DNA of 64,000 nt, from positions 743,501 to 807,500 of the forward strand of contig NC_023137.1 of the NCBI RefSeq assembly GCF_000511385.1. Direction: 5' to 3'. The notes under the pieces were generated by a model. The model had not been told where the DNA came from. It saw only the letters and a list, made by a program, of their open reading frames with translations, and ran no database searches. Below are positions 1 to 64,000 of this stretch, piece after piece. The DNA is from Phaeobacter gallaeciensis DSM 26640. Its GTDB lineage: Bacteria; Pseudomonadota; Alphaproteobacteria; Rhodobacterales; Rhodobacteraceae. The translations under genes and the position numbers were made by a program. Within the stretch, counting starts at the first letter, position 1, and every line of letters starts with the position of its first letter.

Positions 1-452
1 AGAAGCCCCAGAAACAGTCCGGTGTGCAGCAGCGCCAGAATCGCGCCAAAGGCGCCACCGGCAGAGATGCCCAGCAGATGCGGATCGGCCAGCGGATTGC
101 GGGTCACCGCCTGCAGGCTGGCCCCCACCATGGCAAGCCCGGCGCCGACCATCATCGCCAGCAGGGCGCGTGGGAACCGGATATCCCAGACAATCGCTGC
201 CTGACCCTTGCTCCAGCTCACGTCAAATACACCGTCTGCCGCAAGCGCTGATCCGTGGGTCAGCTTGTGGGCGATAATGCCCCAGACGGAGGTCAAGGGA
301 ATGCCAACTGCGCCCACAGAAACGGCAATTGACAGGGTTAGGGCCGTCAGTACGGCCCCGCCCAGGATCCAAGCCAGCCGCCCACGCAGGCGCCGCTGGG
401 CGCGCGCGCTGAGGCGCGGCTCAGGTGCGGGATGTGCGTGGGTGGTGGACAT
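1..452 (-). CDS. FecCD/BtuC-family ABC transporter permease, partial (C-terminus beyond left edge)
   Basis: The first ~150 residues of an inner-membrane permease of the FecCD/BtuC family, which moves vitamin B12 or siderophores with a binding protein and an ATPase. The ATG at 452 lies one base after the stop of the binding-protein gene. After a basic cytoplasmic start (about 30 residues, rich in R) comes a hydrophobic helix, then the family stretch WDIRFPRALLAMMVGAGLA and LQAVTRNPLADPHLLGISAG, typical of this family around its second and third helices. It is the last visible gene of an operon that starts at a cobalamin riboswitch, so a corrinoid substrate is inferred. The reading frame is open to position 1, so nothing can be said about the C-terminal half. 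Confidence 0.9.
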   Translation of the reverse strand, partial: MSTTHAHPAPEPRLSARAQRRLRGRLAWILGGAVLTALTLSIAVSVGAVGIPLTSVWGIIAHKLTHGSALAADGVFDVSWSKGQAAIVWDIRFPRALLAMMVGAGLAMVGASLQAVTRNPLADPHLLGISAGGAFGAILALLHTGLFLGL

Positions 453-453
453 A

Positions 454-1428
454 TCAGTTGCCTACCGGCTGCGCCGCGTCAAAGCTGGTGGCCAACGTCT
501 TGATCGCGCGGATGTTGCGCGGGCCAGGCGTGGCTTCGACATACTCAAGGGTCACGAAACGGTCGTTCTTTACCGCGTCGATCTCGGCAAAGGCCGGGTT
601 GCTCCGCATGAAGGCACGCTTCTCTTCAGCCGTGACGGACCCGTAGTTCACGATCACGATCACCTCGGGATTGCGCTCCACCACGGCTTCCCAAGTCACG
701 GTGGCCCAGCTTTTCTCCAGATCATCCATGATGTTGCTGCCGCCGGCCGCCTCGATCAGCGCGGTGGGCATGGCGTATTTTCCTGCGGTGAACGGCGTAT
801 CCTCGCCGCTGTCATAGACAAAGACGCGCAGCGGATCGCTAGCCTCGGGGCGGTCCTTGGCAAAGGCGGCGAGTTCATCCTTGTAGCCCGCAACCAATGC
901 CTCGGCTGTGTCTTCAACGGCGAAGATCCGGCCGAGGTTCAGCAGGTCATTGTACATGTCATCCATGCTGACCTTGGCCTTCTCACCGATATGAATGCAG
1001 CTTTCGGTCAACTCATAGACCTTGATGTCAAACGGCGCGAGGGTCTCTGGGGTGACTTCACCGCCCACTTTCATGCCGTAGTTCCAGCCGGCAAAGAAGA
1101 AATCCGCATCAGCGCCGATCAGTACTTCCTTGGAAGGGTATTTCGCCGACAACTCCGGCAGTTCCGCAACGCCGTCACGCATCACCGGATCCAGCGTTTT
1201 CCAGCCCGAAATACCCGTGTAGCCCACCATGCGATCGGCCAGTCCCAGCGCCAGCATCATCTCGGTCAGATTGACGTCATTGGAGATGGCGCGTTGCGGT
1301 GGTGCATCAAATGTCACGCTGCGGTTGCAGCTCTGTACCGTGGTTTCTGCCTGCGCCATGGGGGCGAGGGAGATGGCCATAACACCGGCGGCGAGCAGCT
1401 GCGTCATTGTGGAGAAACGGGCAGTCAT
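454..1428 (-). CDS. Periplasmic corrinoid/iron-complex ABC transporter substrate-binding protein (BtuF/FepB-like)
   Basis: 324-residue periplasmic binding protein of the class III (helical backbone) type. A signal peptide is clear: basic start, hydrophobic core, cleavage after AQA at about residue 27. The mature part opens with a typical N-lobe segment (PQRAISNDVNLTEMMLALGL) and contains the usual linker-helix region and C-lobe motif (NPEVIVIVNYGS). The family binds B12, haem or ferric siderophores; the riboswitch upstream of the operon points to a corrinoid. It lies between the ATPase gene (14-bp gap) and the permease gene (1-bp gap), same strand. A second in-frame ATG seven codons downstream is a possible alternative start. 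Substrate identity is inference. Confidence 0.88.
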   Translation of the reverse strand: MTARFSTMTQLLAAGVMAISLAPMAQAETTVQSCNRSVTFDAPPQRAISNDVNLTEMMLALGLADRMVGYTGISGWKTLDPVMRDGVAELPELSAKYPSKEVLIGADADFFFAGWNYGMKVGGEVTPETLAPFDIKVYELTESCIHIGEKAKVSMDDMYNDLLNLGRIFAVEDTAEALVAGYKDELAAFAKDRPEASDPLRVFVYDSGEDTPFTAGKYAMPTALIEAAGGSNIMDDLEKSWATVTWEAVVERNPEVIVIVNYGSVTAEEKRAFMRSNPAFAEIDAVKNDRFVTLEYVEATPGPRNIRAIKTLATSFDAAQPVGN

Positions 1429-1442
1429 AGTCAGGGATATCC

Positions 1443-2228
1443 TTATGAAACAGGGAGGTGAAAGGTCAGGTGTTCCTGCCCGGAGGGGGTCAGGGTTTCG
1501 CGTCTGGCAGCGACGTTGAAGACCCGGCTAACGGTGTCCTCGCTCAGCACGTCATGCGGCGCACCAAAGGCCAGTTGGCGGCCCTCGGACATCAGCAGGA
1601 TTTCGTCACAGGCGCCGGCCGCGATGTTCAGGTCATGCAGGCTGGTCACAATGGTCACATCCAGATCCCGGATCAGCTCCAGCACGTCCAGTTGATGGCG
1701 AATATCCAGATGGTTGGTCGGCTCATCTAGCACTAGAAGTGCGGGTTCCTGCGCCAGGGCCCGCGCCACCATGACTCGCTGACGTTCGCCACCCGACAGG
1801 GTGCCGAAGGCCCGGTCAGCCATGCTGTAAAGGTCGAGACGGTCCAGCATCTCCTCAATGATCGCAGCATCGCGCGCGCCCGGCGTTGCAAACCCGGAGC
1901 GATAGGGCGCCCGTCCCAGGGCAACGATCTCCGCCACGGTCAAGGCAAAATCGGTGGGTTGTTCCTGCAGCACGGCAGCAACGCGTTGCGCGGCAGCTTT
2001 CGGCGGCAGGGCCCAGATATCGCTGTCCCCAACCGCAACCGTGCCGCTTCGCGGCTGGTTGAAGCGATAGATCACCCGCAGAAGGCTGGACTTTCCTGCA
2101 CCATTGGGGCCAACCACACCCAGCACACGGCCCGCATCCAGATGAAAGCTGACCGGATGCAGGATCAGAGGCGCCGCACGGCCCGGCCCCCAGCTGACAT
2201 TTGTCACAGTGAGCGCGGCTGCGGTCAT
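1443..2228 (-). CDS. ABC transporter ATP-binding protein (BtuD/FecE-like)
   Basis: 261-residue ATPase subunit of the adjacent importer. Walker [10 protein letters not shown] at about 39-47, Q-loop in LQEQPTDF, signature LSGGERQR, Walker B LLVLDEPTNHLD and the H-loop in TSLHDLN are all present, so it should be active. A longer open frame exists upstream, but the ATG at 2228 is chosen because it overlaps the stop of the DUF1636 gene (ATGA) and starts just before the first beta strand of the fold; the upstream extension has no family character and overlaps the DUF1636 gene. It pairs with the permease and binding protein downstream, probably as the energy subunit of a corrinoid uptake system. Confidence 0.92.
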   Translation of the reverse strand: MTAAALTVTNVSWGPGRAAPLILHPVSFHLDAGRVLGVVGPNGAGKSSLLRVIYRFNQPRSGTVAVGDSDIWALPPKAAAQRVAAVLQEQPTDFALTVAEIVALGRAPYRSGFATPGARDAAIIEEMLDRLDLYSMADRAFGTLSGGERQRVMVARALAQEPALLVLDEPTNHLDIRHQLDVLELIRDLDVTIVTSLHDLNIAAGACDEILLMSEGRQLAFGAPHDVLSEDTVSRVFNVAARRETLTPSGQEHLTFHLPVS

Positions 2229-2650
2229 TCCGCAGGCTCCATCGGCGCGGTTATTTTTGCCGCTTGGGCCGGCATTGGAGCAGTGGGCAGCAGGGCGGGG
2301 ATGCGCGACAGGGTGGAGCGGCGCAGTTTTCCGGGGCGATCGATCGAGCTGCACCAGCCGTCCGCCAGCAATTTGTAGAGATCGGCAAAATGCAGAATAT
2401 CCGCCAGATCGTCCTGAAGGTTAAGATCGCCAAACACGTAGCTGGCCTTGCCCTCGGCCTGAAATCCGACAGTGCAGGGATGGCTGCATCCGGCCATGCA
2501 GGCCACGCCCGCCACCTCCACGACGGTATCGCCGCGCCGGTCAAGCTCGTCTCGCAAGGCGCCAATCAGCTGCGACCCCGGACGGGTGCCGGGGTCTGTC
2601 CCTTTGCAGGATGTGCACACCAGAATGCGGTGCCGTGCTGTCCCGTCCAT
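2225..2650 (-). CDS. DUF1636 family cysteine-rich protein (thioredoxin-like Fe-S fold, cobalamin-linked)
   Basis: 141-residue cytoplasmic protein. An N-terminal CTSC (Cys12, Cys15) and a later CMAGCSHPC (Cys51, Cys55, Cys59) give the cysteine pattern of the DUF1636 family, which resembles thioredoxin-like [2Fe-2S] ferredoxins. It is the first gene behind the cobalamin riboswitch and overlaps the ATPase gene by four bases, so it is co-expressed with B12 uptake. A role in corrinoid reduction or metal handling would fit, but the biochemical function is not known to me. The C-terminal ~35 residues are Ala/Pro rich and probably disordered. Confidence 0.85.
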   Translation of the reverse strand: MDGTARHRILVCTSCKGTDPGTRPGSQLIGALRDELDRRGDTVVEVAGVACMAGCSHPCTVGFQAEGKASYVFGDLNLQDDLADILHFADLYKLLADGWCSSIDRPGKLRRSTLSRIPALLPTAPMPAQAAKITAPMEPAE

Positions 2651-2764
2651 AGCGCCCTCCGCGCAATCCGATCAGGGGACAAAGGGGGGAGGGGACCAGC
2701 CACGCCAAAGCGTCGTGCCGCATCATCCTGCCCGCCGGAACACCCCGTCCGGTTCAATAGGTTT

Positions 2765-2955
2765 CCTGTGGATGGCAGGTCTCCTGACTTGCGGGTTGCT
2801 GCGGGCCTCGGCCTTCCCGGCCCAAAGGCCAGTGGTCTATCGAGGTCGCTCACCGCTCACAGTTGCGGGGGCAGTCGCGGATTTGGCGCCTTTTGGCTAC
2901 ACCACACCACGTTCCCTTTTCATCCCGTGACCGCGTTAGGGCCGTGGGAACCATC
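2765..2955 (-). promoter_or_regulatory. Cobalamin (AdoCbl) riboswitch
   Basis: Read on the minus strand, the leader contains the conserved blocks of the cobalamin riboswitch in order: AAAAGGGAACGTGG (2908-2921), GCCAAAAGGCGCC, GACTGCCCCCGCAACTGTGA (the B12-box core, about 2857-2876), a variable arm with CACTGGCC and GGGAAGGCCGAGG, and the closing AAGTCAGGAGACCTGCC (about 2774-2790). It sits about 115 bp upstream of the DUF1636 gene and should lower expression of the whole transporter operon when adenosylcobalamin is abundant. Exact ends are approximate. The sequence blocks are seen directly; ligand choice follows from the known class. Confidence 0.95.
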
Positions 2956-3038
2956 TGCGACTTTGGGTAGATTTCTCGCCAAGGTTTGTAAAGAAAAATC
3001 ATCACTGCTGCACCGCTGTGTGCAAGCGGTGCGGCCTT

Positions 3039-3863
3039 TCAGGTGGCGTCGGCAGCGATCAGCTCACCATTTGGGCTGAGCCGGGGGCGCGGGAGGTGCT
3101 GCAACAGCGATGCGACACGCTGGCGGCAGTGTTCACCGGCCCAGTCATTGGGGTGAAAGCGCGACGGCAAATCCGGATGTCGCAACACCACACGGCGCCA
3201 GCGATGCACGATCAAGGTGCGCAGCGTGGCGATCTGTGCCGGGTCAAGGGCATGTACATCCGCAGTCAACTCCGGCGGTTTGACGGCACATAAAGTGCTG
3301 TCGAGCCGGGCACAGGCCAGTTTCAGATCTTCGGGAAATAGCCGCTGGCGCAGCCAGTCAGGCACGGCCAGATCCGGTTGATCAACCACCAGAAATTGGT
3401 CCCGCTCCCGTGGCAGGGAGCCATGGCCCAGCACGGTAGAGCGGTTGACTGCGACGTAATTGGGCTGTTGCAACAGCGCATCCAGAGCGCCGCCTTGCCC
3501 GTCCTGCGCAATCAGCAGGTGCCAGTCATTGGGGGCGAGTGTCGTTGGAGCATAGATGCGTGGGGTCACAGCAGCGGACTGGCTGCGGCCCATCGGCGTC
3601 AGGAAATGCACCGATGCACGGCCAGAGCGCGTGCTGTCGATCCAGCCGTCTTTGCGCAGCCGGTGCAAGGCAACGCGGATTGCCTCTGGCTTGATCCCCA
3701 TCGGGGTGATGATCCGGGTGAGGGCGCTGCCGCCAATCTGGTCCCCGTCCCGCTGCGCCAGATCGCCAAAAAGCGAGACGATAATCGACCAGACCCGCTG
3801 GTTCTGCGGGTCGCTCAGGGCAGCTACGGTGGCGTCGAACCAGGTGGTCTGTGCATTGGTCAT
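3039..3863 (-). CDS. paaX: Phenylacetate degradation repressor PaaX
   Basis: 274-residue GntR-like winged-helix repressor of the PaaX family, which in known systems senses phenylacetyl-CoA. The N-terminal DNA-binding part (about 20-95) has the family segments IIVSLFGDLAQRDGDQIGG and EAIRVALHRLRKDGWI, followed by the central ferredoxin-like part and the C-terminal PaaX domain (HRWRRVVLRHPDLPSRF). It is on the same strand as paaZ, 66 bp behind it, so it may be expressed from the paaZ promoter region and feed back on the pathway. A second regulator, a TetR protein, ends the divergent paa operon, so control here is probably dual. Confidence 0.92.
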   Translation of the reverse strand: MTNAQTTWFDATVAALSDPQNQRVWSIIVSLFGDLAQRDGDQIGGSALTRIITPMGIKPEAIRVALHRLRKDGWIDSTRSGRASVHFLTPMGRSQSAAVTPRIYAPTTLAPNDWHLLIAQDGQGGALDALLQQPNYVAVNRSTVLGHGSLPRERDQFLVVDQPDLAVPDWLRQRLFPEDLKLACARLDSTLCAVKPPELTADVHALDPAQIATLRTLIVHRWRRVVLRHPDLPSRFHPNDWAGEHCRQRVASLLQHLPRPRLSPNGELIAADAT

Positions 3864-3929
3864 ATATAATAGATAAGTCGCCCAGCCCGGATAGGCCAGA
3901 CCGGACGATCGTCTGATGGCAGCGACCTA

Positions 3930-5960
3930 TCAGAATGCGTTCATGGTCAGCAGCTCATATTCGGCGGCAATTTCATCATCCTGATTGGTCAGGGTGACAT
4001 GCCAGCGCACCTCGCCGTACTCCTCGTTGCGGGGTGTCTTCTTCTTGACGGTGAGGCGCACCTTGATGGTTTCACCGGCAGAGATCGGTTTCATGAAGCG
4101 CAAGGAGTCGAGACCGGTATTGGCCAGAACCGGGCCTTCATCGGGCTGCACAAACATGCCTGCAGCAAAAGACAAGAGCAGATATCCATGCGCGACGCGA
4201 CCGGGGAAAAACGGGTTACGCTTGGCAGCGTCGTCGTCCATGTGGGCATAGAAGGTATCGCCGGTGAAATGGGCAAAGGTCTCGATATCTTCCAGCGTGA
4301 CGGTGCGCGGCGCGGTATGCAGCGTCTCGCCAATAGATAGCTCGCCGAATTTGCGGGTGAAAGGATGTGCGGGACCTTCGATCTCTGTGCTGCCGGGGAC
4401 CCATTTCTGACCAATGGCGGACAGAATGTTGGGCGAACCTTGGATGGCGGTGCGCTGCATGTAGTGTTTGACGCCCCGCACGCCGCCCAGTTCCTCGCCG
4501 CCGCCAGCCCGGCCCGGGCCGCCGTGCACCATATGGGGAAGGGGAGAGCCATGACCGGTCGATTCCTTCATCGAATCGCGGTTGTTGAAATAAAGCCGCC
4601 CGTGATAGGCGCCCGCCCCCAGTGTGACCTCGCGGGCCACCTCGGCATCATGGGTTATGACGGAGGCCACCAGTGATCCTTCGCCGCGATTGGCCAGCGT
4701 GATGGCATGGCCCAGATCGCGGTAGCCCATGATGGTTGAGACCGGGCCGAAGGCTTCGGTGTCATGGATGCGCTGTGCCTTGTCCGGATCGGCGCAGTGG
4801 AACAGCATCGGCGGCACAAAGGCGCCTTTCTCGGCGTCGGCGCCATCGACCGCAAATCCGTCAGGATCTCCATAAACGCGGGTGGCCTCTTGGCCGATGA
4901 TGGCAGCTTTTTCCAGCACGTCGCGCTTCTGGCCATTTGAAACCAGCGCGCCCATGCGAGTGGTTTCGAGGCGTGGATCGCCGATCGGGGTCTTCGCCAG
5001 CCGCGCCGACAGCGCTTCGATCACCGCCTCCACCTGCGCTTCCGGCGCGATGATACGACGAATGGCGGTACATTTCTGACCCGCCTTGGTCGTCATCTCG
5101 CGACTGACTTCCTTGACGAACAGGTCAAACTCCGGCGTGCCGGGTTGCGCATCTGGGCCAAGAATAGACGCGTTGAGGCTGTCCTGTTCGGCCACGAAAC
5201 GCACCGAGTTTTTCAGAATCACCGGGTTGGCGCGCAGCTTCAGCGCGGTATCGGCAGAGCCGGTGAAACTGACCACATCCTGCATACCAAGATGGTCCAA
5301 CATATCGCCAAGGCCACCGGAGACCAGCTGCAACGCGCCCTCGGGCAGGATGCCAGAGTCCAGCATCAGCCGCACCGCCAGTTCGGTGACATAGCAGGTC
5401 GCAGTGGCTGGTTTCACAATGGCCGGAACACCGGCAAGCAGGGTCGGAGCCAGTTTTTCCAACATCCCCCAGACAGGGAAGTTGAAGGCGTTGATATGCA
5501 CCGCAACCCCTTGCAGCGGCGTGCAGATGTGCTGGCCGAGGAAGGTGCCGTTGCGGCTAAGCTGCTCAACATCGCCGTCCAGATAGACATGGGCATCCGG
5601 CATCTCGCGCCGTCCCTTGGAAGCAAAAACGAACATAGTGCCAATGCCGCCGTCGATGTCGATCATATGGTCGGACTGGGTGGCCCCGGTGTCGAACGAC
5701 AGATCATAAAGCGCTTGTTTGTGCTGGTTCAGATGGCCCGCCAGCGCCTTCAGCATCCGGGCGCGGTCATGGAAGGTCAGCTTGCGTAAGGAGGGGCCGC
5801 CCACCGTGCGGGCATAATCCAGCATCCCCTGCACATCCAGCGCGTCATTGCCCGCCTGCGCAAGCGGGGCACCTGTGATTGCGCTGTTAATGCTGCGCGC
5901 GCCCGCACCCGGTTCAATCCACTGGCCAGCGGCAAAACTGGAAACATCAAGAAGGCTCAT
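3930..5960 (-). CDS. paaZ: Bifunctional ring-opening enzyme PaaZ (oxepin-CoA hydrolase / 3-oxo-5,6-dehydrosuberyl-CoA semialdehyde dehydrogenase)
   Basis: 676-residue fusion of an aldehyde dehydrogenase (about 1-520) and a MaoC-like (R)-hydratase (about 530-676). It opens the oxepin ring made from phenylacetyl-CoA and oxidises the resulting aldehyde. Both active sites look intact: Glu258 in AEQDSLN and nucleophile Cys297 in KAGQKCTAIRR for the dehydrogenase, Asp568 and His573 in GDTFYAH for the hydratase. This matters because roseobacters making tropodithietic acid can carry PaaZ-like copies with one inactive domain; this copy looks fully catabolic. The ATG at 5960 is preceded by AAAGGA; a longer frame to 6032 would run through the divergent promoter region. 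Divergent from paaG. Confidence 0.96.
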   Translation of the reverse strand: MSLLDVSSFAAGQWIEPGAGARSINSAITGAPLAQAGNDALDVQGMLDYARTVGGPSLRKLTFHDRARMLKALAGHLNQHKQALYDLSFDTGATQSDHMIDIDGGIGTMFVFASKGRREMPDAHVYLDGDVEQLSRNGTFLGQHICTPLQGVAVHINAFNFPVWGMLEKLAPTLLAGVPAIVKPATATCYVTELAVRLMLDSGILPEGALQLVSGGLGDMLDHLGMQDVVSFTGSADTALKLRANPVILKNSVRFVAEQDSLNASILGPDAQPGTPEFDLFVKEVSREMTTKAGQKCTAIRRIIAPEAQVEAVIEALSARLAKTPIGDPRLETTRMGALVSNGQKRDVLEKAAIIGQEATRVYGDPDGFAVDGADAEKGAFVPPMLFHCADPDKAQRIHDTEAFGPVSTIMGYRDLGHAITLANRGEGSLVASVITHDAEVAREVTLGAGAYHGRLYFNNRDSMKESTGHGSPLPHMVHGGPGRAGGGEELGGVRGVKHYMQRTAIQGSPNILSAIGQKWVPGSTEIEGPAHPFTRKFGELSIGETLHTAPRTVTLEDIETFAHFTGDTFYAHMDDDAAKRNPFFPGRVAHGYLLLSFAAGMFVQPDEGPVLANTGLDSLRFMKPISAGETIKVRLTVKKKTPRNEEYGEVRWHVTLTNQDDEIAAEYELLTMNAF

Positions 5961-6027
5961 GGGCGGGTTCCTTTGCGTCTGGACCGGGGACTGCACGGTC
6001 TGAATATGAGAAGTCGCAAATATATTG

Positions 6028-6045
6028 ACCAACCGGTCGGTTTAT
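6028..6045. promoter_or_regulatory. Candidate TetR/PaaR operator in the divergent paaZ-paaG promoter region
   Basis: A perfect inverted repeat AACCG-gt-CGGTT at 6031-6042 lies in the 126-bp space between paaZ (leftward) and paaG (rightward), about 45 bp before the paaG start. It has the size and symmetry of a TetR-family operator, and the tetR gene at the end of the paaG operon is the obvious candidate to bind it. PaaR-type regulators of phenylacetate operons are known to use GC-centred palindromes of this kind. Binding is inferred, not shown. Confidence 0.6.
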
Positions 6046-6086
6046 GCAAGGTCTTTGTCAACAACTGCACGAGGGGAGGCGCTGCA

Positions 6087-6872
6087 ATGTCTGAAACGCT
6101 GTTGGTGGAGGACCACGGGACATGGGTGGAAATCACCCTGAATCGTCCGGACCGATTGAACAGTTTCACCGAGGAGATGCACCATGCCCTGCGCGCAGCC
6201 CTTGAGGCGGCCCGTGATGGCGGTGCCCGTGCGGTGCTGCTTACCGGGGCGGGGCGTGGCTTCTGCGCCGGGCAGGATCTGGGCGACCGCGATCCGCGCA
6301 AGATGGACGGCCCGCCTGATCTGGGCCACACCGTCCGCACCTTTTATGCGCCGCTGGTGAACCTTATTCGCTCGCTTAACTTTCCGGTCGTTTGTGCCGT
6401 GAACGGTGTAGCAGCCGGGGCAGGGGCAAATCTGGCGCTGGCCTGTGATGTGGTTCTGGCGGCTGAGAGCGCCAAGTTCATCCAGTCGTTCTCCAAAGTT
6501 GGCCTGATCCCGGACACCGGCGGCAGCTGGCATCTGCCGCGTCTTCTAGGCGAGGCGCGCGCCAAAGGGCTGGCGCTGACGGCCGAGCCGCTGCCCGCCA
6601 AGACGGCTGAGGAATGGGGCCTGATCTGGAAGGCACTGCCGGACGCAGATCTGATGGTAGAGGCCCGGGCCATGGCGGAGAAATTTGCAAACGGACCAAC
6701 TCTGGGTCTTGGCCTGACCAAACAGTGCATCCAACAGGCGGCGGTCAACACGCTGCCCGACCAGCTGGAGATCGAGGCAGACGCGATGAAAACCTGTGGT
6801 GAAAGCGCGGATTATGCCGAGGGCGTGGCCAGCTTCCTTGAGAAACGCGCGCCTGCGTTCAAGGGTAAGTGA
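6087..6872 (+). CDS. paaG: 2-(1,2-epoxy-1,2-dihydrophenyl)acetyl-CoA isomerase PaaG
   Basis: 261-residue enoyl-CoA hydratase/isomerase (crotonase) family enzyme. The oxyanion-hole motifs GAGRGFCAGQDL and AVNGVAAGAGANLALACD and the catalytic-region FSKVGLIPDTGGSWHLPRL are present, the last one carrying the acidic residue used by PaaG. It isomerises the ring epoxide of phenylacetyl-CoA to the oxepin that PaaZ opens. The ATG at 6087 follows a strong ribosome-binding site (GGGGAGG at 6073); a longer frame starting at 5973 would cover the operator and is rejected. First gene of the paaG-paaI-paaK-tetR run; its stop overlaps the GTG/ATG start region of paaI. Confidence 0.95.
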   Translation: MSETLLVEDHGTWVEITLNRPDRLNSFTEEMHHALRAALEAARDGGARAVLLTGAGRGFCAGQDLGDRDPRKMDGPPDLGHTVRTFYAPLVNLIRSLNFPVVCAVNGVAAGAGANLALACDVVLAAESAKFIQSFSKVGLIPDTGGSWHLPRLLGEARAKGLALTAEPLPAKTAEEWGLIWKALPDADLMVEARAMAEKFANGPTLGLGLTKQCIQQAAVNTLPDQLEIEADAMKTCGESADYAEGVASFLEKRAPAFKGK

Positions 6873-6874
6873 CC

Positions 6875-7312
6875 ATGACACAGCCGATGACACCAAAGGA
6901 CCGCGCCGAAAAATCCGCCGCCGCCATGTGGGCCGACGATCACGCCTCCAAATGGGCGGGGATGGAGATCACCCATGTGGACGAGGGTGAGGCCACGCTG
7001 GAGCTGACCGTGGCCCAGCATCATTGCAATGGTCACGGCATCTGCCACGGCGGCGTGACCTTCATGCTGGCCGACAGCGCCTTTGCCTTTGCCTGCAACA
7101 GCCGCAACCAGTCGACCGTGGCGCAGCATAACGTGATCAGCTTCACTGCACCGGGACGTCTTGGTGACAGGCTGATTGCCATGGCCCGCGAGGTCTCCCT
7201 GACCGGACGCAGCGGTATCTATGACGTGACAGTGACCAATCAGGACAGCCAACAGATCGCAGAATTCCGGGGGTTTTCCCGCGCGATCAAAGGCCAGTTG
7301 TTCGACGAATAA
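6875..7312 (+). CDS. paaI: Hydroxyphenylacetyl-CoA thioesterase PaaI
   Basis: 145-residue hot-dog fold thioesterase. The motif HCNGHGICHGGVTFMLADSA contains the HGG-F-LAD signature of the PaaI group, with the catalytic Asp in LAD, and the C-terminal half has the typical YDVTVTNQD strand. PaaI hydrolyses dead-end CoA thioesters and frees CoA when the pathway stalls. The ATG at 6875 is used; a GTG at 6869 that overlaps the paaG stop codon would add two residues. It is followed 15 bp later by paaK. Confidence 0.94.
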   Translation: MTQPMTPKDRAEKSAAAMWADDHASKWAGMEITHVDEGEATLELTVAQHHCNGHGICHGGVTFMLADSAFAFACNSRNQSTVAQHNVISFTAPGRLGDRLIAMAREVSLTGRSGIYDVTVTNQDSQQIAEFRGFSRAIKGQLFDE

Positions 7313-7327
7313 GGCGTGGAGGATGCC

Positions 7328-8638
7328 ATGGAAGACCTGAGCCCCAAGAAGGGTGAATTGGACCCGATCGAGATCGCTTCGATTGACGAGATCCGCAGCT
7401 TGCAGCTGGACCGGCTGAAGTGGTCGCTGCGCCATGCCTATGACAATGTGCCGATGTACAGGCAGCGCTTTGACGATGCGGGGGTACATCCCGATGACCT
7501 GCAACAGCTGTCCGATCTGGCCAAGTTCCCCTTCACCTATAAAAACGACCTGCGGGACAACTATCCCTTTGGCCTGTTCGCCGTACCGCGTGAACAGATC
7601 ATCCGGCTGCATGCCTCATCCGGCACCACTGGCAAGCCGACTGTGGTGGGCTACACGGAAAATGATATCAGCAACTGGGCCGATCTGGTTGCACGTTCCT
7701 TGCGCGCCTCGGGCCTGCGCAGGGGCGATATGGTGCATAACGCCTATGGCTACGGTCTGTTCACCGGCGGGCTTGGCGCGCACTACGGGATCGAACGGCT
7801 CGGTGCTACGGTTGTTCCGATGTCGGGCGGCCAGACCGAAAAGCAGGTCGGTCTGATCACCGATTTTCAGCCCGATGGCATCATGGTGACGCCCTCTTAT
7901 ATGCTCAACATTCTTGAGCAGTACCATAAGGTTGGCATGGACCCGCGCGCGTGCTCGCTGAAGGTGGGCGTCTTTGGCGCTGAACCCTGGACCGATGCGA
8001 TGCGCCGCGAGGTGGAAGAGGCCTTCGATATGCACGCGGTTGATATCTATGGCCTGTCTGAGATCATGGGGCCGGGTGTGGCCAATGAATGCGTTGAGAC
8101 CAAGGACGGCCCCGTCATCTGGGAGGACCACTTCCTGCCCGAAATCATCGACCCGCAGACCGGCGAGGTGCTGCCGGACGGCGAGCTGGGCGAGCTGGTG
8201 TTCACCACCCTCACCAAGGAAGGCTTGCCGATGGTGCGCTACCGCACCCGCGATCTGACCCGCTTGCTGCCGGGCACCGCGCGCTCGATGCGGCGGATGG
8301 AGAAGATCACCGGTCGCAGCGACGACATGATCATCCTGCGCGGTGTCAACGTCTTCCCCAGCCAGGTCGAGGAGCAGCTGCTGGCGACCGGTGGCCTGGC
8401 GCCGTATTACCAGATCGAACTCTACAAATCGGGCCGCATGGATGCGATGCGGGTGTTTGTGGAGGCCAATCCGGACGCAACCGACGAGCTGAGCAAGACC
8501 GCGGCAGCGCGGATGCTGACCAAGCGGATCAAGGATATGGTTGGTGTCTCCACCGAGATCATTGTAGGCGAGCCGGGATCGGTGGAGCGCAGCCAGGGCA
8601 AGGCCAAACGCGTCGTCGACAACCGCAGCCAGTCCTGA
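7328..8638 (+). CDS. paaK: Phenylacetate-CoA ligase PaaK
   Basis: 436-residue acyl-adenylate-forming enzyme that activates phenylacetate to phenylacetyl-CoA, the first step of the pathway. The AMP-binding signature LHASSGTTGKPTVVGYT, the YGLSEIMGPGV motif, the RYRTRDLTRLL strand and the C-terminal ITGRSDDMIILRGVNVFPSQ hinge, all characteristic of PaaK, are present; length is normal. The ATG at 7328 follows GGAGG at 7318; a GTG at 7316 in the same frame is judged to be part of the ribosome-binding site. The genes for the epoxidase paaABCDE and the beta-oxidation steps are not in this window. Confidence 0.96.
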   Translation: MEDLSPKKGELDPIEIASIDEIRSLQLDRLKWSLRHAYDNVPMYRQRFDDAGVHPDDLQQLSDLAKFPFTYKNDLRDNYPFGLFAVPREQIIRLHASSGTTGKPTVVGYTENDISNWADLVARSLRASGLRRGDMVHNAYGYGLFTGGLGAHYGIERLGATVVPMSGGQTEKQVGLITDFQPDGIMVTPSYMLNILEQYHKVGMDPRACSLKVGVFGAEPWTDAMRREVEEAFDMHAVDIYGLSEIMGPGVANECVETKDGPVIWEDHFLPEIIDPQTGEVLPDGELGELVFTTLTKEGLPMVRYRTRDLTRLLPGTARSMRRMEKITGRSDDMIILRGVNVFPSQVEEQLLATGGLAPYYQIELYKSGRMDAMRVFVEANPDATDELSKTAAARMLTKRIKDMVGVSTEIIVGEPGSVERSQGKAKRVVDNRSQS

Positions 8639-8654
8639 ACCGGGAGAGTGAGCC

Positions 8655-9251
8655 TTGGCCCGCACGATTGCAAAAGACCACGACGAGAAACGGGCCCAGA
8701 TCCTGAAATCAGCGGCCAAAGTCTTTGCCGAACAGGGGTTTGACCGCGCGTCGATGACCCAGCTGGCGCGCGAGTGCGGGATTTCCAAGGCCAATATCTA
8801 CCACTATTATGACAGCAAGGATGCCGTATTGTTCGGCATCCTTGATACCTATCTGAGCGATTTGCGTGATCGGGTCTGCGGTGTAGACGTCAGCGCGCTT
8901 TCTCCTGATCAGCGGCTGCGCCGCATCGTATCGGAAATCCTGCTGGCCTATCAGGGGGCCGACCATGAGCACCAGGTGCAGATCAGCGCCATGGGAGCGC
9001 TGCCGGAAGAGCAGCAGAAACTGCTGCGCGCCTATCAGCGTGAACTGGTGCAACTGGTTAGTGACGCGCTTGCCGGGGTCGCGGCCGAGGGCATCGCCAA
9101 GGATCCGGCGAAGCTGCGCGCCGCCACGATGTCGGTTTTCGGCATGTTAAACTGGTACTACATGTGGAATTCCGGCGCCGGGCCGGAGGCGCGTGAAGAT
9201 TACGCGCAGATGGTGGCGGATCTGACCATGAACGGTATCCGATCGCTGTAG
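8655..9251 (+). CDS. TetR/AcrR family regulator of the paa operon (PaaR-like)
   Basis: 198-residue one-domain regulator: N-terminal helix-turn-helix with the TetR pattern ILKSAAKVFAEQGFDRASM then CGISKANIYHYYDSKDAVL (about residues 15-62), followed by an all-helical ligand domain. It starts with a rare TTG at 8655, which is the only start close to a ribosome-binding site (GGGAGAG at 8642) and keeps the 16-bp spacing to paaK. As last gene of the paa operon it most likely represses it through the palindrome at 6031-6042 and is released by a CoA ester. The target and ligand are inferred from position. Confidence 0.88.
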   Translation: MARTIAKDHDEKRAQILKSAAKVFAEQGFDRASMTQLARECGISKANIYHYYDSKDAVLFGILDTYLSDLRDRVCGVDVSALSPDQRLRRIVSEILLAYQGADHEHQVQISAMGALPEEQQKLLRAYQRELVQLVSDALAGVAAEGIAKDPAKLRAATMSVFGMLNWYYMWNSGAGPEAREDYAQMVADLTMNGIRSL

Positions 9252-9317
9252 CTGGCCGACCGGGGCAGTCCGGTGGTGGTGCTCTCCCGCGCCGGTAAAA
9301 TAATCTACCCAGACATG

Positions 9318-9347
9318 CAAAAGGCCGCCTGAAACGGGCGGCCTTAG
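9318..9347 (-). terminator. Rho-independent terminator of the cold-shock gene
   Basis: Stem AAGGCCGCC / GGGCGGCCTT (9321-9329 and 9336-9345) with a 6-nt loop. Read on the minus strand it ends in TTTTGC, so it fits termination of the leftward cold-shock gene at 9423; it may also stop rightward transcripts from tetR, though that side has no T-run. Confidence 0.75.
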
Positions 9348-9422
9348 GGTGATTCTATCCACAGATTTCCATGGTCAGAATGTCTTTAGATGGATGGGCG
9401 CGGAAAACCCGCGCCGCGATCC

Positions 9423-9629
9423 TTACAGCAGTTCCAGCGAACCTGCGGACTGCTTGCCGTCACGACCAGTTTCCAGCTCGTAGGAAACTTTTTGGTTGTC
9501 GTTCAAACCATTAAGGCCCGAGCGTTCAACCGCAGAGATGTGTACAAACACGTCCTTGCCGCCAGACTCAGGCTCGATAAAGCCGTAGCCTTTTGTTGCG
9601 TTGAACCATTTCACGGTGCCATTGGCCAT
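9423..9629 (-). CDS. Cold-shock domain protein (CspA family)
   Basis: 68-residue single-domain OB-fold RNA chaperone. RNP1-type motif KGYGFIEP and RNP2-type DVFVHIS are present, and the protein starts MANGTVKWFN like most members of the family. It melts RNA secondary structure and typically acts in cold or stationary-phase adaptation. It lies 54 bp downstream of trpS on the same strand and has its own terminator. A close paralogue is found at 58369-58575, with the same ends but differing at about a third of positions. Confidence 0.96.
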   Translation of the reverse strand: MANGTVKWFNATKGYGFIEPESGGKDVFVHISAVERSGLNGLNDNQKVSYELETGRDGKQSAGSLELL

Positions 9630-9683
9630 CCGAATTCTCCAGTATCTATCTCCCCGCAGGGTGCGGGATCGTAAGGCCTGATA

Positions 9684-10712
9684 TCACAGAGTGACCGGCG
9701 CCACCATGCCCACAATGTCATAAGTTTTGCGAAGGATGGGGGCTGTGATTTCTCGGGCACGCTCTGATCCGCGAGCGAGAATTTTGTCGATCTCATCCTG
9801 ATGCTGCATAAGCCGGGCCATTTCAGTGGTGATCGGGCTCATTTTCGCAACCGACAGATCGGCCAACATCGGTTTGAACTCCGAAAACGCCTTACCACCC
9901 ACATCTGCTAGCACCTGTTCGACCGACTGCTCGGCCATGGCGGCGTAGATGTTGACGAGATTGCGCGCTTCGGGCCGTCCTTCCAGCCCTTCGGCCTCAG
10001 AGGGCAGGGCGTCAGGGTCGGTCTTGGCCTTGCGGATCTTCTTGGCGATGGCATCAGCATCATCGGTCAGATTGATGCGGCTTGCATCCGATGGGTCGGA
10101 TTTCGACATCTTCTTCGACCCATCCCGCAGCGACATGACGCGGGTGGCTGCGCCTTCAATCACCGGCTCGGTCAGTGGAAAGAAGTCGACGCCGTAGTCG
10201 TGATTGAACTTGGCCGCAATGTCACGGGTCAGTTCCAGATGTTGCTTCTGATCTTCGCCCACAGGCACATGGGTGGCGTGATAGACCAGAATGTCCGCCG
10301 CCATCAGCGCCGGATAAGCAAACAGACCAAGCGAGGCGTTCTGCGCGTTCTTACCGGCTTTGTCCTTCCACTGGGTCATGCGCTGCATCCAGCCCATGCG
10401 GGCCACGCAGTTGAAGATCCACGCCAGCTGCGCATGCTCTGGCACTTGGCTCTGGTTGATCAGGATCGATTGTTCCGGATCAAGGCCAGCGGCGATGAAC
10501 CCGGCGCAAAGCTCGCGAGTGGATTTCTTCAGATCCGCCGGATCCTGCCAGACGGTGATCGCGTGCATGTCCACCATGCAGTAGATGCTCTCCACGTCCT
10601 TGGCCTGCCAGTCCACGAACCGCTTCAGCGCGCCAAGATAGTTGCCAAGGTGCAGATTGCCCGATGGCTGGATGCCGGAAAACACGCGTGGCGTGAATGT
10701 GGTCTCGGTCAT
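9684..10712 (-). CDS. trpS: Tryptophan--tRNA ligase
   Basis: 342-residue class I aminoacyl-tRNA synthetase that charges tRNA-Trp. The HIGH-type motif is in [17 protein letters not shown] near the N-terminus and the KMSKS loop is in [13 protein letters not shown] at about residue 195-210; both match bacterial TrpS. Length is typical. The ATG at 10712 is chosen because the family starts only a few residues before FSGIQPSG; the frame is open for another 37 codons upstream without family similarity. It faces away from the rhomboid-like gene across a 128-bp promoter region. Confidence 0.96.
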
Positions 10713-10840
10713 CAAGAAACTCCCGTCTGGAATTAGGATCCTTGCTGGCTTAACCATGGCAGGAACCATCGTCAACCGCGCACGGATCAACCGGGCCGCG
10801 GGGCAGGGCGGCAGAGCAGACAAGCAGGAGCAAGATCACA

Positions 10841-11527
10841 ATGGACTACCAAAAAGAACCGTCTCCGGTGAACCCGCTGCCGCCGGTTGTGGTGGCGCTT
10901 GTGCTGATCATCATGGCGATCGAAGCCGGGTTTTCGCTTGGTGCGCGCGGGATCTTTGGCGGGCCTGAGGCGGTGGGCTGGCGGCTGGAGGCGATCCAGA
11001 CCTATGCCTTCTCTTCAGAGGTGCTTTGGTGGATGTGGGACACAGGGCAATGGCCGACGGAGCATCTGATCCGCTTTGTCTCCTATCCCTTTGTGCATGT
11101 CGCCTTCACCCAGACGCTGTTTGTCTGCGTCTTCGTCCTCGCTATGGGCAAGATGGTGGGCGAGATCTTTGGCGATCTGGCCATGGTGGTGGTGTTTCTG
11201 GTCTCCGGCGTTGGTGGTGCAGTGGGCTATGCGCTGCTGACCCAATCCGCAGTGCCGCTGATCGGTGGCTTTCCGGCGGTCTATGGGCTGATCGGGGCCT
11301 TCACCTATATTCTGTGGCGGCAATTGTCGCTGGTCGGTGCCCAGCAAAGCCGCGCCTTCACGCTGATCGCCTTTCTGATGGGAATCCAGCTGCTGTTTGG
11401 CCTGTTGTTCGGCGGCACGCTTGATTGGGTCGCTGACCTTTGCGGCTTTGCCACCGGCTTTGGTCTGTCCTTCTTCCTCGCCCCCGGCGGCTGGGCCCGC
11501 ATCCGCAACCGCATCCGCCGGGAGTGA
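10841..11527 (+). CDS. Rhomboid-family membrane protein without catalytic residues (pseudoprotease)
   Basis: 228-residue polytopic membrane protein with six predicted helices. The rhomboid layout is recognisable: a loop-1 region with WWMWDTGQW, helix 2 with FVHVAF and GKMVGEIFG, helix 4 with GGFPAVYGLIGAF and helix 6 with WVADLCGFATGF. In active rhomboids helix 4 carries GxSG and helix 6 a His (AHLGG). Here Phe144-Pro145 replace the SerGly pair and Asp199 replaces the His, so it should not be a protease. Such proteins, like derlins and iRhoms, bind rather than cut membrane substrates. Alone between divergent trpS and convergent murJ; a link to envelope biogenesis is only a guess. Confidence 0.75.
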   Translation: MDYQKEPSPVNPLPPVVVALVLIIMAIEAGFSLGARGIFGGPEAVGWRLEAIQTYAFSSEVLWWMWDTGQWPTEHLIRFVSYPFVHVAFTQTLFVCVFVLAMGKMVGEIFGDLAMVVVFLVSGVGGAVGYALLTQSAVPLIGGFPAVYGLIGAFTYILWRQLSLVGAQQSRAFTLIAFLMGIQLLFGLLFGGTLDWVADLCGFATGFGLSFFLAPGGWARIRNRIRRE

Positions 11528-11569
11528 GCAGTCGGCCCTTTGGTGGCGTGTTCAATTGCCTCTGCTACC

Positions 11570-13126
11570 TTACCGGGTTGCGCCACCACCTCGACGCACA
11601 GTACGTCTCAGATCTCCCAGGCGCACCGCGCCGATGATCTGGCCGATGCCAAAATAGATCACCGCGCCCAGCAAGATCAGCCCCAGAAGCGCCAGATAGC
11701 GCCAGCTGGGTAGGTAAAACAGCCAGCCAAACTGCTGCACCACACCAAAGAGCACGGCTCCCATGATGGCGGAGGCGATGAGAATGCGCAGGCTCCGGTC
11801 GTAGAACCGCTGGTCGAACCGCGCGACCTCTCCCATGCGGCGCGCGCCCAGCCACAGGCAGGCGACCATCGCCCAGCCCGCCACAGTCGCCGCGATGGCA
11901 GGGGCGATCCAGCCGGCATAGGGTTTCAGACCAAAGGCCAGCACCGCATTGATCACCATCGCCACCAGCGCGTAGCGGAACGGTGAACGCGTATCCTCGC
12001 GGGCAAAGAACAGCGGCTGCAAGACCTTTTGCAGCACAAATGCGGGCAGGCCCGCGCCATAGATAGCCACCGCCAAGGCAATGGCGGCCACGTCATCGGC
12101 ACCGGTTGCGCCGCGTTCATAAAGGACCGAGACCAGCACCATAGGCACCGCCAGAAACGCGGCTGTTGAGGGCAGCGTTAGCAGCAGGGAGAATTCCCCC
12201 GCCCGTGAAAACGCATCGCGCGCCCCGGCGTCATCCCCCGCCCGCAGACGGCGCGACAGATCCGGCAGGAGCACGATGCCGATGGCAATCCCGACAACCC
12301 CGAGCGGCAGCTGATACAGGCGATCCGCCACAAACAGCCAGCTCACCGCGTTTTCGATGTCAGAGGCCACTTGCTGGCCCACCACGAGATTGATTTGCGT
12401 GACCCCCATCGCCAACGCTGCCGGTAGTGCTACCCGCACGAGGGTTTTCATCTGAGGTGTCCAGCGGGGCAGGCCGGGGCGCAGGCAAATGCCTGCACGG
12501 CCAGCTGCGATCCACACCAGCGCCAACTGCGCGATCCCTGCGACGGGAATAGTCCAGACCAGCCAGGTGATCACATCGCCGCCCAGCATCGCACCTGCCA
12601 CCATCGCCGCACAGGCAAAGACATTGAGCAGAACCGGCGCTGCTGCCGCCGCCGCAAACCGCCCGGTGGCATTTAGCACGCCGGAAAACAGGGCCGCCAG
12701 CGACATGAACAGGATGTAGGGAAAGACGATCTGCCCATAGCCCACCGCCAGATCAAACCGCGCATCGCCGATGAAACCGCCCGCCGTCGCCCAAACCAGC
12801 GCAGGCATGAACACCATGCCAAGCCCCACCAGCGCCAGCACGGTGACTGCCAGCAGATTGAACGCCTCCTGTGCAAATCCCTGCGGGTCTTCGCCGCTTT
12901 CCAGACGCTTGGCAAACATCGGGACAAATGCCGCGTTAAACGCCCCCTCGGCAAAGAAGCGGCGGAACATATTGGGCAGGCGGAAGGCCGCAACAAAGGC
13001 GTCCATCAGCGGCCCCGGCCCGATATAGGCGGTGATCAGGATCTCGCGCAGAAATCCGAGGATACGGCTCGCCAGCGTCCAGAACCCGACGGTGAGAAAG
13101 CCTGACAGCAGTTTGATCGGCTTCAT
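11570..13126 (-). CDS. murJ: Lipid II flippase MurJ
   Basis: 518-residue inner-membrane protein of the MOP superfamily with about 14 helices. The start (GFWTLASRILGFLREILITAYIG) and the segments ADAFVAAFRLPN-like DAFVAAFRLPNMFRRFFAEG and ERGATGADDVAAIALAVAIYG are typical of MurJ/MviN. It flips the peptidoglycan precursor lipid II to the periplasm. The start codon overlaps the glnD stop (ATGA), so both genes are probably translated from one mRNA, an arrangement common in alphaproteobacteria. Confidence 0.96.
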   Translation of the reverse strand: MKPIKLLSGFLTVGFWTLASRILGFLREILITAYIGPGPLMDAFVAAFRLPNMFRRFFAEGAFNAAFVPMFAKRLESGEDPQGFAQEAFNLLAVTVLALVGLGMVFMPALVWATAGGFIGDARFDLAVGYGQIVFPYILFMSLAALFSGVLNATGRFAAAAAAPVLLNVFACAAMVAGAMLGGDVITWLVWTIPVAGIAQLALVWIAAGRAGICLRPGLPRWTPQMKTLVRVALPAALAMGVTQINLVVGQQVASDIENAVSWLFVADRLYQLPLGVVGIAIGIVLLPDLSRRLRAGDDAGARDAFSRAGEFSLLLTLPSTAAFLAVPMVLVSVLYERGATGADDVAAIALAVAIYGAGLPAFVLQKVLQPLFFAREDTRSPFRYALVAMVINAVLAFGLKPYAGWIAPAIAATVAGWAMVACLWLGARRMGEVARFDQRFYDRSLRILIASAIMGAVLFGVVQQFGWLFYLPSWRYLALLGLILLGAVIYFGIGQIIGAVRLGDLRRTVRRGGGATR

Positions 13127-15924
13127 GATCCGGCTCGCTTTGCCCCTTCGGCGATGGCCTTGCGCAGCTTGGCCTCCAGCGATTTCTGCTTGGATTCGGC
13201 ATAGTATTTCAAACCGAACATATCCTTCACATAGAAGGCATCGACCACCTGCTCGCCATAGGTGGCGATCACCGCATTGGCGATATAGATATTCGCCCCT
13301 GCCAATGTGCGCGCCAGATCATAGAGCAGGCCGGGACGGTCGCGCGTATCCACTTCGATGATGGTGTAGATCTCTGAGCCGTCGTTGTCGAAGGTGATAT
13401 GCGTGGGCACGTTAAACGCCCGCTCGCGCTTCTTGATCTTGTCGCGCGATTTCAGCGCTTCGCCGGTGATCACCTCGCCCTTCAGGGTCTTGTGGATCAT
13501 TTCACGCAGGCGGGGCAGGCGCTCCGCCTCATAGGGGTGGCCCTCGGAATCCTGGATCCAGAAGGCATCGGTCACATAGCCGTCCTTCGTCGTGTAGGAC
13601 CGTGCATCGACCACATTGGCCCCGACCAGCGCCAGCGCGCCGGCAATGCGGGCAAAGATGCCGGGGTGATCGGCCATGCAGAAACAGGCCCGTGTTGCAT
13701 CGCGGTCCTCATCTGGATGCAGGCGGACAATCATCCCACCGGGATCGTCCAGATCGGTCAGCTCGCGCAGCATCTCGGCGAAATCGATATGCGCGGTCAC
13801 ATGCAACCCCTGCCAATAGGGATCATAATGACGCGCGGTTTCCACCTTCAGCTCCGCCTTGGTCCAGTTGGGCAGGGCGGCGCGCAGGGCCTTCTTGGCC
13901 TCGGTGCCACGATGGGCACGGTTCAGCGCCTCCATGCCGTTTTCCAAGGCCTCGCGGGTCTGGTTATAAAGCGCGCGCAGCAGCGCTGCCTTCCAGTTGT
14001 TCCAGGTGTCCGGCCCAACGCCGCGAATATCGCAGACCGTCAGCAGCAGCAGCAGATCCAGCCGCTTGATCGTCTTCACCGCCTTGGCGAAATCGCGCAC
14101 CGTGCGCGGATCAGCGATATCGCGTTTCTGCGCCATATCCGACATCAACAAATGATAGCGCACCAGCCATTCCACGGTTTCGCTGTCGCTCTTGTTGAGA
14201 CCCAGCCGGGGCGCCACCCGCCGTGCAATCTGTGCGCCGAGGATCGAATGATCCTGCTCGCGCCCCTTGCCGATGTCATGCAGCAGCATCGCCACCAACA
14301 GCACCTTGCGGCTCAATCCTTTGCGCAGAATTTCTGAAGACAGCGGCAGCTCGTCTTCCAGCTCTCCCCGTTCAATCGCCGCAAAGTTGGCGATCACCTG
14401 AATGGTGTGCTCATCCACGGTGTAGGAGTGATACATATTGAACTGCATCATCGCCACAATCGGCTCAAATTCCGGCACAAAGGCGCTGAGCACCCCCAGT
14501 TCATTCATGCGCCGCAACGCGCGTTCTGGGTTGCCGTGTTTCAGCAGCAGGTCAAGGAAGATGCGCCGCGCTTCCTTGTCGTTGCGCATTTCGTCATCGA
14601 CCAGATGCAGGCTGGCGGTGACCAGCCGCATGGCATCGGGGTGGATCAGCATCCCCGTGCGCAAGGCCTCCTCAAAGATCCGCAACAGGTTCAGTTTGTC
14701 CGCACAAAAGGCTTCGGGATCGGCCACATCCAGACGGTTGTGGATCACTGCGTAGCCGGGCTTTACCCGAGGGCGACGGCGGAAAATCCGTTCGAGCAGC
14801 GGCTCGCTTTTCTGGTGGGTGGCTTCCAGTTTCGTGAGGAAAATCCGGGTCACATCGCCGACCTTGGTGGCGTGACGGAAATATTCCTGCATAAAGACCT
14901 CAACCGCCCGGCGCCCGGCGCGGTCCTCATAACCCATGCGGGCAGCGACCTCGACCTGCAGGTCAAAACTCAGCTGTTCGGTGGCGCGTTTGGTCAGCAG
15001 ATGCAAATGGGCGCGTACCGCCCAGAGGAAGTTTTCCGCCTTGGCAAAGGAGTCCAGCTCTTCCGGGCTGAACAACCCCATGGGCACCAGTTCGGCCACA
15101 TCCTGCACCTGATAGAGGTATTTCGCGATCCAATAGAGCGATTGAAGGTCGCGCAGGCCCCCTTTGCCCTCCTTGACGTTGGGTTCCACGACATAGCGCT
15201 CCCCCTGCTTCAGGTGGCGGGCATCGCGTTCGGCCAGTTTGGCCTCGACAAAGTCGCGGGCGTCCTTGGAAAACAGCTCCGCATTGAGGCGCCGATCCAG
15301 ATCCGCCGCCAACCCGGCGTCCCCGTCCAGAAATCGCTGTTCCAGCATGGCAGTGCGAATGGTGAAATCTTCACCCCCCAGCCGGATGCAATCACGGATG
15401 GTGCGGCTGGAATGGCCCACCTTCAGACGCAGATCCCACAGGATATAGAGCATGGATTCAATCGCGCTCTCGGCCCAGGCGGTGATCTTGTAAGGCGTGA
15501 GAAACAGCAGGTCCACGTCGGACTGCGGGGCCATTTCACCCCGGCCATAGCCGCCAACCGCAATCACCGCGATCCGTTCGCCCTGGGTCGGGTTGGACAG
15601 CGGATGCAGCAGGCTGGTGGCAGTGAAATATGCGGCAGTGACCAGACCGTCGGTCAGATAGACATAAGACCGGGTCAGCGCCCGCGCCGCAAAAGGTTCC
15701 TCGGCAAAGGCCTCGGCGATAGCGGCGCGCCCGGCCAGATTGGCCTCGCGCAGGATTTTGACAACGCCAGCGCGCAGCTCCGCCGCAGAGCAATCCCGCG
15801 ACAGGGCGGTGATGGCGGCGCGTACGGCAACGGCGTCAAAAATTTTGCCGGGGTCGCAGATCAGCGGCCCCAGCAAAGGTGGGAGATGGACGGTGTCCGG
15901 CAGCGCTGGATCAGAATCCGGCAC
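13123..15924 (-). CDS. glnD: [Protein-PII] uridylyltransferase / uridylyl-removing enzyme GlnD
   Basis: About 933 residues; bifunctional nitrogen sensor that adds UMP to PII proteins when nitrogen is scarce and removes it when glutamine is high. Domains in order: nucleotidyltransferase with GGYGRGEMAPQSDVDLLFL, a helical GlnD_UR_UTase part, an HD phosphohydrolase domain with LHDIGKGREQDHS, and two C-terminal ACT domains that sense glutamine (DHPGIFARIAGALALVGANV and DRPGLLYDLARTLAGANIY). The GTG at 15924 is preferred because it overlaps the end of the upstream lipoprotein gene by only 14 bp; an ATG at 16059 would overlap it by about 150 bp. The N-terminus is therefore uncertain. Confidence 0.93.
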   Translation of the reverse strand: MPDSDPALPDTVHLPPLLGPLICDPGKIFDAVAVRAAITALSRDCSAAELRAGVVKILREANLAGRAAIAEAFAEEPFAARALTRSYVYLTDGLVTAAYFTATSLLHPLSNPTQGERIAVIAVGGYGRGEMAPQSDVDLLFLTPYKITAWAESAIESMLYILWDLRLKVGHSSRTIRDCIRLGGEDFTIRTAMLEQRFLDGDAGLAADLDRRLNAELFSKDARDFVEAKLAERDARHLKQGERYVVEPNVKEGKGGLRDLQSLYWIAKYLYQVQDVAELVPMGLFSPEELDSFAKAENFLWAVRAHLHLLTKRATEQLSFDLQVEVAARMGYEDRAGRRAVEVFMQEYFRHATKVGDVTRIFLTKLEATHQKSEPLLERIFRRRPRVKPGYAVIHNRLDVADPEAFCADKLNLLRIFEEALRTGMLIHPDAMRLVTASLHLVDDEMRNDKEARRIFLDLLLKHGNPERALRRMNELGVLSAFVPEFEPIVAMMQFNMYHSYTVDEHTIQVIANFAAIERGELEDELPLSSEILRKGLSRKVLLVAMLLHDIGKGREQDHSILGAQIARRVAPRLGLNKSDSETVEWLVRYHLLMSDMAQKRDIADPRTVRDFAKAVKTIKRLDLLLLLTVCDIRGVGPDTWNNWKAALLRALYNQTREALENGMEALNRAHRGTEAKKALRAALPNWTKAELKVETARHYDPYWQGLHVTAHIDFAEMLRELTDLDDPGGMIVRLHPDEDRDATRACFCMADHPGIFARIAGALALVGANVVDARSYTTKDGYVTDAFWIQDSEGHPYEAERLPRLREMIHKTLKGEVITGEALKSRDKIKKRERAFNVPTHITFDNDGSEIYTIIEVDTRDRPGLLYDLARTLAGANIYIANAVIATYGEQVVDAFYVKDMFGLKYYAESKQKSLEAKLRKAIAEGAKRAGS

Positions 15925-17083
15925 CGGCGAAGCTGCTGGGAGCTGGGTCAATAACCACAACCTTCTGTTCTTGGATTGTCGCAACCGCAAGGCCGCGTTC
16001 ATTGGTGCCATCCGGGCGCAGGCGGAAAATCCCACCGGTCCCCTGGAACCCATTGCCACGGGTCAGCGCGGCGCCGGTGAGCGCGTCGGACTTGCCTGCA
16101 CTCACCAATGCGCCAATCGCGGCGACCCCGTCATACGCAAGCCCACCGATGGGGTGCGGCGCGGCGCCATAGCTGGCCTGATAACGGCTGCGGAACTGCT
16201 GCGAGCGGTTGGTGTCAGGCATTGCGAACCAGCCGCTCTGCACGCCCGGCAGTGCCAGCGTCTGTGCCGGGATATCCCAGCGGGTGAGGCCGATATACTG
16301 TGTCGCCGCCGGGTCCACGCCCGCTTCCGGCATCAGCTGGGTCAGCAGAGGCAGGGCGCCGGCGGTATTCGCAGTCAGGAACACCGATTGCGCGCCGCTG
16401 CTGGCCACGGTTGAGCGGATCGTCGGGATGGCGTTGATCACGCCCTGCTGCGACAGCTCATAGCTGACTGCGCCATTGATGTTTGCGCCGTTGCCTGCCG
16501 CCGCGCGTTCAATCGCGACGCGACCGGCCTGACCTGCCGGATCACTGCCGCTGACAACCACCATATTCCCCTTGCCCTGACGCGCGGCATAGCTGGTCAG
16601 ACGGCGTGCTGTGTTATCGAAGGTCGGGCCAAGGATGAAGACATTGCCACCGGCAATTGCGGTGTTGTTGGAGAAGGCCAGAACGTTGACGTTGCGCTGT
16701 GCGGCAACCAGACCCGCGGCATTGGCGGCCTCGGCATAAACTGGCCCGAGAATGATCCGCGCGCCATCATTGATCGCGGTGGTCGCGGCTGTCGCGGCCT
16801 GCTGTGGCGTGCCTGCGGTGTCATAGATTCGCAGGTCGATCTGCGCCCCGTTCAGATCGGCAATCGCCATCCGGGCCGCGTTCTCAAGGCTCTTGGCCAG
16901 CAGCGCATCACCGGGCTGGGCCGATCCGCGCGGCACCAGCAGGGCGACGGGCACGGGCTTGGTTGTGTTGATCGACGGGCCGCCACCGGTTGGCAAGGTG
17001 TCACAGGCGGCCAGTGCCAGCGTCGAAACCACGGTTGCAGCGGCCATTGCCGCCTTGCGGGCGTGTTGAAAAACAGCAAACAT
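15911..17083 (-). CDS. Penicillin-binding protein activator (LpoA-like lipoprotein, periplasmic-binding fold)
   Basis: 390-residue lipoprotein: signal peptide with lipobox LALAAC at about residue 21-26, then a periplasmic binding-protein type 1 fold (KPVPVALLVPRGSAQPGDAL, ENAARMAIADLNG, IILGPVYAEAANAAGLVA). This matches the C-terminal domain of LpoA, the outer-membrane activator of PBP1A, and the shorter alphaproteobacterial relatives that keep only this domain. The start at 17083 is chosen by the signal peptide. Its gene sits back to back with rsmI, with yraN next; the same lpoA-rsmI-yraN neighbourhood exists in enterobacteria. It is located directly upstream of glnD with overlapping ends. 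Confidence 0.88.
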   Translation of the reverse strand: MFAVFQHARKAAMAAATVVSTLALAACDTLPTGGGPSINTTKPVPVALLVPRGSAQPGDALLAKSLENAARMAIADLNGAQIDLRIYDTAGTPQQAATAATTAINDGARIILGPVYAEAANAAGLVAAQRNVNVLAFSNNTAIAGGNVFILGPTFDNTARRLTSYAARQGKGNMVVVSGSDPAGQAGRVAIERAAAGNGANINGAVSYELSQQGVINAIPTIRSTVASSGAQSVFLTANTAGALPLLTQLMPEAGVDPAATQYIGLTRWDIPAQTLALPGVQSGWFAMPDTNRSQQFRSRYQASYGAAPHPIGGLAYDGVAAIGALVSAGKSDALTGAALTRGNGFQGTGGIFRLRPDGTNERGLAVATIQEQKVVVIDPAPSSFAGAGF

Positions 17084-17167
17084 AATGGACTTGAAACTCC
17101 CTTGTCCGGCGGCGTACGCCGTGTTGGTACCTGAGGGATCATAAACGACCAACAAGGCGGGTCCAGC

Positions 17168-18028
17168 GTGAATCACAAGATCGTCCATTTGCCATCCGGC
17201 CTCTACTTTGTTGCGACGCCCATCGGCACAGCGCGCGACATCACTCTACGGGCGCTGGATGTGCTGGCCTCCGCCGATATGATCGCCGCCGAAGACACGC
17301 GCTCTTTGCGCAAGCTGATGGAAATTCACGGTGTTCCGCTGAACGGGCGGCAGATTGTGGCCTATCACGATCACAGCGGTGCAGGGGATCGCGCACGCCT
17401 GCTGTCAGCGCTGGAGGAGGGGCAATCGGTTGCCTATGCGTCCGAGGCGGGTATGCCACTTATCGCCGATCCGGGCTATGATCTCAGCCGCGCCGCTGCT
17501 GAGGCAGGGCATCTGGTGACCGTGGCACCGGGGGCCTCTGCGGCGCTGGCGGCGCTGACACTGGCTGGTCTGCCAACCGATGCATTTTTCTTTGCAGGTT
17601 TCCTGCCCAATGCCAGCGGCGCCCGCCGCAAGCGGCTGGAAGAGCTGATAGCCGTGCCCGGCACGCTGGTATTTTACGAATCGCCGAAGCGGATCGCGGC
17701 CTCCCTGCGCGATATGGCGGCGGTTCTCGGGGATCGCCCCGCCGCGCTCTGCCGTGAAATCACCAAGAAATTCGAGGAGGTGCGCCGCGATAGCCTGCTG
17801 ACCCTCGCCGAGGGGCTGGATCAGGCTCCCGTAAAGGGCGAGATCGTGGTGCTGGTGGACCGCGCCCGCGGCACCAGTGTCAGCGACGGCGATCTCGACA
17901 GCGATCTGCGCGCTGCGTTGAAGGACAATTCCGTGAAAGACGCTGCCTCCATCGTGGCGGAGATGCACAATCTGCCTCGCCGGAAGATCTACCAGCTGGC
18001 GCTTGATATGGCCAAGGACGCAGGCTGA
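17168..18028 (+). CDS. rsmI: 16S rRNA (cytidine(1402)-2'-O)-methyltransferase RsmI
   Basis: 286-residue SAM-dependent tetrapyrrole-methylase fold enzyme that 2'-O-methylates C1402 in the ribosomal P site. Conserved stretches: GLYFVATPIGTARDITLRAL at the N-terminus, AAEDTRSLRKLM, SEAGMPLIADPGYDLSR, and VFYESPKRIAASL. Start is a GTG at 17168, 84 bp from the divergent lipoprotein gene. The stop is followed after two bases by the yraN start, so the pair is probably one transcript. Confidence 0.95.
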   Translation: MNHKIVHLPSGLYFVATPIGTARDITLRALDVLASADMIAAEDTRSLRKLMEIHGVPLNGRQIVAYHDHSGAGDRARLLSALEEGQSVAYASEAGMPLIADPGYDLSRAAAEAGHLVTVAPGASAALAALTLAGLPTDAFFFAGFLPNASGARRKRLEELIAVPGTLVFYESPKRIAASLRDMAAVLGDRPAALCREITKKFEEVRRDSLLTLAEGLDQAPVKGEIVVLVDRARGTSVSDGDLDSDLRAALKDNSVKDAASIVAEMHNLPRRKIYQLALDMAKDAG

Positions 18029-18030
18029 GC

Positions 18031-18435
18031 ATGGCCGGGCGGCAGGACACCCCGCCCAAACGCGCCTCTGCCCGTGGGCTGCGCGGTGCAAAATCCCATC
18101 ACGCCGGACAGGCGGCGGAGCAGTTGGTGGCGCGCTTCTATGAGCGGCAGGGCTATCAGGTCGCGGCACGCCGTTGGCGCGGTGGCGGCGCTGAAATCGA
18201 CCTCATCCTGCGGCTGGAGGCGATGGTGGTGTTTGTAGAGGTCAAACATAGCACCACCCGCGATCAGGCCATGGCGCGCATCAATGCCGCGCAGATGCAG
18301 CGCATGATGGCCAGTGCCGCCGCGTTCCTTGCGGATGAACCGGCGGGCCAGCTGACCGAAGCACGGCTGGACGTGGCCGTGGTCGATGGCACCGGCAGGG
18401 TTGAGGTGCTGGAAAACGCTTATGGTCAAGGTTGA
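18031..18435 (+). CDS. yraN: YraN/UPF0102 family protein (endonuclease-like fold)
   Basis: 134-residue protein of the UPF0102 family. The core has the arrangement of a restriction-endonuclease-like fold: GGGAEIDLILRL (acidic residues), then MVVFVEVKHS with the E-x-K pair. It is usually found next to rsmI, as here, and is thought to process nucleic acids, but no substrate is firmly known. The first ~28 residues are basic and probably disordered. Confidence 0.88.
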   Translation: MAGRQDTPPKRASARGLRGAKSHHAGQAAEQLVARFYERQGYQVAARRWRGGGAEIDLILRLEAMVVFVEVKHSTTRDQAMARINAAQMQRMMASAAAFLADEPAGQLTEARLDVAVVDGTGRVEVLENAYGQG

Positions 18436-18490
18436 TCAGTTCAGCCATTGAACCCGCCGCCAAGCTGGGCCATGTATTCGGCGTGGGCGG

Positions 18491-18518
18491 TTTTGCCCAT
18501 GTCATTTTGCCCATGTCA
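18491..18518. repeat. 14-bp perfect tandem duplication upstream of gshB
   Basis: TTTTGCCCATGTCA occurs twice in direct succession (18491-18504 and 18505-18518), ending 15 bp before the gshB start codon. It moves the upstream promoter sequences relative to the ribosome-binding site (GAGGGACT). It looks like a replication-slippage event. Confidence 0.9.
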
Positions 18519-18533
18519 TGAGGGACTGACATA

Positions 18534-19466
18534 ATGAAAATCGCCTTTCAAATGGACCCGATCACCGACGTTGATATCAACGCCGACAGCAGCTTTCGCA
18601 TCGCGGAGGAGGCGCAGGCGCGCGGCCATGAGCTGTTTTTCTACAGCCCGGACCAACTCGCCTATCAGGAGGGGAGGATCACCGCGCGGGGCCATGATAT
18701 GACGGTCCAGCGCGTTGCTGGCAGCCCGGCGGAACTCGGCCCACGTCGCGAAGTGGATCTGAGCGACTTTGACGTGGTCTGGCTGCGCCAAGACCCGCCC
18801 TTTGACATGCATTACATCACCTCCACCCATCTGCTGGACCGCCTCAAGGGCCAGACGCTGGTGGTCAATGATCCGTTCTGGGTCCGCAACTACCCGGAAA
18901 AACTGCTGGTTCTGGATTTCCCCGAATTGACGCCGCCGACCACCGTTGCCCGCGATCTGGACACCATCAAGGCGTTCAAGGAGAAACACGGCGACATCAT
19001 TCTGAAGCCGCTCTATGGCAATGGCGGGGCCGGGGTGTTCCGGCTCGATGCCAATGACCGCAACCTGACCTCGCTGCATGAGCTGTTCACTGGCTTCAGC
19101 CGCGAGCCGCTGATCGTGCAGAAATTCCTGCCCGACGTCTCCAATGGCGACAAACGGGTGATCCTTGTCGATGGCGAGCCGGTGGGGGCCATCAACCGTG
19201 TGCCTGCGGCGGGCGAAACTCGCTCTAATATGCACGTCGGCGGACGGCCTGAGAAAATAAGCCTGAGCGACCGGGACCGCGAGATCTGTGCTGCCATTGG
19301 CCCGCTGCTGCGTGAAAAAGGACAGGTCTTCGTCGGCATTGATGTGATCGGCGACTATCTCACCGAAATCAATGTGACATCTCCCACCGGTATTCAGGAA
19401 CTGGAACGCTTTGACGGGGTGAATATCGCTGAAAAGATCTGGCAGGCGATTGAAGCCAAGTTCTGA
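18534..19466 (+). CDS. gshB: Glutathione synthase
   Basis: 310-residue ATP-grasp ligase that joins glycine to gamma-glutamylcysteine. The N-terminal FQMDPITDVDINADSSFRIA is the hallmark of bacterial GshB, and the C-terminal ATP-grasp motifs LKPLYGNGGAGVFRL, EPLIVQKFLP and FVGIDVIGDYLTEINVTSPT carry the nucleotide- and metal-binding residues. Length is normal. It is separate from rsmI-yraN by 98 bp that include a short tandem duplication, and convergent with comM (21 bp apart). Confidence 0.96.
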   Translation: MKIAFQMDPITDVDINADSSFRIAEEAQARGHELFFYSPDQLAYQEGRITARGHDMTVQRVAGSPAELGPRREVDLSDFDVVWLRQDPPFDMHYITSTHLLDRLKGQTLVVNDPFWVRNYPEKLLVLDFPELTPPTTVARDLDTIKAFKEKHGDIILKPLYGNGGAGVFRLDANDRNLTSLHELFTGFSREPLIVQKFLPDVSNGDKRVILVDGEPVGAINRVPAAGETRSNMHVGGRPEKISLSDRDREICAAIGPLLREKGQVFVGIDVIGDYLTEINVTSPTGIQELERFDGVNIAEKIWQAIEAKF

Positions 19467-19487
19467 GACACCACTGGGCAAACCCGC

Positions 19488-20990
19488 CTAGGCGGCGATC
19501 CGAAAACTGATCGCTTCGGCGATATGGGGGCGGCGGACATCCGGCGCCCCATCCAGATCCGCGATGGTGCGGGCCACCCGCAATACCCGGTGATACCCGC
19601 GCGCGGTCAGCCCGAAACGCTCCGCGGCCTGTAGCAATAGCGCGCGGCTCTCGGCATCGGGAGTAGCCACCTCTTCCAGCAGCTTTCCTTCCGCATCGGC
19701 GTTCTGGCGCAGGCCGGGATGATCGCGGTAGCGGCTGGTCTGGATTTCGCGGGCGATGGCGACCCGCATCGCCACATCTGCTGATGGCTCACTGTCACCC
19801 GCCATGTCCAGATCGGCAAACCCCACCGGCGGCACATCCACCCGCAGATCAAACCGGTCCATCAATGGCCCGGAGATGCGCCCAAGATAATCCGCCGAAC
19901 ATTGTGGTGCCCGCGCGCAGGCGCGGCTAGCATCGCTGAGCGCCCCGCATTTGCAAGGGTTGGCTGCGGCCACTAGCATGAACCTGCTGGGATAGCTGAC
20001 ATGGGCATTGGCCCGCGCCACATTTACCTGGCCGGTTTCGAGCGGCTGGCGCAGCGTTTCCAACACCGCGCGGCTGAATTCCGGCAGCTCATCCAGAAAT
20101 AGTACCCCATTGTGGGCAAGGCTGATCTCCCCCGGCTGTGCGCGGCGCCCGCCGCCGACAATGGCCGCCATAGATGCGGTGTGATGGGGTTCGCGATATG
20201 GCCGGTCGCGACGAATGCCGCCTTCGTCGATTAACCCGCAGAGCGACTGGATCATCGAGGTTTCCAGTGCTTCAGCAGCGCTCAGCGGTGGCAGAATGGA
20301 AGGTAACCGGGCCGCGAGCATGGACTTTCCCGATCCCGGTGATCCCACCATGAACAGATGATGCCGTCCGGCGGCGGCGATTTCCAATGCGCGTTTGGCC
20401 CGTTCCTGACCTTTCACATCGCGCAGATCCTTGCCGCCGGGTGCCTCGATCACCTCACCGGGTTCGGCCGGGGGGATGACGCTTTGACCAGTGAAATGCG
20501 CCACCACATCCGCCAGCCCGCCTGCGGCAATGACCGTGGCATCACTGACCCAGGCGGCCTCCGCGCCAGAGGCCTTGGGGCAAAGCAGCCGCCGTCCTTC
20601 ACTGGCGGCGGTCATCGCAGCGGGCAGGGCACCGACAACGGGCACCAGGCTGCCATCCAGTGACAGCTCCCCCAGTGCGATGGTTTCCGATGCAGCTTCG
20701 GGCGGGATAATCTCAATCGCTGCCAGCAGCGCCAGCGCGATGGGCAGATCAAAATGGCTGCCTTCCTTCGGTAGATCTGCGGGCGACAGGTTGACGGTGA
20801 TCCGGCGCGAGGGCAGGGCGATCGACATGGTGGCCAGGGCGGAGCGCACCCGTTCGCGCGCCTCGCTCACCGCCTTGTCAGGAAGGCCGACGATGGAGAA
20901 GGCCGGTAGACCGGGTGCGACGGCACATTGCACCTCCACCGGGCGGGCCTCAATCCCTTGAAAAGCAACGGTATACGCGCGCGCGATCAT
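19488..20990 (-). CDS. comM: YifB/ComM family Mg-chelatase-like AAA+ ATPase
   Basis: 500-residue protein: N-terminal LonC-like domain (about 1-170, PGLPAFSIVGLPDKAVSEAR), then an AAA+ module of Mg-chelatase type with Walker A GSPGSGKSMLAARLP and Walker B GVLFLDELPEF, and a C-terminal Mg-chelatase domain with a four-Cys zinc-type region (CKCGALSDASRAC and nearby CSAD). ComM is a hexameric helicase that drives branch migration of incoming DNA in natural transformation. The ATG at 20990 follows GGGGAGAG; this ribosome-binding site is buried in a hairpin (20989-21022). An in-frame ATG at 21032 would add 14 residues encoded by the hairpin. Confidence 0.93.
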   Translation of the reverse strand: MIARAYTVAFQGIEARPVEVQCAVAPGLPAFSIVGLPDKAVSEARERVRSALATMSIALPSRRITVNLSPADLPKEGSHFDLPIALALLAAIEIIPPEAASETIALGELSLDGSLVPVVGALPAAMTAASEGRRLLCPKASGAEAAWVSDATVIAAGGLADVVAHFTGQSVIPPAEPGEVIEAPGGKDLRDVKGQERAKRALEIAAAGRHHLFMVGSPGSGKSMLAARLPSILPPLSAAEALETSMIQSLCGLIDEGGIRRDRPYREPHHTASMAAIVGGGRRAQPGEISLAHNGVLFLDELPEFSRAVLETLRQPLETGQVNVARANAHVSYPSRFMLVAAANPCKCGALSDASRACARAPQCSADYLGRISGPLMDRFDLRVDVPPVGFADLDMAGDSEPSADVAMRVAIAREIQTSRYRDHPGLRQNADAEGKLLEEVATPDAESRALLLQAAERFGLTARGYHRVLRVARTIADLDGAPDVRRPHIAEAISFRIAA

Positions 20991-21022
20991 CTCTCCCCTT
21001 TCCGCAATGGGTGGGGAGAGAT
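20989..21022 (-). promoter_or_regulatory. Hairpin sequestering the comM ribosome-binding site
   Basis: On the minus strand a perfect 10-bp stem ATCTCTCCCC / GGGGAGAGAT encloses a 14-nt loop. The 3' arm is the comM Shine-Dalgarno sequence plus the first two bases of its ATG. Folded mRNA would hide the start, so translation may need an opening signal (a ribosome on an upstream frame, a protein, or temperature). The pairing is seen directly; the regulatory effect is inferred. Confidence 0.6.
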
Positions 21023-21120
21023 GCTTTGGCATCGTGGTTTCAGAGTCGTTAATGCGTATGGGGTACCCTTGAGGTTTTACGCAGTATTTACCTTGATGCG
21101 GCGGCCCGTCATGCGGCCCG

Positions 21121-21804
21121 TCAGCTCAGCTGCCAGGGCTTATGCGGCAGATCAATCGGGTATGGGTCGCTGGCATAGTTCACCTCATTGATCCGGTCCT
21201 GCCAGCGCCGCAGTGCGGGATCAGAGAGGGTCACGCGGCAATAGGCGCGCATCTCGTCCGAAACCGGCAGATCAAAACCGACAATGCGTGCGGCCACCGG
21301 CGCATAGAAGGCATCCGTGATGGAGTAACGACCAAAGAGCCAACCCTCCGCGTAACCAGAGACCTCGCGGGCATGAGCAAACAGCGTCTCAATACGCCGC
21401 AGATCTGCGAGCACCGCGTCAGAGGGTTCAAACCCCTGATAGATATGGGCCAATTGCATCGGGCAAGCGCTGCGTAGCGCACCAAAGCCGGAGGCCATCT
21501 CCGCCACCAGCCAGCGGGCGGTCGCGCGCTGGCGCGGATCTTCGGGCCACATGCCAGCCTCAGGGTGGCGCTCCGCCAGCGTTTCGGCGATGGCGACAGT
21601 TTCGCCAATCACCGTACCATCAGGCAGGTGCAGCGTCGGCAGCAGCCGCGCAGGCGCCAGCGCCGCCATCTGCGCCTTCATGGTGCCCGAAAACATCTCG
21701 ATCAAGGAGACCTCATGGGGCAGGTTGAATTTTTCCAGCATCAGCCAGCCGCGCAACGACCAGCTGGAGTACTTGCGATCACCGATATAGAGTTGATATG
21801 TCAT
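21121..21804 (-). CDS. Glutathione S-transferase family protein
   Basis: 227-residue soluble protein with a thioredoxin-like N-terminal domain (YQLYIGDRKYSSWSLRGWLM, then RLLPTLHLPDGTVIGET with the cis-Pro and the SNAIL-like acid) and an all-helical C-terminal domain (about 90-220). The SSWSLRGW start is typical of the maleylacetoacetate isomerase-like/YfcF-type subgroup. Substrate cannot be predicted. Transcribed leftward, apart from comM by 130 bp. Confidence 0.88.
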   Translation of the reverse strand: MTYQLYIGDRKYSSWSLRGWLMLEKFNLPHEVSLIEMFSGTMKAQMAALAPARLLPTLHLPDGTVIGETVAIAETLAERHPEAGMWPEDPRQRATARWLVAEMASGFGALRSACPMQLAHIYQGFEPSDAVLADLRRIETLFAHAREVSGYAEGWLFGRYSITDAFYAPVAARIVGFDLPVSDEMRAYCRVTLSDPALRRWQDRINEVNYASDPYPIDLPHKPWQLS

Positions 21805-21862
21805 GGTGCGAGGCTAACGTGTCACATGTCATTCCTGAAGGTAATATTTGTGCGCACACCCA

Positions 21863-22468
21863 TCACGGAATGTGATTAATTTTACCGCAGCCCCAGCCCT
21901 GGTCCCAGTCGGTTCCCTGATGGGTGAGTTCCGTGACCGACAGATTATCGATCCGGTGCGAAAAGGCCTCCTCGGCGGTCAGCTGCTCGGCGCGCTGGAT
22001 CTGTGTCAGGATCTGGCCGAAATGGCCCACCACAATCAGATCGCGCCCGCGATGGGCGTCGATCAGCCCATTGATTGCGCCATTCACCCGCGCGCAGACC
22101 TGGTTCCAGCTTTCGCCGCCGGGCGGTGTCACATCGCCGGGGGTTTCCCAATAGGCGCGGATACGCTCAGGGTCTTCCGCGTCAATCTCGCTCCAGCTGC
22201 GCAGTTCCCAGGCGCCGAAATGGATCTCACGCAGGTCGGGATGATCCTCCAGCCGCCGCCGGTTGCGCCCAATGGCGGTGGCGGTATCACGCGCGCGGCT
22301 CAGATCTGAGGAGATCACCAGCGCCTCCTCCGGTAGGTAGCCATGTAGCCGGTCCAGTGCCGCAGTATCGGACAGGTCCGCAGGGATGTCCGACCAGCCC
22401 ACCATGGATTTCGCATGGGTCGGACCGTGGCGGACCAGAAACAGCCGTGTGGTAACATCGTTGCTCAT
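21863..22468 (-). CDS. Histidine phosphatase family protein (possible alpha-ribazole phosphatase CobC)
   Basis: 201-residue phosphoglycerate-mutase-type phosphatase. The catalytic RHG is in LFLVRHGPTHAKS near the N-terminus, the second Arg in SSDLSRARDTA, the Glu in HFGAWE and the second His in VVGHFGQI. The ATG at 22468 overlaps the stop of the cobU/cobP gene (ATGA). That coupling suggests it is the alpha-ribazole-5'-phosphate phosphatase step of cobalamin assembly, though the family is broad and sequence alone does not prove it. A long upstream frame within cobU is not coding. Confidence 0.85.
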   Translation of the reverse strand: MSNDVTTRLFLVRHGPTHAKSMVGWSDIPADLSDTAALDRLHGYLPEEALVISSDLSRARDTATAIGRNRRRLEDHPDLREIHFGAWELRSWSEIDAEDPERIRAYWETPGDVTPPGGESWNQVCARVNGAINGLIDAHRGRDLIVVGHFGQILTQIQRAEQLTAEEAFSHRIDNLSVTELTHQGTDWDQGWGCGKINHIP

Positions 22469-22983
22469 GGCGTTCCCTTCAGCACCTGCGGCAGCCCGGC
22501 GGTGACCAGCACGGCCCGGTCGGCCATCCCGGCCAATGCGATATTGAGCCGCCCCTGCGCCTCGCGGAAGGCGCGCGCCAGCGCATTGTCCGGCACAATG
22601 CCGTGGCCCACCTCGTTTGAGACAACCACCACCTCGGCCGTGCAGCGCGTCAAAGCCTCCAGCAGGTCGCTCTGTGCCGCCTGCAGATCCGCCTCCGCCA
22701 GCATCTGATTGCTCAGCCACATGGTCGCACAATCTACCAGACAGATCTGATCCGCCGTCAGCGAGTCGAGCACCGGCGCGAGGTCCAGTGGCGCCTCATG
22801 GGTGGTCCAGCCGGTGCCCCGCTGATGGAGGTGGCGGTCAATCTTCGCCCGCATCTCATCGTCAAACACTTGTGAAGTGGCTAGATAAACCCTGTCTTTC
22901 CCAGAATTTAGGCAGATTTCCTCCGCGTAGGCTGACTTGCCCGACGCTGCGCCGCCCAGAATGAATGTGACTTTAGACGGCAC
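22465..22983 (-). CDS. cobU: Bifunctional adenosylcobinamide kinase / adenosylcobinamide-phosphate guanylyltransferase
   Basis: 172-residue enzyme (CobU, called CobP in alphaproteobacteria) that phosphorylates adenosylcobinamide and transfers GMP to it in nucleotide-loop assembly of B12. Walker A FILGGAASGKSAYAE is at the very N-terminus, followed by YLATSQVFDDEMRAKIDRH (the H-Q region that carries the guanylylated His) and VVVSNEVGHGIVPDN. The GTG at 22983 is chosen because the P-loop begins about ten residues later, as in the family; further upstream the frame continues for 26 codons without similarity. With the phosphatase gene it forms a small B12 salvage pair. Confidence 0.93.
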   Translation of the reverse strand: MPSKVTFILGGAASGKSAYAEEICLNSGKDRVYLATSQVFDDEMRAKIDRHLHQRGTGWTTHEAPLDLAPVLDSLTADQICLVDCATMWLSNQMLAEADLQAAQSDLLEALTRCTAEVVVVSNEVGHGIVPDNALARAFREAQGRLNIALAGMADRAVLVTAGLPQVLKGTP

Positions 22984-23221
22984 TTTTATTACCCTGACTC
23001 TATCAAGTGTTGCGTGACTGGGTAGCCACGGGTGCGACGCAGCACAAGATGTGTTGACCACAGGAGCGCGTCAACCTGTCAGGGGTGACGCCGATTTTCA
23101 GACGTTAATTGCACCCAAGATTGACCCGATGTGGCGGCGTATTTCGCGCCATTCCCACCACAGGTTTTGGTCAGAAACGACGGTCCCGACCCTAATTTTC
23201 GGGAATTTGCCAATTCTGAAG

Positions 23222-23251
23222 TGATCCAATTTCGCGCGCCGCGCGTAACCA
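23222..23251 (+). promoter_or_regulatory. Candidate sigma-E (RpoE, singlet-oxygen response) promoter of rpoH
   Basis: TGATCC (23222-23227), then exactly 18 bases, then TAACCA (23246-23251). Rhodobacter RpoE promoters read TGATCC, 18-bp spacer, TAAGA-like. The hexamer lies about 30 bp before the start codon of an RpoHII-like sigma factor, and rpoHII is a known RpoE target in Rhodobacter sphaeroides. Seen: the -35 match and the spacing; inferred: use by RpoE. Confidence 0.65.
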
Positions 23252-23279
23252 GATCAAAATTCATCTACGGGGAAGAAAA

Positions 23280-24158
23280 ATGGCTCTTGATACCATGATC
23301 GAAAACCCGTTGCCCAAGCGGGCAATGAAGGCGGAATTGCTGGACGCGGAAACAGAGCTGCAACTGGCCTATGCCTGGCGGGATGAACGCGATGTGCAGG
23401 CGCTGCACCGCTTGATCAACGCCTATATGCGACTGGCGATCTCGATGGCGTCCAAATTCCGCCGCTACGGCGCGCCGATGAACGACCTCATTCAGGAGGC
23501 CGGTCTGGGCCTGATGAAGGCCGCCGATAAATTCGACCCAGACCGCGGCGTACGCTTCTCCACCTATGCAGTCTGGTGGATCAAGGCCTCCATTCAGGAC
23601 TATGTGATGCGCAACTGGTCGATGGTGCGTACCGGGTCGACCTCTTCGCAGAAATCACTGTTCTTCAATATGCGTCGCGTGCAGGCCCAGCTGGAGCGTC
23701 AGGCCCAGTCGGAGGGCACACGTCTGGATCAGCATCAGCTGCACCAGCAGATTGCCACCGAAATCGGGGTGCCGCTGCGAGACGTTCAGATGATGGACGG
23801 GCGGCTGGCGGGGGCGGATTTCTCGCTGAATGCGGTCCAGTCAGCCGAGGAAGAGGGCCGCGAGTGGATTGAGGCGCTGGAAGACGACAGCGCTCAGGCC
23901 GCCGAGCTGGTTGAGGAAAGCCATGACACCCAACAGCTACGGGCCTGGCTGGTGGAAGCGATGCAGGCGCTGAACGAGCGCGAACGCTTCATCATTACGG
24001 AACGCAAACTGCGGGATAAACCTCGCACATTGGAGAGCCTCGGAACCGAGCTGGGCCTGTCCAAGGAGCGTGTTCGCCAGCTGGAGGCAGGCGCCTTCCA
24101 GAAGATGCGCAAATCGCTTGAAACCTGCTCACGGGAAGTCCAAAACTTCCTTCTATGA
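23280..24158 (+). CDS. rpoH2: RNA polymerase heat-shock sigma factor RpoH (RpoHII type)
   Basis: 292-residue sigma-70 group 3 factor. Region 2 contains the core-binding and promoter-melting part (LIQEAGLGLMKAADKFDP, RFSTYAVWWIKASIQDYVMR), the RpoH box is at QKSLFFNMRR, and region 4 ends with the helix-turn-helix TELGLSKERVRQLEAGAF. Alphaproteobacteria often carry two RpoH copies; the short MALDTM start, the sigma-E-like promoter and the neighbours chaN-coaBC-dut suggest RpoHII, which controls photo-oxidative stress genes. Assignment to type II is inference from context. The stop overlaps a potential chaN start. Confidence 0.93.
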   Translation: MALDTMIENPLPKRAMKAELLDAETELQLAYAWRDERDVQALHRLINAYMRLAISMASKFRRYGAPMNDLIQEAGLGLMKAADKFDPDRGVRFSTYAVWWIKASIQDYVMRNWSMVRTGSTSSQKSLFFNMRRVQAQLERQAQSEGTRLDQHQLHQQIATEIGVPLRDVQMMDGRLAGADFSLNAVQSAEEEGREWIEALEDDSAQAAELVEESHDTQQLRAWLVEAMQALNERERFIITERKLRDKPRTLESLGTELGLSKERVRQLEAGAFQKMRKSLETCSREVQNFLL

Positions 24159-25135
24159 AAAACCATAGTAATTTTATCAACAAAGGCGCGACCCAGATCG
24201 GACGCGCCTTTTCCATCTGCGCGGCGGCGCTACGCCCCATGACGCTCGGGGGCCTTGTCTCTGCCGCTGCAATCATCGGTACTGCCCGCGCAGATCAACC
24301 GATCAACCAGACTGCCCCGACCGCCCAGACAGCAACAGCAGTGACCTCCGTTTCTGGCGTGGTGCCACGGCTCATGGATGCAGTGGTGCCACGGCTCATG
24401 GATGCAGATGTGGTGTTTTTGGGAGAGGTTCATGACAATCCCGCCCACCATACGGCGCAGGCGGAGATTATTGCCGCGCTAGAGCCCGCCGCCGTGGTTT
24501 GGGAAATGATCACCCCGGCGCAGGCTGCTGGTCTGACCCCGGATCTGTTGCAGGATGGCCCTGCATTGGCGGAGGCGCTGGACTGGGCGCAGTCCGGCTG
24601 GCCGGAATTTGCACTCTACCAGCCGGTTTTTGCGGCGGGCCACGGGGCCGCGCAGGTTGGAGCCTTGGTGCCTCGCGCTGAGACCCGCCGCGCGATGGAG
24701 CAGGGGGTGGCGCGCTTTTTCGGTGCGGAGGCAGCCGCATATGGTCTGACCGAACCGCTGCCAGAGGCCGAACAGGCCGCGCGCGAGGCCGACCAGCTGG
24801 CAAATCACTGCAACGCACTGCCTGCCGAGATGTTGCCGGTTCTGGTCGACCTGCAACGGCTGCGGGATGCCGCGCTGGCGCGTGGTGTTGTAACGGCGTT
24901 GGACCAGTTGACAGATGGGATCGCCGACCAACCGCGCGCGCAGGTGGTTGTCATCACCGGCAATGGTCACGCCCGGCAGGATCGTGGCGCGCCGGTGGCC
25001 TTGCGATTGGCCCGGCCGGATCTCAAAATTGTCGCCCTGGGCCAGTCGGAGGGCGGGCAGATCGACGGGGTGTTTGACGTGCTGCTGGATGCGCGGCCGG
25101 TTTCGCGGCCCGACCCCTGCCTTGCTTTCCAGTAA
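24155..25135 (+). CDS. ChaN family haem-binding protein
   Basis: 326-residue exported protein of the ChaN/HugZ-independent haem-regulated family. The domain begins with VVFLGEVHDNPAHH and AAVVWEMITPAQA, ends with VVVITGNGHARQDRGAP, and holds the His and Tyr positions typical of haem ligation in this fold. The start is unsettled: ATG at 24155 overlaps the rpoH stop and gives a long basic signal peptide ending GTARA; ATG at 24239 lies after a terminator-like hairpin but yields a signal peptide without charge. A perfect 24-bp tandem duplication at 24359 repeats eight residues (VVPRLMDA) just before the domain. Roles in iron/haem handling are inferred from the family. Confidence 0.82.
   Translation: MKNHSNFINKGATQIGRAFSICAAALRPMTLGGLVSAAAIIGTARADQPINQTAPTAQTATAVTSVSGVVPRLMDAVVPRLMDADVVFLGEVHDNPAHHTAQAEIIAALEPAAVVWEMITPAQAAGLTPDLLQDGPALAEALDWAQSGWPEFALYQPVFAAGHGAAQVGALVPRAETRRAMEQGVARFFGAEAAAYGLTEPLPEAEQAAREADQLANHCNALPAEMLPVLVDLQRLRDAALARGVVTALDQLTDGIADQPRAQVVVITGNGHARQDRGAPVALRLARPDLKIVALGQSEGGQIDGVFDVLLDARPVSRPDPCLAFQ
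24182..24212 (+). terminator. Rho-independent terminator/attenuator after rpoH
   Basis: AAAGGCGCG (24182-24190) pairs perfectly with CGCGCCTTT (24203-24211), followed by one more T. It starts 23 bp after the rpoH stop, and lies inside the longest possible chaN frame, so it either ends the rpoH mRNA or attenuates chaN. Confidence 0.75.
24359..24406 (+). repeat. 24-bp perfect in-frame tandem duplication in chaN
   Basis: Two identical 24-base units (24359-24382 and 24383-24406) encode VVPRLMDA twice, in the linker between signal peptide and ChaN domain. Identity at all positions, including third codon positions, points to a recent slippage duplication. Confidence 0.95.
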
Positions 25136-25250
25136 GAACAGGCTGTTCATAAGGGGGACGACCACTTGATCGTAGACCCCGTGGAAAACCGTTTCACACT
25201 GGCGGCTGGGCGCAGTAGAGTTTGCCGGGATCTGCGGCAAGGATAGGCAA

Positions 25251-26453
25251 ATGCTGGCGAACAAACGTATTCTCCTGATTATCGGCGGCGGAATTGCCGC
25301 CTATAAGTCGCTGGAGCTGATCCGCCGTCTTCAGGATCAAGGGGCCGAGGTTGTACCGGTTCTGACCAAGGCGGGAGAAGAATTTGTCACGCCGCTGTCC
25401 GTCTCGGCGCTGGCCGGTCAGGCGGTGCATCGCGATCTCTTTGACCTCACGGCTGAGGCTGAGATGGGTCATATCCAGCTGTCACGCAGCGCGGATCTTT
25501 TGGTGGTGACCCCGGCAACCGCAGATCTGATGGCGAAAATGGCCAATGGTCACGCCAATGATCTTGCTTCTACCCTGCTGCTGGCCACGGATACGCCGGT
25601 GCTGCTGGCGCCAGCGATGAACGTGCGCATGTGGCGGCACCCAGCGACCCAGCGCAATCTGGCCACACTGCTGGCGGACGGCATCACATGCGTCGGGCCC
25701 GATGAGGGCGGCATGGCCTGCGGTGAATTTGGCCCTGGGCGTCTGGCCGAACCGGATGCCATCGTGGCTGCGATCATCGCCAAACTCTCCGATGGGCTGC
25801 TCAAGGGACGTCGCATTGTTCTGACCTCTGGTCCGACCCATGAGCCGATCGATCCGGTGCGCTATATCGCCAACCGTTCATCCGGGGTGCAGGGGACTGC
25901 GCTGGCCCGTGCTCTGCGCGATCTGGGCGCTGAGGTGATCTTCATCACGGGCCCGGCCAGCGTCCCGCCGCCCGAGGGGGTGGAGGTGGTGGCCGTTGAA
26001 ACCGCACAAGAGATGGCAGATGCGGTGTCGGCGGCGCTGCCTGCGGAGGCCGGGGTCTTTGCCGCAGCGGTGGCTGATTGGCGGGTCACCAGCGCCTCGG
26101 ACCGCAAGCTGAAGAAATCGAAGGACGGGCTGCCGGTGATGGAATTTGCCGAGAACCCGGACATCCTCAAAACCGTGTCGCATCTGAAAGAAGGACGACC
26201 GGGGCTGGTTGTGGGCTTTGCCGCAGAAACCAATGATGTGGTGGAAAACGCCACCGCCAAACGTCTGCGCAAGGGCTGCGACTGGATTGTGGCCAATGAC
26301 GTCTCCCCGGCGACAGGTATCATGGGGGGCAGCGAAAACGCGGTTGTGCTGATTTCGGACGCAGGCGCCGAGAGCTGGCCGCGCATGGATAAGGGCGCAG
26401 TCGCGCGCCAATTGGCGGATCGCATTGCAGAGGCGCTGACGGGCAAGGGTTGA
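25251..26453 (+). CDS. coaBC: Bifunctional phosphopantothenoylcysteine decarboxylase / phosphopantothenate--cysteine ligase
   Basis: 400-residue coenzyme A biosynthesis enzyme. The N-terminal CoaC flavoprotein (about 1-185) has the GGGIAAYKSLELIRRL start, catalytic His in GHIQLSRSADL, the PAMNVRMW motif and the active-site Cys in GGMACGEFGPGRLAEP. The C-terminal CoaB part has TSGPTHEPIDPVRYIANRSS for CTP binding and the Lys in DRKLKKSKDG. Together they turn 4'-phosphopantothenate plus cysteine into 4'-phosphopantetheine. It precedes dut by 42 bp, an arrangement shared with many bacteria. Confidence 0.96.
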   Translation: MLANKRILLIIGGGIAAYKSLELIRRLQDQGAEVVPVLTKAGEEFVTPLSVSALAGQAVHRDLFDLTAEAEMGHIQLSRSADLLVVTPATADLMAKMANGHANDLASTLLLATDTPVLLAPAMNVRMWRHPATQRNLATLLADGITCVGPDEGGMACGEFGPGRLAEPDAIVAAIIAKLSDGLLKGRRIVLTSGPTHEPIDPVRYIANRSSGVQGTALARALRDLGAEVIFITGPASVPPPEGVEVVAVETAQEMADAVSAALPAEAGVFAAAVADWRVTSASDRKLKKSKDGLPVMEFAENPDILKTVSHLKEGRPGLVVGFAAETNDVVENATAKRLRKGCDWIVANDVSPATGIMGGSENAVVLISDAGAESWPRMDKGAVARQLADRIAEALTGKG

Positions 26454-26495
26454 ACCGCCTGAGTAGGAAACATCAAATAGGGATAAAGCACGGGA

Positions 26496-26951
26496 ATGGT
26501 CGAGATCCGCATCACATATGACGAGGGCGCAGACAGGGATGTGCCGCTGCCCGCCTACCAGACGGCTGGTGCTGCCGGGGCCGATCTGCGCGCCAACCTG
26601 CCGGATCGCGCGCAGCTGACCCTTGCCCCCGGTGCCCGCGCACTGGTACCAACAGGGCTGCGGCTGGCGATTCCGCAGGGCTATGAGGTGCAGATCCGCC
26701 CTCGCTCCGGCCTTGCACTGAAACACGGGATTACCGTGCCCAATGCCCCCGGCACCATCGATAGCGATTATCGCGGCCCGCTTGGGGTGATTGTGATGAA
26801 CGCAGGTGACGCCCCGTTTGAGATCGCCCATGGCGACCGAATTGCGCAGATGGTGGTGGCCCCCGTGGTGCAGGCGGGGTTCACGTTGGTCGATACCCTT
26901 GACGAGACATCACGTGGGGCGGGCGGTTTTGGCTCGACGGGACAGCGCTGA
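26496..26951 (+). CDS. dut: Deoxyuridine 5'-triphosphate nucleotidohydrolase (dUTPase)
   Basis: 151-residue trimeric dUTPase that hydrolyses dUTP to dUMP and keeps uracil out of DNA. All five motifs are present: [37 protein letters not shown] with the catalytic Asp, RIAQMVVAP and the C-terminal P-loop-like [13 protein letters not shown]. Its stop overlaps the start of the MoeB gene by one base, so the two are coupled, and coaBC lies just upstream. Confidence 0.97.
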
Positions 26952-28063
26952 TGCTGTCGATCCTTGTCCTTGCCGCTCTGATCTGGTGGGGCGGGCGGTT
27001 TCTGGGGCTGGGGCACAACCTGCGGCTTGGTCTGCTCGTGGTGTTGTATGTCGCTATTCTGGCGGTGCATCTGACCCTGCCTGAAACGGCACCGCTGCGC
27101 GTGGGCACCGGTGGATCTGCGGCGCCCTGGCTGGTGCTGGCCGGTATGGTGGCTCTGGTGCTGGCCTATCGTCATGTGCTGCGCCGCCTGCGTAGCCGTG
27201 CACAGCCGGAAGAGGATACAGAAGGCGGCGCCAAACCCCGCCTGGACAAATTCTCGGAGACGGAGCTGGACCGCTACGCCCGTCATATCGTCCTGCGCGA
27301 GCTGGGCGGGCCGGGGCAAAAGAAACTCCGCAAGGCGCGCGTTCTGGTGATCGGGGCCGGGGGCTTGGGCGCGCCAGCGTTGCAATATCTTGCCGCCGCC
27401 GGGGTGGGCACTATCGGGGTGATCGACGATGATCTGGTGGAAAACGCCAACCTGCAGCGGCAGGTGATCCACCGCGATCAGGACATCGGCATTCCCAAGG
27501 TGTTTTCGGCGCAGGCCGCGATGGAGGCGCAGAACCCATATGTCACCGTGCGCCCCTATCATCGCCGCTTGGATGCGGAGATCGCAGCCGATCTTTTTGG
27601 CGATTATGATCTTATCCTGGATGGCACCGACAATTTCGAGACCCGCTACCTGGCCAATCGGACCGCCGTGGCACTGGGCAAGCCGCTGATTTCAGGCGCG
27701 CTGTCGCAGTGGGAGGGGCAGATTTCGCTGTTTCACCCCACTGCGGGCGGCCCCTGCTATCAGTGTATCTTTCCCGAAGCGCCGGCAGCAGGCTTGGCGC
27801 CCAGCTGCTCCGAGGCGGGGGTCGTGGGCCCATTGCCCGGCGTGGTTGGCGCGATGATGGCACTTGAGGCGATCAAAGCTATCACCGGCGCAGGACAAAC
27901 CCTGCGCGGTGAGATGCTGATTTACGACGGGCTTTATTCCGAGAGCCGCAAGATCACCCTTAGCCAACGCAGCGACTGCCCAATTTGCGCGGGCGGAGCG
28001 GAAGCCGGAGAGGACAGCAGCAAAGGGGTGGGCGCGCCGCGCTCTAGTGCGGAGGCAACCTGA
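26951..28063 (+). CDS. moeB: Membrane-anchored MoeB/ThiF-family adenylyltransferase (HesA/MoeB)
   Basis: 370 residues. The first ~85 contain about three hydrophobic helices (starting [20 protein letters not shown]), followed by a charged linker and a complete E1-like domain from about residue 95. That domain has the nucleotide loop VLVIGAGGLGAPALQYL, the DDDLVENANLQRQ and LDGTDNFETRYLAN motifs, and the zinc pairs CYQC and CPIC. MoeB adenylates the C-terminal Gly of MoaD (molybdopterin) or of related sulfur carriers such as ThiS. Most MoeB proteins are soluble and about 250 residues, so the membrane anchor is the unusual part. Co-transcribed with dut (1-bp overlap). Confidence 0.92.
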   Translation: MLSILVLAALIWWGGRFLGLGHNLRLGLLVVLYVAILAVHLTLPETAPLRVGTGGSAAPWLVLAGMVALVLAYRHVLRRLRSRAQPEEDTEGGAKPRLDKFSETELDRYARHIVLRELGGPGQKKLRKARVLVIGAGGLGAPALQYLAAAGVGTIGVIDDDLVENANLQRQVIHRDQDIGIPKVFSAQAAMEAQNPYVTVRPYHRRLDAEIAADLFGDYDLILDGTDNFETRYLANRTAVALGKPLISGALSQWEGQISLFHPTAGGPCYQCIFPEAPAAGLAPSCSEAGVVGPLPGVVGAMMALEAIKAITGAGQTLRGEMLIYDGLYSESRKITLSQRSDCPICAGGAEAGEDSSKGVGAPRSSAEAT

Positions 28064-28106
28064 GACAATCTGACGACGCAATCACATTACCAAAGGGGAG
28101 GATAAG

Positions 28107-28919
28107 ATGACATTCACATGGACTGGGACGGCGCTGAAAACAGCGGCCGCAACCGCAGGGATGGCCTTGCTGGCAAGCGGAGCTATCGCGGCGGATCTGC
28201 CGGATCTTGAAGGGCGCGAAGTGGTCGTGTCGGTGGAAAACGCCTATCCGCCGCTGCAATTTGTTGAACCCTCCAGCGGTAAGGCAATTGGCTGGGAATA
28301 TGACGCCATGGCGGAGATTGCGGAGCGGATCAACATCACCGTGGTTTATGAAACCACCAGCTGGGATGCGATGATCCCGGCGGTCAGCGATGGCCAGTAT
28401 GACATGGGCATGACCGGCATCACTATCCGCGATGACCGCAAGGAAAAGGTTGATTTTTCAGACAAATACCTGACCTCGCAGATGCGCATGATCGTGGCCG
28501 GGGATGAGAGCCGGTTTGACGATGCTGCAGGTTTTGCCGCTGATGCGGACCTGCTGGCAGGCGCGCAGCCGGGTACCACGCCGTTTTATGTGACAGTTTA
28601 CGATATCCTTGACGGCGATGAGGCGAACCCGCGTATCAAGCTGTTTGAAACCTTCGGCGCGGCGATTCAGGCGCTGCGCACGGGCGATGTGGATCTGGCG
28701 CTTTCTGACAGCACCGCCGCCAATGGGTACGTGCAGGCGTCTGATGGTGCGTTGAAAATCGTAGGTGAGCCGCTGGGGACCGAGGATTTCGGCTTCATTT
28801 TCCCGAAGGGCAGCGATCTTGTGGCACCGATCAATGCGGCCATCGCCGCGATGGAGGCGGACGGCACGCTGGATGCGCTGAACACCAAGTGGTTCCTTGA
28901 GTATAAGCTCGGCGGATAA
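28107..28919 (+). CDS. Amino-acid-type ABC transporter periplasmic binding protein (SBP family 3)
   Basis: 270-residue exported protein. The signal peptide ends after SGAIAA at about residue 29; the mature part is a family 3 solute-binding protein with [20 protein letters not shown], the [19 protein letters not shown] strand-helix, and [20 protein letters not shown]. Such proteins bind polar amino acids or opines. It is followed by a terminator-like hairpin and then by its permease gene, a usual layout that gives more binding protein than permease. The matching ATPase gene is absent from this locus. Confidence 0.92.
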
Positions 28920-28938
28920 CCCTGCACAGACAACGACC

Positions 28939-28966
28939 AATCCCCGGCCTAGGAGCCGGGGATTTC
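28939..28966 (+). terminator. Intra-operon terminator between binding protein and permease genes
   Basis: AATCCCCGGC / GCCGGGGATTT with a 6-nt loop (28939-28964), 20 bp after the stop of the binding-protein gene. It probably lowers read-through into the permease gene. Confidence 0.8.
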
Positions 28967-28983
28967 TACATCACGGGGCAGAT

Positions 28984-29805
28984 ATGAGCGCACAAGAACC
29001 AAAGCCGCGCAGGGCGGACGGCAAGAAAGACGATTTTCCCTGGTGGCTGGCGGCGGTGCTTCTGATTGGCGGGACGCTGGTCTGGCGGGTGGCTTCGGAT
29101 GATCTTTATCTCACCATCCTCAGCACGTTGATGCGCGGCGTGCAGCTGACCATCTTTGTGACGCTGATCAGTTTTTTTCTCGCATCGCTCCTGGGCCTTG
29201 GGCTGGCGCTGGCGGCGGGGTCACGCTGGCTGGTGATCCGCCAGAGCGCGCGGTTCTACATAGAGGTGGTGCGCGGCATTCCGATCATTGTGCTGTTGCT
29301 TTATGTTGCCTTCGTTCTGGCGCCGGCGCTGGTGGAGCTGCGCAACTGGATCGGCGCGCATCTGGGGCTGGATCCGATCCGCACCCGCAATTTTCCGCTG
29401 TTGTGGCGGGCCATCATCGCGTTGATGATCGCCTATTCCGCCTTCATCTCGGAGGTGTTTCGCGCGGGCCTGCAATCCGTGGATGAAGGCCAGATCGAGG
29501 CGGCAAAGGCGCTGGGCCTCAGCCGTTGGCATCGCTTCCGTTTCATCGTGTTTCCACAGGCAATCCGCACCATCCTGCCACCGCTGGGCAATGATTTTGT
29601 CGCCTTGGTGAAGGACAGCTCGTTGGTGTCGGTGCTGGGTGTTGCGGATGTCACGCAGCTGGGCAAGCTGACGGCGGTCGGCAATTTCCGCTATTTCGAG
29701 ACCTACAATGTGGTGGCGTTGATTTACCTGACCCTGACCATCGGCCTGTCGCTGCTGCTCAGACGGTTTGAAAAACACCTGCGCCGCCGTGAGGAGCGCC
29801 GCTAG
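28984..29805 (+). CDS. Amino-acid ABC transporter permease (HisM/GlnP family)
   Basis: 273-residue inner-membrane permease. After a charged N-terminus come about six helices; the family signature is FYIEVVRGIPIIVLLLY, and the EAA loop reads EAAKALGLSRWHRFRFIVFP, which contacts the ATPase. The ATG at 28984 is used; a longer frame starts inside the terminator hairpin and is rejected. The next gene is an unrelated peptidase, so the ATPase that powers this pair must be encoded elsewhere or be shared with another system. Confidence 0.93.
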   Translation: MSAQEPKPRRADGKKDDFPWWLAAVLLIGGTLVWRVASDDLYLTILSTLMRGVQLTIFVTLISFFLASLLGLGLALAAGSRWLVIRQSARFYIEVVRGIPIIVLLLYVAFVLAPALVELRNWIGAHLGLDPIRTRNFPLLWRAIIALMIAYSAFISEVFRAGLQSVDEGQIEAAKALGLSRWHRFRFIVFPQAIRTILPPLGNDFVALVKDSSLVSVLGVADVTQLGKLTAVGNFRYFETYNVVALIYLTLTIGLSLLLRRFEKHLRRREERR

Positions 29806-29901
29806 CTACGGTCCCCTTGCGGTGATTGATGAAATTCTCTCGACTGTGCCTCTGGACGGCGGGCAGGGGCAGGCATAGCTTCCTCTCAAAGGAGATTTGC
29901 C

Positions 29902-31917
29902 ATGACCAATCCACTGCTGTCCACCTGGGACACGCCGTTTGAAATCGCCCCCTTCGACCAAATCAAGGACAGCGATTTCGCCCCTGCGCTGGAGGAGGCA
30001 TTGGCTGCGCATAAGGCGCAGATTGATGCGATTGCCAGTTCGGATGAGGCGCCGACATTTGCCAATGTGATCGAGGCGCTGGAAACCCCCTGCCGCGAGT
30101 TGGAACAGGTTCTGTCGGTGTTCTACAGCGTGGCCGGGGCCGACAGTAATCCCGAGCGTGAGGCGCTACAGCGGGCGTTTTCGCTAAAGCTGGCGGCGCA
30201 TTTCTCGGCCATCACCGCGAATAAGGCGCTGTATGCCCGCATCAAATCTGTCTGGGATCAACGCGATACGCTGGATCTTACGGAGGAACAGGCGCGTGTC
30301 TTGATGCTGACACACCGTAGCTTTGTGCGGGGTGGTGCGGCGCTGGAGGGCGTGGATGACACCCGCATGCAGGAGATCAAATCCCGCCTGGCGACGCTTG
30401 GGACCGAGTTCACCCAGAACCTGCTGGCGGATGAGCGCGACTGGTTCATGGCGCTGAGCGAAGACGATCTGACCGGTCTGCCGCAATTCGTCGTCGATGC
30501 CGCGCGTGCGGCGGGCAAGGATAAGGGGCTGGATGGTCCCGCGGTGACGCTGTCGCGCTCTCTCATCACGCCGTTTCTGCAGTTCTCGCCACGCCGCGAC
30601 CTGCGAAAACGCGCCTTTGAAGCCTGGGCCGCGCGCGGTGCCAATGGCGGTGACAGCGACAATCGTGAGATCGCTGCTGAAATTTTGGCCCTCCGCGAAG
30701 AACGCGCCAAACTGCTGGGCTATGAAAACTTTGCGGCCTACAAGCTGGAAACCGAGATGGCCAAGACCCCGGCTGCAGTGCGTGATCTGTTGATGCAGGT
30801 CTGGGAACCGGCCAAGGCGCAGGCGGAGGCAGATGCCTGGGTGCTGACCAAGATGATGCAGGAGGATGGCATCAACGGCGAACTGGAGCCGTGGGACTGG
30901 CGCTACTATGCGGAGAAACGGCGCAAGGCGGAGCATGATCTGGATGAGGCGGAGCTGAAGCCCTATTTCCAGCTGGACCGCATGATTGAGGCGTCGTTCG
31001 ACTGCGCAACCCGCCTGTTCGGGCTGGAGTTCACGCCGCTTGAGGTGCCACTTTATCACGAAGATTGCCGCGCCTGGGAGGTGACCCGCAATGGCGCGCA
31101 TGTGGCGGTGTTCATTGGCGATTATTTTGCCCGTTCGTCCAAGCGTTCCGGTGCATGGTGTTCGGCGATGCGCAGTCAGGCGAAGTTCCCTGAGGTGCAG
31201 ACCCCGATCGTGATCAACGTCTGCAACTTTGCCAAGGGCGATCCGGCGCTGCTGTCTTATGATGATGCGCGCACGCTGTTTCATGAGTTTGGCCATGCGT
31301 TGCATCAGATGCTGTCGGATGTGAGTTATGAGAGCATCTCCGGCACCTCCGTGGCGCGCGACTTTGTAGAACTGCCTTCGCAGCTTTATGAACACTGGCT
31401 GGATGTGCCGGAGGTTCTGGGCAAATTCGCCACCCATGCGGAAACCGGCAAACCGATGCCCGTCGAGATGCGCGACCGGGTTCTGGCGGCCTCGACTTTT
31501 GATATGGGGTTCCAGACGGTGGAATATGTGGCGTCTGCGCTGGTGGATCTGGCGTTTCATGACGGGCCTGCGCCGAAAGATCCGATGGCCAGACAGGCAG
31601 AGGTGCTGGCAGAGATCGGCATGCCGCCCGCGATCATCATGCGCCATGCGACACCGCATTTTGCGCATGTCTTCTCGGGTGATGGCTATTCCTCCGGCTA
31701 CTACAGCTACATGTGGTCCGAGGTGATGGACGCAGATGCTTTTGCCGCCTTTGAGGAGGCGGGCGGCGCCTTTGATGCGGAGCGCGCCGAGGCGCTGGAG
31801 GCGCATATCCTCTCCACCGGTGGCTCCCGTGATCCGGCCGAGCTGTACACTGCGTTCCGGGGGCGCCTGCCGGGTGTTGATGCGTTGCTGAAGGGGCGCG
31901 GACTGGCGGCGAAATAA
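29902..31917 (+). CDS. M3 family oligopeptidase (PrlC/Dcp-like zinc metallopeptidase)
   Basis: 671-residue cytoplasmic metallopeptidase. The zinc site HEFGHALHQ (HExxH) is at about residue 460, and the third ligand Glu is in SGTSVARDFVELPSQ about 25 residues later. Length and the N-terminal helical domain fit oligopeptidase A / peptidyl-dipeptidase Dcp. It degrades short peptides, for example cleaved signal peptides. RBS AAAGGAG precedes the ATG. A terminator follows at 31942. Which of the two enzyme types it is cannot be decided from the sequence alone. Confidence 0.93.
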   Translation: MTNPLLSTWDTPFEIAPFDQIKDSDFAPALEEALAAHKAQIDAIASSDEAPTFANVIEALETPCRELEQVLSVFYSVAGADSNPEREALQRAFSLKLAAHFSAITANKALYARIKSVWDQRDTLDLTEEQARVLMLTHRSFVRGGAALEGVDDTRMQEIKSRLATLGTEFTQNLLADERDWFMALSEDDLTGLPQFVVDAARAAGKDKGLDGPAVTLSRSLITPFLQFSPRRDLRKRAFEAWAARGANGGDSDNREIAAEILALREERAKLLGYENFAAYKLETEMAKTPAAVRDLLMQVWEPAKAQAEADAWVLTKMMQEDGINGELEPWDWRYYAEKRRKAEHDLDEAELKPYFQLDRMIEASFDCATRLFGLEFTPLEVPLYHEDCRAWEVTRNGAHVAVFIGDYFARSSKRSGAWCSAMRSQAKFPEVQTPIVINVCNFAKGDPALLSYDDARTLFHEFGHALHQMLSDVSYESISGTSVARDFVELPSQLYEHWLDVPEVLGKFATHAETGKPMPVEMRDRVLAASTFDMGFQTVEYVASALVDLAFHDGPAPKDPMARQAEVLAEIGMPPAIIMRHATPHFAHVFSGDGYSSGYYSYMWSEVMDADAFAAFEEAGGAFDAERAEALEAHILSTGGSRDPAELYTAFRGRLPGVDALLKGRGLAAK

Positions 31918-31941
31918 TCCACGTTGGCCGTTGGCATGGAA

Positions 31942-31971
31942 AAGGGCAGGCGCCACGCGTCTGCCCTCTTT
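31942..31971 (+). terminator. Rho-independent terminator of the M3 peptidase gene
   Basis: GGGCAG / CTGCCC stem (31944-31949 and 31961-31966), extended by four inner pairs, then TCTTTC. Lies 24 bp after the peptidase stop, and separates it from the convergent halogenase gene. Confidence 0.75.
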
Positions 31972-32005
31972 CATTTGTGAACTGTTTGAGCCTTTGTCCT
32001 TGATC

Positions 32006-33691
32006 CTAGAACAGCTGCAGGTCTTTTTGACCGTTCTCGATTTCGCTGAAGCTGGGCATATTCTGGATCATGCAGGGCACCGCCTCAGGACATGGCATAG
32101 ACACCGTTGGCTTCATCGCAGCCGCCATGCCAAAGCCGCGCTGATCCAGCTCGCCGCGAATATCGCGCAGCAGGGTTTTGTGATCGGGCATGGATTTGAG
32201 GATTTGCGCCAGATCCACCTTCGCGCCTTTCCACCACTGGAACCAGATCGGTTTCTTCAGCGGCCGCAGCCGATCCCGGATGCCGGGGCCATAGCCCGTA
32301 TCATAGACCTGCTTGCCCAGAAGCACGGTCTGATAGACGCGGTAGTCAAACAGGGTCGCGAACTCAATATCATGGGGCATCGGCAGTCGGTGCTGCCAGA
32401 GTTCCAGATTTTCGGCCAGACGATCCGGGATTTTCATCTCGGTGCGGGCGTCGATCCAATACTGGTCATCGGTGCGGTTGCCCAGCCGGTAGTGTAGGCA
32501 GATGAATTCCAGCACCTCATCATAGAGCTTGTCCATCTGCCGGTTGTATCGGCTGCGCAGGGACGGGGCGATGTCGCGCGTGGGCATATGTTCGGTAAGC
32601 CAGCGCACCGCGTGATCGATCATATGGATTGCGGTGCTTTCGAGAGGTTCGATAAACCCGCCGGCCAGACCGATGGCGACACAGTTCTTAACCCAGGCAT
32701 TGCGCACCCGCCCGATCCGCATTGGAATGATGCGCGGGGTCGCCCCCTTGCCACTGTCGCCGAGCCACGCGAGGTATTCATCCGCCGCCTGATCATCGGT
32801 GCGATGGGCGGAGGAGAACACATAGCCGGTGCCCACACGGTTATAAAGCGGCACCCGCCAGGTCCAACCGGCGCCAAGGGCGGTGGAGCGCGTCAGGCTT
32901 TCGATCTTTTCCGGGTTCGGGTGGTCGATCTGCAGCGCCATCGCGCGGTCATTGGGCAGATAGTCGGAGTAATCCATAAACGGCTCACCCAGCGCCTGAT
33001 TGATAATCAGCCCGCGGAAACCGGTGCAGTCGATGACCATCTCGACATCGTGACGGCCGCGCTGCTCCAGCATCAGATGGCTGACATTGCCCTGCTCATC
33101 CAGCTCAACCGATGTCACCTCATCCTGAATATGTTCTACGCCATGCTTGGTACAGACCTTGGTGAGCATGCCTGCAAATTTCACCGCGTCCAGATGGTAG
33201 GCATAGCCAAACCGCTGCTCAAACTCCGGCTGACCTAAGGGGCGTGCGCCCTTGCACAGGCGGCCCAGATCATCATGGGGGGAGATGGACTGGGTATAGT
33301 CCCGATCCCCGTTACCAAAGCGCAGGAAATACTCTGCAGGCTCCAACCCCTCCAGCAGCTGGCCATGGGCGAAGGGGTTCACGTAGTCGATGCGATTGCC
33401 CTTGGCATCGGTGTTCCAGTTGCAGAATTTCACACCCAGTTTGAACGAGGCATTGGTCTCGCGAAAGAAAGCGCGCTCCGAGATCCCCGCCTGACGGAGG
33501 GTTTTGGGCATCCGCGGTACGGTTGCCTCGCCCACACCGACGGTGGCGATATTCGGGCTTTCGATCAGGCAGATTTTTGGCCGGTCTTTGGGCGCTGACG
33601 TGCGGGAGAGTTCCGTCTCCAGGATCAGCGCCGTCATCCAGCCCGCCGTACCACCCCCAACGATGGTGATCCTCCTTAAGCGATTGTTCAT
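32006..33691 (-). CDS. Flavin-dependent tryptophan-halogenase family protein
   Basis: 561-residue FAD-binding protein. The Rossmann motif VGGGTAGW is at 11-18, the halogenase signature W-x-W-x-(I/V)-P is WTWRVP at 276-281, the catalytic Lys is in ASFKLGVKFCNW (Lys84, counterpart of Lys79 of PrnA) and the active-site pair is EPLESTA (Glu351-Ser352, counterpart of Glu346-Ser347). All residues needed for hypohalous acid chemistry are therefore present. Such enzymes use FADH2 from a separate flavin reductase, which is not encoded nearby. It stands alone, with its own promoter region, between a peptidase and a dehydrogenase, and no biosynthetic partner genes are visible. Substrate unknown; may act on a peptide, indole or phenol. 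Confidence 0.9.
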   Translation of the reverse strand: MNNRLRRITIVGGGTAGWMTALILETELSRTSAPKDRPKICLIESPNIATVGVGEATVPRMPKTLRQAGISERAFFRETNASFKLGVKFCNWNTDAKGNRIDYVNPFAHGQLLEGLEPAEYFLRFGNGDRDYTQSISPHDDLGRLCKGARPLGQPEFEQRFGYAYHLDAVKFAGMLTKVCTKHGVEHIQDEVTSVELDEQGNVSHLMLEQRGRHDVEMVIDCTGFRGLIINQALGEPFMDYSDYLPNDRAMALQIDHPNPEKIESLTRSTALGAGWTWRVPLYNRVGTGYVFSSAHRTDDQAADEYLAWLGDSGKGATPRIIPMRIGRVRNAWVKNCVAIGLAGGFIEPLESTAIHMIDHAVRWLTEHMPTRDIAPSLRSRYNRQMDKLYDEVLEFICLHYRLGNRTDDQYWIDARTEMKIPDRLAENLELWQHRLPMPHDIEFATLFDYRVYQTVLLGKQVYDTGYGPGIRDRLRPLKKPIWFQWWKGAKVDLAQILKSMPDHKTLLRDIRGELDQRGFGMAAAMKPTVSMPCPEAVPCMIQNMPSFSEIENGQKDLQLF

Positions 33692-34221
33692 GTGTTCCGT
33701 CCCTGTTTTATAGTTTTTTCAAGGACCGTAGCGCAGCTATCTGGCATCTGGCTAGCAACAATTCCGCAAATTGCTGTGTGGACCCTGTTATCAGGCGGTC
33801 CGAGGCGCGATGCGCTGTCGTGCGGAGGGGCGCAGGCTGGGCACGCCAGTCTTCAAGTTTTGAAATCTACTGTTCTGCAGCAGGGCTTGCCGGTGCAGCC
33901 TGTGGCTATCCGGGGGGTGGCTCTGGGGGCGGATCAATCTATCAGTTGTTGATCGGGGCCTTTGTCTGCAGCCGGGTGGTCGCGGCATAAAGCGGACGGC
34001 GCCGCCACGGGGGCGGAGGAGGGCGGGTTCAGGGCCCGCGTGCTCAAATTCTCTGCACGACCCCAGAAGTTGGGGTCCGGTTCCTGGTGGGAGCCGGGGT
34101 GCCAGACCCGGATCCTGCAATCGCGATTGGGGCCAGTCTGCCACAGCGGTCTGAACCAATCCTGAGCGCGACGGGCGCTGGGTTTGCTGATCGTTAAGTC
34201 TTATCCGCTGCGTATCTGGGG
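33692..34221. other. 530-bp intergenic region with adjacent hairpins
   Basis: No convincing reading frame in either strand: the longest one (33791-34159, minus) is rich in Pro and Arg with no family look. At the left end is the leader of the halogenase gene, with AGGGACGG before its ATG. Around 34059-34095 two strong stems follow each other: GACCCCA-gaagt-TGGGGTC (34059-34077) and CGGTTCC-tggtg-GGAGCCG (about 34078-34096), and a C/G-rich imperfect repeat follows at about 34100. This could be a terminator-like element or an unrecognised small RNA. Confidence 0.6.
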
Positions 34222-35148
34222 CTAGTACCCAAGCCTGCGATCCACCTGATGCAGGAAGGCGTCATCAGCCTCACCCCGCCGGATATTCTCAGCAATGACG
34301 CGCGCGGCGGTGAGGGGCCGGGTTTCTGCCGCGATATGCGGCGTCACGGTCACATTGGGATGGGCCCAATAGGGATGATCCATCGGCAGCGGCTCAACGC
34401 GGAAGACATCAAGCGTTGCATGGCCGATCTGACCCCTGTCGAGCGCGGCCAGAAGGGCGTCGTCGTCGATGAGGGGGCCGCGACCGGGGTTGATGATCCG
34501 CGCGCCCTTGGGCAGCAGGGCGAGGGTGTCGCGGTTGAGGGTGTTTTCCGTCGCCGGGGTATCAGGCAGCAGCAGGACAACGATTTCTGCCATCGCTAGC
34601 GCGTCGCGCAGGCCTGCATCGCCATGGCGGCAGGTGATGCCGTCTATGGATTTCTCAGATCGCGACCAGCCAGTGACCGGAAAGCCAAGTGTCGCTAGCA
34701 TCTGCGCACAGGCCTGCCCCAGCGCGCCAAGACCCAGAACCGTCACCGGGCGTTCCTCGGCAAGCGGGGGGACCACCGGCTCCCAGCGGTCCTGCGTGTG
34801 GATCGTGCGGTCGATATCGAGGTGATAGCGCAGCACATGGCCACTGACCCATTCCACCATACCCGCGGTCAGACCGGGGTCGACCATCCGGCAGAGCGGC
34901 ATCGTCAGGGTCTGGTTGCCCACGATCTTCTCCACCCCGGCCCAGAGGCTGAGCACCGCCTTGCAGCGGGTATAGGGGGTGAAATCCTGCAGGTCTGAAT
35001 TGGGGGCATAGACCACGTAATCCACATCAGCCGGGGCGTGATCCAGACGCAGATCGACCTTCAGCCCGACCTCTGCGAAGGCGGCGCGCAAAGGCGCCTC
35101 ATAGGTGGCCCAGCGTTCGGGCAGGGCGGCAAACTGGACGTTGATCAT
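34222..35148 (-). CDS. 2-hydroxyacid dehydrogenase (glyoxylate/hydroxypyruvate reductase A-like)
   Basis: 308-residue NAD(P)-dependent reductase of the D-isomer 2-hydroxyacid dehydrogenase family. The nucleotide motif VLGLGALGQACAQML, the NPGRGPLIDDDALLAAL segment and the catalytic HPNVTVTPHIAAET (His) match GhrA, which reduces glyoxylate and hydroxypyruvate; the N-terminal domain is short as in GhrA. The start overlaps the stop of the VOC gene (ATGA), so both come from one transcript, divergent from the LysR gene. Confidence 0.9.
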   Translation of the reverse strand: MINVQFAALPERWATYEAPLRAAFAEVGLKVDLRLDHAPADVDYVVYAPNSDLQDFTPYTRCKAVLSLWAGVEKIVGNQTLTMPLCRMVDPGLTAGMVEWVSGHVLRYHLDIDRTIHTQDRWEPVVPPLAEERPVTVLGLGALGQACAQMLATLGFPVTGWSRSEKSIDGITCRHGDAGLRDALAMAEIVVLLLPDTPATENTLNRDTLALLPKGARIINPGRGPLIDDDALLAALDRGQIGHATLDVFRVEPLPMDHPYWAHPNVTVTPHIAAETRPLTAARVIAENIRRGEADDAFLHQVDRRLGY

Positions 35149-35555
35149 GTTGCAAATACTCCGGCCATATCGGCAAACCCCTTGATTTCAACCGGGTTAC
35201 CTGCGGGATCATGAAAGAACATCGTGCTTTGCTCGCCCGGCTCGCCTGCGAACCGTGTGGTGGGGGCGATAGTGAACGCCAGCCCCGCCGCCTCCAGCCG
35301 ATCGGCCAACGTGCGCCAGTCCGCCTGCGGTAGAATCACGCCAAGGTGGGGCATCGGCACCATGTGATCGCCGACCTTGCCGGTGTTGGCGGTGGCAAAA
35401 ACCGGTCCGAGGTGGAGCGAGATTTGATGGCCGAAGAAGTTGAAATCCACCCAGGTCTCGGTGCTGCGCCCCTCCTGACAGCCGAGGAGGCCGCCATAAA
35501 AACCGCGCGCCTGATCAAGGTCATCGACGTGATAGGCGAGGTGAAAAATGCTCAT
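35145..35555 (-). CDS. VOC family (glyoxalase/dioxygenase superfamily) protein
   Basis: 136-residue protein made of two beta-alpha-beta-beta-beta modules. It begins MSIFHLAYHVDDLDQARGFY, with the first metal ligand His, and ends FFHDPAGNPVEIKGF, with the conserved Glu ligand. Similar single-domain proteins are usually called VOC family or dioxygenase-like; the substrate is unknown. It is coupled to the 2-hydroxyacid dehydrogenase gene and divergent from a LysR regulator, so the three may serve one small pathway. Confidence 0.85.
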   Translation of the reverse strand: MSIFHLAYHVDDLDQARGFYGGLLGCQEGRSTETWVDFNFFGHQISLHLGPVFATANTGKVGDHMVPMPHLGVILPQADWRTLADRLEAAGLAFTIAPTTRFAGEPGEQSTMFFHDPAGNPVEIKGFADMAGVFAT

Positions 35556-35614
35556 CGCTCTGCTCCCTGTAATCTGTGGCCTCAGGGATAGAAGGGGATG
35601 ATGAAAAAGGGTAG

Positions 35615-35640
35615 CTTATTTTTCTATATTCAAACATAAG
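35615..35640. promoter_or_regulatory. Candidate LysR-type operator
   Basis: Inverted repeat CTTAT, 16 bases, ATAAG in an A/T-rich stretch, ending 8 bp before the LysR gene and 60 bp before the divergent VOC gene. Position and symmetry fit autoregulation and control of the VOC-dehydrogenase pair. Inference. Confidence 0.4.
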
Positions 35641-35647
35641 AAAAACT

Positions 35648-36490
35648 ATGGATATACGGTTTCTTGCCAGCCTCGTCGCAACGATAGAGGAGGGATCCCT
35701 GGCGGCGGCGGCGCGCCGGGAGGGGATCACCGCATCGGCGATTTCGCAACGGATCGCGGCGCTGGAGGCTGATATCGGTGTGGGGCTGTTGTGCCGCGCC
35801 GGGCGCGTCATGCAGCCGACGGCGGAGTGCCGTCGCCTGTTACCAAAGATGCGAGAGGTTCTGCGGGCTGAGGCAGAGCTGCGGGGGCAGCTGCGCGGGG
35901 CCACCCTGAGCGGCACGCTGCGGCTTGGGGCTGTGTCAACGGCCATGGGGGATTACGCGGGAGTGATCCTTCGGCACTTGAGGGGGGCTGCGCCGGAGGT
36001 TGCCTTGCAGCTGGTGCCGGGCTCATCGGAAGGGCTTTATACGGCGATGCAGCAAGGGGAGGTGGATGCCGCACTGCTGATTGAGCCACCGTTTGCGCTC
36101 CCCAAAGCCTATATATTCAAAGAGGTGGCCCGCCAGCCCATTGGCTTGTTGCAGGCAGAAGGGGACGGTGAGGGGCTATCTGATGGGGCGCTACCGTTCC
36201 TGATCTACAGCCGCGAGGCCTGGGGTGGGGCGTGCTGTTGGCAGGCGCTGACACAGCGGGTTGAGACGCCGGACATTCTGGCGGAACTGGATGCGCTTGA
36301 GCTGATCGCGCAAATGGTGGCCGAGGGCACCGCACAGGCTGTTGTGCCGCTTTGGCAGGGGCTGCGCAGGCATGCTGGCCTGCGGTTCATCCCTTTTGAC
36401 GGGGAGGCCCGGCGGTTGGGGGTTCTGCTGCATCAGCGCGATGCCGACAGCGCGTTGACAGGGGTGCTGCTGGCGTCCCTAGGCGCCTGA
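35648..36490 (+). CDS. LysR family transcriptional regulator
   Basis: 280-residue LysR-type regulator: N-terminal winged helix-turn-helix (about 1-60; FLASLVATIEEGSLAAAARR, then TASAISQRIAALEADIGVGLL) and a C-terminal periplasmic-binding-like effector domain (from about 90). It is transcribed away from the VOC/dehydrogenase pair over a 92-bp intergenic region with an A/T-rich palindrome, the typical layout for a regulator and its target. Effector unknown. Its stop is only two bases from the end of the convergent rodA gene. Confidence 0.92.
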   Translation: MDIRFLASLVATIEEGSLAAAARREGITASAISQRIAALEADIGVGLLCRAGRVMQPTAECRRLLPKMREVLRAEAELRGQLRGATLSGTLRLGAVSTAMGDYAGVILRHLRGAAPEVALQLVPGSSEGLYTAMQQGEVDAALLIEPPFALPKAYIFKEVARQPIGLLQAEGDGEGLSDGALPFLIYSREAWGGACCWQALTQRVETPDILAELDALELIAQMVAEGTAQAVVPLWQGLRRHAGLRFIPFDGEARRLGVLLHQRDADSALTGVLLASLGA

Positions 36491-36492
36491 TC

Positions 36493-37632
36493 TTAGCGGG
36501 GGCGGTGGATATTCGCGCTTTGCACAAGGCCGAAGGCGCCCATCAGCACCAGCATCACCGAGCCACCATAGGACACCATCGGCAGCGGCACCCCCACCAC
36601 TGGCGCAAGGCCCATCACCATCGACATGTTCACTGCAAAAAACAGGAAGAAGCTGATCGCAATCCCCAATGTGACCAACGACGCAAAGCGGTCCTTGGTG
36701 GCGAGTGCGGTGGCAATGCAGAAGGTGATCACCAGCATATAGATGAACAGCAGGGTAAACCCGCCGATGAAACCGAATTCCTCGGCCAGAGTGGTGAAGA
36801 TGAAATCGGTGTGTTTTTCCGGCAGGAAGTTCAGTCGCGACTGGGTGCCCTGCATGAAGCCGCGCCCTGACCAGCCGCCGGAGCCGAGCGCGATCTTCGA
36901 CTGGGTGATGTGATAGCCCGCCCCGAGCGGGTCCTGTGAGGGATCCAGAAAGGTGTCGATGCGGCGGAACTGGTAGTCCTTCAGCAGTTGCCAGTCGGTG
37001 CCTCGGCTCTTGAACACGGTGGCCACAAGTCCGACACCGGCTCCGATTACAGCGGCGAAATAAGCCCAGTGGACACCGGCCAGGAACATCACACCGCCAC
37101 CGGCCGCCATCAGCAGGATGGAGGTGCCAAGGTCCGGCTGGCGCAGCACCAGAAACGTGGGCAGCAGGATCAGGATGACCGGCAGGATCACCCATTGCGG
37201 ACGCGAGCAGCGTTCCGGCGGCAGCCAGTCGTAATAGGCGGCCAGCAGCATCACCAGCGTGATCTTCATCAGTTCAGATGGTTGCAGGCGCATGAAGCCG
37301 ATATCGATCCAGCGCTGTGCGCCCATGCCGACGGTGCCGAAAAACTCCACCGCCACCAGAAGCAGGACGGAGACCAGATAGGCCAGAACAGAGATATTGC
37401 GCCAGAACCAGATCGGGATCATGGCGACGACCAGCATCACCGACAGGCCCAGAACGAAACGTTTGACCTGCGGCTCCACCCAAGGGGAGAAACTGCCCCC
37501 CGCCACCGAGTAGAGCATCAGAAACCCGACGCTGGCGACGCTGGCTAGTAGCAGAACCAAGGGCCAGTTCAGATAGAGGACCTTGCGCAGGCCAGTGGGA
37601 ACCGATTGTGCGTTATTGGCGAGATAGCTCAT
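36493..37632 (-). CDS. rodA: Rod-shape peptidoglycan glycosyltransferase RodA (MrdB)
   Basis: 379-residue SEDS-family polytopic protein (about ten helices) that polymerises lipid II during cell elongation together with PBP2. SEDS landmarks: WIDIGFMRLQPSELMKI with the catalytic-site region, LRQPDLGTSILL, and the C-terminal GLAPVVGVPLPMVSYGGSVM. The ATG at 37632 is chosen because the upstream extension overlaps mrdA and lacks similarity. Last gene of the mreB-mreC-mreD-mrdA-rodA cluster. Confidence 0.95.
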   Translation of the reverse strand: MSYLANNAQSVPTGLRKVLYLNWPLVLLLASVASVGFLMLYSVAGGSFSPWVEPQVKRFVLGLSVMLVVAMIPIWFWRNISVLAYLVSVLLLVAVEFFGTVGMGAQRWIDIGFMRLQPSELMKITLVMLLAAYYDWLPPERCSRPQWVILPVILILLPTFLVLRQPDLGTSILLMAAGGGVMFLAGVHWAYFAAVIGAGVGLVATVFKSRGTDWQLLKDYQFRRIDTFLDPSQDPLGAGYHITQSKIALGSGGWSGRGFMQGTQSRLNFLPEKHTDFIFTTLAEEFGFIGGFTLLFIYMLVITFCIATALATKDRFASLVTLGIAISFFLFFAVNMSMVMGLAPVVGVPLPMVSYGGSVMLVLMGAFGLVQSANIHRPR

Positions 37633-37657
37633 GCCGATCCTCTCATGCGCGGCGGTC

Positions 37658-39604
37658 TCATGCTTGGTCGCTGCCGCTGTCACGGTTGCGCTGAATGCGC
37701 TCACGTTCCAGACGTTCCTGCAGGGCTTCGATGTTTGTGCGGTCCTTCTTGGGGTAGGCTTCTAGCGGCGGGCTGCCGTCATAAAGCGCCTGCAAAAGCA
37801 CATCGCGCGCAATCGGGGCGGCTGCTTTGGAGCCGCCGCCGCCATGCTCGACCACCACTGCAACGGCAAATTTCGGAGCGTCAGCCGGTGCATAGGCCAC
37901 AAACAGTGCATGGTCGCGGCGTTCCCACGGCAGATCCTCGTTGCGGATCACCCCGGCGGCCCGCTCGGCAGCGGTGATATTGCGCACCTGGCTGGTGCCG
38001 CTTTTGCCGGCCATGCGCATACCGTCCGCAATGATCCGGGAGCGATAGCCGGTGCCGCGCCGCTCATTGCTGACCGAATACATGCCCCGGCGGATGGTGC
38101 GCAGATTGTTTTCATTGACGCCGATTGGGTCGCCCGCGCCGCTGGGCTGTTCCACCCCGTCGATGGATTTCAGCAGGCGCGGGGTAACCGACCGGCCAGT
38201 GGCCAAGCGCGCGGTCATCACCGCCAGCTGCATTGGCGAGGCCAAAAGATAGCCTTGCCCGATGGAGGAGTTCACGGTGTCGCCAACCAGCCAGTCCTGA
38301 CCGTAGGTCTTCGACTTCCATTCCTTGTTCGGGGCGATCCCCTTGGCCACGGCGGACATCGGCAGATCGTGCCGCACGCCAAGGCCGAAGCGTTTTGCCA
38401 TGGCGGAAATCTTGTCGATGCCAACCTTGATGGCGAGGTCGTAGTAATAGACGTCGCAGGAGCTTTTGAGCGAGGTGTTGAGATCCACATGGCCGTGGCC
38501 TGCGCGTTTCCAGCAGTGGAAGCGGCGGCCTGAGACCTCCAGATGGCCCGGACACCAGACAGTGTCTTCGGTGCCGATCAAGCCTTCTTCCAGCGCGGCG
38601 AGGGCGGTGATCATCTTGAAGGTGGATCCCGGCGGATAGGTGCCCTGCACCGATTTATTGGCGAGTGGGCGATAGGGGTCTTCGGTGAGCATCCGGTAGT
38701 CGGCGACCGAGATCCCTCGCACAAACAGATTGGGATCAAAGCTGGGGGAGGAGGCGATGGCGCGTACATCGCCGCTCTCGCAATCAATCACCACGGCGCT
38801 GGCGCTTTCCTTACCCAGGCGGGCCTGAGTGTAATACTGCAAATCCGCATCAACGGTCAGCTGCATATCCGCACCGGCCTCACCCTCGCGTCGGTCCAGC
38901 TCACGCATGACCCGCCCGGTGGCGTTGACCTCAACCCTCTTGGCGCCGGCCTTGCCGCGCAAGACGTCTTCGCGCTTGGCCTCGAACCCGACCTTGCCGA
39001 TCTGGAAGCGCGGGATCATCAGCACCGGCTCGGGGTCTTCCATCTTGCTCAGATCATAGTCGGAGACCGGACCGACGTAACCGACCACATGGGCAAAGTC
39101 TTCCTGCTGGGGATAGACACGGGTCAGGCCAACCTCAGGCGTGATGCCGGGCAGGGCGGGGGCGTTCACGGCGACTTTGGAGATATCGTCCCAGCTGATC
39201 TGATCCGCCAGAGTGATCGGCAGAAACGGCGGTGAGCGGCGCATCTCGGCCATGGCGCGTTCGATATCTTCGGGGTCCAGCGTCAGTAGGCGCGACAGCT
39301 TGTCGATGACGTCACCCACGTCACCTGCGTCCTCCGGCACCACAGTGATCCGGTAGGATTGGGAGTTCTGCGCCAGAATGGTGCCGTTGCGGTCATAAAT
39401 CTGCCCGCGGGCGGGCGGGATCAGGCGCAGGTTGATCCGGTTTTCCTCGGCCAGCAGGCGAAACTGATCTGCCTGATCGACCTGAAGATGGCGCATTCGC
39501 ATTGCAAGACCACCGGCAAAGGCCAGCTGCATCCCCCCTAAAAGCAGGGCGCGGCGGCTGAGTTTGCGATGTGTGGCTTCGACGTCTTTGACGTTGCGTT
39601 TCAT
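37658..39604 (-). CDS. mrdA: Penicillin-binding protein 2 (peptidoglycan transpeptidase MrdA)
   Basis: 648-residue class B PBP. A basic cytoplasmic tail and one helix (RRALLLGGMQLAFAGGLAMR) are followed by a dimerisation domain and the transpeptidase domain with SxxK motif GSTFKM (Ser nucleophile, about residue 320), SSxN-like motif SSCDVYYYD, and KSG motif GKSGTSQV. It cross-links the cell wall during elongation and partners RodA. Its ATG overlaps the mreD stop by one base (TGATG), indicating coupled translation. Confidence 0.95.
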   Translation of the reverse strand: MKRNVKDVEATHRKLSRRALLLGGMQLAFAGGLAMRMRHLQVDQADQFRLLAEENRINLRLIPPARGQIYDRNGTILAQNSQSYRITVVPEDAGDVGDVIDKLSRLLTLDPEDIERAMAEMRRSPPFLPITLADQISWDDISKVAVNAPALPGITPEVGLTRVYPQQEDFAHVVGYVGPVSDYDLSKMEDPEPVLMIPRFQIGKVGFEAKREDVLRGKAGAKRVEVNATGRVMRELDRREGEAGADMQLTVDADLQYYTQARLGKESASAVVIDCESGDVRAIASSPSFDPNLFVRGISVADYRMLTEDPYRPLANKSVQGTYPPGSTFKMITALAALEEGLIGTEDTVWCPGHLEVSGRRFHCWKRAGHGHVDLNTSLKSSCDVYYYDLAIKVGIDKISAMAKRFGLGVRHDLPMSAVAKGIAPNKEWKSKTYGQDWLVGDTVNSSIGQGYLLASPMQLAVMTARLATGRSVTPRLLKSIDGVEQPSGAGDPIGVNENNLRTIRRGMYSVSNERRGTGYRSRIIADGMRMAGKSGTSQVRNITAAERAAGVIRNEDLPWERRDHALFVAYAPADAPKFAVAVVVEHGGGGSKAAAPIARDVLLQALYDGSPPLEAYPKKDRTNIEALQERLERERIQRNRDSGSDQA

Positions 39605-40140
39605 CAGCGGCTTCCCAGGGCTTCTGCCTCCGCGGGGGAGAGTTTGCGCACCCCCAGCAGGCTTTGGCTGATCAGCACGATCAGCGGATAGATCAGCAAT
39701 GTTGCCACCATCTGGATCAGAATCAACCCCAGCGACGGCTGCACCACCCCCAGAACCGCGAGGATCAGCCGGTTGAGCAAGGTCACAGCGGTGATGGTCA
39801 TCGCCACGGTGACCCATTCCCCAATAAAGGCGGTTTCGCGGTGCGGCTGGACCTGCGATTTCAGAAAGCTGCAGGCGAGCACAACCAGAAGCGCCATCAG
39901 CCCCGGTGGCCGTTGAAACAGCAAATCCGCCAGCAGAAATGTCAGGGCAATCAGCAGGGTCGGGACATAGTCAGGGCGGCGAACCGACCAGGCCATGACC
40001 AGCGCCAGCAGCAGATCCGGCGGTGCCCAGCGGGAGGGCAGCGTGTCCAGGGGCAGCAGATGAAAGAACATAACCACCAGGGCCAAGGCGGGAAAGGCCG
40101 CCCGCATGATCCAGATCCGTGCCGGGGCGTTATTCGCCAT
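39604..40140 (-). CDS. mreD: Rod shape-determining protein MreD
   Basis: 178-residue integral membrane protein with about five helices (for example AFPALALVVMFFHLLPL and PPDLLLALVMAWSVRRPD, the latter a typical MreD segment). It bridges MreC to the rest of the elongasome. The start at 40140 lies 11 bp inside the end of mreC, and its stop overlaps the mrdA start. Upstream in-frame ATG at 40164 would add eight residues and is less likely. Confidence 0.9.
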   Translation of the reverse strand: MANNAPARIWIMRAAFPALALVVMFFHLLPLDTLPSRWAPPDLLLALVMAWSVRRPDYVPTLLIALTFLLADLLFQRPPGLMALLVVLACSFLKSQVQPHRETAFIGEWVTVAMTITAVTLLNRLILAVLGVVQPSLGLILIQMVATLLIYPLIVLISQSLLGVRKLSPAEAEALGSR

Positions 40141-41065
40141 TGCCGGCCTCCGCTGCGGCCTCATCGCCCAGACCTTCGGGGCGGGGCTGCGGGATATTGA
40201 TGCCCGGTGCAGGCACCACGAGGCCGCCGGGATCCTTGATCACCTCTGAGCCGTGGTGGCGCAGCACCCGCAGAAATTCGAGCCGCTCATAGTCTGCCGA
40301 CAGGCGCACCCGCAGGCGGCCAAACCGGTCCTGCGTAACCTGCCCGATCAGCAGGCCTGCCGGAAACACATTGCCATCGCCTGAGGTCACAACCCGGTCA
40401 CCGGGGCGGACCAGATCGGGGTTTTCAAGGAAGTCGATCACCGGTGCCGGGCTGTTGTCGCCAGCCACCAGCGTGCTCTGCCCCGAAGGCTGGATCAGCG
40501 CAGGTACCGCACTGGCCGCATCGGTCAGCAGGATCACCCGCGCGGTGTCCTGCCCGGTGCCGGAGATCCGCCCGACAAGGCCGATGCCATCCATCGCCGC
40601 CCAGCCATCGCGCACCCCGTCGCGGGCGCCCACATTCAGGATCACCGACTGGCGAAACGGAGACCCGCTGTCGGCCATCACCACGCCGGTCACATAGGTA
40701 AGACGCGGGTCTAACCGCACATTGTTGAGATCCAGCAGACGGGCGTTTTCCTGCTCCAGCTGCAACGCGGCCTCTTTCCAGGCGCGCATCTGGCGCAATT
40801 CGCTGCGCAATTCCCGGTTCTGTTCGGCAAGCCGCTGATAACTCTGGAAATCGCGGAACAGGTTGATTGCTCCCTCAACCGGGATCATCGCCCAGTCCAT
40901 GCTGGGGACCACAGCATCAACCACCTGCGCGCGGAACCGTTCAACCCGTGGGCTGTCAATGCGCCAAACCAGAAAAATACCCAGCAGGCACAGGCAGACA
41001 ACCCCGGTCAGCAGGCGGCGCAGCGGGGCGGTGTAGTCATCGCGCTGGGACCGATCTTTGGCCAA
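40130..41065 (-). CDS. mreC: Rod shape-determining protein MreC
   Basis: 311-residue bitopic protein: one N-terminal helix (LLTGVVCLCLLGIFLVW), a coiled coil (about 70-110, YQRLAEQNRELRSELRQ) and a periplasmic beta domain (from about 115) with VGRISGTGQDTARVILLTDA and GDRVVTSGDGNVFPAGLLIG. It scaffolds PBP2 and links the wall synthases to MreB. The last ~40 residues are Pro/Glu/Ala-rich. Placed 52 bp after mreB in the same direction. Confidence 0.94.
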   Translation of the reverse strand: MAKDRSQRDDYTAPLRRLLTGVVCLCLLGIFLVWRIDSPRVERFRAQVVDAVVPSMDWAMIPVEGAINLFRDFQSYQRLAEQNRELRSELRQMRAWKEAALQLEQENARLLDLNNVRLDPRLTYVTGVVMADSGSPFRQSVILNVGARDGVRDGWAAMDGIGLVGRISGTGQDTARVILLTDAASAVPALIQPSGQSTLVAGDNSPAPVIDFLENPDLVRPGDRVVTSGDGNVFPAGLLIGQVTQDRFGRLRVRLSADYERLEFLRVLRHHGSEVIKDPGGLVVPAPGINIPQPRPEGLGDEAAAEAGNGE

Positions 41066-41117
41066 GGTGTTCCTTCCCGGCGCCGGGCGTCGACCATCCT
41101 AGAGATGGTCTGGCCGC

Positions 41118-42167
<1,050 letters not shown>

Positions 42168-42244
42168 TTAAGACCCTGTAAAACTGCCACCTGTCCCGCG
42201 ACTCTGCTGAGGGCGGGCTTTATGTCTTATAAGCAGCGCTGAGA

Positions 42245-42290
42245 GGTGGCGAAAGGGCGGATTCGGACCAAAAGGCGCCTTTTCGCCACC
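42245..42290. repeat. 15-bp inverted repeat in the mreB-rlmJ intergenic region
   Basis: GGTGGCGAAAGGGCG (42245-42259) pairs with CGCCTTTTCGCCACC (42276-42290) at 14 of 15 positions plus one G-T, with a 16-nt loop. No T-run follows on either side. It lies 80 bp upstream of the mreB start, in its likely leader or promoter. Could be a leader hairpin or a protein-binding palindrome. Confidence 0.75.
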
Positions 42291-42414
42291 ATCGCAAGGG
42301 TGCCCCATAGGAAAGAAAGGCGCCGGATCCCGCTGGCAGCAGGTCACCTGCCGTTTTGCCGGGATCACGAGGCGAGGGCTTTTGTCTGTAGCCGTTTGCG
42401 GCTAGACGGCTGGG

Positions 42415-43215
42415 ATGCTGTCATATCAACATATCTACCACGCCGGAAATCTGGCGGATGTTCAGAAACACGCGCTGCTGGCGCGGATGCTGGCCTATCT
42501 CACGCGGAAGGACAAACCGCTCAGCTACATGGAGACCCATGCCGGACGCGGGCTCTATCAGTTGGACGCCGCAGAGGCGGTCAAGACCGGCGAGGCCGCG
42601 GCAGGAATCAACCGCCTGCTGGACGGGGCTATGCTGGATGTGGAGCATCCGCTGGCGGAAGCCATCACCCGAACCCGCAGCGCAGACGGCGAGAACGCCT
42701 ATCCCGGCTCCCCCCTGATTGCGGCGCATCTCCTCAGGGCAGAGGACAGTTTGCATTTCGCCGAACTGCACCCACAGGAAAACGCGGCCCTGCGGGAGGC
42801 GCTTTGGCCACATGGGGTGGGGCGGCGCGTCCACGTGCATCAGCAGGACGGGTTCGAGCTGGCGCAATCGCTGGCGCCGCCAACTCCGCGCCGTGGGCTG
42901 ATGCTGATTGACCCAAGTTATGAGGTGAAGCGCGACTATGCGCAGATCCCCGGCCATATCGCCAAGCTGCACCGCAAATGGAACGTCGGGGTGATTGCGC
43001 TGTGGTACCCGATTCTGACCGATGGGACCCATAAGCCGATGCTGACCGCGTTGGAGGCCCAGAACCTGCCGGGTGCGCTGCGCCATGAGGTGCAGTTTCC
43101 GCCCGCTCGCGAGGGCCACCGCATGGTTGGCTCCGGCATGTTCATCGTCAACGCGCCCTACGGTACCGAGGATGAAGCACAGCGGCTGACCAAGCTGTTT
43201 GCAAAGCTGCGTTAG
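42415..43215 (+). CDS. rlmJ: 23S rRNA (adenine(2030)-N6)-methyltransferase RlmJ
   Basis: 266-residue methyltransferase. The family start MLSYQHIYHAGNLADVQKH is unmistakable, and the catalytic N6-adenine motif is present as DPSYE in LMLIDPSYEVKRDY (family: DPPF/DPSYE). It methylates A2030 of 23S rRNA; in some bacteria it is linked to use of external DNA as nutrient (as YhiR/ComJ). A bidirectional terminator separates it from leuA. Confidence 0.95.
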   Translation: MLSYQHIYHAGNLADVQKHALLARMLAYLTRKDKPLSYMETHAGRGLYQLDAAEAVKTGEAAAGINRLLDGAMLDVEHPLAEAITRTRSADGENAYPGSPLIAAHLLRAEDSLHFAELHPQENAALREALWPHGVGRRVHVHQQDGFELAQSLAPPTPRRGLMLIDPSYEVKRDYAQIPGHIAKLHRKWNVGVIALWYPILTDGTHKPMLTALEAQNLPGALRHEVQFPPAREGHRMVGSGMFIVNAPYGTEDEAQRLTKLFAKLR

Positions 43216-43239
43216 ATGCGTGCCCTAACGACTGAGGGC

Positions 43240-43271
43240 AAAAAGGCCACCCGCTTTGGGTGGCCTTTTGT
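43240..43271. terminator. Bidirectional terminator between rlmJ and leuA
   Basis: AAAAGGCCACCC (43241-43252), 5-nt loop, GGGTGGCCTTTT (43258-43269). T-runs are present on both strands, so it serves rlmJ rightward and leuA leftward. Confidence 0.9.
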
Positions 43272-43292
43272 CGGTTTCGTTTCGCGTGCGGC

Positions 43293-44864
43293 TCAGGTGA
43301 TATCCTTGTAGGAAATCTCACGTGTGTCGGCGCCTTCGCCCATCTTGTCGCGACGGATGATCAGCCGGTTCAGCGCGCCGATATAGGCGGCGGCCGAGGC
43401 GACAACCGTGTCGGTGTTGGCGCTTTCGCCGGTGGCGATAACGCCGTCTTCTTCCAGTCGGACAGAGACGGTGGCCTGCGCATCGGTGCCTTCGGTCACC
43501 GCATGGACCTGATAGAGCTGCAGATGCGCGGAGTTCGGGTGGATCTTGCGGATCGCTCTGAAGGCGGCATCAACCGGGCCGTCGCCTTCTGCGGTTTCCG
43601 TTACATCCTTGCCCTCGACCTCCATCTCAAGGGTTGCCTCAGCCGGACCACCGGTGCCGCAGACGACCTTCATGGAGACCAGCTTGAGGTGATCATCCTC
43701 ATCACCACTGGTGCGCATCAGGGCGATGATATCGTCGTCAAACACCTCTTTCTTGCGGTCGGCGAGTTCCTTGAAACGGACAAAGAGATCCTTCAGCTGG
43801 TTGTCGCCCACCTCAAAGCCGAGCTGGCTGAGCTTGTCGCGCAAGGCTGCGCGACCGGAGTGTTTGCCCAAGGGCAGCGAGGTGCCGGCAATGCCCACGT
43901 CCTCGGGCCGCATGATTTCAAAAGTTTCCTTGTTCTTCAGCATACCATCCTGATGGATGCCGCTTTCATGAGCAAAGGCGTTCTTGCCCACGATCGCCTT
44001 GTTCGGCTGCACGACAAAACCAGACACCGTGGAGACCCGGCGCGAGATATGCATGATCTTTTGGGTGTCGATGCCGGTGGTGAAGGGCATAATGTCGTTG
44101 CGCACCTTCAGCGCCATGACGACCTCTTCCAGCGCGGTATTGCCGGCGCGTTCGCCGAGACCATTGATGGTGCATTCAATCTGCCGTGCCCCACCAGCAA
44201 CCGCCGCCAGAGAGTTGGCCGTCGCCATGCCAAGGTCGTTGTGACAATGGGTGGCAAAGATCACGTCATCTGCACCCGGAACTGTTTCGATCAGGCGCTT
44301 GATCAGATCGGCGCTTTCGACCGGGGCGGTATAGCCCACGGTATCAGGGATATTGATGGTGGTTGCACCTGCCTTGATGGCGATTTCGATCACCCGGCAG
44401 AGGTAATCCCACTCCGTGCGCGTGGCATCCATCGGTGACCATTGCACATTGTCGACCAGATTGCGGGCGTGTGTGACCGTCTCGTGGATCTTCTCGGCCA
44501 TCTCATCCTTGGTGAGGTTGGGAATGGCGCGGTGCAGGGGCGAGGTGCCGATAAAAGTGTGGATGCGCGGCTGGGCGGCGCGTTTCACCGCTTCGGCGCA
44601 GCGGTCGATATCTTTGAAATTGGCGCGCGCCAAGCCGCAGATCCGGGAGTTTTTGGAGCGTTCTGCAATCTCGCTCACTGCTTTGAAGTCGCCTTCGGAG
44701 GCAATGGGAAAGCCCGCTTCGATAATATCGACGCCCATGTCGTCGAGCAGCTCGGCAATCTCAAGCTTTTCGTCATGGGTCATGGTTGCGCCGGGGCTCT
44801 GCTCGCCATCGCGCAAAGTGGTGTCGAAGATCAAAACGCGATCTTTGTCAGCTGCGGTCGTCAT
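43293..44864 (-). CDS. leuA: 2-isopropylmalate synthase LeuA
   Basis: 523-residue first committed enzyme of leucine synthesis (2-oxoisovalerate plus acetyl-CoA). The catalytic TIM barrel starts VLIFDTTLRDGEQSPGATM and has HCHNDLGMATANSLAAV for metal binding; the C-terminal LeuA allosteric domain (about 390-510) binds leucine. The ATG at 44864 is used because the enzyme begins a few residues before the barrel; the upstream frame runs through the leader region. Expression is probably set by the leader peptide and hairpins at 44915-45034, feedback by leucine on top of that. Confidence 0.97.
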   Translation of the reverse strand: MTTAADKDRVLIFDTTLRDGEQSPGATMTHDEKLEIAELLDDMGVDIIEAGFPIASEGDFKAVSEIAERSKNSRICGLARANFKDIDRCAEAVKRAAQPRIHTFIGTSPLHRAIPNLTKDEMAEKIHETVTHARNLVDNVQWSPMDATRTEWDYLCRVIEIAIKAGATTINIPDTVGYTAPVESADLIKRLIETVPGADDVIFATHCHNDLGMATANSLAAVAGGARQIECTINGLGERAGNTALEEVVMALKVRNDIMPFTTGIDTQKIMHISRRVSTVSGFVVQPNKAIVGKNAFAHESGIHQDGMLKNKETFEIMRPEDVGIAGTSLPLGKHSGRAALRDKLSQLGFEVGDNQLKDLFVRFKELADRKKEVFDDDIIALMRTSGDEDDHLKLVSMKVVCGTGGPAEATLEMEVEGKDVTETAEGDGPVDAAFRAIRKIHPNSAHLQLYQVHAVTEGTDAQATVSVRLEEDGVIATGESANTDTVVASAAAYIGALNRLIIRRDKMGEGADTREISYKDIT

Positions 44865-44914
44865 GTCGGTATCTTTCTTGTCTGTCCTAAAATCCAATCC
44901 TTGGCGCGCATGCC

Positions 44915-44954
44915 TTCCCCTCTGAGCGGGCGCGCCGGATGGCACGCTCAGAGG
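44915..44954 (-). promoter_or_regulatory. leuA attenuator hairpins
   Basis: On the minus strand CCTCTGAGCG (44954-44945), which includes the leader stop codon, pairs perfectly with CGCTCAGAGG (44928-44919). Overlapping this, GGCGCGC (about 44938-44932) can pair with GCGCGCC (about 44911-44905) further on. The two stems exclude each other, as in transcription or translation attenuation. A long T-run right behind the first stem is missing, so the exact mechanism is open. Confidence 0.65.
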
Positions 44955-45034
44955 CGGATTAGGATCAGTAGGGCGCGCAGATCTGCACCGCGAAACGCGG
45001 TGGCGGAGCGAAGGATATCTGCACGCATGGTCAT
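44948..45034 (-). CDS. leuA leader peptide (attenuation)
   Basis: 28-codon frame starting ATG ACC ATG at 45034, sequence starting MTMRADILRS and ending RALLILIRL followed by TGA. Its last seven residues contain four Leu and two Ile, two of them encoded by the rare CTA codon. The stop codon lies in the 5' arm of the first attenuator stem, so a ribosome stalled for charged tRNA-Leu or finishing the peptide would choose between the two stems. It lies 83 bp before leuA. Too short for usual gene calling; support is from codon content and geometry, not homology. Confidence 0.75.
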   Translation of the reverse strand: MTMRADILRSATAFRGADLRALLILIRL

Positions 45035-45159
45035 GACGCTGAGTTATACAGAGCCGAAGGCGAATGGGAAGACAGAATTTATGTGCACGGGGCCAAAGCT
45101 CGCGACTGTCGCCCATGCGCCCATGTCAGAGGGACCAAAATCAGAAACGATCCCTTGGA

Positions 45160-46659
45160 TCAGTTGCTGGCACCGTCGGCATTGGGAGCTGCGGTGTCAC
45201 TGGCCTGATCTTCGCGGGTTGTCTCATCGCTGCCCTGCGTGGTGCCACCAGTGGTTTTCAGCGCGCCGTTTTCCCAGGTGCCTTCGGCCTCCTGACCGCT
45301 GGCGTAACGCATCACGCCGGGGCCCTGTCGTTTGGAGTTGAGGAAGCTGCCCTCATAGACGTCGCCATTGGCATAGGTGGCCACGCCCTTGCCGCTGATC
45401 TTGCCCTCGGTCCAGTCGCCCTCATAGCTGAAGCCATCGGTCATCACGATCTTGCCGGTGCCATGACGCTGGCTGTTGGCAAAACTGCCAGTGTAGACCG
45501 AGCCGTCAGGGTAGGTGACGACCGCATCGCCGTGGCGCTGGCCGTCTTTCCAGCCGCCCTCGTAGCGGTAACCATCGGGATAGGTCATTACGCCCTGGCC
45601 GTGGTTCTTGGCGTTCTTGAACGCGCCGGTATAGACCAGCCCGTTGGGGTAGGTGGTGGTGCCGGTGCCCTCAATCACGCCGGCCACCCAGTCGCCTTCG
45701 TAGGTGGAGCCATCGGGATAGGTGATTTTGCCGACCCCATCCGCGAGATCATCGCGGAATTGCCCTTCATAGACCGAGCCGTCGGGATAGGTGACGCGGC
45801 CCTTGCCTTCGATCTGACCGGCCAACCATTCGCCGGTGTAGACATAGCCGTCGGTCTTGGTGAAGGTGCCCTCGCCGTGGCGCAGGTCGTCCTCGAAATT
45901 GCCGATATAGACATCGCCATTGGCGTGGATCTGCTTGCCCTCACCCTGACGGCGCCCGGCCACCAGCGGGCCTTCGTAGACGTCGCCATTAGGCTGCGTC
46001 AGCACCCCGGTGCCATCCATCTGGTTCGCGGCCCAGTCACCTTCATAGACCAGCCCGTCGGGCATGATCAGCTTGCCAGTGCCCTCCAGTTGTCCATCGC
46101 GGATATCGCCTTCATAAGTGGCGCCGTCGGGATAGGTGATCTTGCCGCTGCCGTTCTTCAGGCCATCGACCCAATCGCCGTCATATTGATAGCCGCCGGG
46201 GTTGCGCATAAGGCCCTTGCCGTGGTGTTTGGCATCGCGGAATCCGCCCTCATAGCGGGCGCCGTTGGCATAGACCGCGACGCCCTGACCGTTGATCACC
46301 CCGTCTGACCACTCCCCCTCGTAGGTGCCGCCATCGGCGAAGGTGATTTTGCCCGCGCCCTCCGGTTTGCCCTTGGCGAACTCGCCCTCGTAGACGGAGC
46401 CGTTGGGAAAACGCGCGACGCCACGTCCGCGCACCTCACCGTCGACCCAGTCTCCGGTGTATTCATAGCCGTTGGGCAGGGTGTAGGTGCCGGTGCCATG
46501 CTGCAACCCGCCGCGGAAGGTGCCCTCATAGATCCCGCCGATTTCATCCTGCGTGGTCAGGACCTTGCCATCGTCTTGTGCCAGGGCCGGGCGGATCCCC
46601 CCGGCGGCGCCAAGCGCCAGGGCAGAGGTCAAAAGAGCAGCGGTGGAAAAACGGGTCAT
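45160..46659 (-). CDS. Secreted MORN-repeat protein
   Basis: 499 residues. After a signal peptide (cleavage after PALA, about residue 27) come 18 consecutive 23-residue MORN repeats and one degenerate one, each of the type YEGDWVAGVIEGTGTTTYPN (the unit is 69 bp at DNA level), ending in a short Gly/Thr/Asp-rich tail. Repeats alternate between W- and F-type fifth positions, as in a regular beta ladder. MORN repeats bind lipids or proteins and form extended rods; in roseobacters such secreted versions are unstudied to my knowledge. Faces nadE; tandem DNA repeats make it prone to copy-number change. Confidence 0.9.
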   Translation of the reverse strand: MTRFSTAALLTSALALGAAGGIRPALAQDDGKVLTTQDEIGGIYEGTFRGGLQHGTGTYTLPNGYEYTGDWVDGEVRGRGVARFPNGSVYEGEFAKGKPEGAGKITFADGGTYEGEWSDGVINGQGVAVYANGARYEGGFRDAKHHGKGLMRNPGGYQYDGDWVDGLKNGSGKITYPDGATYEGDIRDGQLEGTGKLIMPDGLVYEGDWAANQMDGTGVLTQPNGDVYEGPLVAGRRQGEGKQIHANGDVYIGNFEDDLRHGEGTFTKTDGYVYTGEWLAGQIEGKGRVTYPDGSVYEGQFRDDLADGVGKITYPDGSTYEGDWVAGVIEGTGTTTYPNGLVYTGAFKNAKNHGQGVMTYPDGYRYEGGWKDGQRHGDAVVTYPDGSVYTGSFANSQRHGTGKIVMTDGFSYEGDWTEGKISGKGVATYANGDVYEGSFLNSKRQGPGVMRYASGQEAEGTWENGALKTTGGTTQGSDETTREDQASDTAAPNADGASN

Positions 46660-46829
46660 GGATTATCTGCTTGCCATAAGGAGAGCCGCGGAGCGGGCCT
46701 GTTGATCTGTTTGACAGGAAACTATGCCACAGCTGCCGTCGTCGCAATGTCTTTTGCCGCAGTGGTCTTTCCCTTCGCGTGCGATCTGTTTAATGGCAGA
46801 AGGCAGGATTATCGAAGGACGCAAGCAGG

Positions 46830-48488
46830 ATGGCTGATCGTTTTCGCGTGACACTGGCTCAGTTGAACCCCACCGTCGGGGATCTGGCGGGCAATGCAAA
46901 CAAGGCCCGCGAGGCCTGGGCCGCAGGCCGTGACGCGGGGGCGGATCTGGTCGCTTTGCCGGAAATGTTCATCACCGGCTACAACACGCAGGACCTGGTG
47001 CGAAAGCCGGTTTTCCATCAGGCTGCCATCGCCGAGGTTGAGCGGTTGGCCGCCGATTGCGCCGATGGGCCCGCTCTGGCTATTGGCAGCCCTTGGGTCG
47101 CAGATGGCAAATTGTTCAACGCCTATCTGATCCTGAAGGGGGGCAAGATCACCGCGCAGGTGCTGAAGCACCATCTGCCCAATGCCACCGTCTTTGACGA
47201 GGTGCGGATCTTTGATGCCGGTCCCTTGGGCGGGCCATATGCAGTTGGCGATACCCGGATCGGCAGCCCGATCTGCGAGGATGGTTGGTATGAAGATGTG
47301 GCTGAAACATTGGCGGAAACCGGAGCCGAGTTCCTGCTGATCCCCAATGGCTCGCCCTATTTCCGCAACAAGATGGATGTGCGGTTCAACCATATGGTGG
47401 CCCGTGCCGTGGAAACCGATTTGCCTGTGATCTACCTCAATATGGTGGGCGGACAGGACGATCAGGTCTTTGACGGCGGTTCGTTTGTGCTGAACCCGGG
47501 CGGCGGCCTGGCGTTGCAAATGCCGGTCCTGCAAGAGGATATCTGCCACCTTGATCTGGAGCGCACAGCAGAGGGCTGGCGCGCGGTTGACGGCCCCAAG
47601 GCCTCATTGCCGGATGAGTGGGAGCAGGATTATCACGTCATGACGCTGTCGCTGCGCGATTACATGCGCAAGACCGGCTTCAAGAAGGTGCTTCTGGGTC
47701 TTTCAGGCGGGGTGGATTCCGCGATTGTAGCCACCATCGCAGTTGATGCCTTGGGGGCGGAGAATGTGCGTTGTGTGATGCTGCCGTCGGAATATACTTC
47801 GCAAGAGTCCCTCGACGATGCTGAGGCCGTGGCCAAGGCGCTGGGTGTACACTACGATTACGTGCCGATTGCCGAGGGACGCGCAGCCATCACCAATACG
47901 CTGGCGCCGCTGTTTGCCGGTCTGGACGAGGGGCTGACGGAGGAAAACATCCAGTCTCGCCTGCGGGGCCTTTTGCTGATGGCAATGTCGAACAAATTTG
48001 GTGAGATGTTGCTGACCACCGGCAATAAATCAGAGGTCGCAGTTGGCTATGCGACGATCTATGGCGACATGGCGGGGGGGTACAACCCGATCAAGGATCT
48101 CTACAAGACCCGCGTGTTTGAGACCTGCCGCTGGCGCAACGCCAATCACCGCGACTGGATGATGGGGCCGGAGGGCGAGGTGATCCGCCCGAATGTAATC
48201 GACAAACCGCCCAGTGCTGAGCTGCGCGACGATCAAAAAGACAGCGACAGCCTGCCGGATTACCCGGAACTGGATGCGTTGCTGGAGATCCTGGTGGACC
48301 GCGATGGGTCGATTGCCGATTGCGTCGCGGCGGGGTTCTCGCGGGAGAATGCCAAACGTGTGGAGCACCTGCTTTATATCAGCGAGTACAAGCGTTTTCA
48401 GTCGGCGCCCGGCGCGCGTTTGACACCGCGAGCTTTCTGGCTGGACCGGCGTTATCCGATCGTGAACCGCTGGCGCGATCCAAGCTGA
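46830..48488 (+). CDS. nadE: Glutamine-dependent NAD+ synthetase
   Basis: 552-residue two-domain enzyme. The N-terminal nitrilase-like glutaminase (about 1-260) has its Glu in LVALPEMFITGY, Lys in VLKHHLPNATVF and Cys in GSPICEDGWYED. The C-terminal synthetase has the P-loop-like LGLSGGVDSAIVATIAVDAL and the NKSEVAVGYATIYGDMAG motif. Ammonia from glutamine converts NaAD to NAD+. Length is as in other fused NadE proteins. Confidence 0.96.
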   Translation: MADRFRVTLAQLNPTVGDLAGNANKAREAWAAGRDAGADLVALPEMFITGYNTQDLVRKPVFHQAAIAEVERLAADCADGPALAIGSPWVADGKLFNAYLILKGGKITAQVLKHHLPNATVFDEVRIFDAGPLGGPYAVGDTRIGSPICEDGWYEDVAETLAETGAEFLLIPNGSPYFRNKMDVRFNHMVARAVETDLPVIYLNMVGGQDDQVFDGGSFVLNPGGGLALQMPVLQEDICHLDLERTAEGWRAVDGPKASLPDEWEQDYHVMTLSLRDYMRKTGFKKVLLGLSGGVDSAIVATIAVDALGAENVRCVMLPSEYTSQESLDDAEAVAKALGVHYDYVPIAEGRAAITNTLAPLFAGLDEGLTEENIQSRLRGLLLMAMSNKFGEMLLTTGNKSEVAVGYATIYGDMAGGYNPIKDLYKTRVFETCRWRNANHRDWMMGPEGEVIRPNVIDKPPSAELRDDQKDSDSLPDYPELDALLEILVDRDGSIADCVAAGFSRENAKRVEHLLYISEYKRFQSAPGARLTPRAFWLDRRYPIVNRWRDPS

Positions 48489-48571
48489 AGCGGGGCGGTG
48501 GTTTGGGTGCTGCGAAGGCATCCGGCTGCGCCACATGCGGTCGGTAACTAAACCTGTGGCGACGGGCGCTG

Positions 48572-50107
48572 TCAGTCTTGTGCCCCTGAGAACGGCCCCT
48601 TGGCCGGGTCGGCCTTCTGGCAATCCACCACGCAGTTGCGGCCTGCGTCCTTCGCGGCATAGAGCGCGCGATCTGCAGCATGCATAAGATCCTGTGGTAG
48701 CAGCCCATCTTCGGGGTAGCTGGCCACCCCGATGGAGATGGTGACCCTTGGCAGGGTGCCGGACCCATAGCGCAGGGTGATATCCTCAATTGCGGTGCGC
48801 AGCGCCTCGCCCACCTCCATGGTCTGTTCCTTGTCGGTATCAGGCAGGAACACTGCAAATTCCTCGCCTCCCATCCGGCAACAAACCTCTCCATTGTGAA
48901 ACAGCTCTTTCAGCGTGTCGCCAATGGCACGCAGCACCATGTCGCCCGCATCATGGCCATGGGTGTCATTGAACGTCTTGAACCGATCCGCATCAAAGCT
49001 GAGCACCCCCAGTTGGCTGGCGCGCCGGTCGGCGAGGGTCACTGCATTGCGCAACTCTCCTAGGAAATAGCGCCGGTTATAGACGCCAGTCAGCGGATCT
49101 CGGGTGGATTGATCATGCAATTCATCGCGCAGCCGCACATTTGCCACCGCCAGTGAGATATGTTCACCGCAACGCAGCGCCAGACGATGCAGCGCCACCT
49201 TGCGCTTGGCATCCTCTTCCGGCGCGAATTTCACGTGCAACAAACCCACAGTGTTCCCATGCGCGACCACCGGGAAACAAACGTAGTCCTCATGCTCGCT
49301 GGTGCTGGGTTGCTCTTCCACGTGGGCGCAGGCAAAGGCGATCTTATCCGCAGAATAGAGATATTGCCGCCCCCGTCGCAGCGCCCAGCAGGCATCGGGG
49401 AAGATGTGGTCATGCGCTTCGCCGCCGCCCCAGTGGCATTTGCCGTCCAGAACATCGCGTGAGTTGGAGTAGATATACAGCTCCCCCCGGGATTGCGGAA
49501 ACAGCTGCGCCATGAAGGCGCTGACAATGCGAAACAGCTCCTCCTGGGATTTGCAGGAGTGCAGCCATTCGTCCAGCTGGGACAACAGCTTGGCTTCCTC
49601 GCGCCAGGACTGTTCTGCCGCGAGCGTCTTCAGAGCGGTCAGCTCGGCCTCTTCGGCGGCTTGTCGCGCCTGGGTCAGGTCCCGTGCGCTGCGCTCAATC
49701 TGGGTGACATCGGTGTAGCAGGTGACAAATCCCCCGGTGGACAGCCGCCGCGTATCAATCTGTAGCCGCCGCCCGGAGGGCATTCTTCGGGTCGCTGAAA
49801 ACCGCTGTTTGTTCGAGCTGAAATCCTGCTCCGCCTGTTCGGCGCTCTCTTCGGTCACATGGCCGAGTTTGACGGCGGTGGAAAAAAACGCCTCTCGGGA
49901 GTAGCCGGGGTAGATGTCGCCGTTCTGCAGCTCCAAAAGGGTGAGCAGGCGTTCATTGAAGACCTGACAATGCCCGTCCTCGGTCCAAACCATCACGCCC
50001 TGATCCAGCTTGTTCAACACATCCATCAACCGGGCGTGGGACGGCTCGGGTAAGCTCTCCGCCTGCAACATTTCATTCGGGATCACTTTGTTCACGGGAG
50101 ACCCCAT
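48572..50107 (-). CDS. Diguanylate cyclase with PAS and GAF domains
   Basis: About 511 residues, no membrane helix. Order: a PAS domain of the PAS-7 type (about 30-145, LDQGVMVWTEDGHCQVFNER), a coiled coil, a GAF domain (about 185-320), and a C-terminal GGDEF domain (about 340-500) with an intact GGEEF active site in CRMGGEEFAVF and FDADRFKTFNDTHGHDAGD. The usual inhibitory RxxD site five residues before GGEEF is replaced (HNGE), so product feedback may be weak. It should make c-di-GMP in response to a small-molecule or redox signal. A GTG at 50179 would add 24 residues; ATG at 50107 is a choice. Divergent from gltX. Confidence 0.9.
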   Translation of the reverse strand: MGSPVNKVIPNEMLQAESLPEPSHARLMDVLNKLDQGVMVWTEDGHCQVFNERLLTLLELQNGDIYPGYSREAFFSTAVKLGHVTEESAEQAEQDFSSNKQRFSATRRMPSGRRLQIDTRRLSTGGFVTCYTDVTQIERSARDLTQARQAAEEAELTALKTLAAEQSWREEAKLLSQLDEWLHSCKSQEELFRIVSAFMAQLFPQSRGELYIYSNSRDVLDGKCHWGGGEAHDHIFPDACWALRRGRQYLYSADKIAFACAHVEEQPSTSEHEDYVCFPVVAHGNTVGLLHVKFAPEEDAKRKVALHRLALRCGEHISLAVANVRLRDELHDQSTRDPLTGVYNRRYFLGELRNAVTLADRRASQLGVLSFDADRFKTFNDTHGHDAGDMVLRAIGDTLKELFHNGEVCCRMGGEEFAVFLPDTDKEQTMEVGEALRTAIEDITLRYGSGTLPRVTISIGVASYPEDGLLPQDLMHAADRALYAAKDAGRNCVVDCQKADPAKGPFSGAQD

Positions 50108-50291
50108 TGTTTCGTACCAGTCGTTTCTTCGTGCTGCGACAGGCTGACACAGGAAGTCTGAAAGAAATCTAAGTTGCACAAAGGAAAACGCTGAAACTTT
50201 GAAACGACTTTTTAGGCAAGCTCAGCTGTGGCGCCATAACTGGACAAAACAGCGTCCATGTGACATGGGGCAGGGCAACAGGAGACTTGTG

Positions 50292-51617
50292 ATGACAACC
50301 ACCCGATTTGCCCCGTCGCCGACCGGCTATATCCATGTTGGCAATCTGCGCACCGCGCTGATGAACTACTTGATCGCCCGCAAGGCCGGCGGCAGTTTCA
50401 TCCTGCGTATCGACGATACTGACCCGGAGCGGTCAAAGGAAGAATACGTCGACGCGATCAAACAGGATCTCGAATGGCTGGGCCTCACCTGGGACCGGGT
50501 TGAGCGTCAGTCCGAGCGGCTGGAGCGCTATGTCGCTGCGGCGGACAAACTGCGCGAGATCGGCCGGTTTTATGAGGCGTTTGAGACGCCGGTTGAACTG
50601 GACCTCAAGCGCAAGAAACAGCTGAACATGGGCAAGCCGCCGGTCTATGACCGCGCTGCGCTAGCCCTGTCCGATGATGAAAAGGCCGCCCTGCGCGCCG
50701 AGCGTGGCGATGGCGTCTGGCGGTTCAAGCTGGACCACCAGCGCATTGAATGGGCCGACGGTATTCTGGGCGATATCTCCATTGATGCGGCTTCGGTCTC
50801 CGATCCGGTGCTGATCCGCGGCGACGGTCAGTTCCTCTACACGCTGGCCTCGGTTGTGGATGACACCGAAATGGGCGTGACCCATGTGGTGCGCGGCTCC
50901 GACCATGTAACCAACACCGCGACACAGATTCAGATCATCGAGGCGCTGGGCGGCACTGTGCCGTCGTTCGCGCATCACTCGCTGCTGACCGGTCCGCAGG
51001 GGGAGGCGCTGTCCAAGCGTCTCGGCACCTTGGCGCTGCGGGACCTGCGTGAGGCGGGCGTGCAGCCAATGGCGCTCCTGAGCCTGATGGCGCGTCTGGG
51101 TTCCTCCGACCCGGTTGAGCTGCGCAGTGAGATGGCAGAGCTGATCGACGGCTTTGACATCAACCGCTTTGGCGCGGCGCCGACCAAATTCGATGTTGAG
51201 GATGTCTACCCGCTGACAGCACGCTACCTGCAGTCGCTGGCGCTGTCGGATGTCCAGACCCATGTGGACGCGCTGGGCGTTCCGGCCGAGAAACGGGCGG
51301 CGTTCTGGGATGTGGCCAGGGAAAACATCACAACTCTGAAGGATCTCGCCGGTTGGTGGGAGCTGTGCCGCGATGGCGCCGCGCCGCTGATCGCGGATGA
51401 GGACAAGGAGTTCATCGCAGAGGCGATGGCGCTGCTGCCGGAGGGGCCTTACGACAGCGAAAGCTGGGGCAAATGGACCGCCGCGGTGAAAGAGGCCACT
51501 GGCCGCAAGGGCAAAGGTCTGTTTATGCCGCTGCGCAAAGCCGTCACCGGGATGGAACGCGGACCCGATATGTCGGCCCTGCTGGCGCTTATGGAGACGG
51601 TCCGCGCTCGCGGTTGA
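50292..51617 (+). CDS. gltX: Glutamate--tRNA ligase
   Basis: 441-residue class I synthetase. HIGH motif in FAPSPTGYIHVGNLRTAL at the N-terminus and KMSKS counterpart ALSKRLGTL at about 240. It starts at an ATG (50292) preceded by AACAGGAGAC; a longer upstream frame lacks similarity. The short length and missing extended anticodon domain resemble the smaller alphaproteobacterial GltX copy, of which many species have two, sometimes charging tRNA-Gln with Glu. A terminator follows. Confidence 0.95.
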   Translation: MTTTRFAPSPTGYIHVGNLRTALMNYLIARKAGGSFILRIDDTDPERSKEEYVDAIKQDLEWLGLTWDRVERQSERLERYVAAADKLREIGRFYEAFETPVELDLKRKKQLNMGKPPVYDRAALALSDDEKAALRAERGDGVWRFKLDHQRIEWADGILGDISIDAASVSDPVLIRGDGQFLYTLASVVDDTEMGVTHVVRGSDHVTNTATQIQIIEALGGTVPSFAHHSLLTGPQGEALSKRLGTLALRDLREAGVQPMALLSLMARLGSSDPVELRSEMAELIDGFDINRFGAAPTKFDVEDVYPLTARYLQSLALSDVQTHVDALGVPAEKRAAFWDVARENITTLKDLAGWWELCRDGAAPLIADEDKEFIAEAMALLPEGPYDSESWGKWTAAVKEATGRKGKGLFMPLRKAVTGMERGPDMSALLALMETVRARG

Positions 51618-51637
51618 TCTCTGCCAATATTGTTCTG

Positions 51638-51667
51638 AAAAGGCGGCTCCGGGTGGGCCGCCTTTTT
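51638..51667 (+). terminator. Rho-independent terminator of gltX
   Basis: AAAAGGCGGC / GCCGCCTTTTT (51638-51647 and 51657-51667), 21 bp behind the gltX stop, with a strong T-run. Confidence 0.88.
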
Positions 51668-51751
51668 CGTTCGGGGGGCTTCCTCCGCCCACACCATAGA
51701 CCTTGTCTCTGTGTTCGGGCCGGGCGCGCCCGGTCTCATATGCGTCAGGTC

Positions 51752-52939
51752 TCAGCGATCAGAGTGCTGCTCCCGCATCTTTGTGGCAGCGTTGGCCATG
51801 GCCGGGTTGGGGTGGTGCCCCAGCGCCGTGAGGGCCTTGTCCATCCAGTCAATCACCGCCGGGTCATCCCCTCCGGCGTGGGCAATGGGCGGGAAGGCAC
51901 AGGACAGAAGATGCCGGGCGGATATGGCAGGCATGAGCACCCGGTCAAAGGATGGATCCTGCCCGGTCTGCGCGTCCTCATCCGGTGTATTCTCCCACAG
52001 CAACCGTTCCAGCCGCCCCATGACCTCCAGCGCGGTGCCGGGATCATTGACCCCGGGAGAGAGCGCCCGCTGAGCGGTTTCCGCAAGCAAGGTCAGCCCA
52101 AATGAGGGGTCCTGATCAAAACTGCGCACATCGCCGATTTCGATGCAGCGGCTTGCGGCCTCGCTCAGGTCCTCATCGGCCGATTTTGCATAGGCCACAG
52201 GCCGCCCGCGCAACACAAATTCTCCCGGCGTGCGATGGATCGCAATCTCGGTGTCGGCTTCTTCTGCCAATGTCTGCAGCTGCGCCACATCCACAAACCG
52301 CACAAACCCCGACGCCTGCGCCGGGATCGCCGTGCCGTCTGCCTTGAACTGGCTGTCATCTTCGGCGCGTTGCGCGCCCAGACAGGGCGCATCGGCGCGC
52401 TGGCGCAGGCTGGTGCGGCTGCGGTCTTCAATCAGGCGCAGGGTATGATCCATGCTGCCAAGCCCCGACAGGTGATCAATCCAGCGTAAAATCGCCCCGA
52501 CAATCAGCGCCACAACCCCGACGGTGAGTGCAAAGACCACAATGGCCGCGTCCTCGCTATAGAACCCTGCCCGAAACAGGATCACCGCGCTCAGGCTGAA
52601 CACAAACCCGCCGACAAAGGTGGCCAGAACGCTCTGGGTGATCGTGTCCTCCAGCAGCAGGCGATACACCCGCGGTGTCGCAGTGGCGGCGGCGGTGCGA
52701 TAAGCGGAGACCATGACATTCAGCGAAAATGTGGTCACGGCCAACATGCCGGAGGCAAGGATATTCAGCACTGGCAGCGCGGCCTCGCGTCCGAACCGCT
52801 CGCCCAGATCCTCAGGAATGAACGGGGTGAGCCAGGGCGCGATGGCCAGTGCCAGTAAGGAACAGGCCGAGATCAGCACCACCCGGAACCACAGCTGCCG
52901 GGTGATCCGCTGAATGTAGAGAAGCGTGCGTGAGATCAC
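51752..52939 (-). CDS. DUF2254 domain-containing membrane protein
   Basis: 395-residue inner-membrane protein. Four hydrophobic segments in the N-terminal 150 residues (for example LISACSLLALAIAPWL and AIVVFALTVGVVALIVGAIL) are followed by a soluble C-terminal half with GFVRFVDVAQLQTLAEEAD, DQDPSFGLTLLAETAQRAL and PGVNDPGTALEVM, which are hallmark DUF2254 segments. No function is known to me for this family. Its first base shares the stop of the downstream-lying cyclotransferase-like gene (1-bp overlap), so the two are coupled. Confidence 0.9.
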   Translation of the reverse strand: MISRTLLYIQRITRQLWFRVVLISACSLLALAIAPWLTPFIPEDLGERFGREAALPVLNILASGMLAVTTFSLNVMVSAYRTAAATATPRVYRLLLEDTITQSVLATFVGGFVFSLSAVILFRAGFYSEDAAIVVFALTVGVVALIVGAILRWIDHLSGLGSMDHTLRLIEDRSRTSLRQRADAPCLGAQRAEDDSQFKADGTAIPAQASGFVRFVDVAQLQTLAEEADTEIAIHRTPGEFVLRGRPVAYAKSADEDLSEAASRCIEIGDVRSFDQDPSFGLTLLAETAQRALSPGVNDPGTALEVMGRLERLLWENTPDEDAQTGQDPSFDRVLMPAISARHLLSCAFPPIAHAGGDDPAVIDWMDKALTALGHHPNPAMANAATKMREQHSDR

Positions 52940-53523
52940 TATTCCGCCTCGATCAGTTGTGCGCCCAGGGCAGTTAGATGCTGGTCCACCAGATCACGTT
53001 CATCCGTGGTCAATGCCTGTGCCCGGGGATAGCGGGGGGTGGCGCGGTCATTCAGGATTGGCGCGTCCCAGCCATCGGTCGTGCGGATGAAATCGGCAAC
53101 GCCTTCGGTTCCAAAGACATCGAGATAGCCTTGGATCACCACATCAAGATAGCTCAGCAAGATTGGATGGCGCAGGCTGGCTGCACGCTGACTGCTGGCG
53201 GGGATCGCATAGACGGCGATCTCGGTCTCTGGCGCCAGATCATGCTGCACCGCGTCCCGCGCCGCCAGACGATCATAGCCGAACTCACGGTCATCCAAAG
53301 CCGCCCAATCCGCGCCGGGGACTTCGGCGATCAGCCCGTCGATGCGACTGTCGCCGCAGGGCACCGCAGAGAGATAGGCCACCGGGCGCAGATCTGTCTG
53401 CACCCAGGCCCGCCGCCAGCCGCTGAGCCTTGCCGGACGGGCCTGCCCATAGGCATGGGTGCGCGTATTCACCAGGCTGCCATAGCCAAAGAAATAGGGG
53501 GCAGGGGAAAGGGGGCTGGGCAT
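52939..53523 (-). CDS. Gamma-glutamylcyclotransferase-fold protein
   Basis: 194-residue protein. The substrate loop FFGYGSLVNTRTH near the N-terminus is the classic YGSL motif of the gamma-glutamylcyclotransferase fold, and the expected general-acid Glu is in DDREFGYDRLA (ExxxY region). Members act on gamma-glutamyl amines or amino acids, or have lost activity; the substrate is unclear. Co-transcribed with DUF2254. Confidence 0.85.
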   Translation of the reverse strand: MPSPLSPAPYFFGYGSLVNTRTHAYGQARPARLSGWRRAWVQTDLRPVAYLSAVPCGDSRIDGLIAEVPGADWAALDDREFGYDRLAARDAVQHDLAPETEIAVYAIPASSQRAASLRHPILLSYLDVVIQGYLDVFGTEGVADFIRTTDGWDAPILNDRATPRYPRAQALTTDERDLVDQHLTALGAQLIEAE

Positions 53524-53678
53524 TCTGATCTCCTGTGCGGGGCTGCAAGGGCGGACCGCCTCTGTTTGTGGTCACTGTGGTTCAGGCCTCAGTGGTTCAA
53601 TCCTTGGCGCCATGAGCCAGATTTGGCGACGTATATTTGGCGCTGCATGTCTGCGATCAGCAACGAGCTATTGCAGCT

Positions 53679-53692
53679 TTGATACATGTCAA
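53679..53692. promoter_or_regulatory. FNR/DNR-type binding site upstream of the Rrf2 gene
   Basis: TTGATACATGTCAA matches the FNR family consensus TTGAT-N4-ATCAA with one mismatch. It lies 60 bp before the start of an Fe-S Rrf2 regulator gene, the position of an activator site. FnrL/Dnr/NnrR proteins sense oxygen or NO; binding is inferred. Confidence 0.6.
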
Positions 53693-53751
53693 AGTGGCCT
53701 TTGCGCAGCCATGTCATGATCCGGCGATCAAGGCACCTTGGAGGGGCGATC

Positions 53752-54216
53752 ATGCGGATCACGAAACGGACAAATATTGCAGTACGGCTGTTGATGTACT
53801 GTGCGGCCCATGCGGACCGCCTGGTCACCAAATCGGAAATTGCGGCGCGCTGCAATATCTCCGAGAACCATTTGGCGCAGGTTATCAACCAATTGGCACA
53901 ATTGGGATATCTGCATACCCAACGGGGCCGCAATGGCGGCATGTCACTGGGCAAGCCTGCGGCAGAAATTGGCATTGGCGACGTTTTCCGCGATGTCGAG
54001 GGCACGGTGCCGATGGTGGAGTGTTTTGCCGATGCCGACAATACCTGCCCGCTGGTGTCGGCCTGCCGGTTGCGCCTCGCCCTGTCGGAGGCCGCGCAGG
54101 CCTTCTATCAGTCGTTGGATGGCATCACGCTGGAGGCGCTGATCTGTGACAATGACGACCTGTTTGCCCTGTTCCAACCACCCGTCGCCGCCAGCTGCGC
54201 GCGCTACGTGAATTAG
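53752..54216 (+). CDS. Rrf2 family iron-sulfur regulator (NsrR/RirA type)
   Basis: 154-residue Rrf2 protein. The winged helix spans about 1-65 (TNIAVRLLMYCAAH, HLAQVINQLAQLGYL, RGRNGG wing), and the cluster ligands are Cys91, Cys99 and Cys105 in ECFADADNTCPLVSAC. The C-x7-C-x5-C spacing and numbering equal those of rhizobial RirA, while the wing and NISENHLAQVINQL recognition helix resemble NsrR. So it senses iron or NO; which of them is not settled. Start chosen at 53752 behind GGAGGGGC. An FNR-type box at 53679 hints at oxygen/NO control. No obvious target gene lies beside it. Confidence 0.85.
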   Translation: MRITKRTNIAVRLLMYCAAHADRLVTKSEIAARCNISENHLAQVINQLAQLGYLHTQRGRNGGMSLGKPAAEIGIGDVFRDVEGTVPMVECFADADNTCPLVSACRLRLALSEAAQAFYQSLDGITLEALICDNDDLFALFQPPVAASCARYVN

Positions 54217-54236
54217 GTCGGCCGCAGCAGTGCTGT

Positions 54237-54267
54237 AAAAGACACCAGCCTGCCGCAGCTGGTGTCC
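54237..54267 (-). terminator. Terminator of the ybbAP-like operon
   Basis: GACACCAGC / GCTGGTGTC (54241-54249, 54258-54266). On the minus strand it ends in TTTTAC, suiting the leftward ABC permease gene 40 bp away; on the plus side it may also stop the Rrf2 transcript. Confidence 0.75.
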
Positions 54268-54306
54268 GATGTGGTTCCTTCCTTGGGTCGCAGCGGCGTG
54301 CGTAAG

Positions 54307-56832
54307 TTAGTCACGCGCCCGCAGGATCCGTGCGGGGCGCACCTGAAGGGGCCGCCAGGCAAAGGCAAGCCCGGCCAGCAGCGTGGTCAGGATGCCACCG
54401 CTGATGATCGCCAGCGCGTTGCCCCAGATCACCTGATAGTCGCTCTCGAATACATAGGTGTTGATCGCCCAGGCGCCGCTCATCCCCGCAATCAGCGCCA
54501 CCAATCCGGCGCCTGCTCCCAGAAACACAGACCTGAGCGCAAAGCTGATCAGAATGCGGCGTCGCGATGCGCCAAGCGTTTTCAGCACGGCGGCCTCATA
54601 GCGGCGGGCCGGCTCCCCGGCTGCGGCGGTACCGATCAGCACCATGAACCCGGTGAGCAGGGTGGCCGCCGCGCCATAAGCGGTGGCTGAGGCCAGCTGC
54701 CGTAGGATCTCAGACACGCGGTCCAGCGCATCCCGTACCCGAACGGCAGTAATATTCGGCATCGCGCGGGCGAGATCGCGCAGGATCTGCGCCTCGGCCT
54801 CCTGTTCGGCATAGACAGTGGCGATATAGCTGTGCGGCGCCCCGGCCAGCGCGCTTTCGTTCAGCACCATGACAAACCCCATACCAGCGGTCGAGAAATC
54901 AACCTCGCGCAGGCTGGTGATTGTCGCAGTGATGTCGCGGCCCAGCACGTTGAGTGTCAGCGTATCCCCCAGATCCAGGCCCAGTTCCTCGGCCTCCTCG
55001 CGGGCAAAGCTGACCTGTGGCGGCCCGGTGTAATCCTCTGGCCACCACGTGCCAGCCACGATTTGCGTGGTTTCGGGCTGTTTCGCGGCATAGGTGATGC
55101 CGCGATCGCCGCGCACCACCCAGTGATCTCCGGCCACCTCGGTCGCGGGCTGATCGTTGATGGTGGTGAGCACCCCGCGCAGCATCGGCGCGCTCTGCAC
55201 TCGGTCCACAGCCGGATCGCCCTCAACGCGGGTGAGGAAGTCCGGCATCTGGTCCCGCTGGATATCAACAAAGAAGTAGGAGGGGGCAACATCGGGCAGA
55301 TTGCCCTCAATCGCGCGGCGCATATTGCCATCGACCTGACCGATGGCCGCCAGCACCGTCAGGCCAAGCCCCAGCGCCAGCACCGTTGGCACCGCACCAT
55401 CGCGGGAGGTCCCGATCGCGGAGAGCGCCCAACGCAGCGCCGGGTTGCCACGGGCCAGGGGCGCGGAGCGGCGCGCGATCCAACCCAGCACCAGTGCTGC
55501 CAGCAATAGCACCGCCAGCGCGCCAATCAGCCCGCCCGCAGTCCAGAGCGTCAGCTCAACGGCGCCGCTGAACAGGGCCGCCGCGCCGATCAGCACCGCC
55601 ACAGCAACGACGGTGGCCAAGATATAGCGCGGCGCGGGCCAGCGGCTGCGGCTGTCCAGCGCATCGCGAAACAACGCCGCCGCCCGGATCCGCTCCGCCC
55701 GGGCCAGCGGCCAGAGCGCAAAGACAAAGGCGGTCAGCAAACCGTAAAGGGCTGCCTCGCTTAGGGCCGGAACCGAGATGCCGAAGACCGCAGGAAACGG
55801 CAGCTGCGCCGCAATCAGCGGTCCCAGAAGCACCGGAGCCAGCCCGCCAATCAGAAGACCGATGGCAATGCCCAACAGCGCCAGCACACCGATTTGCAGA
55901 AAATACGTCAGGAAAATCGTCCGACGGTCGGCACCAAGGGTGCGCAGGGTGGCGATGGTCGCCGTTTTGCCAGCCAGATAGGCCCGTACCGCAGCGGAGA
56001 CGCCAATACCGCCCACCGCGAGCCCGGAGAGGCCAACCAGCACCAGAAACCCGGCCAGCCGCTCGACAAAGGTGGCAATGCCCGGCGCGCCGTTACGGGC
56101 ATCGGTCCAGCGCATGCCGCTGTTGTCATACTGTGCCACGGCACGGGTTTTCAGCTGCTCCAGATCGGTATCCGGGGGAAGGGTCAGCCGGTATTTGCTG
56201 GAAAACAACGTGCCAGGCTGCAAGAGACCGGATTGGGCCAAGTCCTCTGTGCGCACAAGGGTACGTGGGCCAAGGGTGAACCCTGCGCTGGCCGCATCGG
56301 GTTCATTCTCCAACACCGCCGTCAGCACAAACTGCTGGCTGCCAAGGGTGAATTCATCGCCAACGGACAGGCCGAGCCGATCCGCCAGAACCCGCTGCAT
56401 CACACCGCCGGGTAAATCCCCTGATCCCGCCAGTGCGGTCTCCAGCGGCATCTCGGGTGAGAGGATCACCGTACCCACCAGCGGATAGGCATCATCTACG
56501 GCCTTCACCTGGGTCAGCGCGCGCTCGTCGCCCACCGTCGCCATGGACCGGAAGTCAATGACCTCAGAACGGGCGAGGGCGCGGGCCTCCATCCAGGCTT
56601 GCTCCTCAGCGGTGGCGCGCCGATAGGTAAAGCCCAGCTCGGCGTCGCCGCCCAGCAGCATCGCGCCTTCCTCGCTCAGACCCGTCTGGATTGCCGAGCG
56701 CAGGGAGCCGATCCCGGCAATCACCGCAACCCCCAGCGCCAGACAGATCAGGAAAACGCGAAACCCGGAGAGGCCACCGCGCAGTTCACGCTTGGCAAAC
56801 CGCGTGGCCAGCGACAGGGCAGAGGAGCTCAT
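54307..56832 (-). CDS. ABC transporter permease, FtsX/YbbP family
   Basis: 841-residue membrane protein with an N-terminal helix, a periplasmic domain, two FtsX domains (about 240-370 and 700-840) and a central helix block. Signs: FLICLALGVAVIAGIGSLRS at the N-terminus, GGIGVSAAVRAYLAGKTATIATLRTLGA and ETARRYEAAVLKTLGA-like GEPARRYEAAVLKTLGAS, the loop that contacts the ATPase. Overlaps the ybbA-like gene by four bases. YbbAP systems next to TesA are thought to extract or export lipids or peptides; no substrate is known here. Confidence 0.9.
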   Translation of the reverse strand: MSSSALSLATRFAKRELRGGLSGFRVFLICLALGVAVIAGIGSLRSAIQTGLSEEGAMLLGGDAELGFTYRRATAEEQAWMEARALARSEVIDFRSMATVGDERALTQVKAVDDAYPLVGTVILSPEMPLETALAGSGDLPGGVMQRVLADRLGLSVGDEFTLGSQQFVLTAVLENEPDAASAGFTLGPRTLVRTEDLAQSGLLQPGTLFSSKYRLTLPPDTDLEQLKTRAVAQYDNSGMRWTDARNGAPGIATFVERLAGFLVLVGLSGLAVGGIGVSAAVRAYLAGKTATIATLRTLGADRRTIFLTYFLQIGVLALLGIAIGLLIGGLAPVLLGPLIAAQLPFPAVFGISVPALSEAALYGLLTAFVFALWPLARAERIRAAALFRDALDSRSRWPAPRYILATVVAVAVLIGAAALFSGAVELTLWTAGGLIGALAVLLLAALVLGWIARRSAPLARGNPALRWALSAIGTSRDGAVPTVLALGLGLTVLAAIGQVDGNMRRAIEGNLPDVAPSYFFVDIQRDQMPDFLTRVEGDPAVDRVQSAPMLRGVLTTINDQPATEVAGDHWVVRGDRGITYAAKQPETTQIVAGTWWPEDYTGPPQVSFAREEAEELGLDLGDTLTLNVLGRDITATITSLREVDFSTAGMGFVMVLNESALAGAPHSYIATVYAEQEAEAQILRDLARAMPNITAVRVRDALDRVSEILRQLASATAYGAAATLLTGFMVLIGTAAAGEPARRYEAAVLKTLGASRRRILISFALRSVFLGAGAGLVALIAGMSGAWAINTYVFESDYQVIWGNALAIISGGILTTLLAGLAFAWRPLQVRPARILRARD

Positions 56833-57545
56833 TCAGCGGCCTCACGCGCGGCGTCTTGATCCAACCGCCCGTCGCGCAGCCGGATCACCCGGTCACAGCG
56901 GGCCGCCAGCTCCGGTGCATGGGTTACCATGATCAGAGTCGCCCCATAGCGGTCGCGCAGGTCAAACAGCAGATCCATGATCGCATCGCCATTGGTGGCA
57001 TCCAGATTGCCGGTCGGCTCATCCGCCAGCAGGATGCGGGGGCGCGTGACCAAGGCGCGGGCCAGCGCCACGCGCTGCTGTTCGCCGCCGGACATCTGTG
57101 CTGGGAAATGACCCGAACGATGGCCCAATCCGACCGCCTCCAACTCAGCCTGTGCCCTCTCAAAGGCATCCTTGTGGCCGGCCAGTTCCAGCGGTGTGGC
57201 AACATTCTCCAGCGCGGTCATGGTCGGGATCAGATGAAAGCTCTGGAACACCACGCCCATATTGTCGCGCCGGAACCGGGCCAGCGCATCCTCATCCATC
57301 GCCGTCAGATCCTGCCCCAATGCGGTGACAGTACCGCCAGTGGCTTGCTCCAGCCCCCCCATCACCATCAGCAGAGAAGATTTCCCGGAACCGGAAGGAC
57401 CGATTAGCCCCAGCGTCTCTCCGTTGCCGACCGCAAGCGAAATATCGCGCAGGATTTCGACAGGTCCGGTATTGCCAACGAGCGACAAAGACGCATGTTG
57501 GAGGTTCAGAATGGGATCGGATGAGGGGATCGTGCTGGACTGCAT
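56829..57545 (-). CDS. ABC transporter ATP-binding protein (YbbA/LolD-like)
   Basis: 238-residue MacB/LolD-type ATPase. Walker A GPSGSGKSSLL, signature MSGGEQQRVALARAL, Walker B ILLADEPTGNLD and switch His in VTHAPELA are all intact. It belongs to the FtsX-type permease downstream, to which it is translationally coupled (ATGA). ATG at 57545 is chosen, 51 bp from the divergent esterase gene; a GTG-started longer form would overlap that promoter. Confidence 0.94.
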   Translation of the reverse strand: MQSSTIPSSDPILNLQHASLSLVGNTGPVEILRDISLAVGNGETLGLIGPSGSGKSSLLMVMGGLEQATGGTVTALGQDLTAMDEDALARFRRDNMGVVFQSFHLIPTMTALENVATPLELAGHKDAFERAQAELEAVGLGHRSGHFPAQMSGGEQQRVALARALVTRPRILLADEPTGNLDATNGDAIMDLLFDLRDRYGATLIMVTHAPELAARCDRVIRLRDGRLDQDAAREAAE

Positions 57546-57596
57546 GTGATATCGCGCCTGTTTTGGGACCACTCTGGATATGGAGCCTTTGTAGCA

Positions 57597-58238
57597 ATGC
57601 GCAAGATGATAGCAGGACTGATTTTTATGTTAACTGCAGCGATTGCGCAGGCAGAGCCGGTGCGCGTTGCAGCACTAGGGGACAGTCTGGTGCAGGGGTA
57701 TGGCCTGCCGCAGGGGCAGGGCTGGGTGCCGCAGCTGCAACGCTGGCTGGGCGAAAAAGGGGCTGAGGTGCGGCTGATCAATGCCGGCGTCTCCGGCGAT
57801 ACCACCGCAGGCGGCGCCGCCCGGATCGACTGGACGCTGGCGGACGGACCGGATGCGCTTATCGTGGCGCTTGGTGGCAATGACCTGCTGCGCGGCCTTG
57901 CGCCGTCCGAAAGCCGTGCCAATCTCAGCCGCATTCTTGAGGTCGCAGAGGCCAATGCGGTCCCGGTGCTGCTGGTTGGCATACAGGCACCGGGCAACTA
58001 TGGCGCGGATTTCAAGGCTGAGTTCGACGCGATTTTCCCTGATCTCGCGCGGGACTACGACACGTTGCTTCACGCGGATAGCCTCGCCGGTATTCGGGGT
58101 GCAACCGGGAATGATATTCAGGCTGCGGGGCAATATCTGCAGGAGGACGGGATCCACCCTAATGCCGAAGGCGTGGCGCTTAATGTGGCCGCCATCGGTC
58201 CGAAAGTGCTGGATCTGGTCGAATTGGCAAAGCAATAG
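57597..58238 (+). CDS. tesA: SGNH-family arylesterase / acyl-CoA thioesterase I (TesA-like)
   Basis: 213-residue secreted hydrolase. A signal peptide (RKMIAGLIFMLTAAIAQA) is followed by VAALGDSLVQGYGL (block I, catalytic Ser), GVSGDTTAGG (block II, Gly), LGGNDLLRG (block III, Asn) and DGIHPNAEG (block V, Asp and His). The enzyme hydrolyses short acyl esters and thioesters. The divergent ybbA-ybbP pair matches the tesA-ybbA-ybbP synteny known in enterobacteria, a sign the three act together on envelope lipids. Confidence 0.93.
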   Translation: MRKMIAGLIFMLTAAIAQAEPVRVAALGDSLVQGYGLPQGQGWVPQLQRWLGEKGAEVRLINAGVSGDTTAGGAARIDWTLADGPDALIVALGGNDLLRGLAPSESRANLSRILEVAEANAVPVLLVGIQAPGNYGADFKAEFDAIFPDLARDYDTLLHADSLAGIRGATGNDIQAAGQYLQEDGIHPNAEGVALNVAAIGPKVLDLVELAKQ

Positions 58239-58310
58239 GCGTGCCACCAAGCGCAGCTGACCCGGCGGATGCGACTTTCAAAACCTGTGCAGCCCGAAAC
58301 ACCTACCCCA

Positions 58311-58340
58311 CGAAAAAGACGGCCCCGATGAAGGGGCCGA
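58311..58340 (-). terminator. Rho-independent terminator of the second cold-shock gene
   Basis: CGGCCCC / GGGGCCG stem (58320-58326, 58333-58339). On the minus strand it is followed by TCTTTTTCG, so it ends the leftward cold-shock mRNA; it also faces the end of tesA. Confidence 0.85.
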
Positions 58341-58368
58341 CAGCTGGTCTTATTGTCGTTCTGACCGA

Positions 58369-58575
58369 TCAGGCCAGTTCGATATTTACCGCAGACTCGC
58401 GGCCATCACGACCCGGTTGCAGCTCATAGGTTACTTTCTGATTGTCGGCGAGGCCGGTCAGCCCGGACCGCTCTACTGCAGAAATATGTACAAATACATC
58501 GCTGCCACCCGCATCGGGTGCGATGAAACCGTAACCTTTGGTGGTGTTGAACCATTTGACGGTGCCTGTGGCCAT
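58369..58575 (-). CDS. Cold-shock domain protein (CspA family), second copy
   Basis: 68-residue cold-shock protein with KGYGFIAPD and DVFVHIS RNA-binding motifs. It parallels the copy at 9423 in ends and terminator position and differs by about 30 percent in sequence. The ATG at 58575 gives the usual MATGTVKWFN start; a longer frame starting at 58602 is in the leader. Single gene with its own terminator. Confidence 0.95.
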   Translation of the reverse strand: MATGTVKWFNTTKGYGFIAPDAGGSDVFVHISAVERSGLTGLADNQKVTYELQPGRDGRESAVNIELA

Positions 58576-58868
58576 CGTCTTCTTCTCCCAGTCTTTACTC
58601 AAATCCCTGTCCGCGACATGCGACAGCCCGGCAATGTCATTGCGTATTCATGACCGAGCCTCCTAGGACAGCGATGAGTTCTGCGTAACCTTGCGGTAAC
58701 GATCTTGTCGCCAAAGGTCTTTTGGCGCAAGTGTTATAGCAAGGGTGCCTGTTAGTTGGGCAACGCAGGGGCGGCGATGGCGCGCTGATCGGCAAAGCTC
58801 AGCACGCAGGCAAGCGCTGACGCCGAATCGAGGCCAGATCACGCGTTGCCGCTCCGGTCTGATGTTGA

Positions 58869-59435
58869 TCAGAGCACTGTCACCACGGTTCCCAGTGGCA
58901 CCCGTTCGTAGAGATCGACAATATGCTCATTCGTCATGCGGATGCAGCCGTTGGAGACGGAATGTCCGATGGTCTGCGGCTGATTGGTGCCGTGAATGCG
59001 GAAATAGGTGTCGATGCCGTTCTGAAACAGGTAAAGCGCGCGCGCGCCCAGCGGGTTATCGGTGCCACCGGGCTGGATGTATTTATTATCGACAAAGCGG
59101 GCATAGCTGCGTGGATCTCGTTCGATCATCTCGGGCGTGGGGCGCCAGGTCGGCCATTCTTTCTTGGCCTGAATGACAGCGGTGCCGGTAAACTCGAGAC
59201 CGGCGCGACCAACCCCAACCCCGTAGCGGCGTGCCCGTCGCGGCTCCGTCACGTAATAGAGGTAATAGGATCGCGGCAGCACAAGGATCTGCCCAGGGGC
59301 GAATTGCTTCTTGATGCGGACCTCTTGCGGGGTCGGATCAAAGACCGTTTCGGCTGACCCGATCTGGGGCCAGAGCGAGGCTGCAGCGGAGCTGGCCAGA
59401 AAGGCGCGGCGTGACAACATGCGGGGCTCTTTCAT
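58869..59435 (-). CDS. L,D-transpeptidase (YkuD domain)
   Basis: 188-residue exported protein. The start has a twin-arginine-like pattern SRRAFLASSAAASLWP and cleavage near GSA-ET. The YkuD catalytic box is intact: HGTNQP then SVSNGCIRM, with the Cys nucleophile. It forms 3-3 cross-links in peptidoglycan or attaches proteins to it, in the periplasm. The start at 59435 is one option; an ATG at 59420 five codons later is nearly as good. Confidence 0.92.
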   Translation of the reverse strand: MKEPRMLSRRAFLASSAAASLWPQIGSAETVFDPTPQEVRIKKQFAPGQILVLPRSYYLYYVTEPRRARRYGVGVGRAGLEFTGTAVIQAKKEWPTWRPTPEMIERDPRSYARFVDNKYIQPGGTDNPLGARALYLFQNGIDTYFRIHGTNQPQTIGHSVSNGCIRMTNEHIVDLYERVPLGTVVTVL

Positions 59436-59853
59436 TTTTGGAACAGATGCAGCCAGTCTGCGGGGTGGGGACAATCCGGTCAATAGGTGGCCCGGTACGG
59501 GTCGGTTGCACTGTGGCCTGCGCGCCGCCGGTGCAACAGCTGCCCGCAGTCAGGTCGTTGTCTCCTTGGCAGATCAGGCTTCGTCAGATCACGAAGCTGT
59601 GATACCCTGTGATCGGATCGCGTTTCTGATCCACCGCCAGTTTCGGCGGATTTCAGCGATTGGCGACAGTATTTCCGGCGCGGCTGCGGGGGCAGTTCCA
59701 CCGGCACGGTCGCACGGGGGATACGTTATTTTCTAACGGTTTGGCGTTGGGCCTGTTTTGCCTGCAACCGGATTGACCCTGTCTGGAATCGGCCGGGTGT
59801 TGTGCGCAGCACAGCTGGCGGTCTGTCGGGGGTCATATACTGGAGTAACGATT
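59436..59853. other. Intergenic region between L,D-transpeptidase and porin genes
   Basis: 418 bp without convincing reading frame. It contains the divergent promoters of the two genes. The last 20 bp carry TGGAGTAACG, the ribosome-binding site of the GTG-started porin gene. Confidence 0.5.
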
Positions 59854-61095
59854 GTGACTGTTTCATTTGGGGGGCGCGCGGTGTTGGCCGCGCTGACGAT
59901 GGCTGTGGGCATGACCGCAGCAGACATGAGCAAGGCGCAGGAGGGCGTCGGTTTTCTCGCAACCGCGCTGCGCTATTCGGAACGCATGCTGGACCGGCAG
60001 GAGGATGTGACCAACAAGGTCGCGATTGCCCTGCGCGCACGCCAGTCCGGGCAGCTGGGCATCAACAAGATCACCTTTGGCGGGCGCTTCTTAGGCACGG
60101 TGATCTATGAGAACACCAATACGCCCGGCAAATTTCCGATCCTGTCGCGCCTGCCGCCGACCCATACCAGCGGCACCTCTGATACCTATGGCGTGATCAA
60201 TGATATCTCGCTCACCGCCACCGTGACCACATCGGTGCTGACGGCCTTTGTGCAGGGCGAATACACCGAGGTCGAATACCCCGGTCAGAATGATATCCAG
60301 CTGCGCAAGGCTTGGCTGGCCATCGGCGATTTGGATCGCTCCCCTTTCTATGTGGCGGTGGGGCGCAAGACCGTGAATTTCGGTAATTTTGCCAGCTACG
60401 CGCCCTTCACCCACACCCATAGCAGCCATTATTTCTGGGCCCAGACCAAGGATCCGCTGATTGAGATTGGCTATATCACGGACCGGACCGAGCTGGCCTT
60501 GTCGATCATCCGCAACCATCGCGGCAATCGTGTGATCAGCAGCCCGAAGAACGATGATCACTATACCAACTACGCGCTGAACGCGGTCCATCGCATCCCG
60601 CTGGCCAATGGACTGGGGCTGAAACTTGGGGCGGGGTTCTTGCGCGGGACCATCTATGACAGTGCGATTGCGCATCATCCGCCGGGAAGCGGCATTGATC
60701 GCGGCTGGAACGGGGCGTGGGATGTTCACGCCACCCTTAGCGGCGAGCGGTTTGACGTCATGGCTGAATTCACCCAGACCACCGACCGTTGGCCTGCCAC
60801 CGACCATAAGGTCAGCGCGCTGACGCTGCAGGGGCGCTACCGGAGTGAGTTTCTGGGGCGCCCTGCGGTTTATTCGCTGTCGGCCAGTCACGGGCGGCAG
60901 GGGGCATCGGGCACCGAATGGGAATCGATGTCGCAGGTCATTCTGGGGATGGAGGTCGCGGTGGCCCCGAATGTCACGCTGGGGGCGGAGTATCTGTTCA
61001 ACGATGGGTTTGTGCCGTTGATCCTGCCCCGGCGCACGGGCGACGCCGGCGTGCGGTCCCATAGCGTCATTCTGGGGGCAAAGCTCACCTTCTAG
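59854..61095 (+). CDS. LbtU-family outer-membrane siderophore porin-like protein
   Basis: About 413 residues. Signal peptide at the start (GGRAVLAALTMAVGMTAA), then a short helical segment (LRYSERMLDRQEDVTNKVA) and a beta-rich domain with strands such as ITFGGRFLGTVIYEN, LRKAWLAIGDLDRSPFYVAVG and a terminal aromatic (KLTF) typical of outer-membrane barrels. The order resembles LbtU, the legiobactin importer that lacks a plug and TonB box. The GTG at 59854 with GGAG at 59842 is preferred; a longer frame from 59758 has no ribosome-binding site. Substrate and TonB independence are inferences. Confidence 0.7.
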   Translation: MTVSFGGRAVLAALTMAVGMTAADMSKAQEGVGFLATALRYSERMLDRQEDVTNKVAIALRARQSGQLGINKITFGGRFLGTVIYENTNTPGKFPILSRLPPTHTSGTSDTYGVINDISLTATVTTSVLTAFVQGEYTEVEYPGQNDIQLRKAWLAIGDLDRSPFYVAVGRKTVNFGNFASYAPFTHTHSSHYFWAQTKDPLIEIGYITDRTELALSIIRNHRGNRVISSPKNDDHYTNYALNAVHRIPLANGLGLKLGAGFLRGTIYDSAIAHHPPGSGIDRGWNGAWDVHATLSGERFDVMAEFTQTTDRWPATDHKVSALTLQGRYRSEFLGRPAVYSLSASHGRQGASGTEWESMSQVILGMEVAVAPNVTLGAEYLFNDGFVPLILPRRTGDAGVRSHSVILGAKLTF

Positions 61096-61199
61096 GCGCA
61101 GGTAGCAGGTCTCGAGCGGCAGGCTCTTGTCCCGCGCGCAGTCTCCCGTATACCGGGAGAAGGTCGCACCAGCGGCCGTCTGCAAGGAGTGATCGCGAC

Positions 61200-61625
61200 A
61201 TGGGCGCCAAAACCCTGACCTGCCTCAGCTGTGCGCAGCTGAACCGCGTGCCGGAGGACCGTCTGGCCGCAGGTCCCAAATGCGGCACCTGTGGTGCGGC
61301 GCTGATCCCGGCGGGGCCGGTGGATGTCGATCCGGCAACCCTGCAAAAGGCTGCGGCACAGGATGATTTGCCGTTGGTGGTGGATTTCTGGGCGCCCTGG
61401 TGTGGCCCCTGCAAGATGATGGCGCCGGATTTTGCCAAGGCGGCAAAGTCGCTGAAGGGGCAGGTGCGGCTGGTCAAGCTGAACACCCAGACCCATCAGT
61501 CCACTGGCGCGCGCTATCGTATCAAGGGGATTCCGACACTGGTGCGCTTTGCCCGTGGCAAGGAGCAGAAACGACAAGCCGGTGCCATGCGGGCAGGGCA
61601 GATCGTCAGCTGGGCCAAGGGGTAG
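61200..61625 (+). CDS. trxC: Thioredoxin 2 (TrxC) with N-terminal zinc finger
   Basis: 141-residue protein. The N-terminal ~35 residues hold two CxxC pairs (CLSC and CGTC) that bind zinc, as in TrxC; the rest is a thioredoxin fold with the redox site FWAPWCGPCK and cis-Pro in IKGIPTLV. It is a cytoplasmic disulfide reductase involved in oxidative stress defence. A short gap separates it from the porin gene; it faces the first of the small membrane genes. Confidence 0.95.
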   Translation: MGAKTLTCLSCAQLNRVPEDRLAAGPKCGTCGAALIPAGPVDVDPATLQKAAAQDDLPLVVDFWAPWCGPCKMMAPDFAKAAKSLKGQVRLVKLNTQTHQSTGARYRIKGIPTLVRFARGKEQKRQAGAMRAGQIVSWAKG

Positions 61626-61673
61626 ATGTAACGGGTGTCAGGGTCCGGGCAGATGCCTGCCAAAGGGGCCGCC

Positions 61674-61892
61674 TCAGGCGGTGCGGTGCAGCTCATCCCG
61701 CTGCGGCTGCGCCATTGGGCGTAAGCCGGGTGGCAGATGGATGATAATCAAAATCGTCAAAATCGCACTTGTTGTCCCGACAGTGGGATAGAGCATCAGA
61801 CTATACCAGAGGGGCAGCGCATAGAGGGCATAGGCCGCCACAGCAGAGAAAATCCCTGCAAAAGTGCCCACGATGATCCCGATCCACGCCAT
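61674..61892 (-). CDS. Small two-helix membrane protein A of a three-member family
   Basis: 72 residues: starts MAWIGIIVG, helix 1 (about 3-24), a short loop with LPLWYSLMLYPTVG, helix 2 (about 32-52), then a Pro/Arg tail. It aligns closely over the first 52 residues with protein C (62504-62755) and more loosely with B (62115-62321). Not recognised as a known family. ATG at 61892 is used; the frame is open nine codons further. Its upstream A/T-rich 222 bp likely contain its own promoter. Confidence 0.7.
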   Translation of the reverse strand: MAWIGIIVGTFAGIFSAVAAYALYALPLWYSLMLYPTVGTTSAILTILIIIHLPPGLRPMAQPQRDELHRTA

Positions 61893-62114
61893 AGTCCTAC
61901 CCTTTGGGTTGAGTTGCATTTAATCTACAATTTTTTATGCAGATCGCAACGCTTCGATATCCACGAGAATAGTTCAAATTTTCTGTAGATTTGGTTAACG
62001 CGCGGGTTTGTCAGCGCTTTGTTCACCATGGGTGTCTGGTTAGGGTGTTGTTTTGAAATGATAATTAGATGATCATTTTGGTCGGATATGATTGGCCGGC
62101 TGTTCTGGAATTGA

Positions 62115-62321
62115 CTAATCCTGAGAATTTGGCGCCATCGTCTTGCGCGAAAACCCGCCGTTTTTAATCATCAAACACAGTGTCAGCGCCAGTCCAAGCA
62201 GGCCACCAAGGCCGGAATAGAGCAAGAACAGGCCCCAGATCGGTAGGTTGAAGGCCACATGGCCCAGCACGGTGACCAGCATTGTCACCCCAGCACTTGT
62301 CAACATTGCCAACCAAGCCAT
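62115..62321 (-). CDS. Small two-helix membrane protein B of a three-member family
   Basis: 68 residues, starts MAWLAMLTS. Two hydrophobic helices (about 4-24 and 30-52) with the loop NLPIWGLFLLYSGLG, matching the LP-x-W and LLY-x-x-x-G positions of A and C, and a basic C-terminal tail. Function unknown. Followed by the A/T-rich gap upstream of A. Confidence 0.65.
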   Translation of the reverse strand: MAWLAMLTSAGVTMLVTVLGHVAFNLPIWGLFLLYSGLGGLLGLALTLCLMIKNGGFSRKTMAPNSQD

Positions 62322-62503
62322 CGCACCCTCACCTCAATTGAGGTAAATTGACCTAAAGTAGGTCGTGCAATCAATACGCCTTACGGTCAGACGGCGAGTA
62401 TATTGGTATGTGTTGCAGCTTATTCGTGATCTATGGCAGGATCAGCACAGGGTTGCGCGTATAACGCGCGAAATCGTGTTGTGTGAGGGTTTTTGCAAAA
62501 AGA

Positions 62504-62755
62504 TCAGGCGCGTGCAGGTTTCCCGGCGAACTCCGGATGGGCGGCCTGTGCCAAATCATCCAGCGCCTCCTGCCCAAACGACTCGCGCGCGGTTTTCTGC
62601 ATCCAGAGCAGCAGGATCGCCAGCATCGCCGAGGGTACCCCAAACAGCGGATAAAGCAGCAGGCTCATGCCGAAGGACAGACCGATCAGTGTGTAGCCCA
62701 GAATGGCGGCGTTCAGCCCGCCGATGACGCCTACCAGAATACCAATCCCTGCCAT
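62504..62755 (-). CDS. Small two-helix membrane protein C of a three-member family
   Basis: 83 residues, starts MAGIGILVGVIGG, with two hydrophobic helices and the loop LSFGMSLLLYPLFG, followed by an Ala/Glu-rich cytoplasmic tail. Closest to protein A (shared MA-x-IGI-x-VG, SL-x-LYP, SA-x-L-x-IL positions). ATG at 62755 is used rather than 62785. Function unknown. Confidence 0.7.
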   Translation of the reverse strand: MAGIGILVGVIGGLNAAILGYTLIGLSFGMSLLLYPLFGVPSAMLAILLLWMQKTARESFGQEALDDLAQAAHPEFAGKPARA

Positions 62756-63030
62756 GCTCCGCCCTTTCTCTGGCCCTATCCCCAAGCGGTTCTCGCCGGG
62801 GGCATCGTGAGAATATGGTTAAAGACTAGCGATGATTTTGTTCAAATTATGCCGATGCCATGTCGGTGCTGGGAAAGGGGACCTGCGCCTGACCTTCCCC
62901 CACATGTCAGAGGCATGCATCAGCCATGTCGAAGGCGCATTCGCACCTCCCCGAAGTCAGGCAGGGATTTGTTTTTTGCGCTGTGGTTAGAATTATCGCA
63001 ACTGGCGTAAGTCGTGACGCATAGCGGTCA

Positions 63031-63344
63031 TTAAATTACTCGTAACTTGTATCCGATCTGGCGAGCCGGATCTGTTTCCTGCCATTTCTTCAACAGTGAA
63101 AAAACCGATGGTGAAGCGACCAACTCGGCGCGAAGAACCCAATGCCCGACGTCAAAAACGACGCTTCAGAGTAGTTGGAGTTTTCCTGTCGGACCCAAGC
63201 TTCAAGAAGGCCAATATAGGCCTCCTTTCGCTCTTGAAAAACGCGTATTTTGGTTTGGGCCCGCAGCGACAGCCAGCTTTGCACAAATGCTGTGACCACA
63301 GAACCCAAACCGAAGGCTCCTAACAAAGGGAGCCAGTCACTCAC
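63031..63344 (-). pseudogene. Small membrane-anchored hypothetical protein with a frameshift, overlapping the ettA end
   Basis: A GTG at 63344 overlaps the ettA stop codon (GTGA). The frame opens [19 protein letters not shown] (one membrane helix), then IRVFQERKEAYIGLLEAW, typical of a family of small helical hypothetical proteins. At the five-base A run 63154-63158 the frame is lost and ends at 63090, but the next frame continues as DVGHWVLRAELVASPSVF and LLKKWQETDP to a stop at 63031. A one-base deletion in the A/T run, or a -1 ribosomal shift, explains this. A sequencing error is also possible. Without the shift the gene would encode about 104 residues. Confidence 0.6.
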
Positions 63345-64000
63345 CGCACAAACTTCTTGTGCTTCAACCGCTTGGGTTCCAGCGCGTCGGGGCCGAGACG
63401 GCGTTTCTTGTCCTCTTCGTAGTCCTCGAAGTTGCCCTCGAACCACTCCACATGGGCGTCACCCTCAAACGCCAGAATATGGGTGCAGATCCGGTCGAGG
63501 AAGAAACGGTCGTGCGAGATCACCACGGCGCAGCCGGCGAAATCCACCAGCGCGTCTTCCAGCGCCCGCAGGGTTTCCACGTCCAGGTCGTTGGTCGGTT
63601 CGTCGAGCAGCAGCACATTGCCGCCCTCTTTCAACAGCCGCGCCATATGGACCCGATTGCGCTCACCACCGGACAGGAGGCTCAATTTTTTCTGCTGATC
63701 GCCGCCCTTGAAGTTAAACGAGGAGCAATAGGCGCGGGAGTTGACCTGCGCGTCGCCCAGCTCAATGATTTCAGCGCCGCCGGAGATCGCCTCCCAGACG
63801 GTTTCATTGTCATCCAGATCATCGCGCGACTGGTCCACATAGGAGAGTTTCACGGTGTCGCCGTAGCTGACATTGCCCTCATCGGGCTGTTCCTGGCCGG
63901 TCAGCATGCGGAACAGGGTCGATTTACCCGCGCCGTTGGGGCCGATCACGCCGACAATGCCGCCGGGGGGCAGGTCAAAGGACAGCCCCTCAACCAGCTG
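63341..64000 (-). CDS. ettA: Energy-dependent translational throttle protein EttA (ABC-F), partial, C-terminal part
   Basis: About 219 C-terminal residues of an ABC-F ATPase; the N-terminus lies beyond the right edge. The second ABC module is present: Walker [13 protein letters not shown], signature [16 protein letters not shown] and Walker [13 protein letters not shown]-loop [13 protein letters not shown]. The ending [18 protein letters not shown] is the hallmark of EttA, which binds the ribosomal E site and gates the first elongation step by ATP/ADP ratio. Its stop overlaps the next small gene. Confidence 0.93.

Follow-up and report, generated by a model that had tools for sequence, protein, structure and literature searches.

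Upstream of leuA in Phaeobacter gallaeciensis DSM 26640, on the minus strand of the 64,000-nucleotide stretch of DNA analysed here (the window), a short leucine-rich reading frame is followed by overlapping RNA helices; this leader is conserved and probably leucine-responsive, and we infer its function throughout from the comparison of sequences. With a confidence somewhat better than even, we regard it as an alphaproteobacterial LEU-type element, namely a leader-peptide-controlled RNA switch that would act mainly on the translation of leuA. Judged by its architecture, the element is a variant of the LEU element, which is known from Actinobacteria but unexplained, and it occurs here in another phylum, for which we found no description. 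The features of the region, all on the minus strand, are as follows.

45063..45071, minus: -35-like box CTTCCCATT (clade majority CTTTTCATT), from the majority letters at -23..-15 from the -10 box
45043..45048, minus: -10-like box TATAAC, ending 8 nt before the leader ATG, from the box spacing over loci
45034 (ATG)-44948 (TGA), minus: leader peptide frame MTMRADILRSATAFRGADLRALLILIRL, 28 codons, stop UGA
44956..44972, minus: 5' arm of P3, the Leu/Ile codons, of which CCUA, GAUCC and AAUCC pair in the best window duplex
44951..44971, minus: putative sensor codons CTA CTG ATC CTA ATC CGC CTC, from codon counts over 106 loci
44945..44954, minus: 5' arm of P1, CCUCUGAGCG, containing the UGA stop, 98.2% of cells paired (38 sequences)
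44930..44936, minus: 5' arm of P2, GGCGCGC, inside the P1 loop, from the own-versus-permuted test (n = 106)
44919..44928, minus: 3' arm of P1, CGCUCAGAGG, from the stem check over loci and the 38-sequence alignment
44903..44909, minus: 3' arm of P2, GCGCGCC, putative H-type pseudoknot with P1, on a comparative basis
44885..44900, minus: 3' arm of P3, GGAUU GGAUU U UAGG (A), with 5 + 5 + 4 pairs in the best duplex
43293..44864, minus: leuA, 2-isopropylmalate synthase, the presumed controlled gene, from an annotated ortholog 99.4% identical

The leader peptide and its promoter

An earlier note on this DNA had pointed to a 28-codon frame with its own ATG upstream of leuA, and this frame is found on the minus strand at 45034-44948 with the end described there: the last seven codons, reading L L I L I R L, comprise four Leu and two Ile codons and include two CTA. 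For comparison, 80 leuA loci and 30 others from genomes of the family were collected, which gave 109 loci including the window (79 + 29 + the window) once a partial locus and a copy of the window itself had been set aside; five of the loci are from Hyphomicrobiales and most of the others from Rhodobacterales. A Leu-rich leader with P1, defined by a TGA stop, at least three Leu in the last nine codons and a stem over the stop with at least 8 of 10 pairs, is present in 107 of the 109, the exceptions being L067 (7/10 pairs) and L070 (no leader). Only two of the 107 are without an in-frame ATG, namely L027, which is cut by the contig end, and L078, which has other start codons only. When leaders were picked on Leu content with any stop, they mostly ended in ..LLLLSRL, ..LLILIRL or similar, followed by TGA; by this procedure L027 gave a wrong frame and L070 none. 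The earlier note had named an alignment of related leuA leaders as the means of its own refutation, and there the frame, the Leu codons and both of its stems proved to be conserved. On this comparative ground, the leader before leuA is a conserved element and not a chance frame.

Codons -4, -5, -6 and -7 are Leu in 106, 85, 102 and 85 of the 106 distinct loci, respectively. Codon -5 is Ile in a further 18 of the 106, so that the Ile codons are not the conserved part and Ile is not conserved as a sensed residue. Codon -4 is CTA 52 times and CTT 51 times, i.e. one or the other in 103 of the 106 distinct loci, as against 1.1% (CTA) and 8.6% (CTT) of the Leu codons in leuA genes; the leaders were selected on Leu content, and codon choice lies outside that selection. 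Neither codon is much used in leuA genes. The third base of codon -4 covaries with the 3' arm of P3. The rest of the leader peptide varies among loci in both length and sequence. Many Rhodobacteraceae leaders share a triplet, A-H-I or A-D-I (CATATC/GATATC), around residues 5-7, which in the window is at 45022-45014.

In 74 of 105 loci, TATAnn lies 4-13 nt ahead of a leader ATG that is in frame, compared with 1.3% for a random 10-position window, a contrast somewhat flattered by the trial of several in-frame ATGs per locus. Among the 91 loci with at least four of six box matches, the distance from box to ATG is 7 or 8 nt in 81. Judged by this spacing, transcription probably starts at the leader AUG or beside it, and the leader frame would be leaderless, as reported for the S. 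meliloti trpL attenuator (PMC10117765).

Helices P1, P2 and P3

P1 is a stem of 10 bp (44954-44945 with 44928-44919) with the UGA in its 5' arm, and a second GC stem, P2 (44936-44930 with 44909-44903), begins in the P1 loop, in agreement with the earlier statement that the leader stop lies in an arm of one of two overlapping stems. The two had been taken for alternative hairpins, which they need not be: the loop lengths, 8 (L1), 1 (L2) and 9 nt (L3) in the window, fit an H-type pseudoknot in which both stems can coexist. These lengths are narrow among the 106 loci, with L1 of 5-12 nt in 95, L2 of 1-3 nt in 98 and L3 of 6-12 nt in 96. In the alignment of 38 sequences, P2 is paired in 88.6% of cells, and changes on both sides are seen at two of the ten P1 pairs and two of the six P2 pairs. 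The arms of P2 vary jointly (GGCGCG, GGUGCG, GGGCGC, GGGUGC, CCGGGC and their partners, GGCGCG-like letters pairing with CGCGCC-like ones) and score 2116 with their own partners versus 1862 +/- 27 with permuted ones (best of 2000 = 1945, n = 106), and the loop letters vary among loci. P2 and P3 are set apart by added sequence in L028, L030, L053, L054, L075 and L084, and some of these loci have a hairpin-like repeat there (e.g. CCCGAAG..CTTCGGG).

A third helix, P3, was missed in the earlier note and extends, at 44885, outside the range given there. It is formed by UCCUUAGCC-like letters of the Leu codons and GGCUAAGGA-like letters ahead of the next start codon; the window duplex has an energy of -16.6 kcal/mol, and the register common to other genera is UCCUAA (44964-44959) with UUAGGA (44890-44885). 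Own arms score 1375 versus 1014 +/- 30 for permuted arms (best of 2000 = 1135, n = 104), and the duplex energy over 104 loci is -1413 versus -1114.5 +/- 25.9 (best of 5000 = -1209); such permutation tests, that of P2 included, are inflated by the relatedness of the loci. A control leader segment gave no effect in the same duplex energy permutation (-1099 vs -1119 +/- 27). Among the 38 aligned sequences, which were taken from the 109 loci partly because P3 is visible in them, six of nine P3 pairs change on both sides, as do 64 cells versus 19.0 +/- 3.3 in shuffles. Per-locus dinucleotide shuffles reached p<=0.05 in 38 of 106 loci for P2, 32 of 104 for P3 and 7 of 104 for the control segment; since most of these tests are not significant alone, the argument rests on covariation, which is found in P1, P2 and P3, and on the permutations.

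The position of P3 relative to the next gene differs among the loci. For the window, and for the majority of relatives whose leader adjoins leuA, about 20 nt separate the end of P3 from the leuA ATG, and the helix lies upstream of the probable Shine-Dalgarno sequence (SD), adjoining it but off it. In four Paracoccus loci, the 3' arm ends 10-11 nt before the leuA ATG, and in seven loci with another gene between leader and leuA (L008, L021, L086, L090, L098, L099 and L112), the best 3' arm ends 4-9 nt before the ATG of the intervening gene, which is the place of an SD. The arm carries an SD-like motif no more than 14 nt from the leuA start in 21 of 46 loci of other alphaproteobacteria. The placement in these three groups of loci favours control of the translation of whichever gene comes first. 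The intervening gene of L021 (1081-1437) encodes a cupin domain (PF07883, E = 1.7e-12; domain scan of L021 only).

Possible mechanism of control

No U-run follows either window stem in a terminator scan of the region, and at least five U in eight follow P1 or P2 in only 3 of 106 loci. What the earlier note had recorded for the first stem, the lack of a U-run, is therefore general (103 of 106 loci); the view offered there, that the switch could act on translation or on Rho and not through an intrinsic terminator, pointed in the right direction, and with U-runs in only 3 of 106 loci the intrinsic terminator is not a remaining rival. The one terminator-like site in the region (45162-45148) is upstream of the leader, not at the stems. 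Comparison thus supports a conserved frame, codon choice, P1, P2 and P3, together with the missing U-run.

We infer the following course of events. Transcription probably begins at the leader AUG. When leucine is plentiful, ribosomes would clear the Leu codons and be released at the UGA, and the RNA would then fold into the P1 + P2 pseudoknot. P3 would close it by pairing the Leu codons with purine-rich RNA immediately ahead of the ribosome-binding site (at the site itself in part of the relatives), so that leuA would be held down. When charged tRNA-Leu is short, a ribosome would stall on the Leu codons and, since these are one strand of P3, prevent the helix, and leuA would be translated. If this model is true, the case would be one of amino-acid attenuation in which the sensed codons directly form the repressing pairing.

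In nested folding of 95 loci, without the pseudoknot, the P3 3' arm is unpaired with a mean probability of 0.25, which becomes 0.50 once a stalled ribosome is masked; the value increases in 82 of the 95 loci. A ribosome at the stop codon opens the arm as much (0.50), and discrimination must therefore come from dwell time. The start region rises only from 0.56 to 0.60-0.61 with a stalled ribosome and opens in 55 of the 95. The P3 arm of the window goes from 0.15 to just 0.25 with the ribosome masked, and the window start region is 0.84 unpaired without a ribosome, 0.62-0.64 with a stalled one and 0.65 with a ribosome at the stop; a simple hiding of the SD in the window is unsupported by nested folding. 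For the family, translational repression by P3 is thus the preferred interpretation; it is less certain for the window, where some 20 nt lie between the arm and the ATG and the start is open in nested folding.

Classical amino-acid attenuators, e.g. the leu and trp leaders of E. coli, combine overlapping RNA stems with a short frame that contains end-product codons. The present leader shares both properties; it differs from them in having no terminator U-run, and in that the regulatory codons are themselves one strand of the switch. In translational attenuators of antibiotic-resistance genes of the ermC type, a ribosome that stalls on the leader exposes a ribosome-binding site otherwise hidden, and the stalling is drug-dependent. 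Here, in contrast, the proposed stalling would follow the charging of tRNA-Leu, and the stalled codons would be the hiding strand.

The main rival that remains is Rho-dependent attenuation or, more broadly, attenuation of transcription, with P1 as antiterminator and with either the GC-rich P2 or Rho acting on ribosome-free RNA to end transcription ahead of leuA when leucine is plentiful. The geometry is that of a classical leader, in which a stall at Leu codons would leave P1 intact and a ribosome at the UGA would break P1 and free P2; moreover, P3 is off the SD in the window, nested folding shows no hidden start, and another alphaproteobacterium, S. meliloti, possesses the leaderless trpL attenuator (PMC10117765). 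However, 103 of 106 loci have no U-run behind P1 or P2, P2 alone would close a loop of about 20 nt, and the conserved pairing of the Leu codons is given no role, which makes this explanation rather improbable.

Relation to the actinobacterial LEU element and distribution

According to the description of the LEU element before leuA in Actinobacteria (Seliverstov, Putzer, Gelfand and Lyubetsky 2005, PMC1262725), its leader contains a Leu run, the codons of which pair with the SD in a base stem, and the RNA also includes a pseudoknot. The alphaproteobacterial element resembles it in its position upstream of leuA, in the Leu-run leader (107 of 109 loci) and in the pseudoknot downstream of the Leu codons. 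The two differ at the base stem, which lies on the leuA SD in Actinobacteria, whereas P3 usually ends about 20 nt before leuA and is on the SD only in part of the relatives, and at the stop codon, which is inside the 5' arm of P1 here and, by eye, in the loop in the actinobacterial loci L209 and L213. Among plasmid records, Leu-run leaders were found before leuA in Microbacterium (L209), Nonomuraea (L213), Tsukamurella (L212 and L214) and Nocardia (L215), and those of L209 (MQFGLLLLSCRDESSD) and L213 (ending in RGLLLSCRGGGL) have similar peptides; no Leu-run leader was seen at two Streptomyces leuA loci (L210 and L221). The leuA leader of Corynebacterium glutamicum, likewise actinobacterial, has a run of four consecutive Leu codons and is called a putative attenuator leader in an RNA-seq study (PMC4046766). 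Of six actinobacterial sources searched with the alphaproteobacterial model, one (L213) gave a match (E = 3.5e-4) and five gave none. The likeness may reflect either common descent with the actinobacterial LEU element or convergence.

Leader mutations of S. coelicolor leuA did not behave as in classical attenuation (Craster 1999, as reported in PMC1262725), and the actinobacterial element has been unexplained since 2005, its structure suggesting attenuation and the Streptomyces codon mutations not. On the strength of these mutations it was proposed for Actinobacteria that a regulatory protein binds the folded RNA and that the leader frame is mainly structural (PMC1262725). For the present element this seems quite unlikely, because the frame, its start, the promoter spacing and the Leu run are kept while the loop letters vary, and because close homologs of the proposed protein are said to be confined to Actinobacteria (PMC1262725), whereas the present element is alphaproteobacterial. 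Action mainly in trans, through the peptide or a derived small RNA as with the peTrpL and rnTrpL of S. meliloti (PMC10117765), is very improbable, as the conservation sits in the pairing codons and the remaining peptide varies in length and sequence, even if the unexplained A-H-I or A-D-I triplet near the N-terminus would suit it.

More tentatively than for the element itself, and with the odds in our view slightly against it, the LEU-type elements could be a translational attenuator of ancient origin that is shared across phyla and serves, in Alphaproteobacteria as in Actinobacteria, as the default control of leuA by leucine. The sensing codons would then be an antisense strand (CUCCUU/CUUCUU against AAGGAG-like sites) closing a pseudoknot over the start region, so that the sensed codon and the lock would be the same nucleotides.

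No Rfam family (release 15) reaches the gathering score in the window leader or in five actinobacterial and five alphaproteobacterial relatives, and the element is thus a family missing from Rfam; near-matches in the region (LDH1_5p_UTR with E 0.037, tpke11 and Bcj11) are far below gathering scores and were taken as chance. The term "previously unlabelled" in the earlier note is therefore true of Rfam, but the same architecture had been described in Actinobacteria in 2005 (PMC1262725). No paper on an alphaproteobacterial leuA leader was among the literature matches listed (titles and abstract starts), and an earlier mention is possible in comparative studies of attenuation such as Vitreschak 2004 and Lopatovskaya 2010, which probably treat proteobacterial leaders.

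A covariance model covering P1 and P3 matches 239 of 248 genomes of the family, with one match each except in G107; the 38 sequences behind the model come from much the same group as the genomes searched. In all 37 genomes compared by eye, the element shares contig and strand with the leuA match and precedes it by 14-425 nt. The window's own genome has no credible second copy, the next matches having E = 0.059, 0.72 (opposite strand, same place) and 5.3. The model hardly reaches other orders: only 11 of 385 genomes of the class match, of which five are of the same family among those listed and six are weak (E = 5.8e-4 to 0.0074). Of the weak ones only G290 adjoins leuA; G302 and G325 are on another contig, and G299, G473 and G601 are absent from the leuA listing.

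Other Alphaproteobacteria were represented by 80 leuA upstreams taken from 97 places. In 54 of the 80, a frame picked without regard to pairing has, at the corresponding position ahead of its stop, a Leu codon with A as the next base, and P1 has at least 9 of 10 pairs in 47 of these 54 frames (47 of the 80 upstreams). When 8 of 8 P1 pairs were required, 46 of the 80 upstreams were retained, some of them dubious (e.g. L133). Over the 54 frames, P1 scores 507 with its own partners versus 476.5 +/- 3.7 with permuted ones (best 490), and P3 in other alphaproteobacteria scores 755 versus 666 +/- 19 (best 730). Ten of the 54 leaders stop with UAA or UAG, and eight of these ten keep all 10 P1 pairs, whereas L200, with 7/10 P1 pairs, is probably not a leader. 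Leader stop and P1 thus covary elsewhere in the class, and for this reason a +1 frameshift at the stop was dropped as a candidate. In Rhodobacteraceae nearly every leuA is preceded by the element, which is also common in other Alphaproteobacteria; closely similar to the actinobacterial one and with covariation in all three helices, it offers an independent system for settling the mechanism of the latter. Leu-run leaders were also seen before leuA-type genes in Sphingomonas, Shinella, Sinorhizobium meliloti pSymB, Cupriavidus and Gemmatirosa of the Gemmatimonadota (L216-L220).

A Phaeobacter inhibens record that shares the leader and stems encodes a LeuA 99.4% identical to that of the window. 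This record (L211, NZ_CP081282.1), 17.9 kb long and called a plasmid of P. inhibens M650, carries leuA and its leader beside rlmJ, and its leuA may be plasmid-borne or the record may be a stray chromosomal piece. The next long frame upstream of the leader in the window, on the same strand (45160-46659, minus), encodes a 499-aa protein full of YEGDW-like repeats, which we take to be of the MORN type. A cobalamin riboswitch (RF00174, 119.5 bits) at 2757-2970 on the minus strand is the sole Rfam match in the window.
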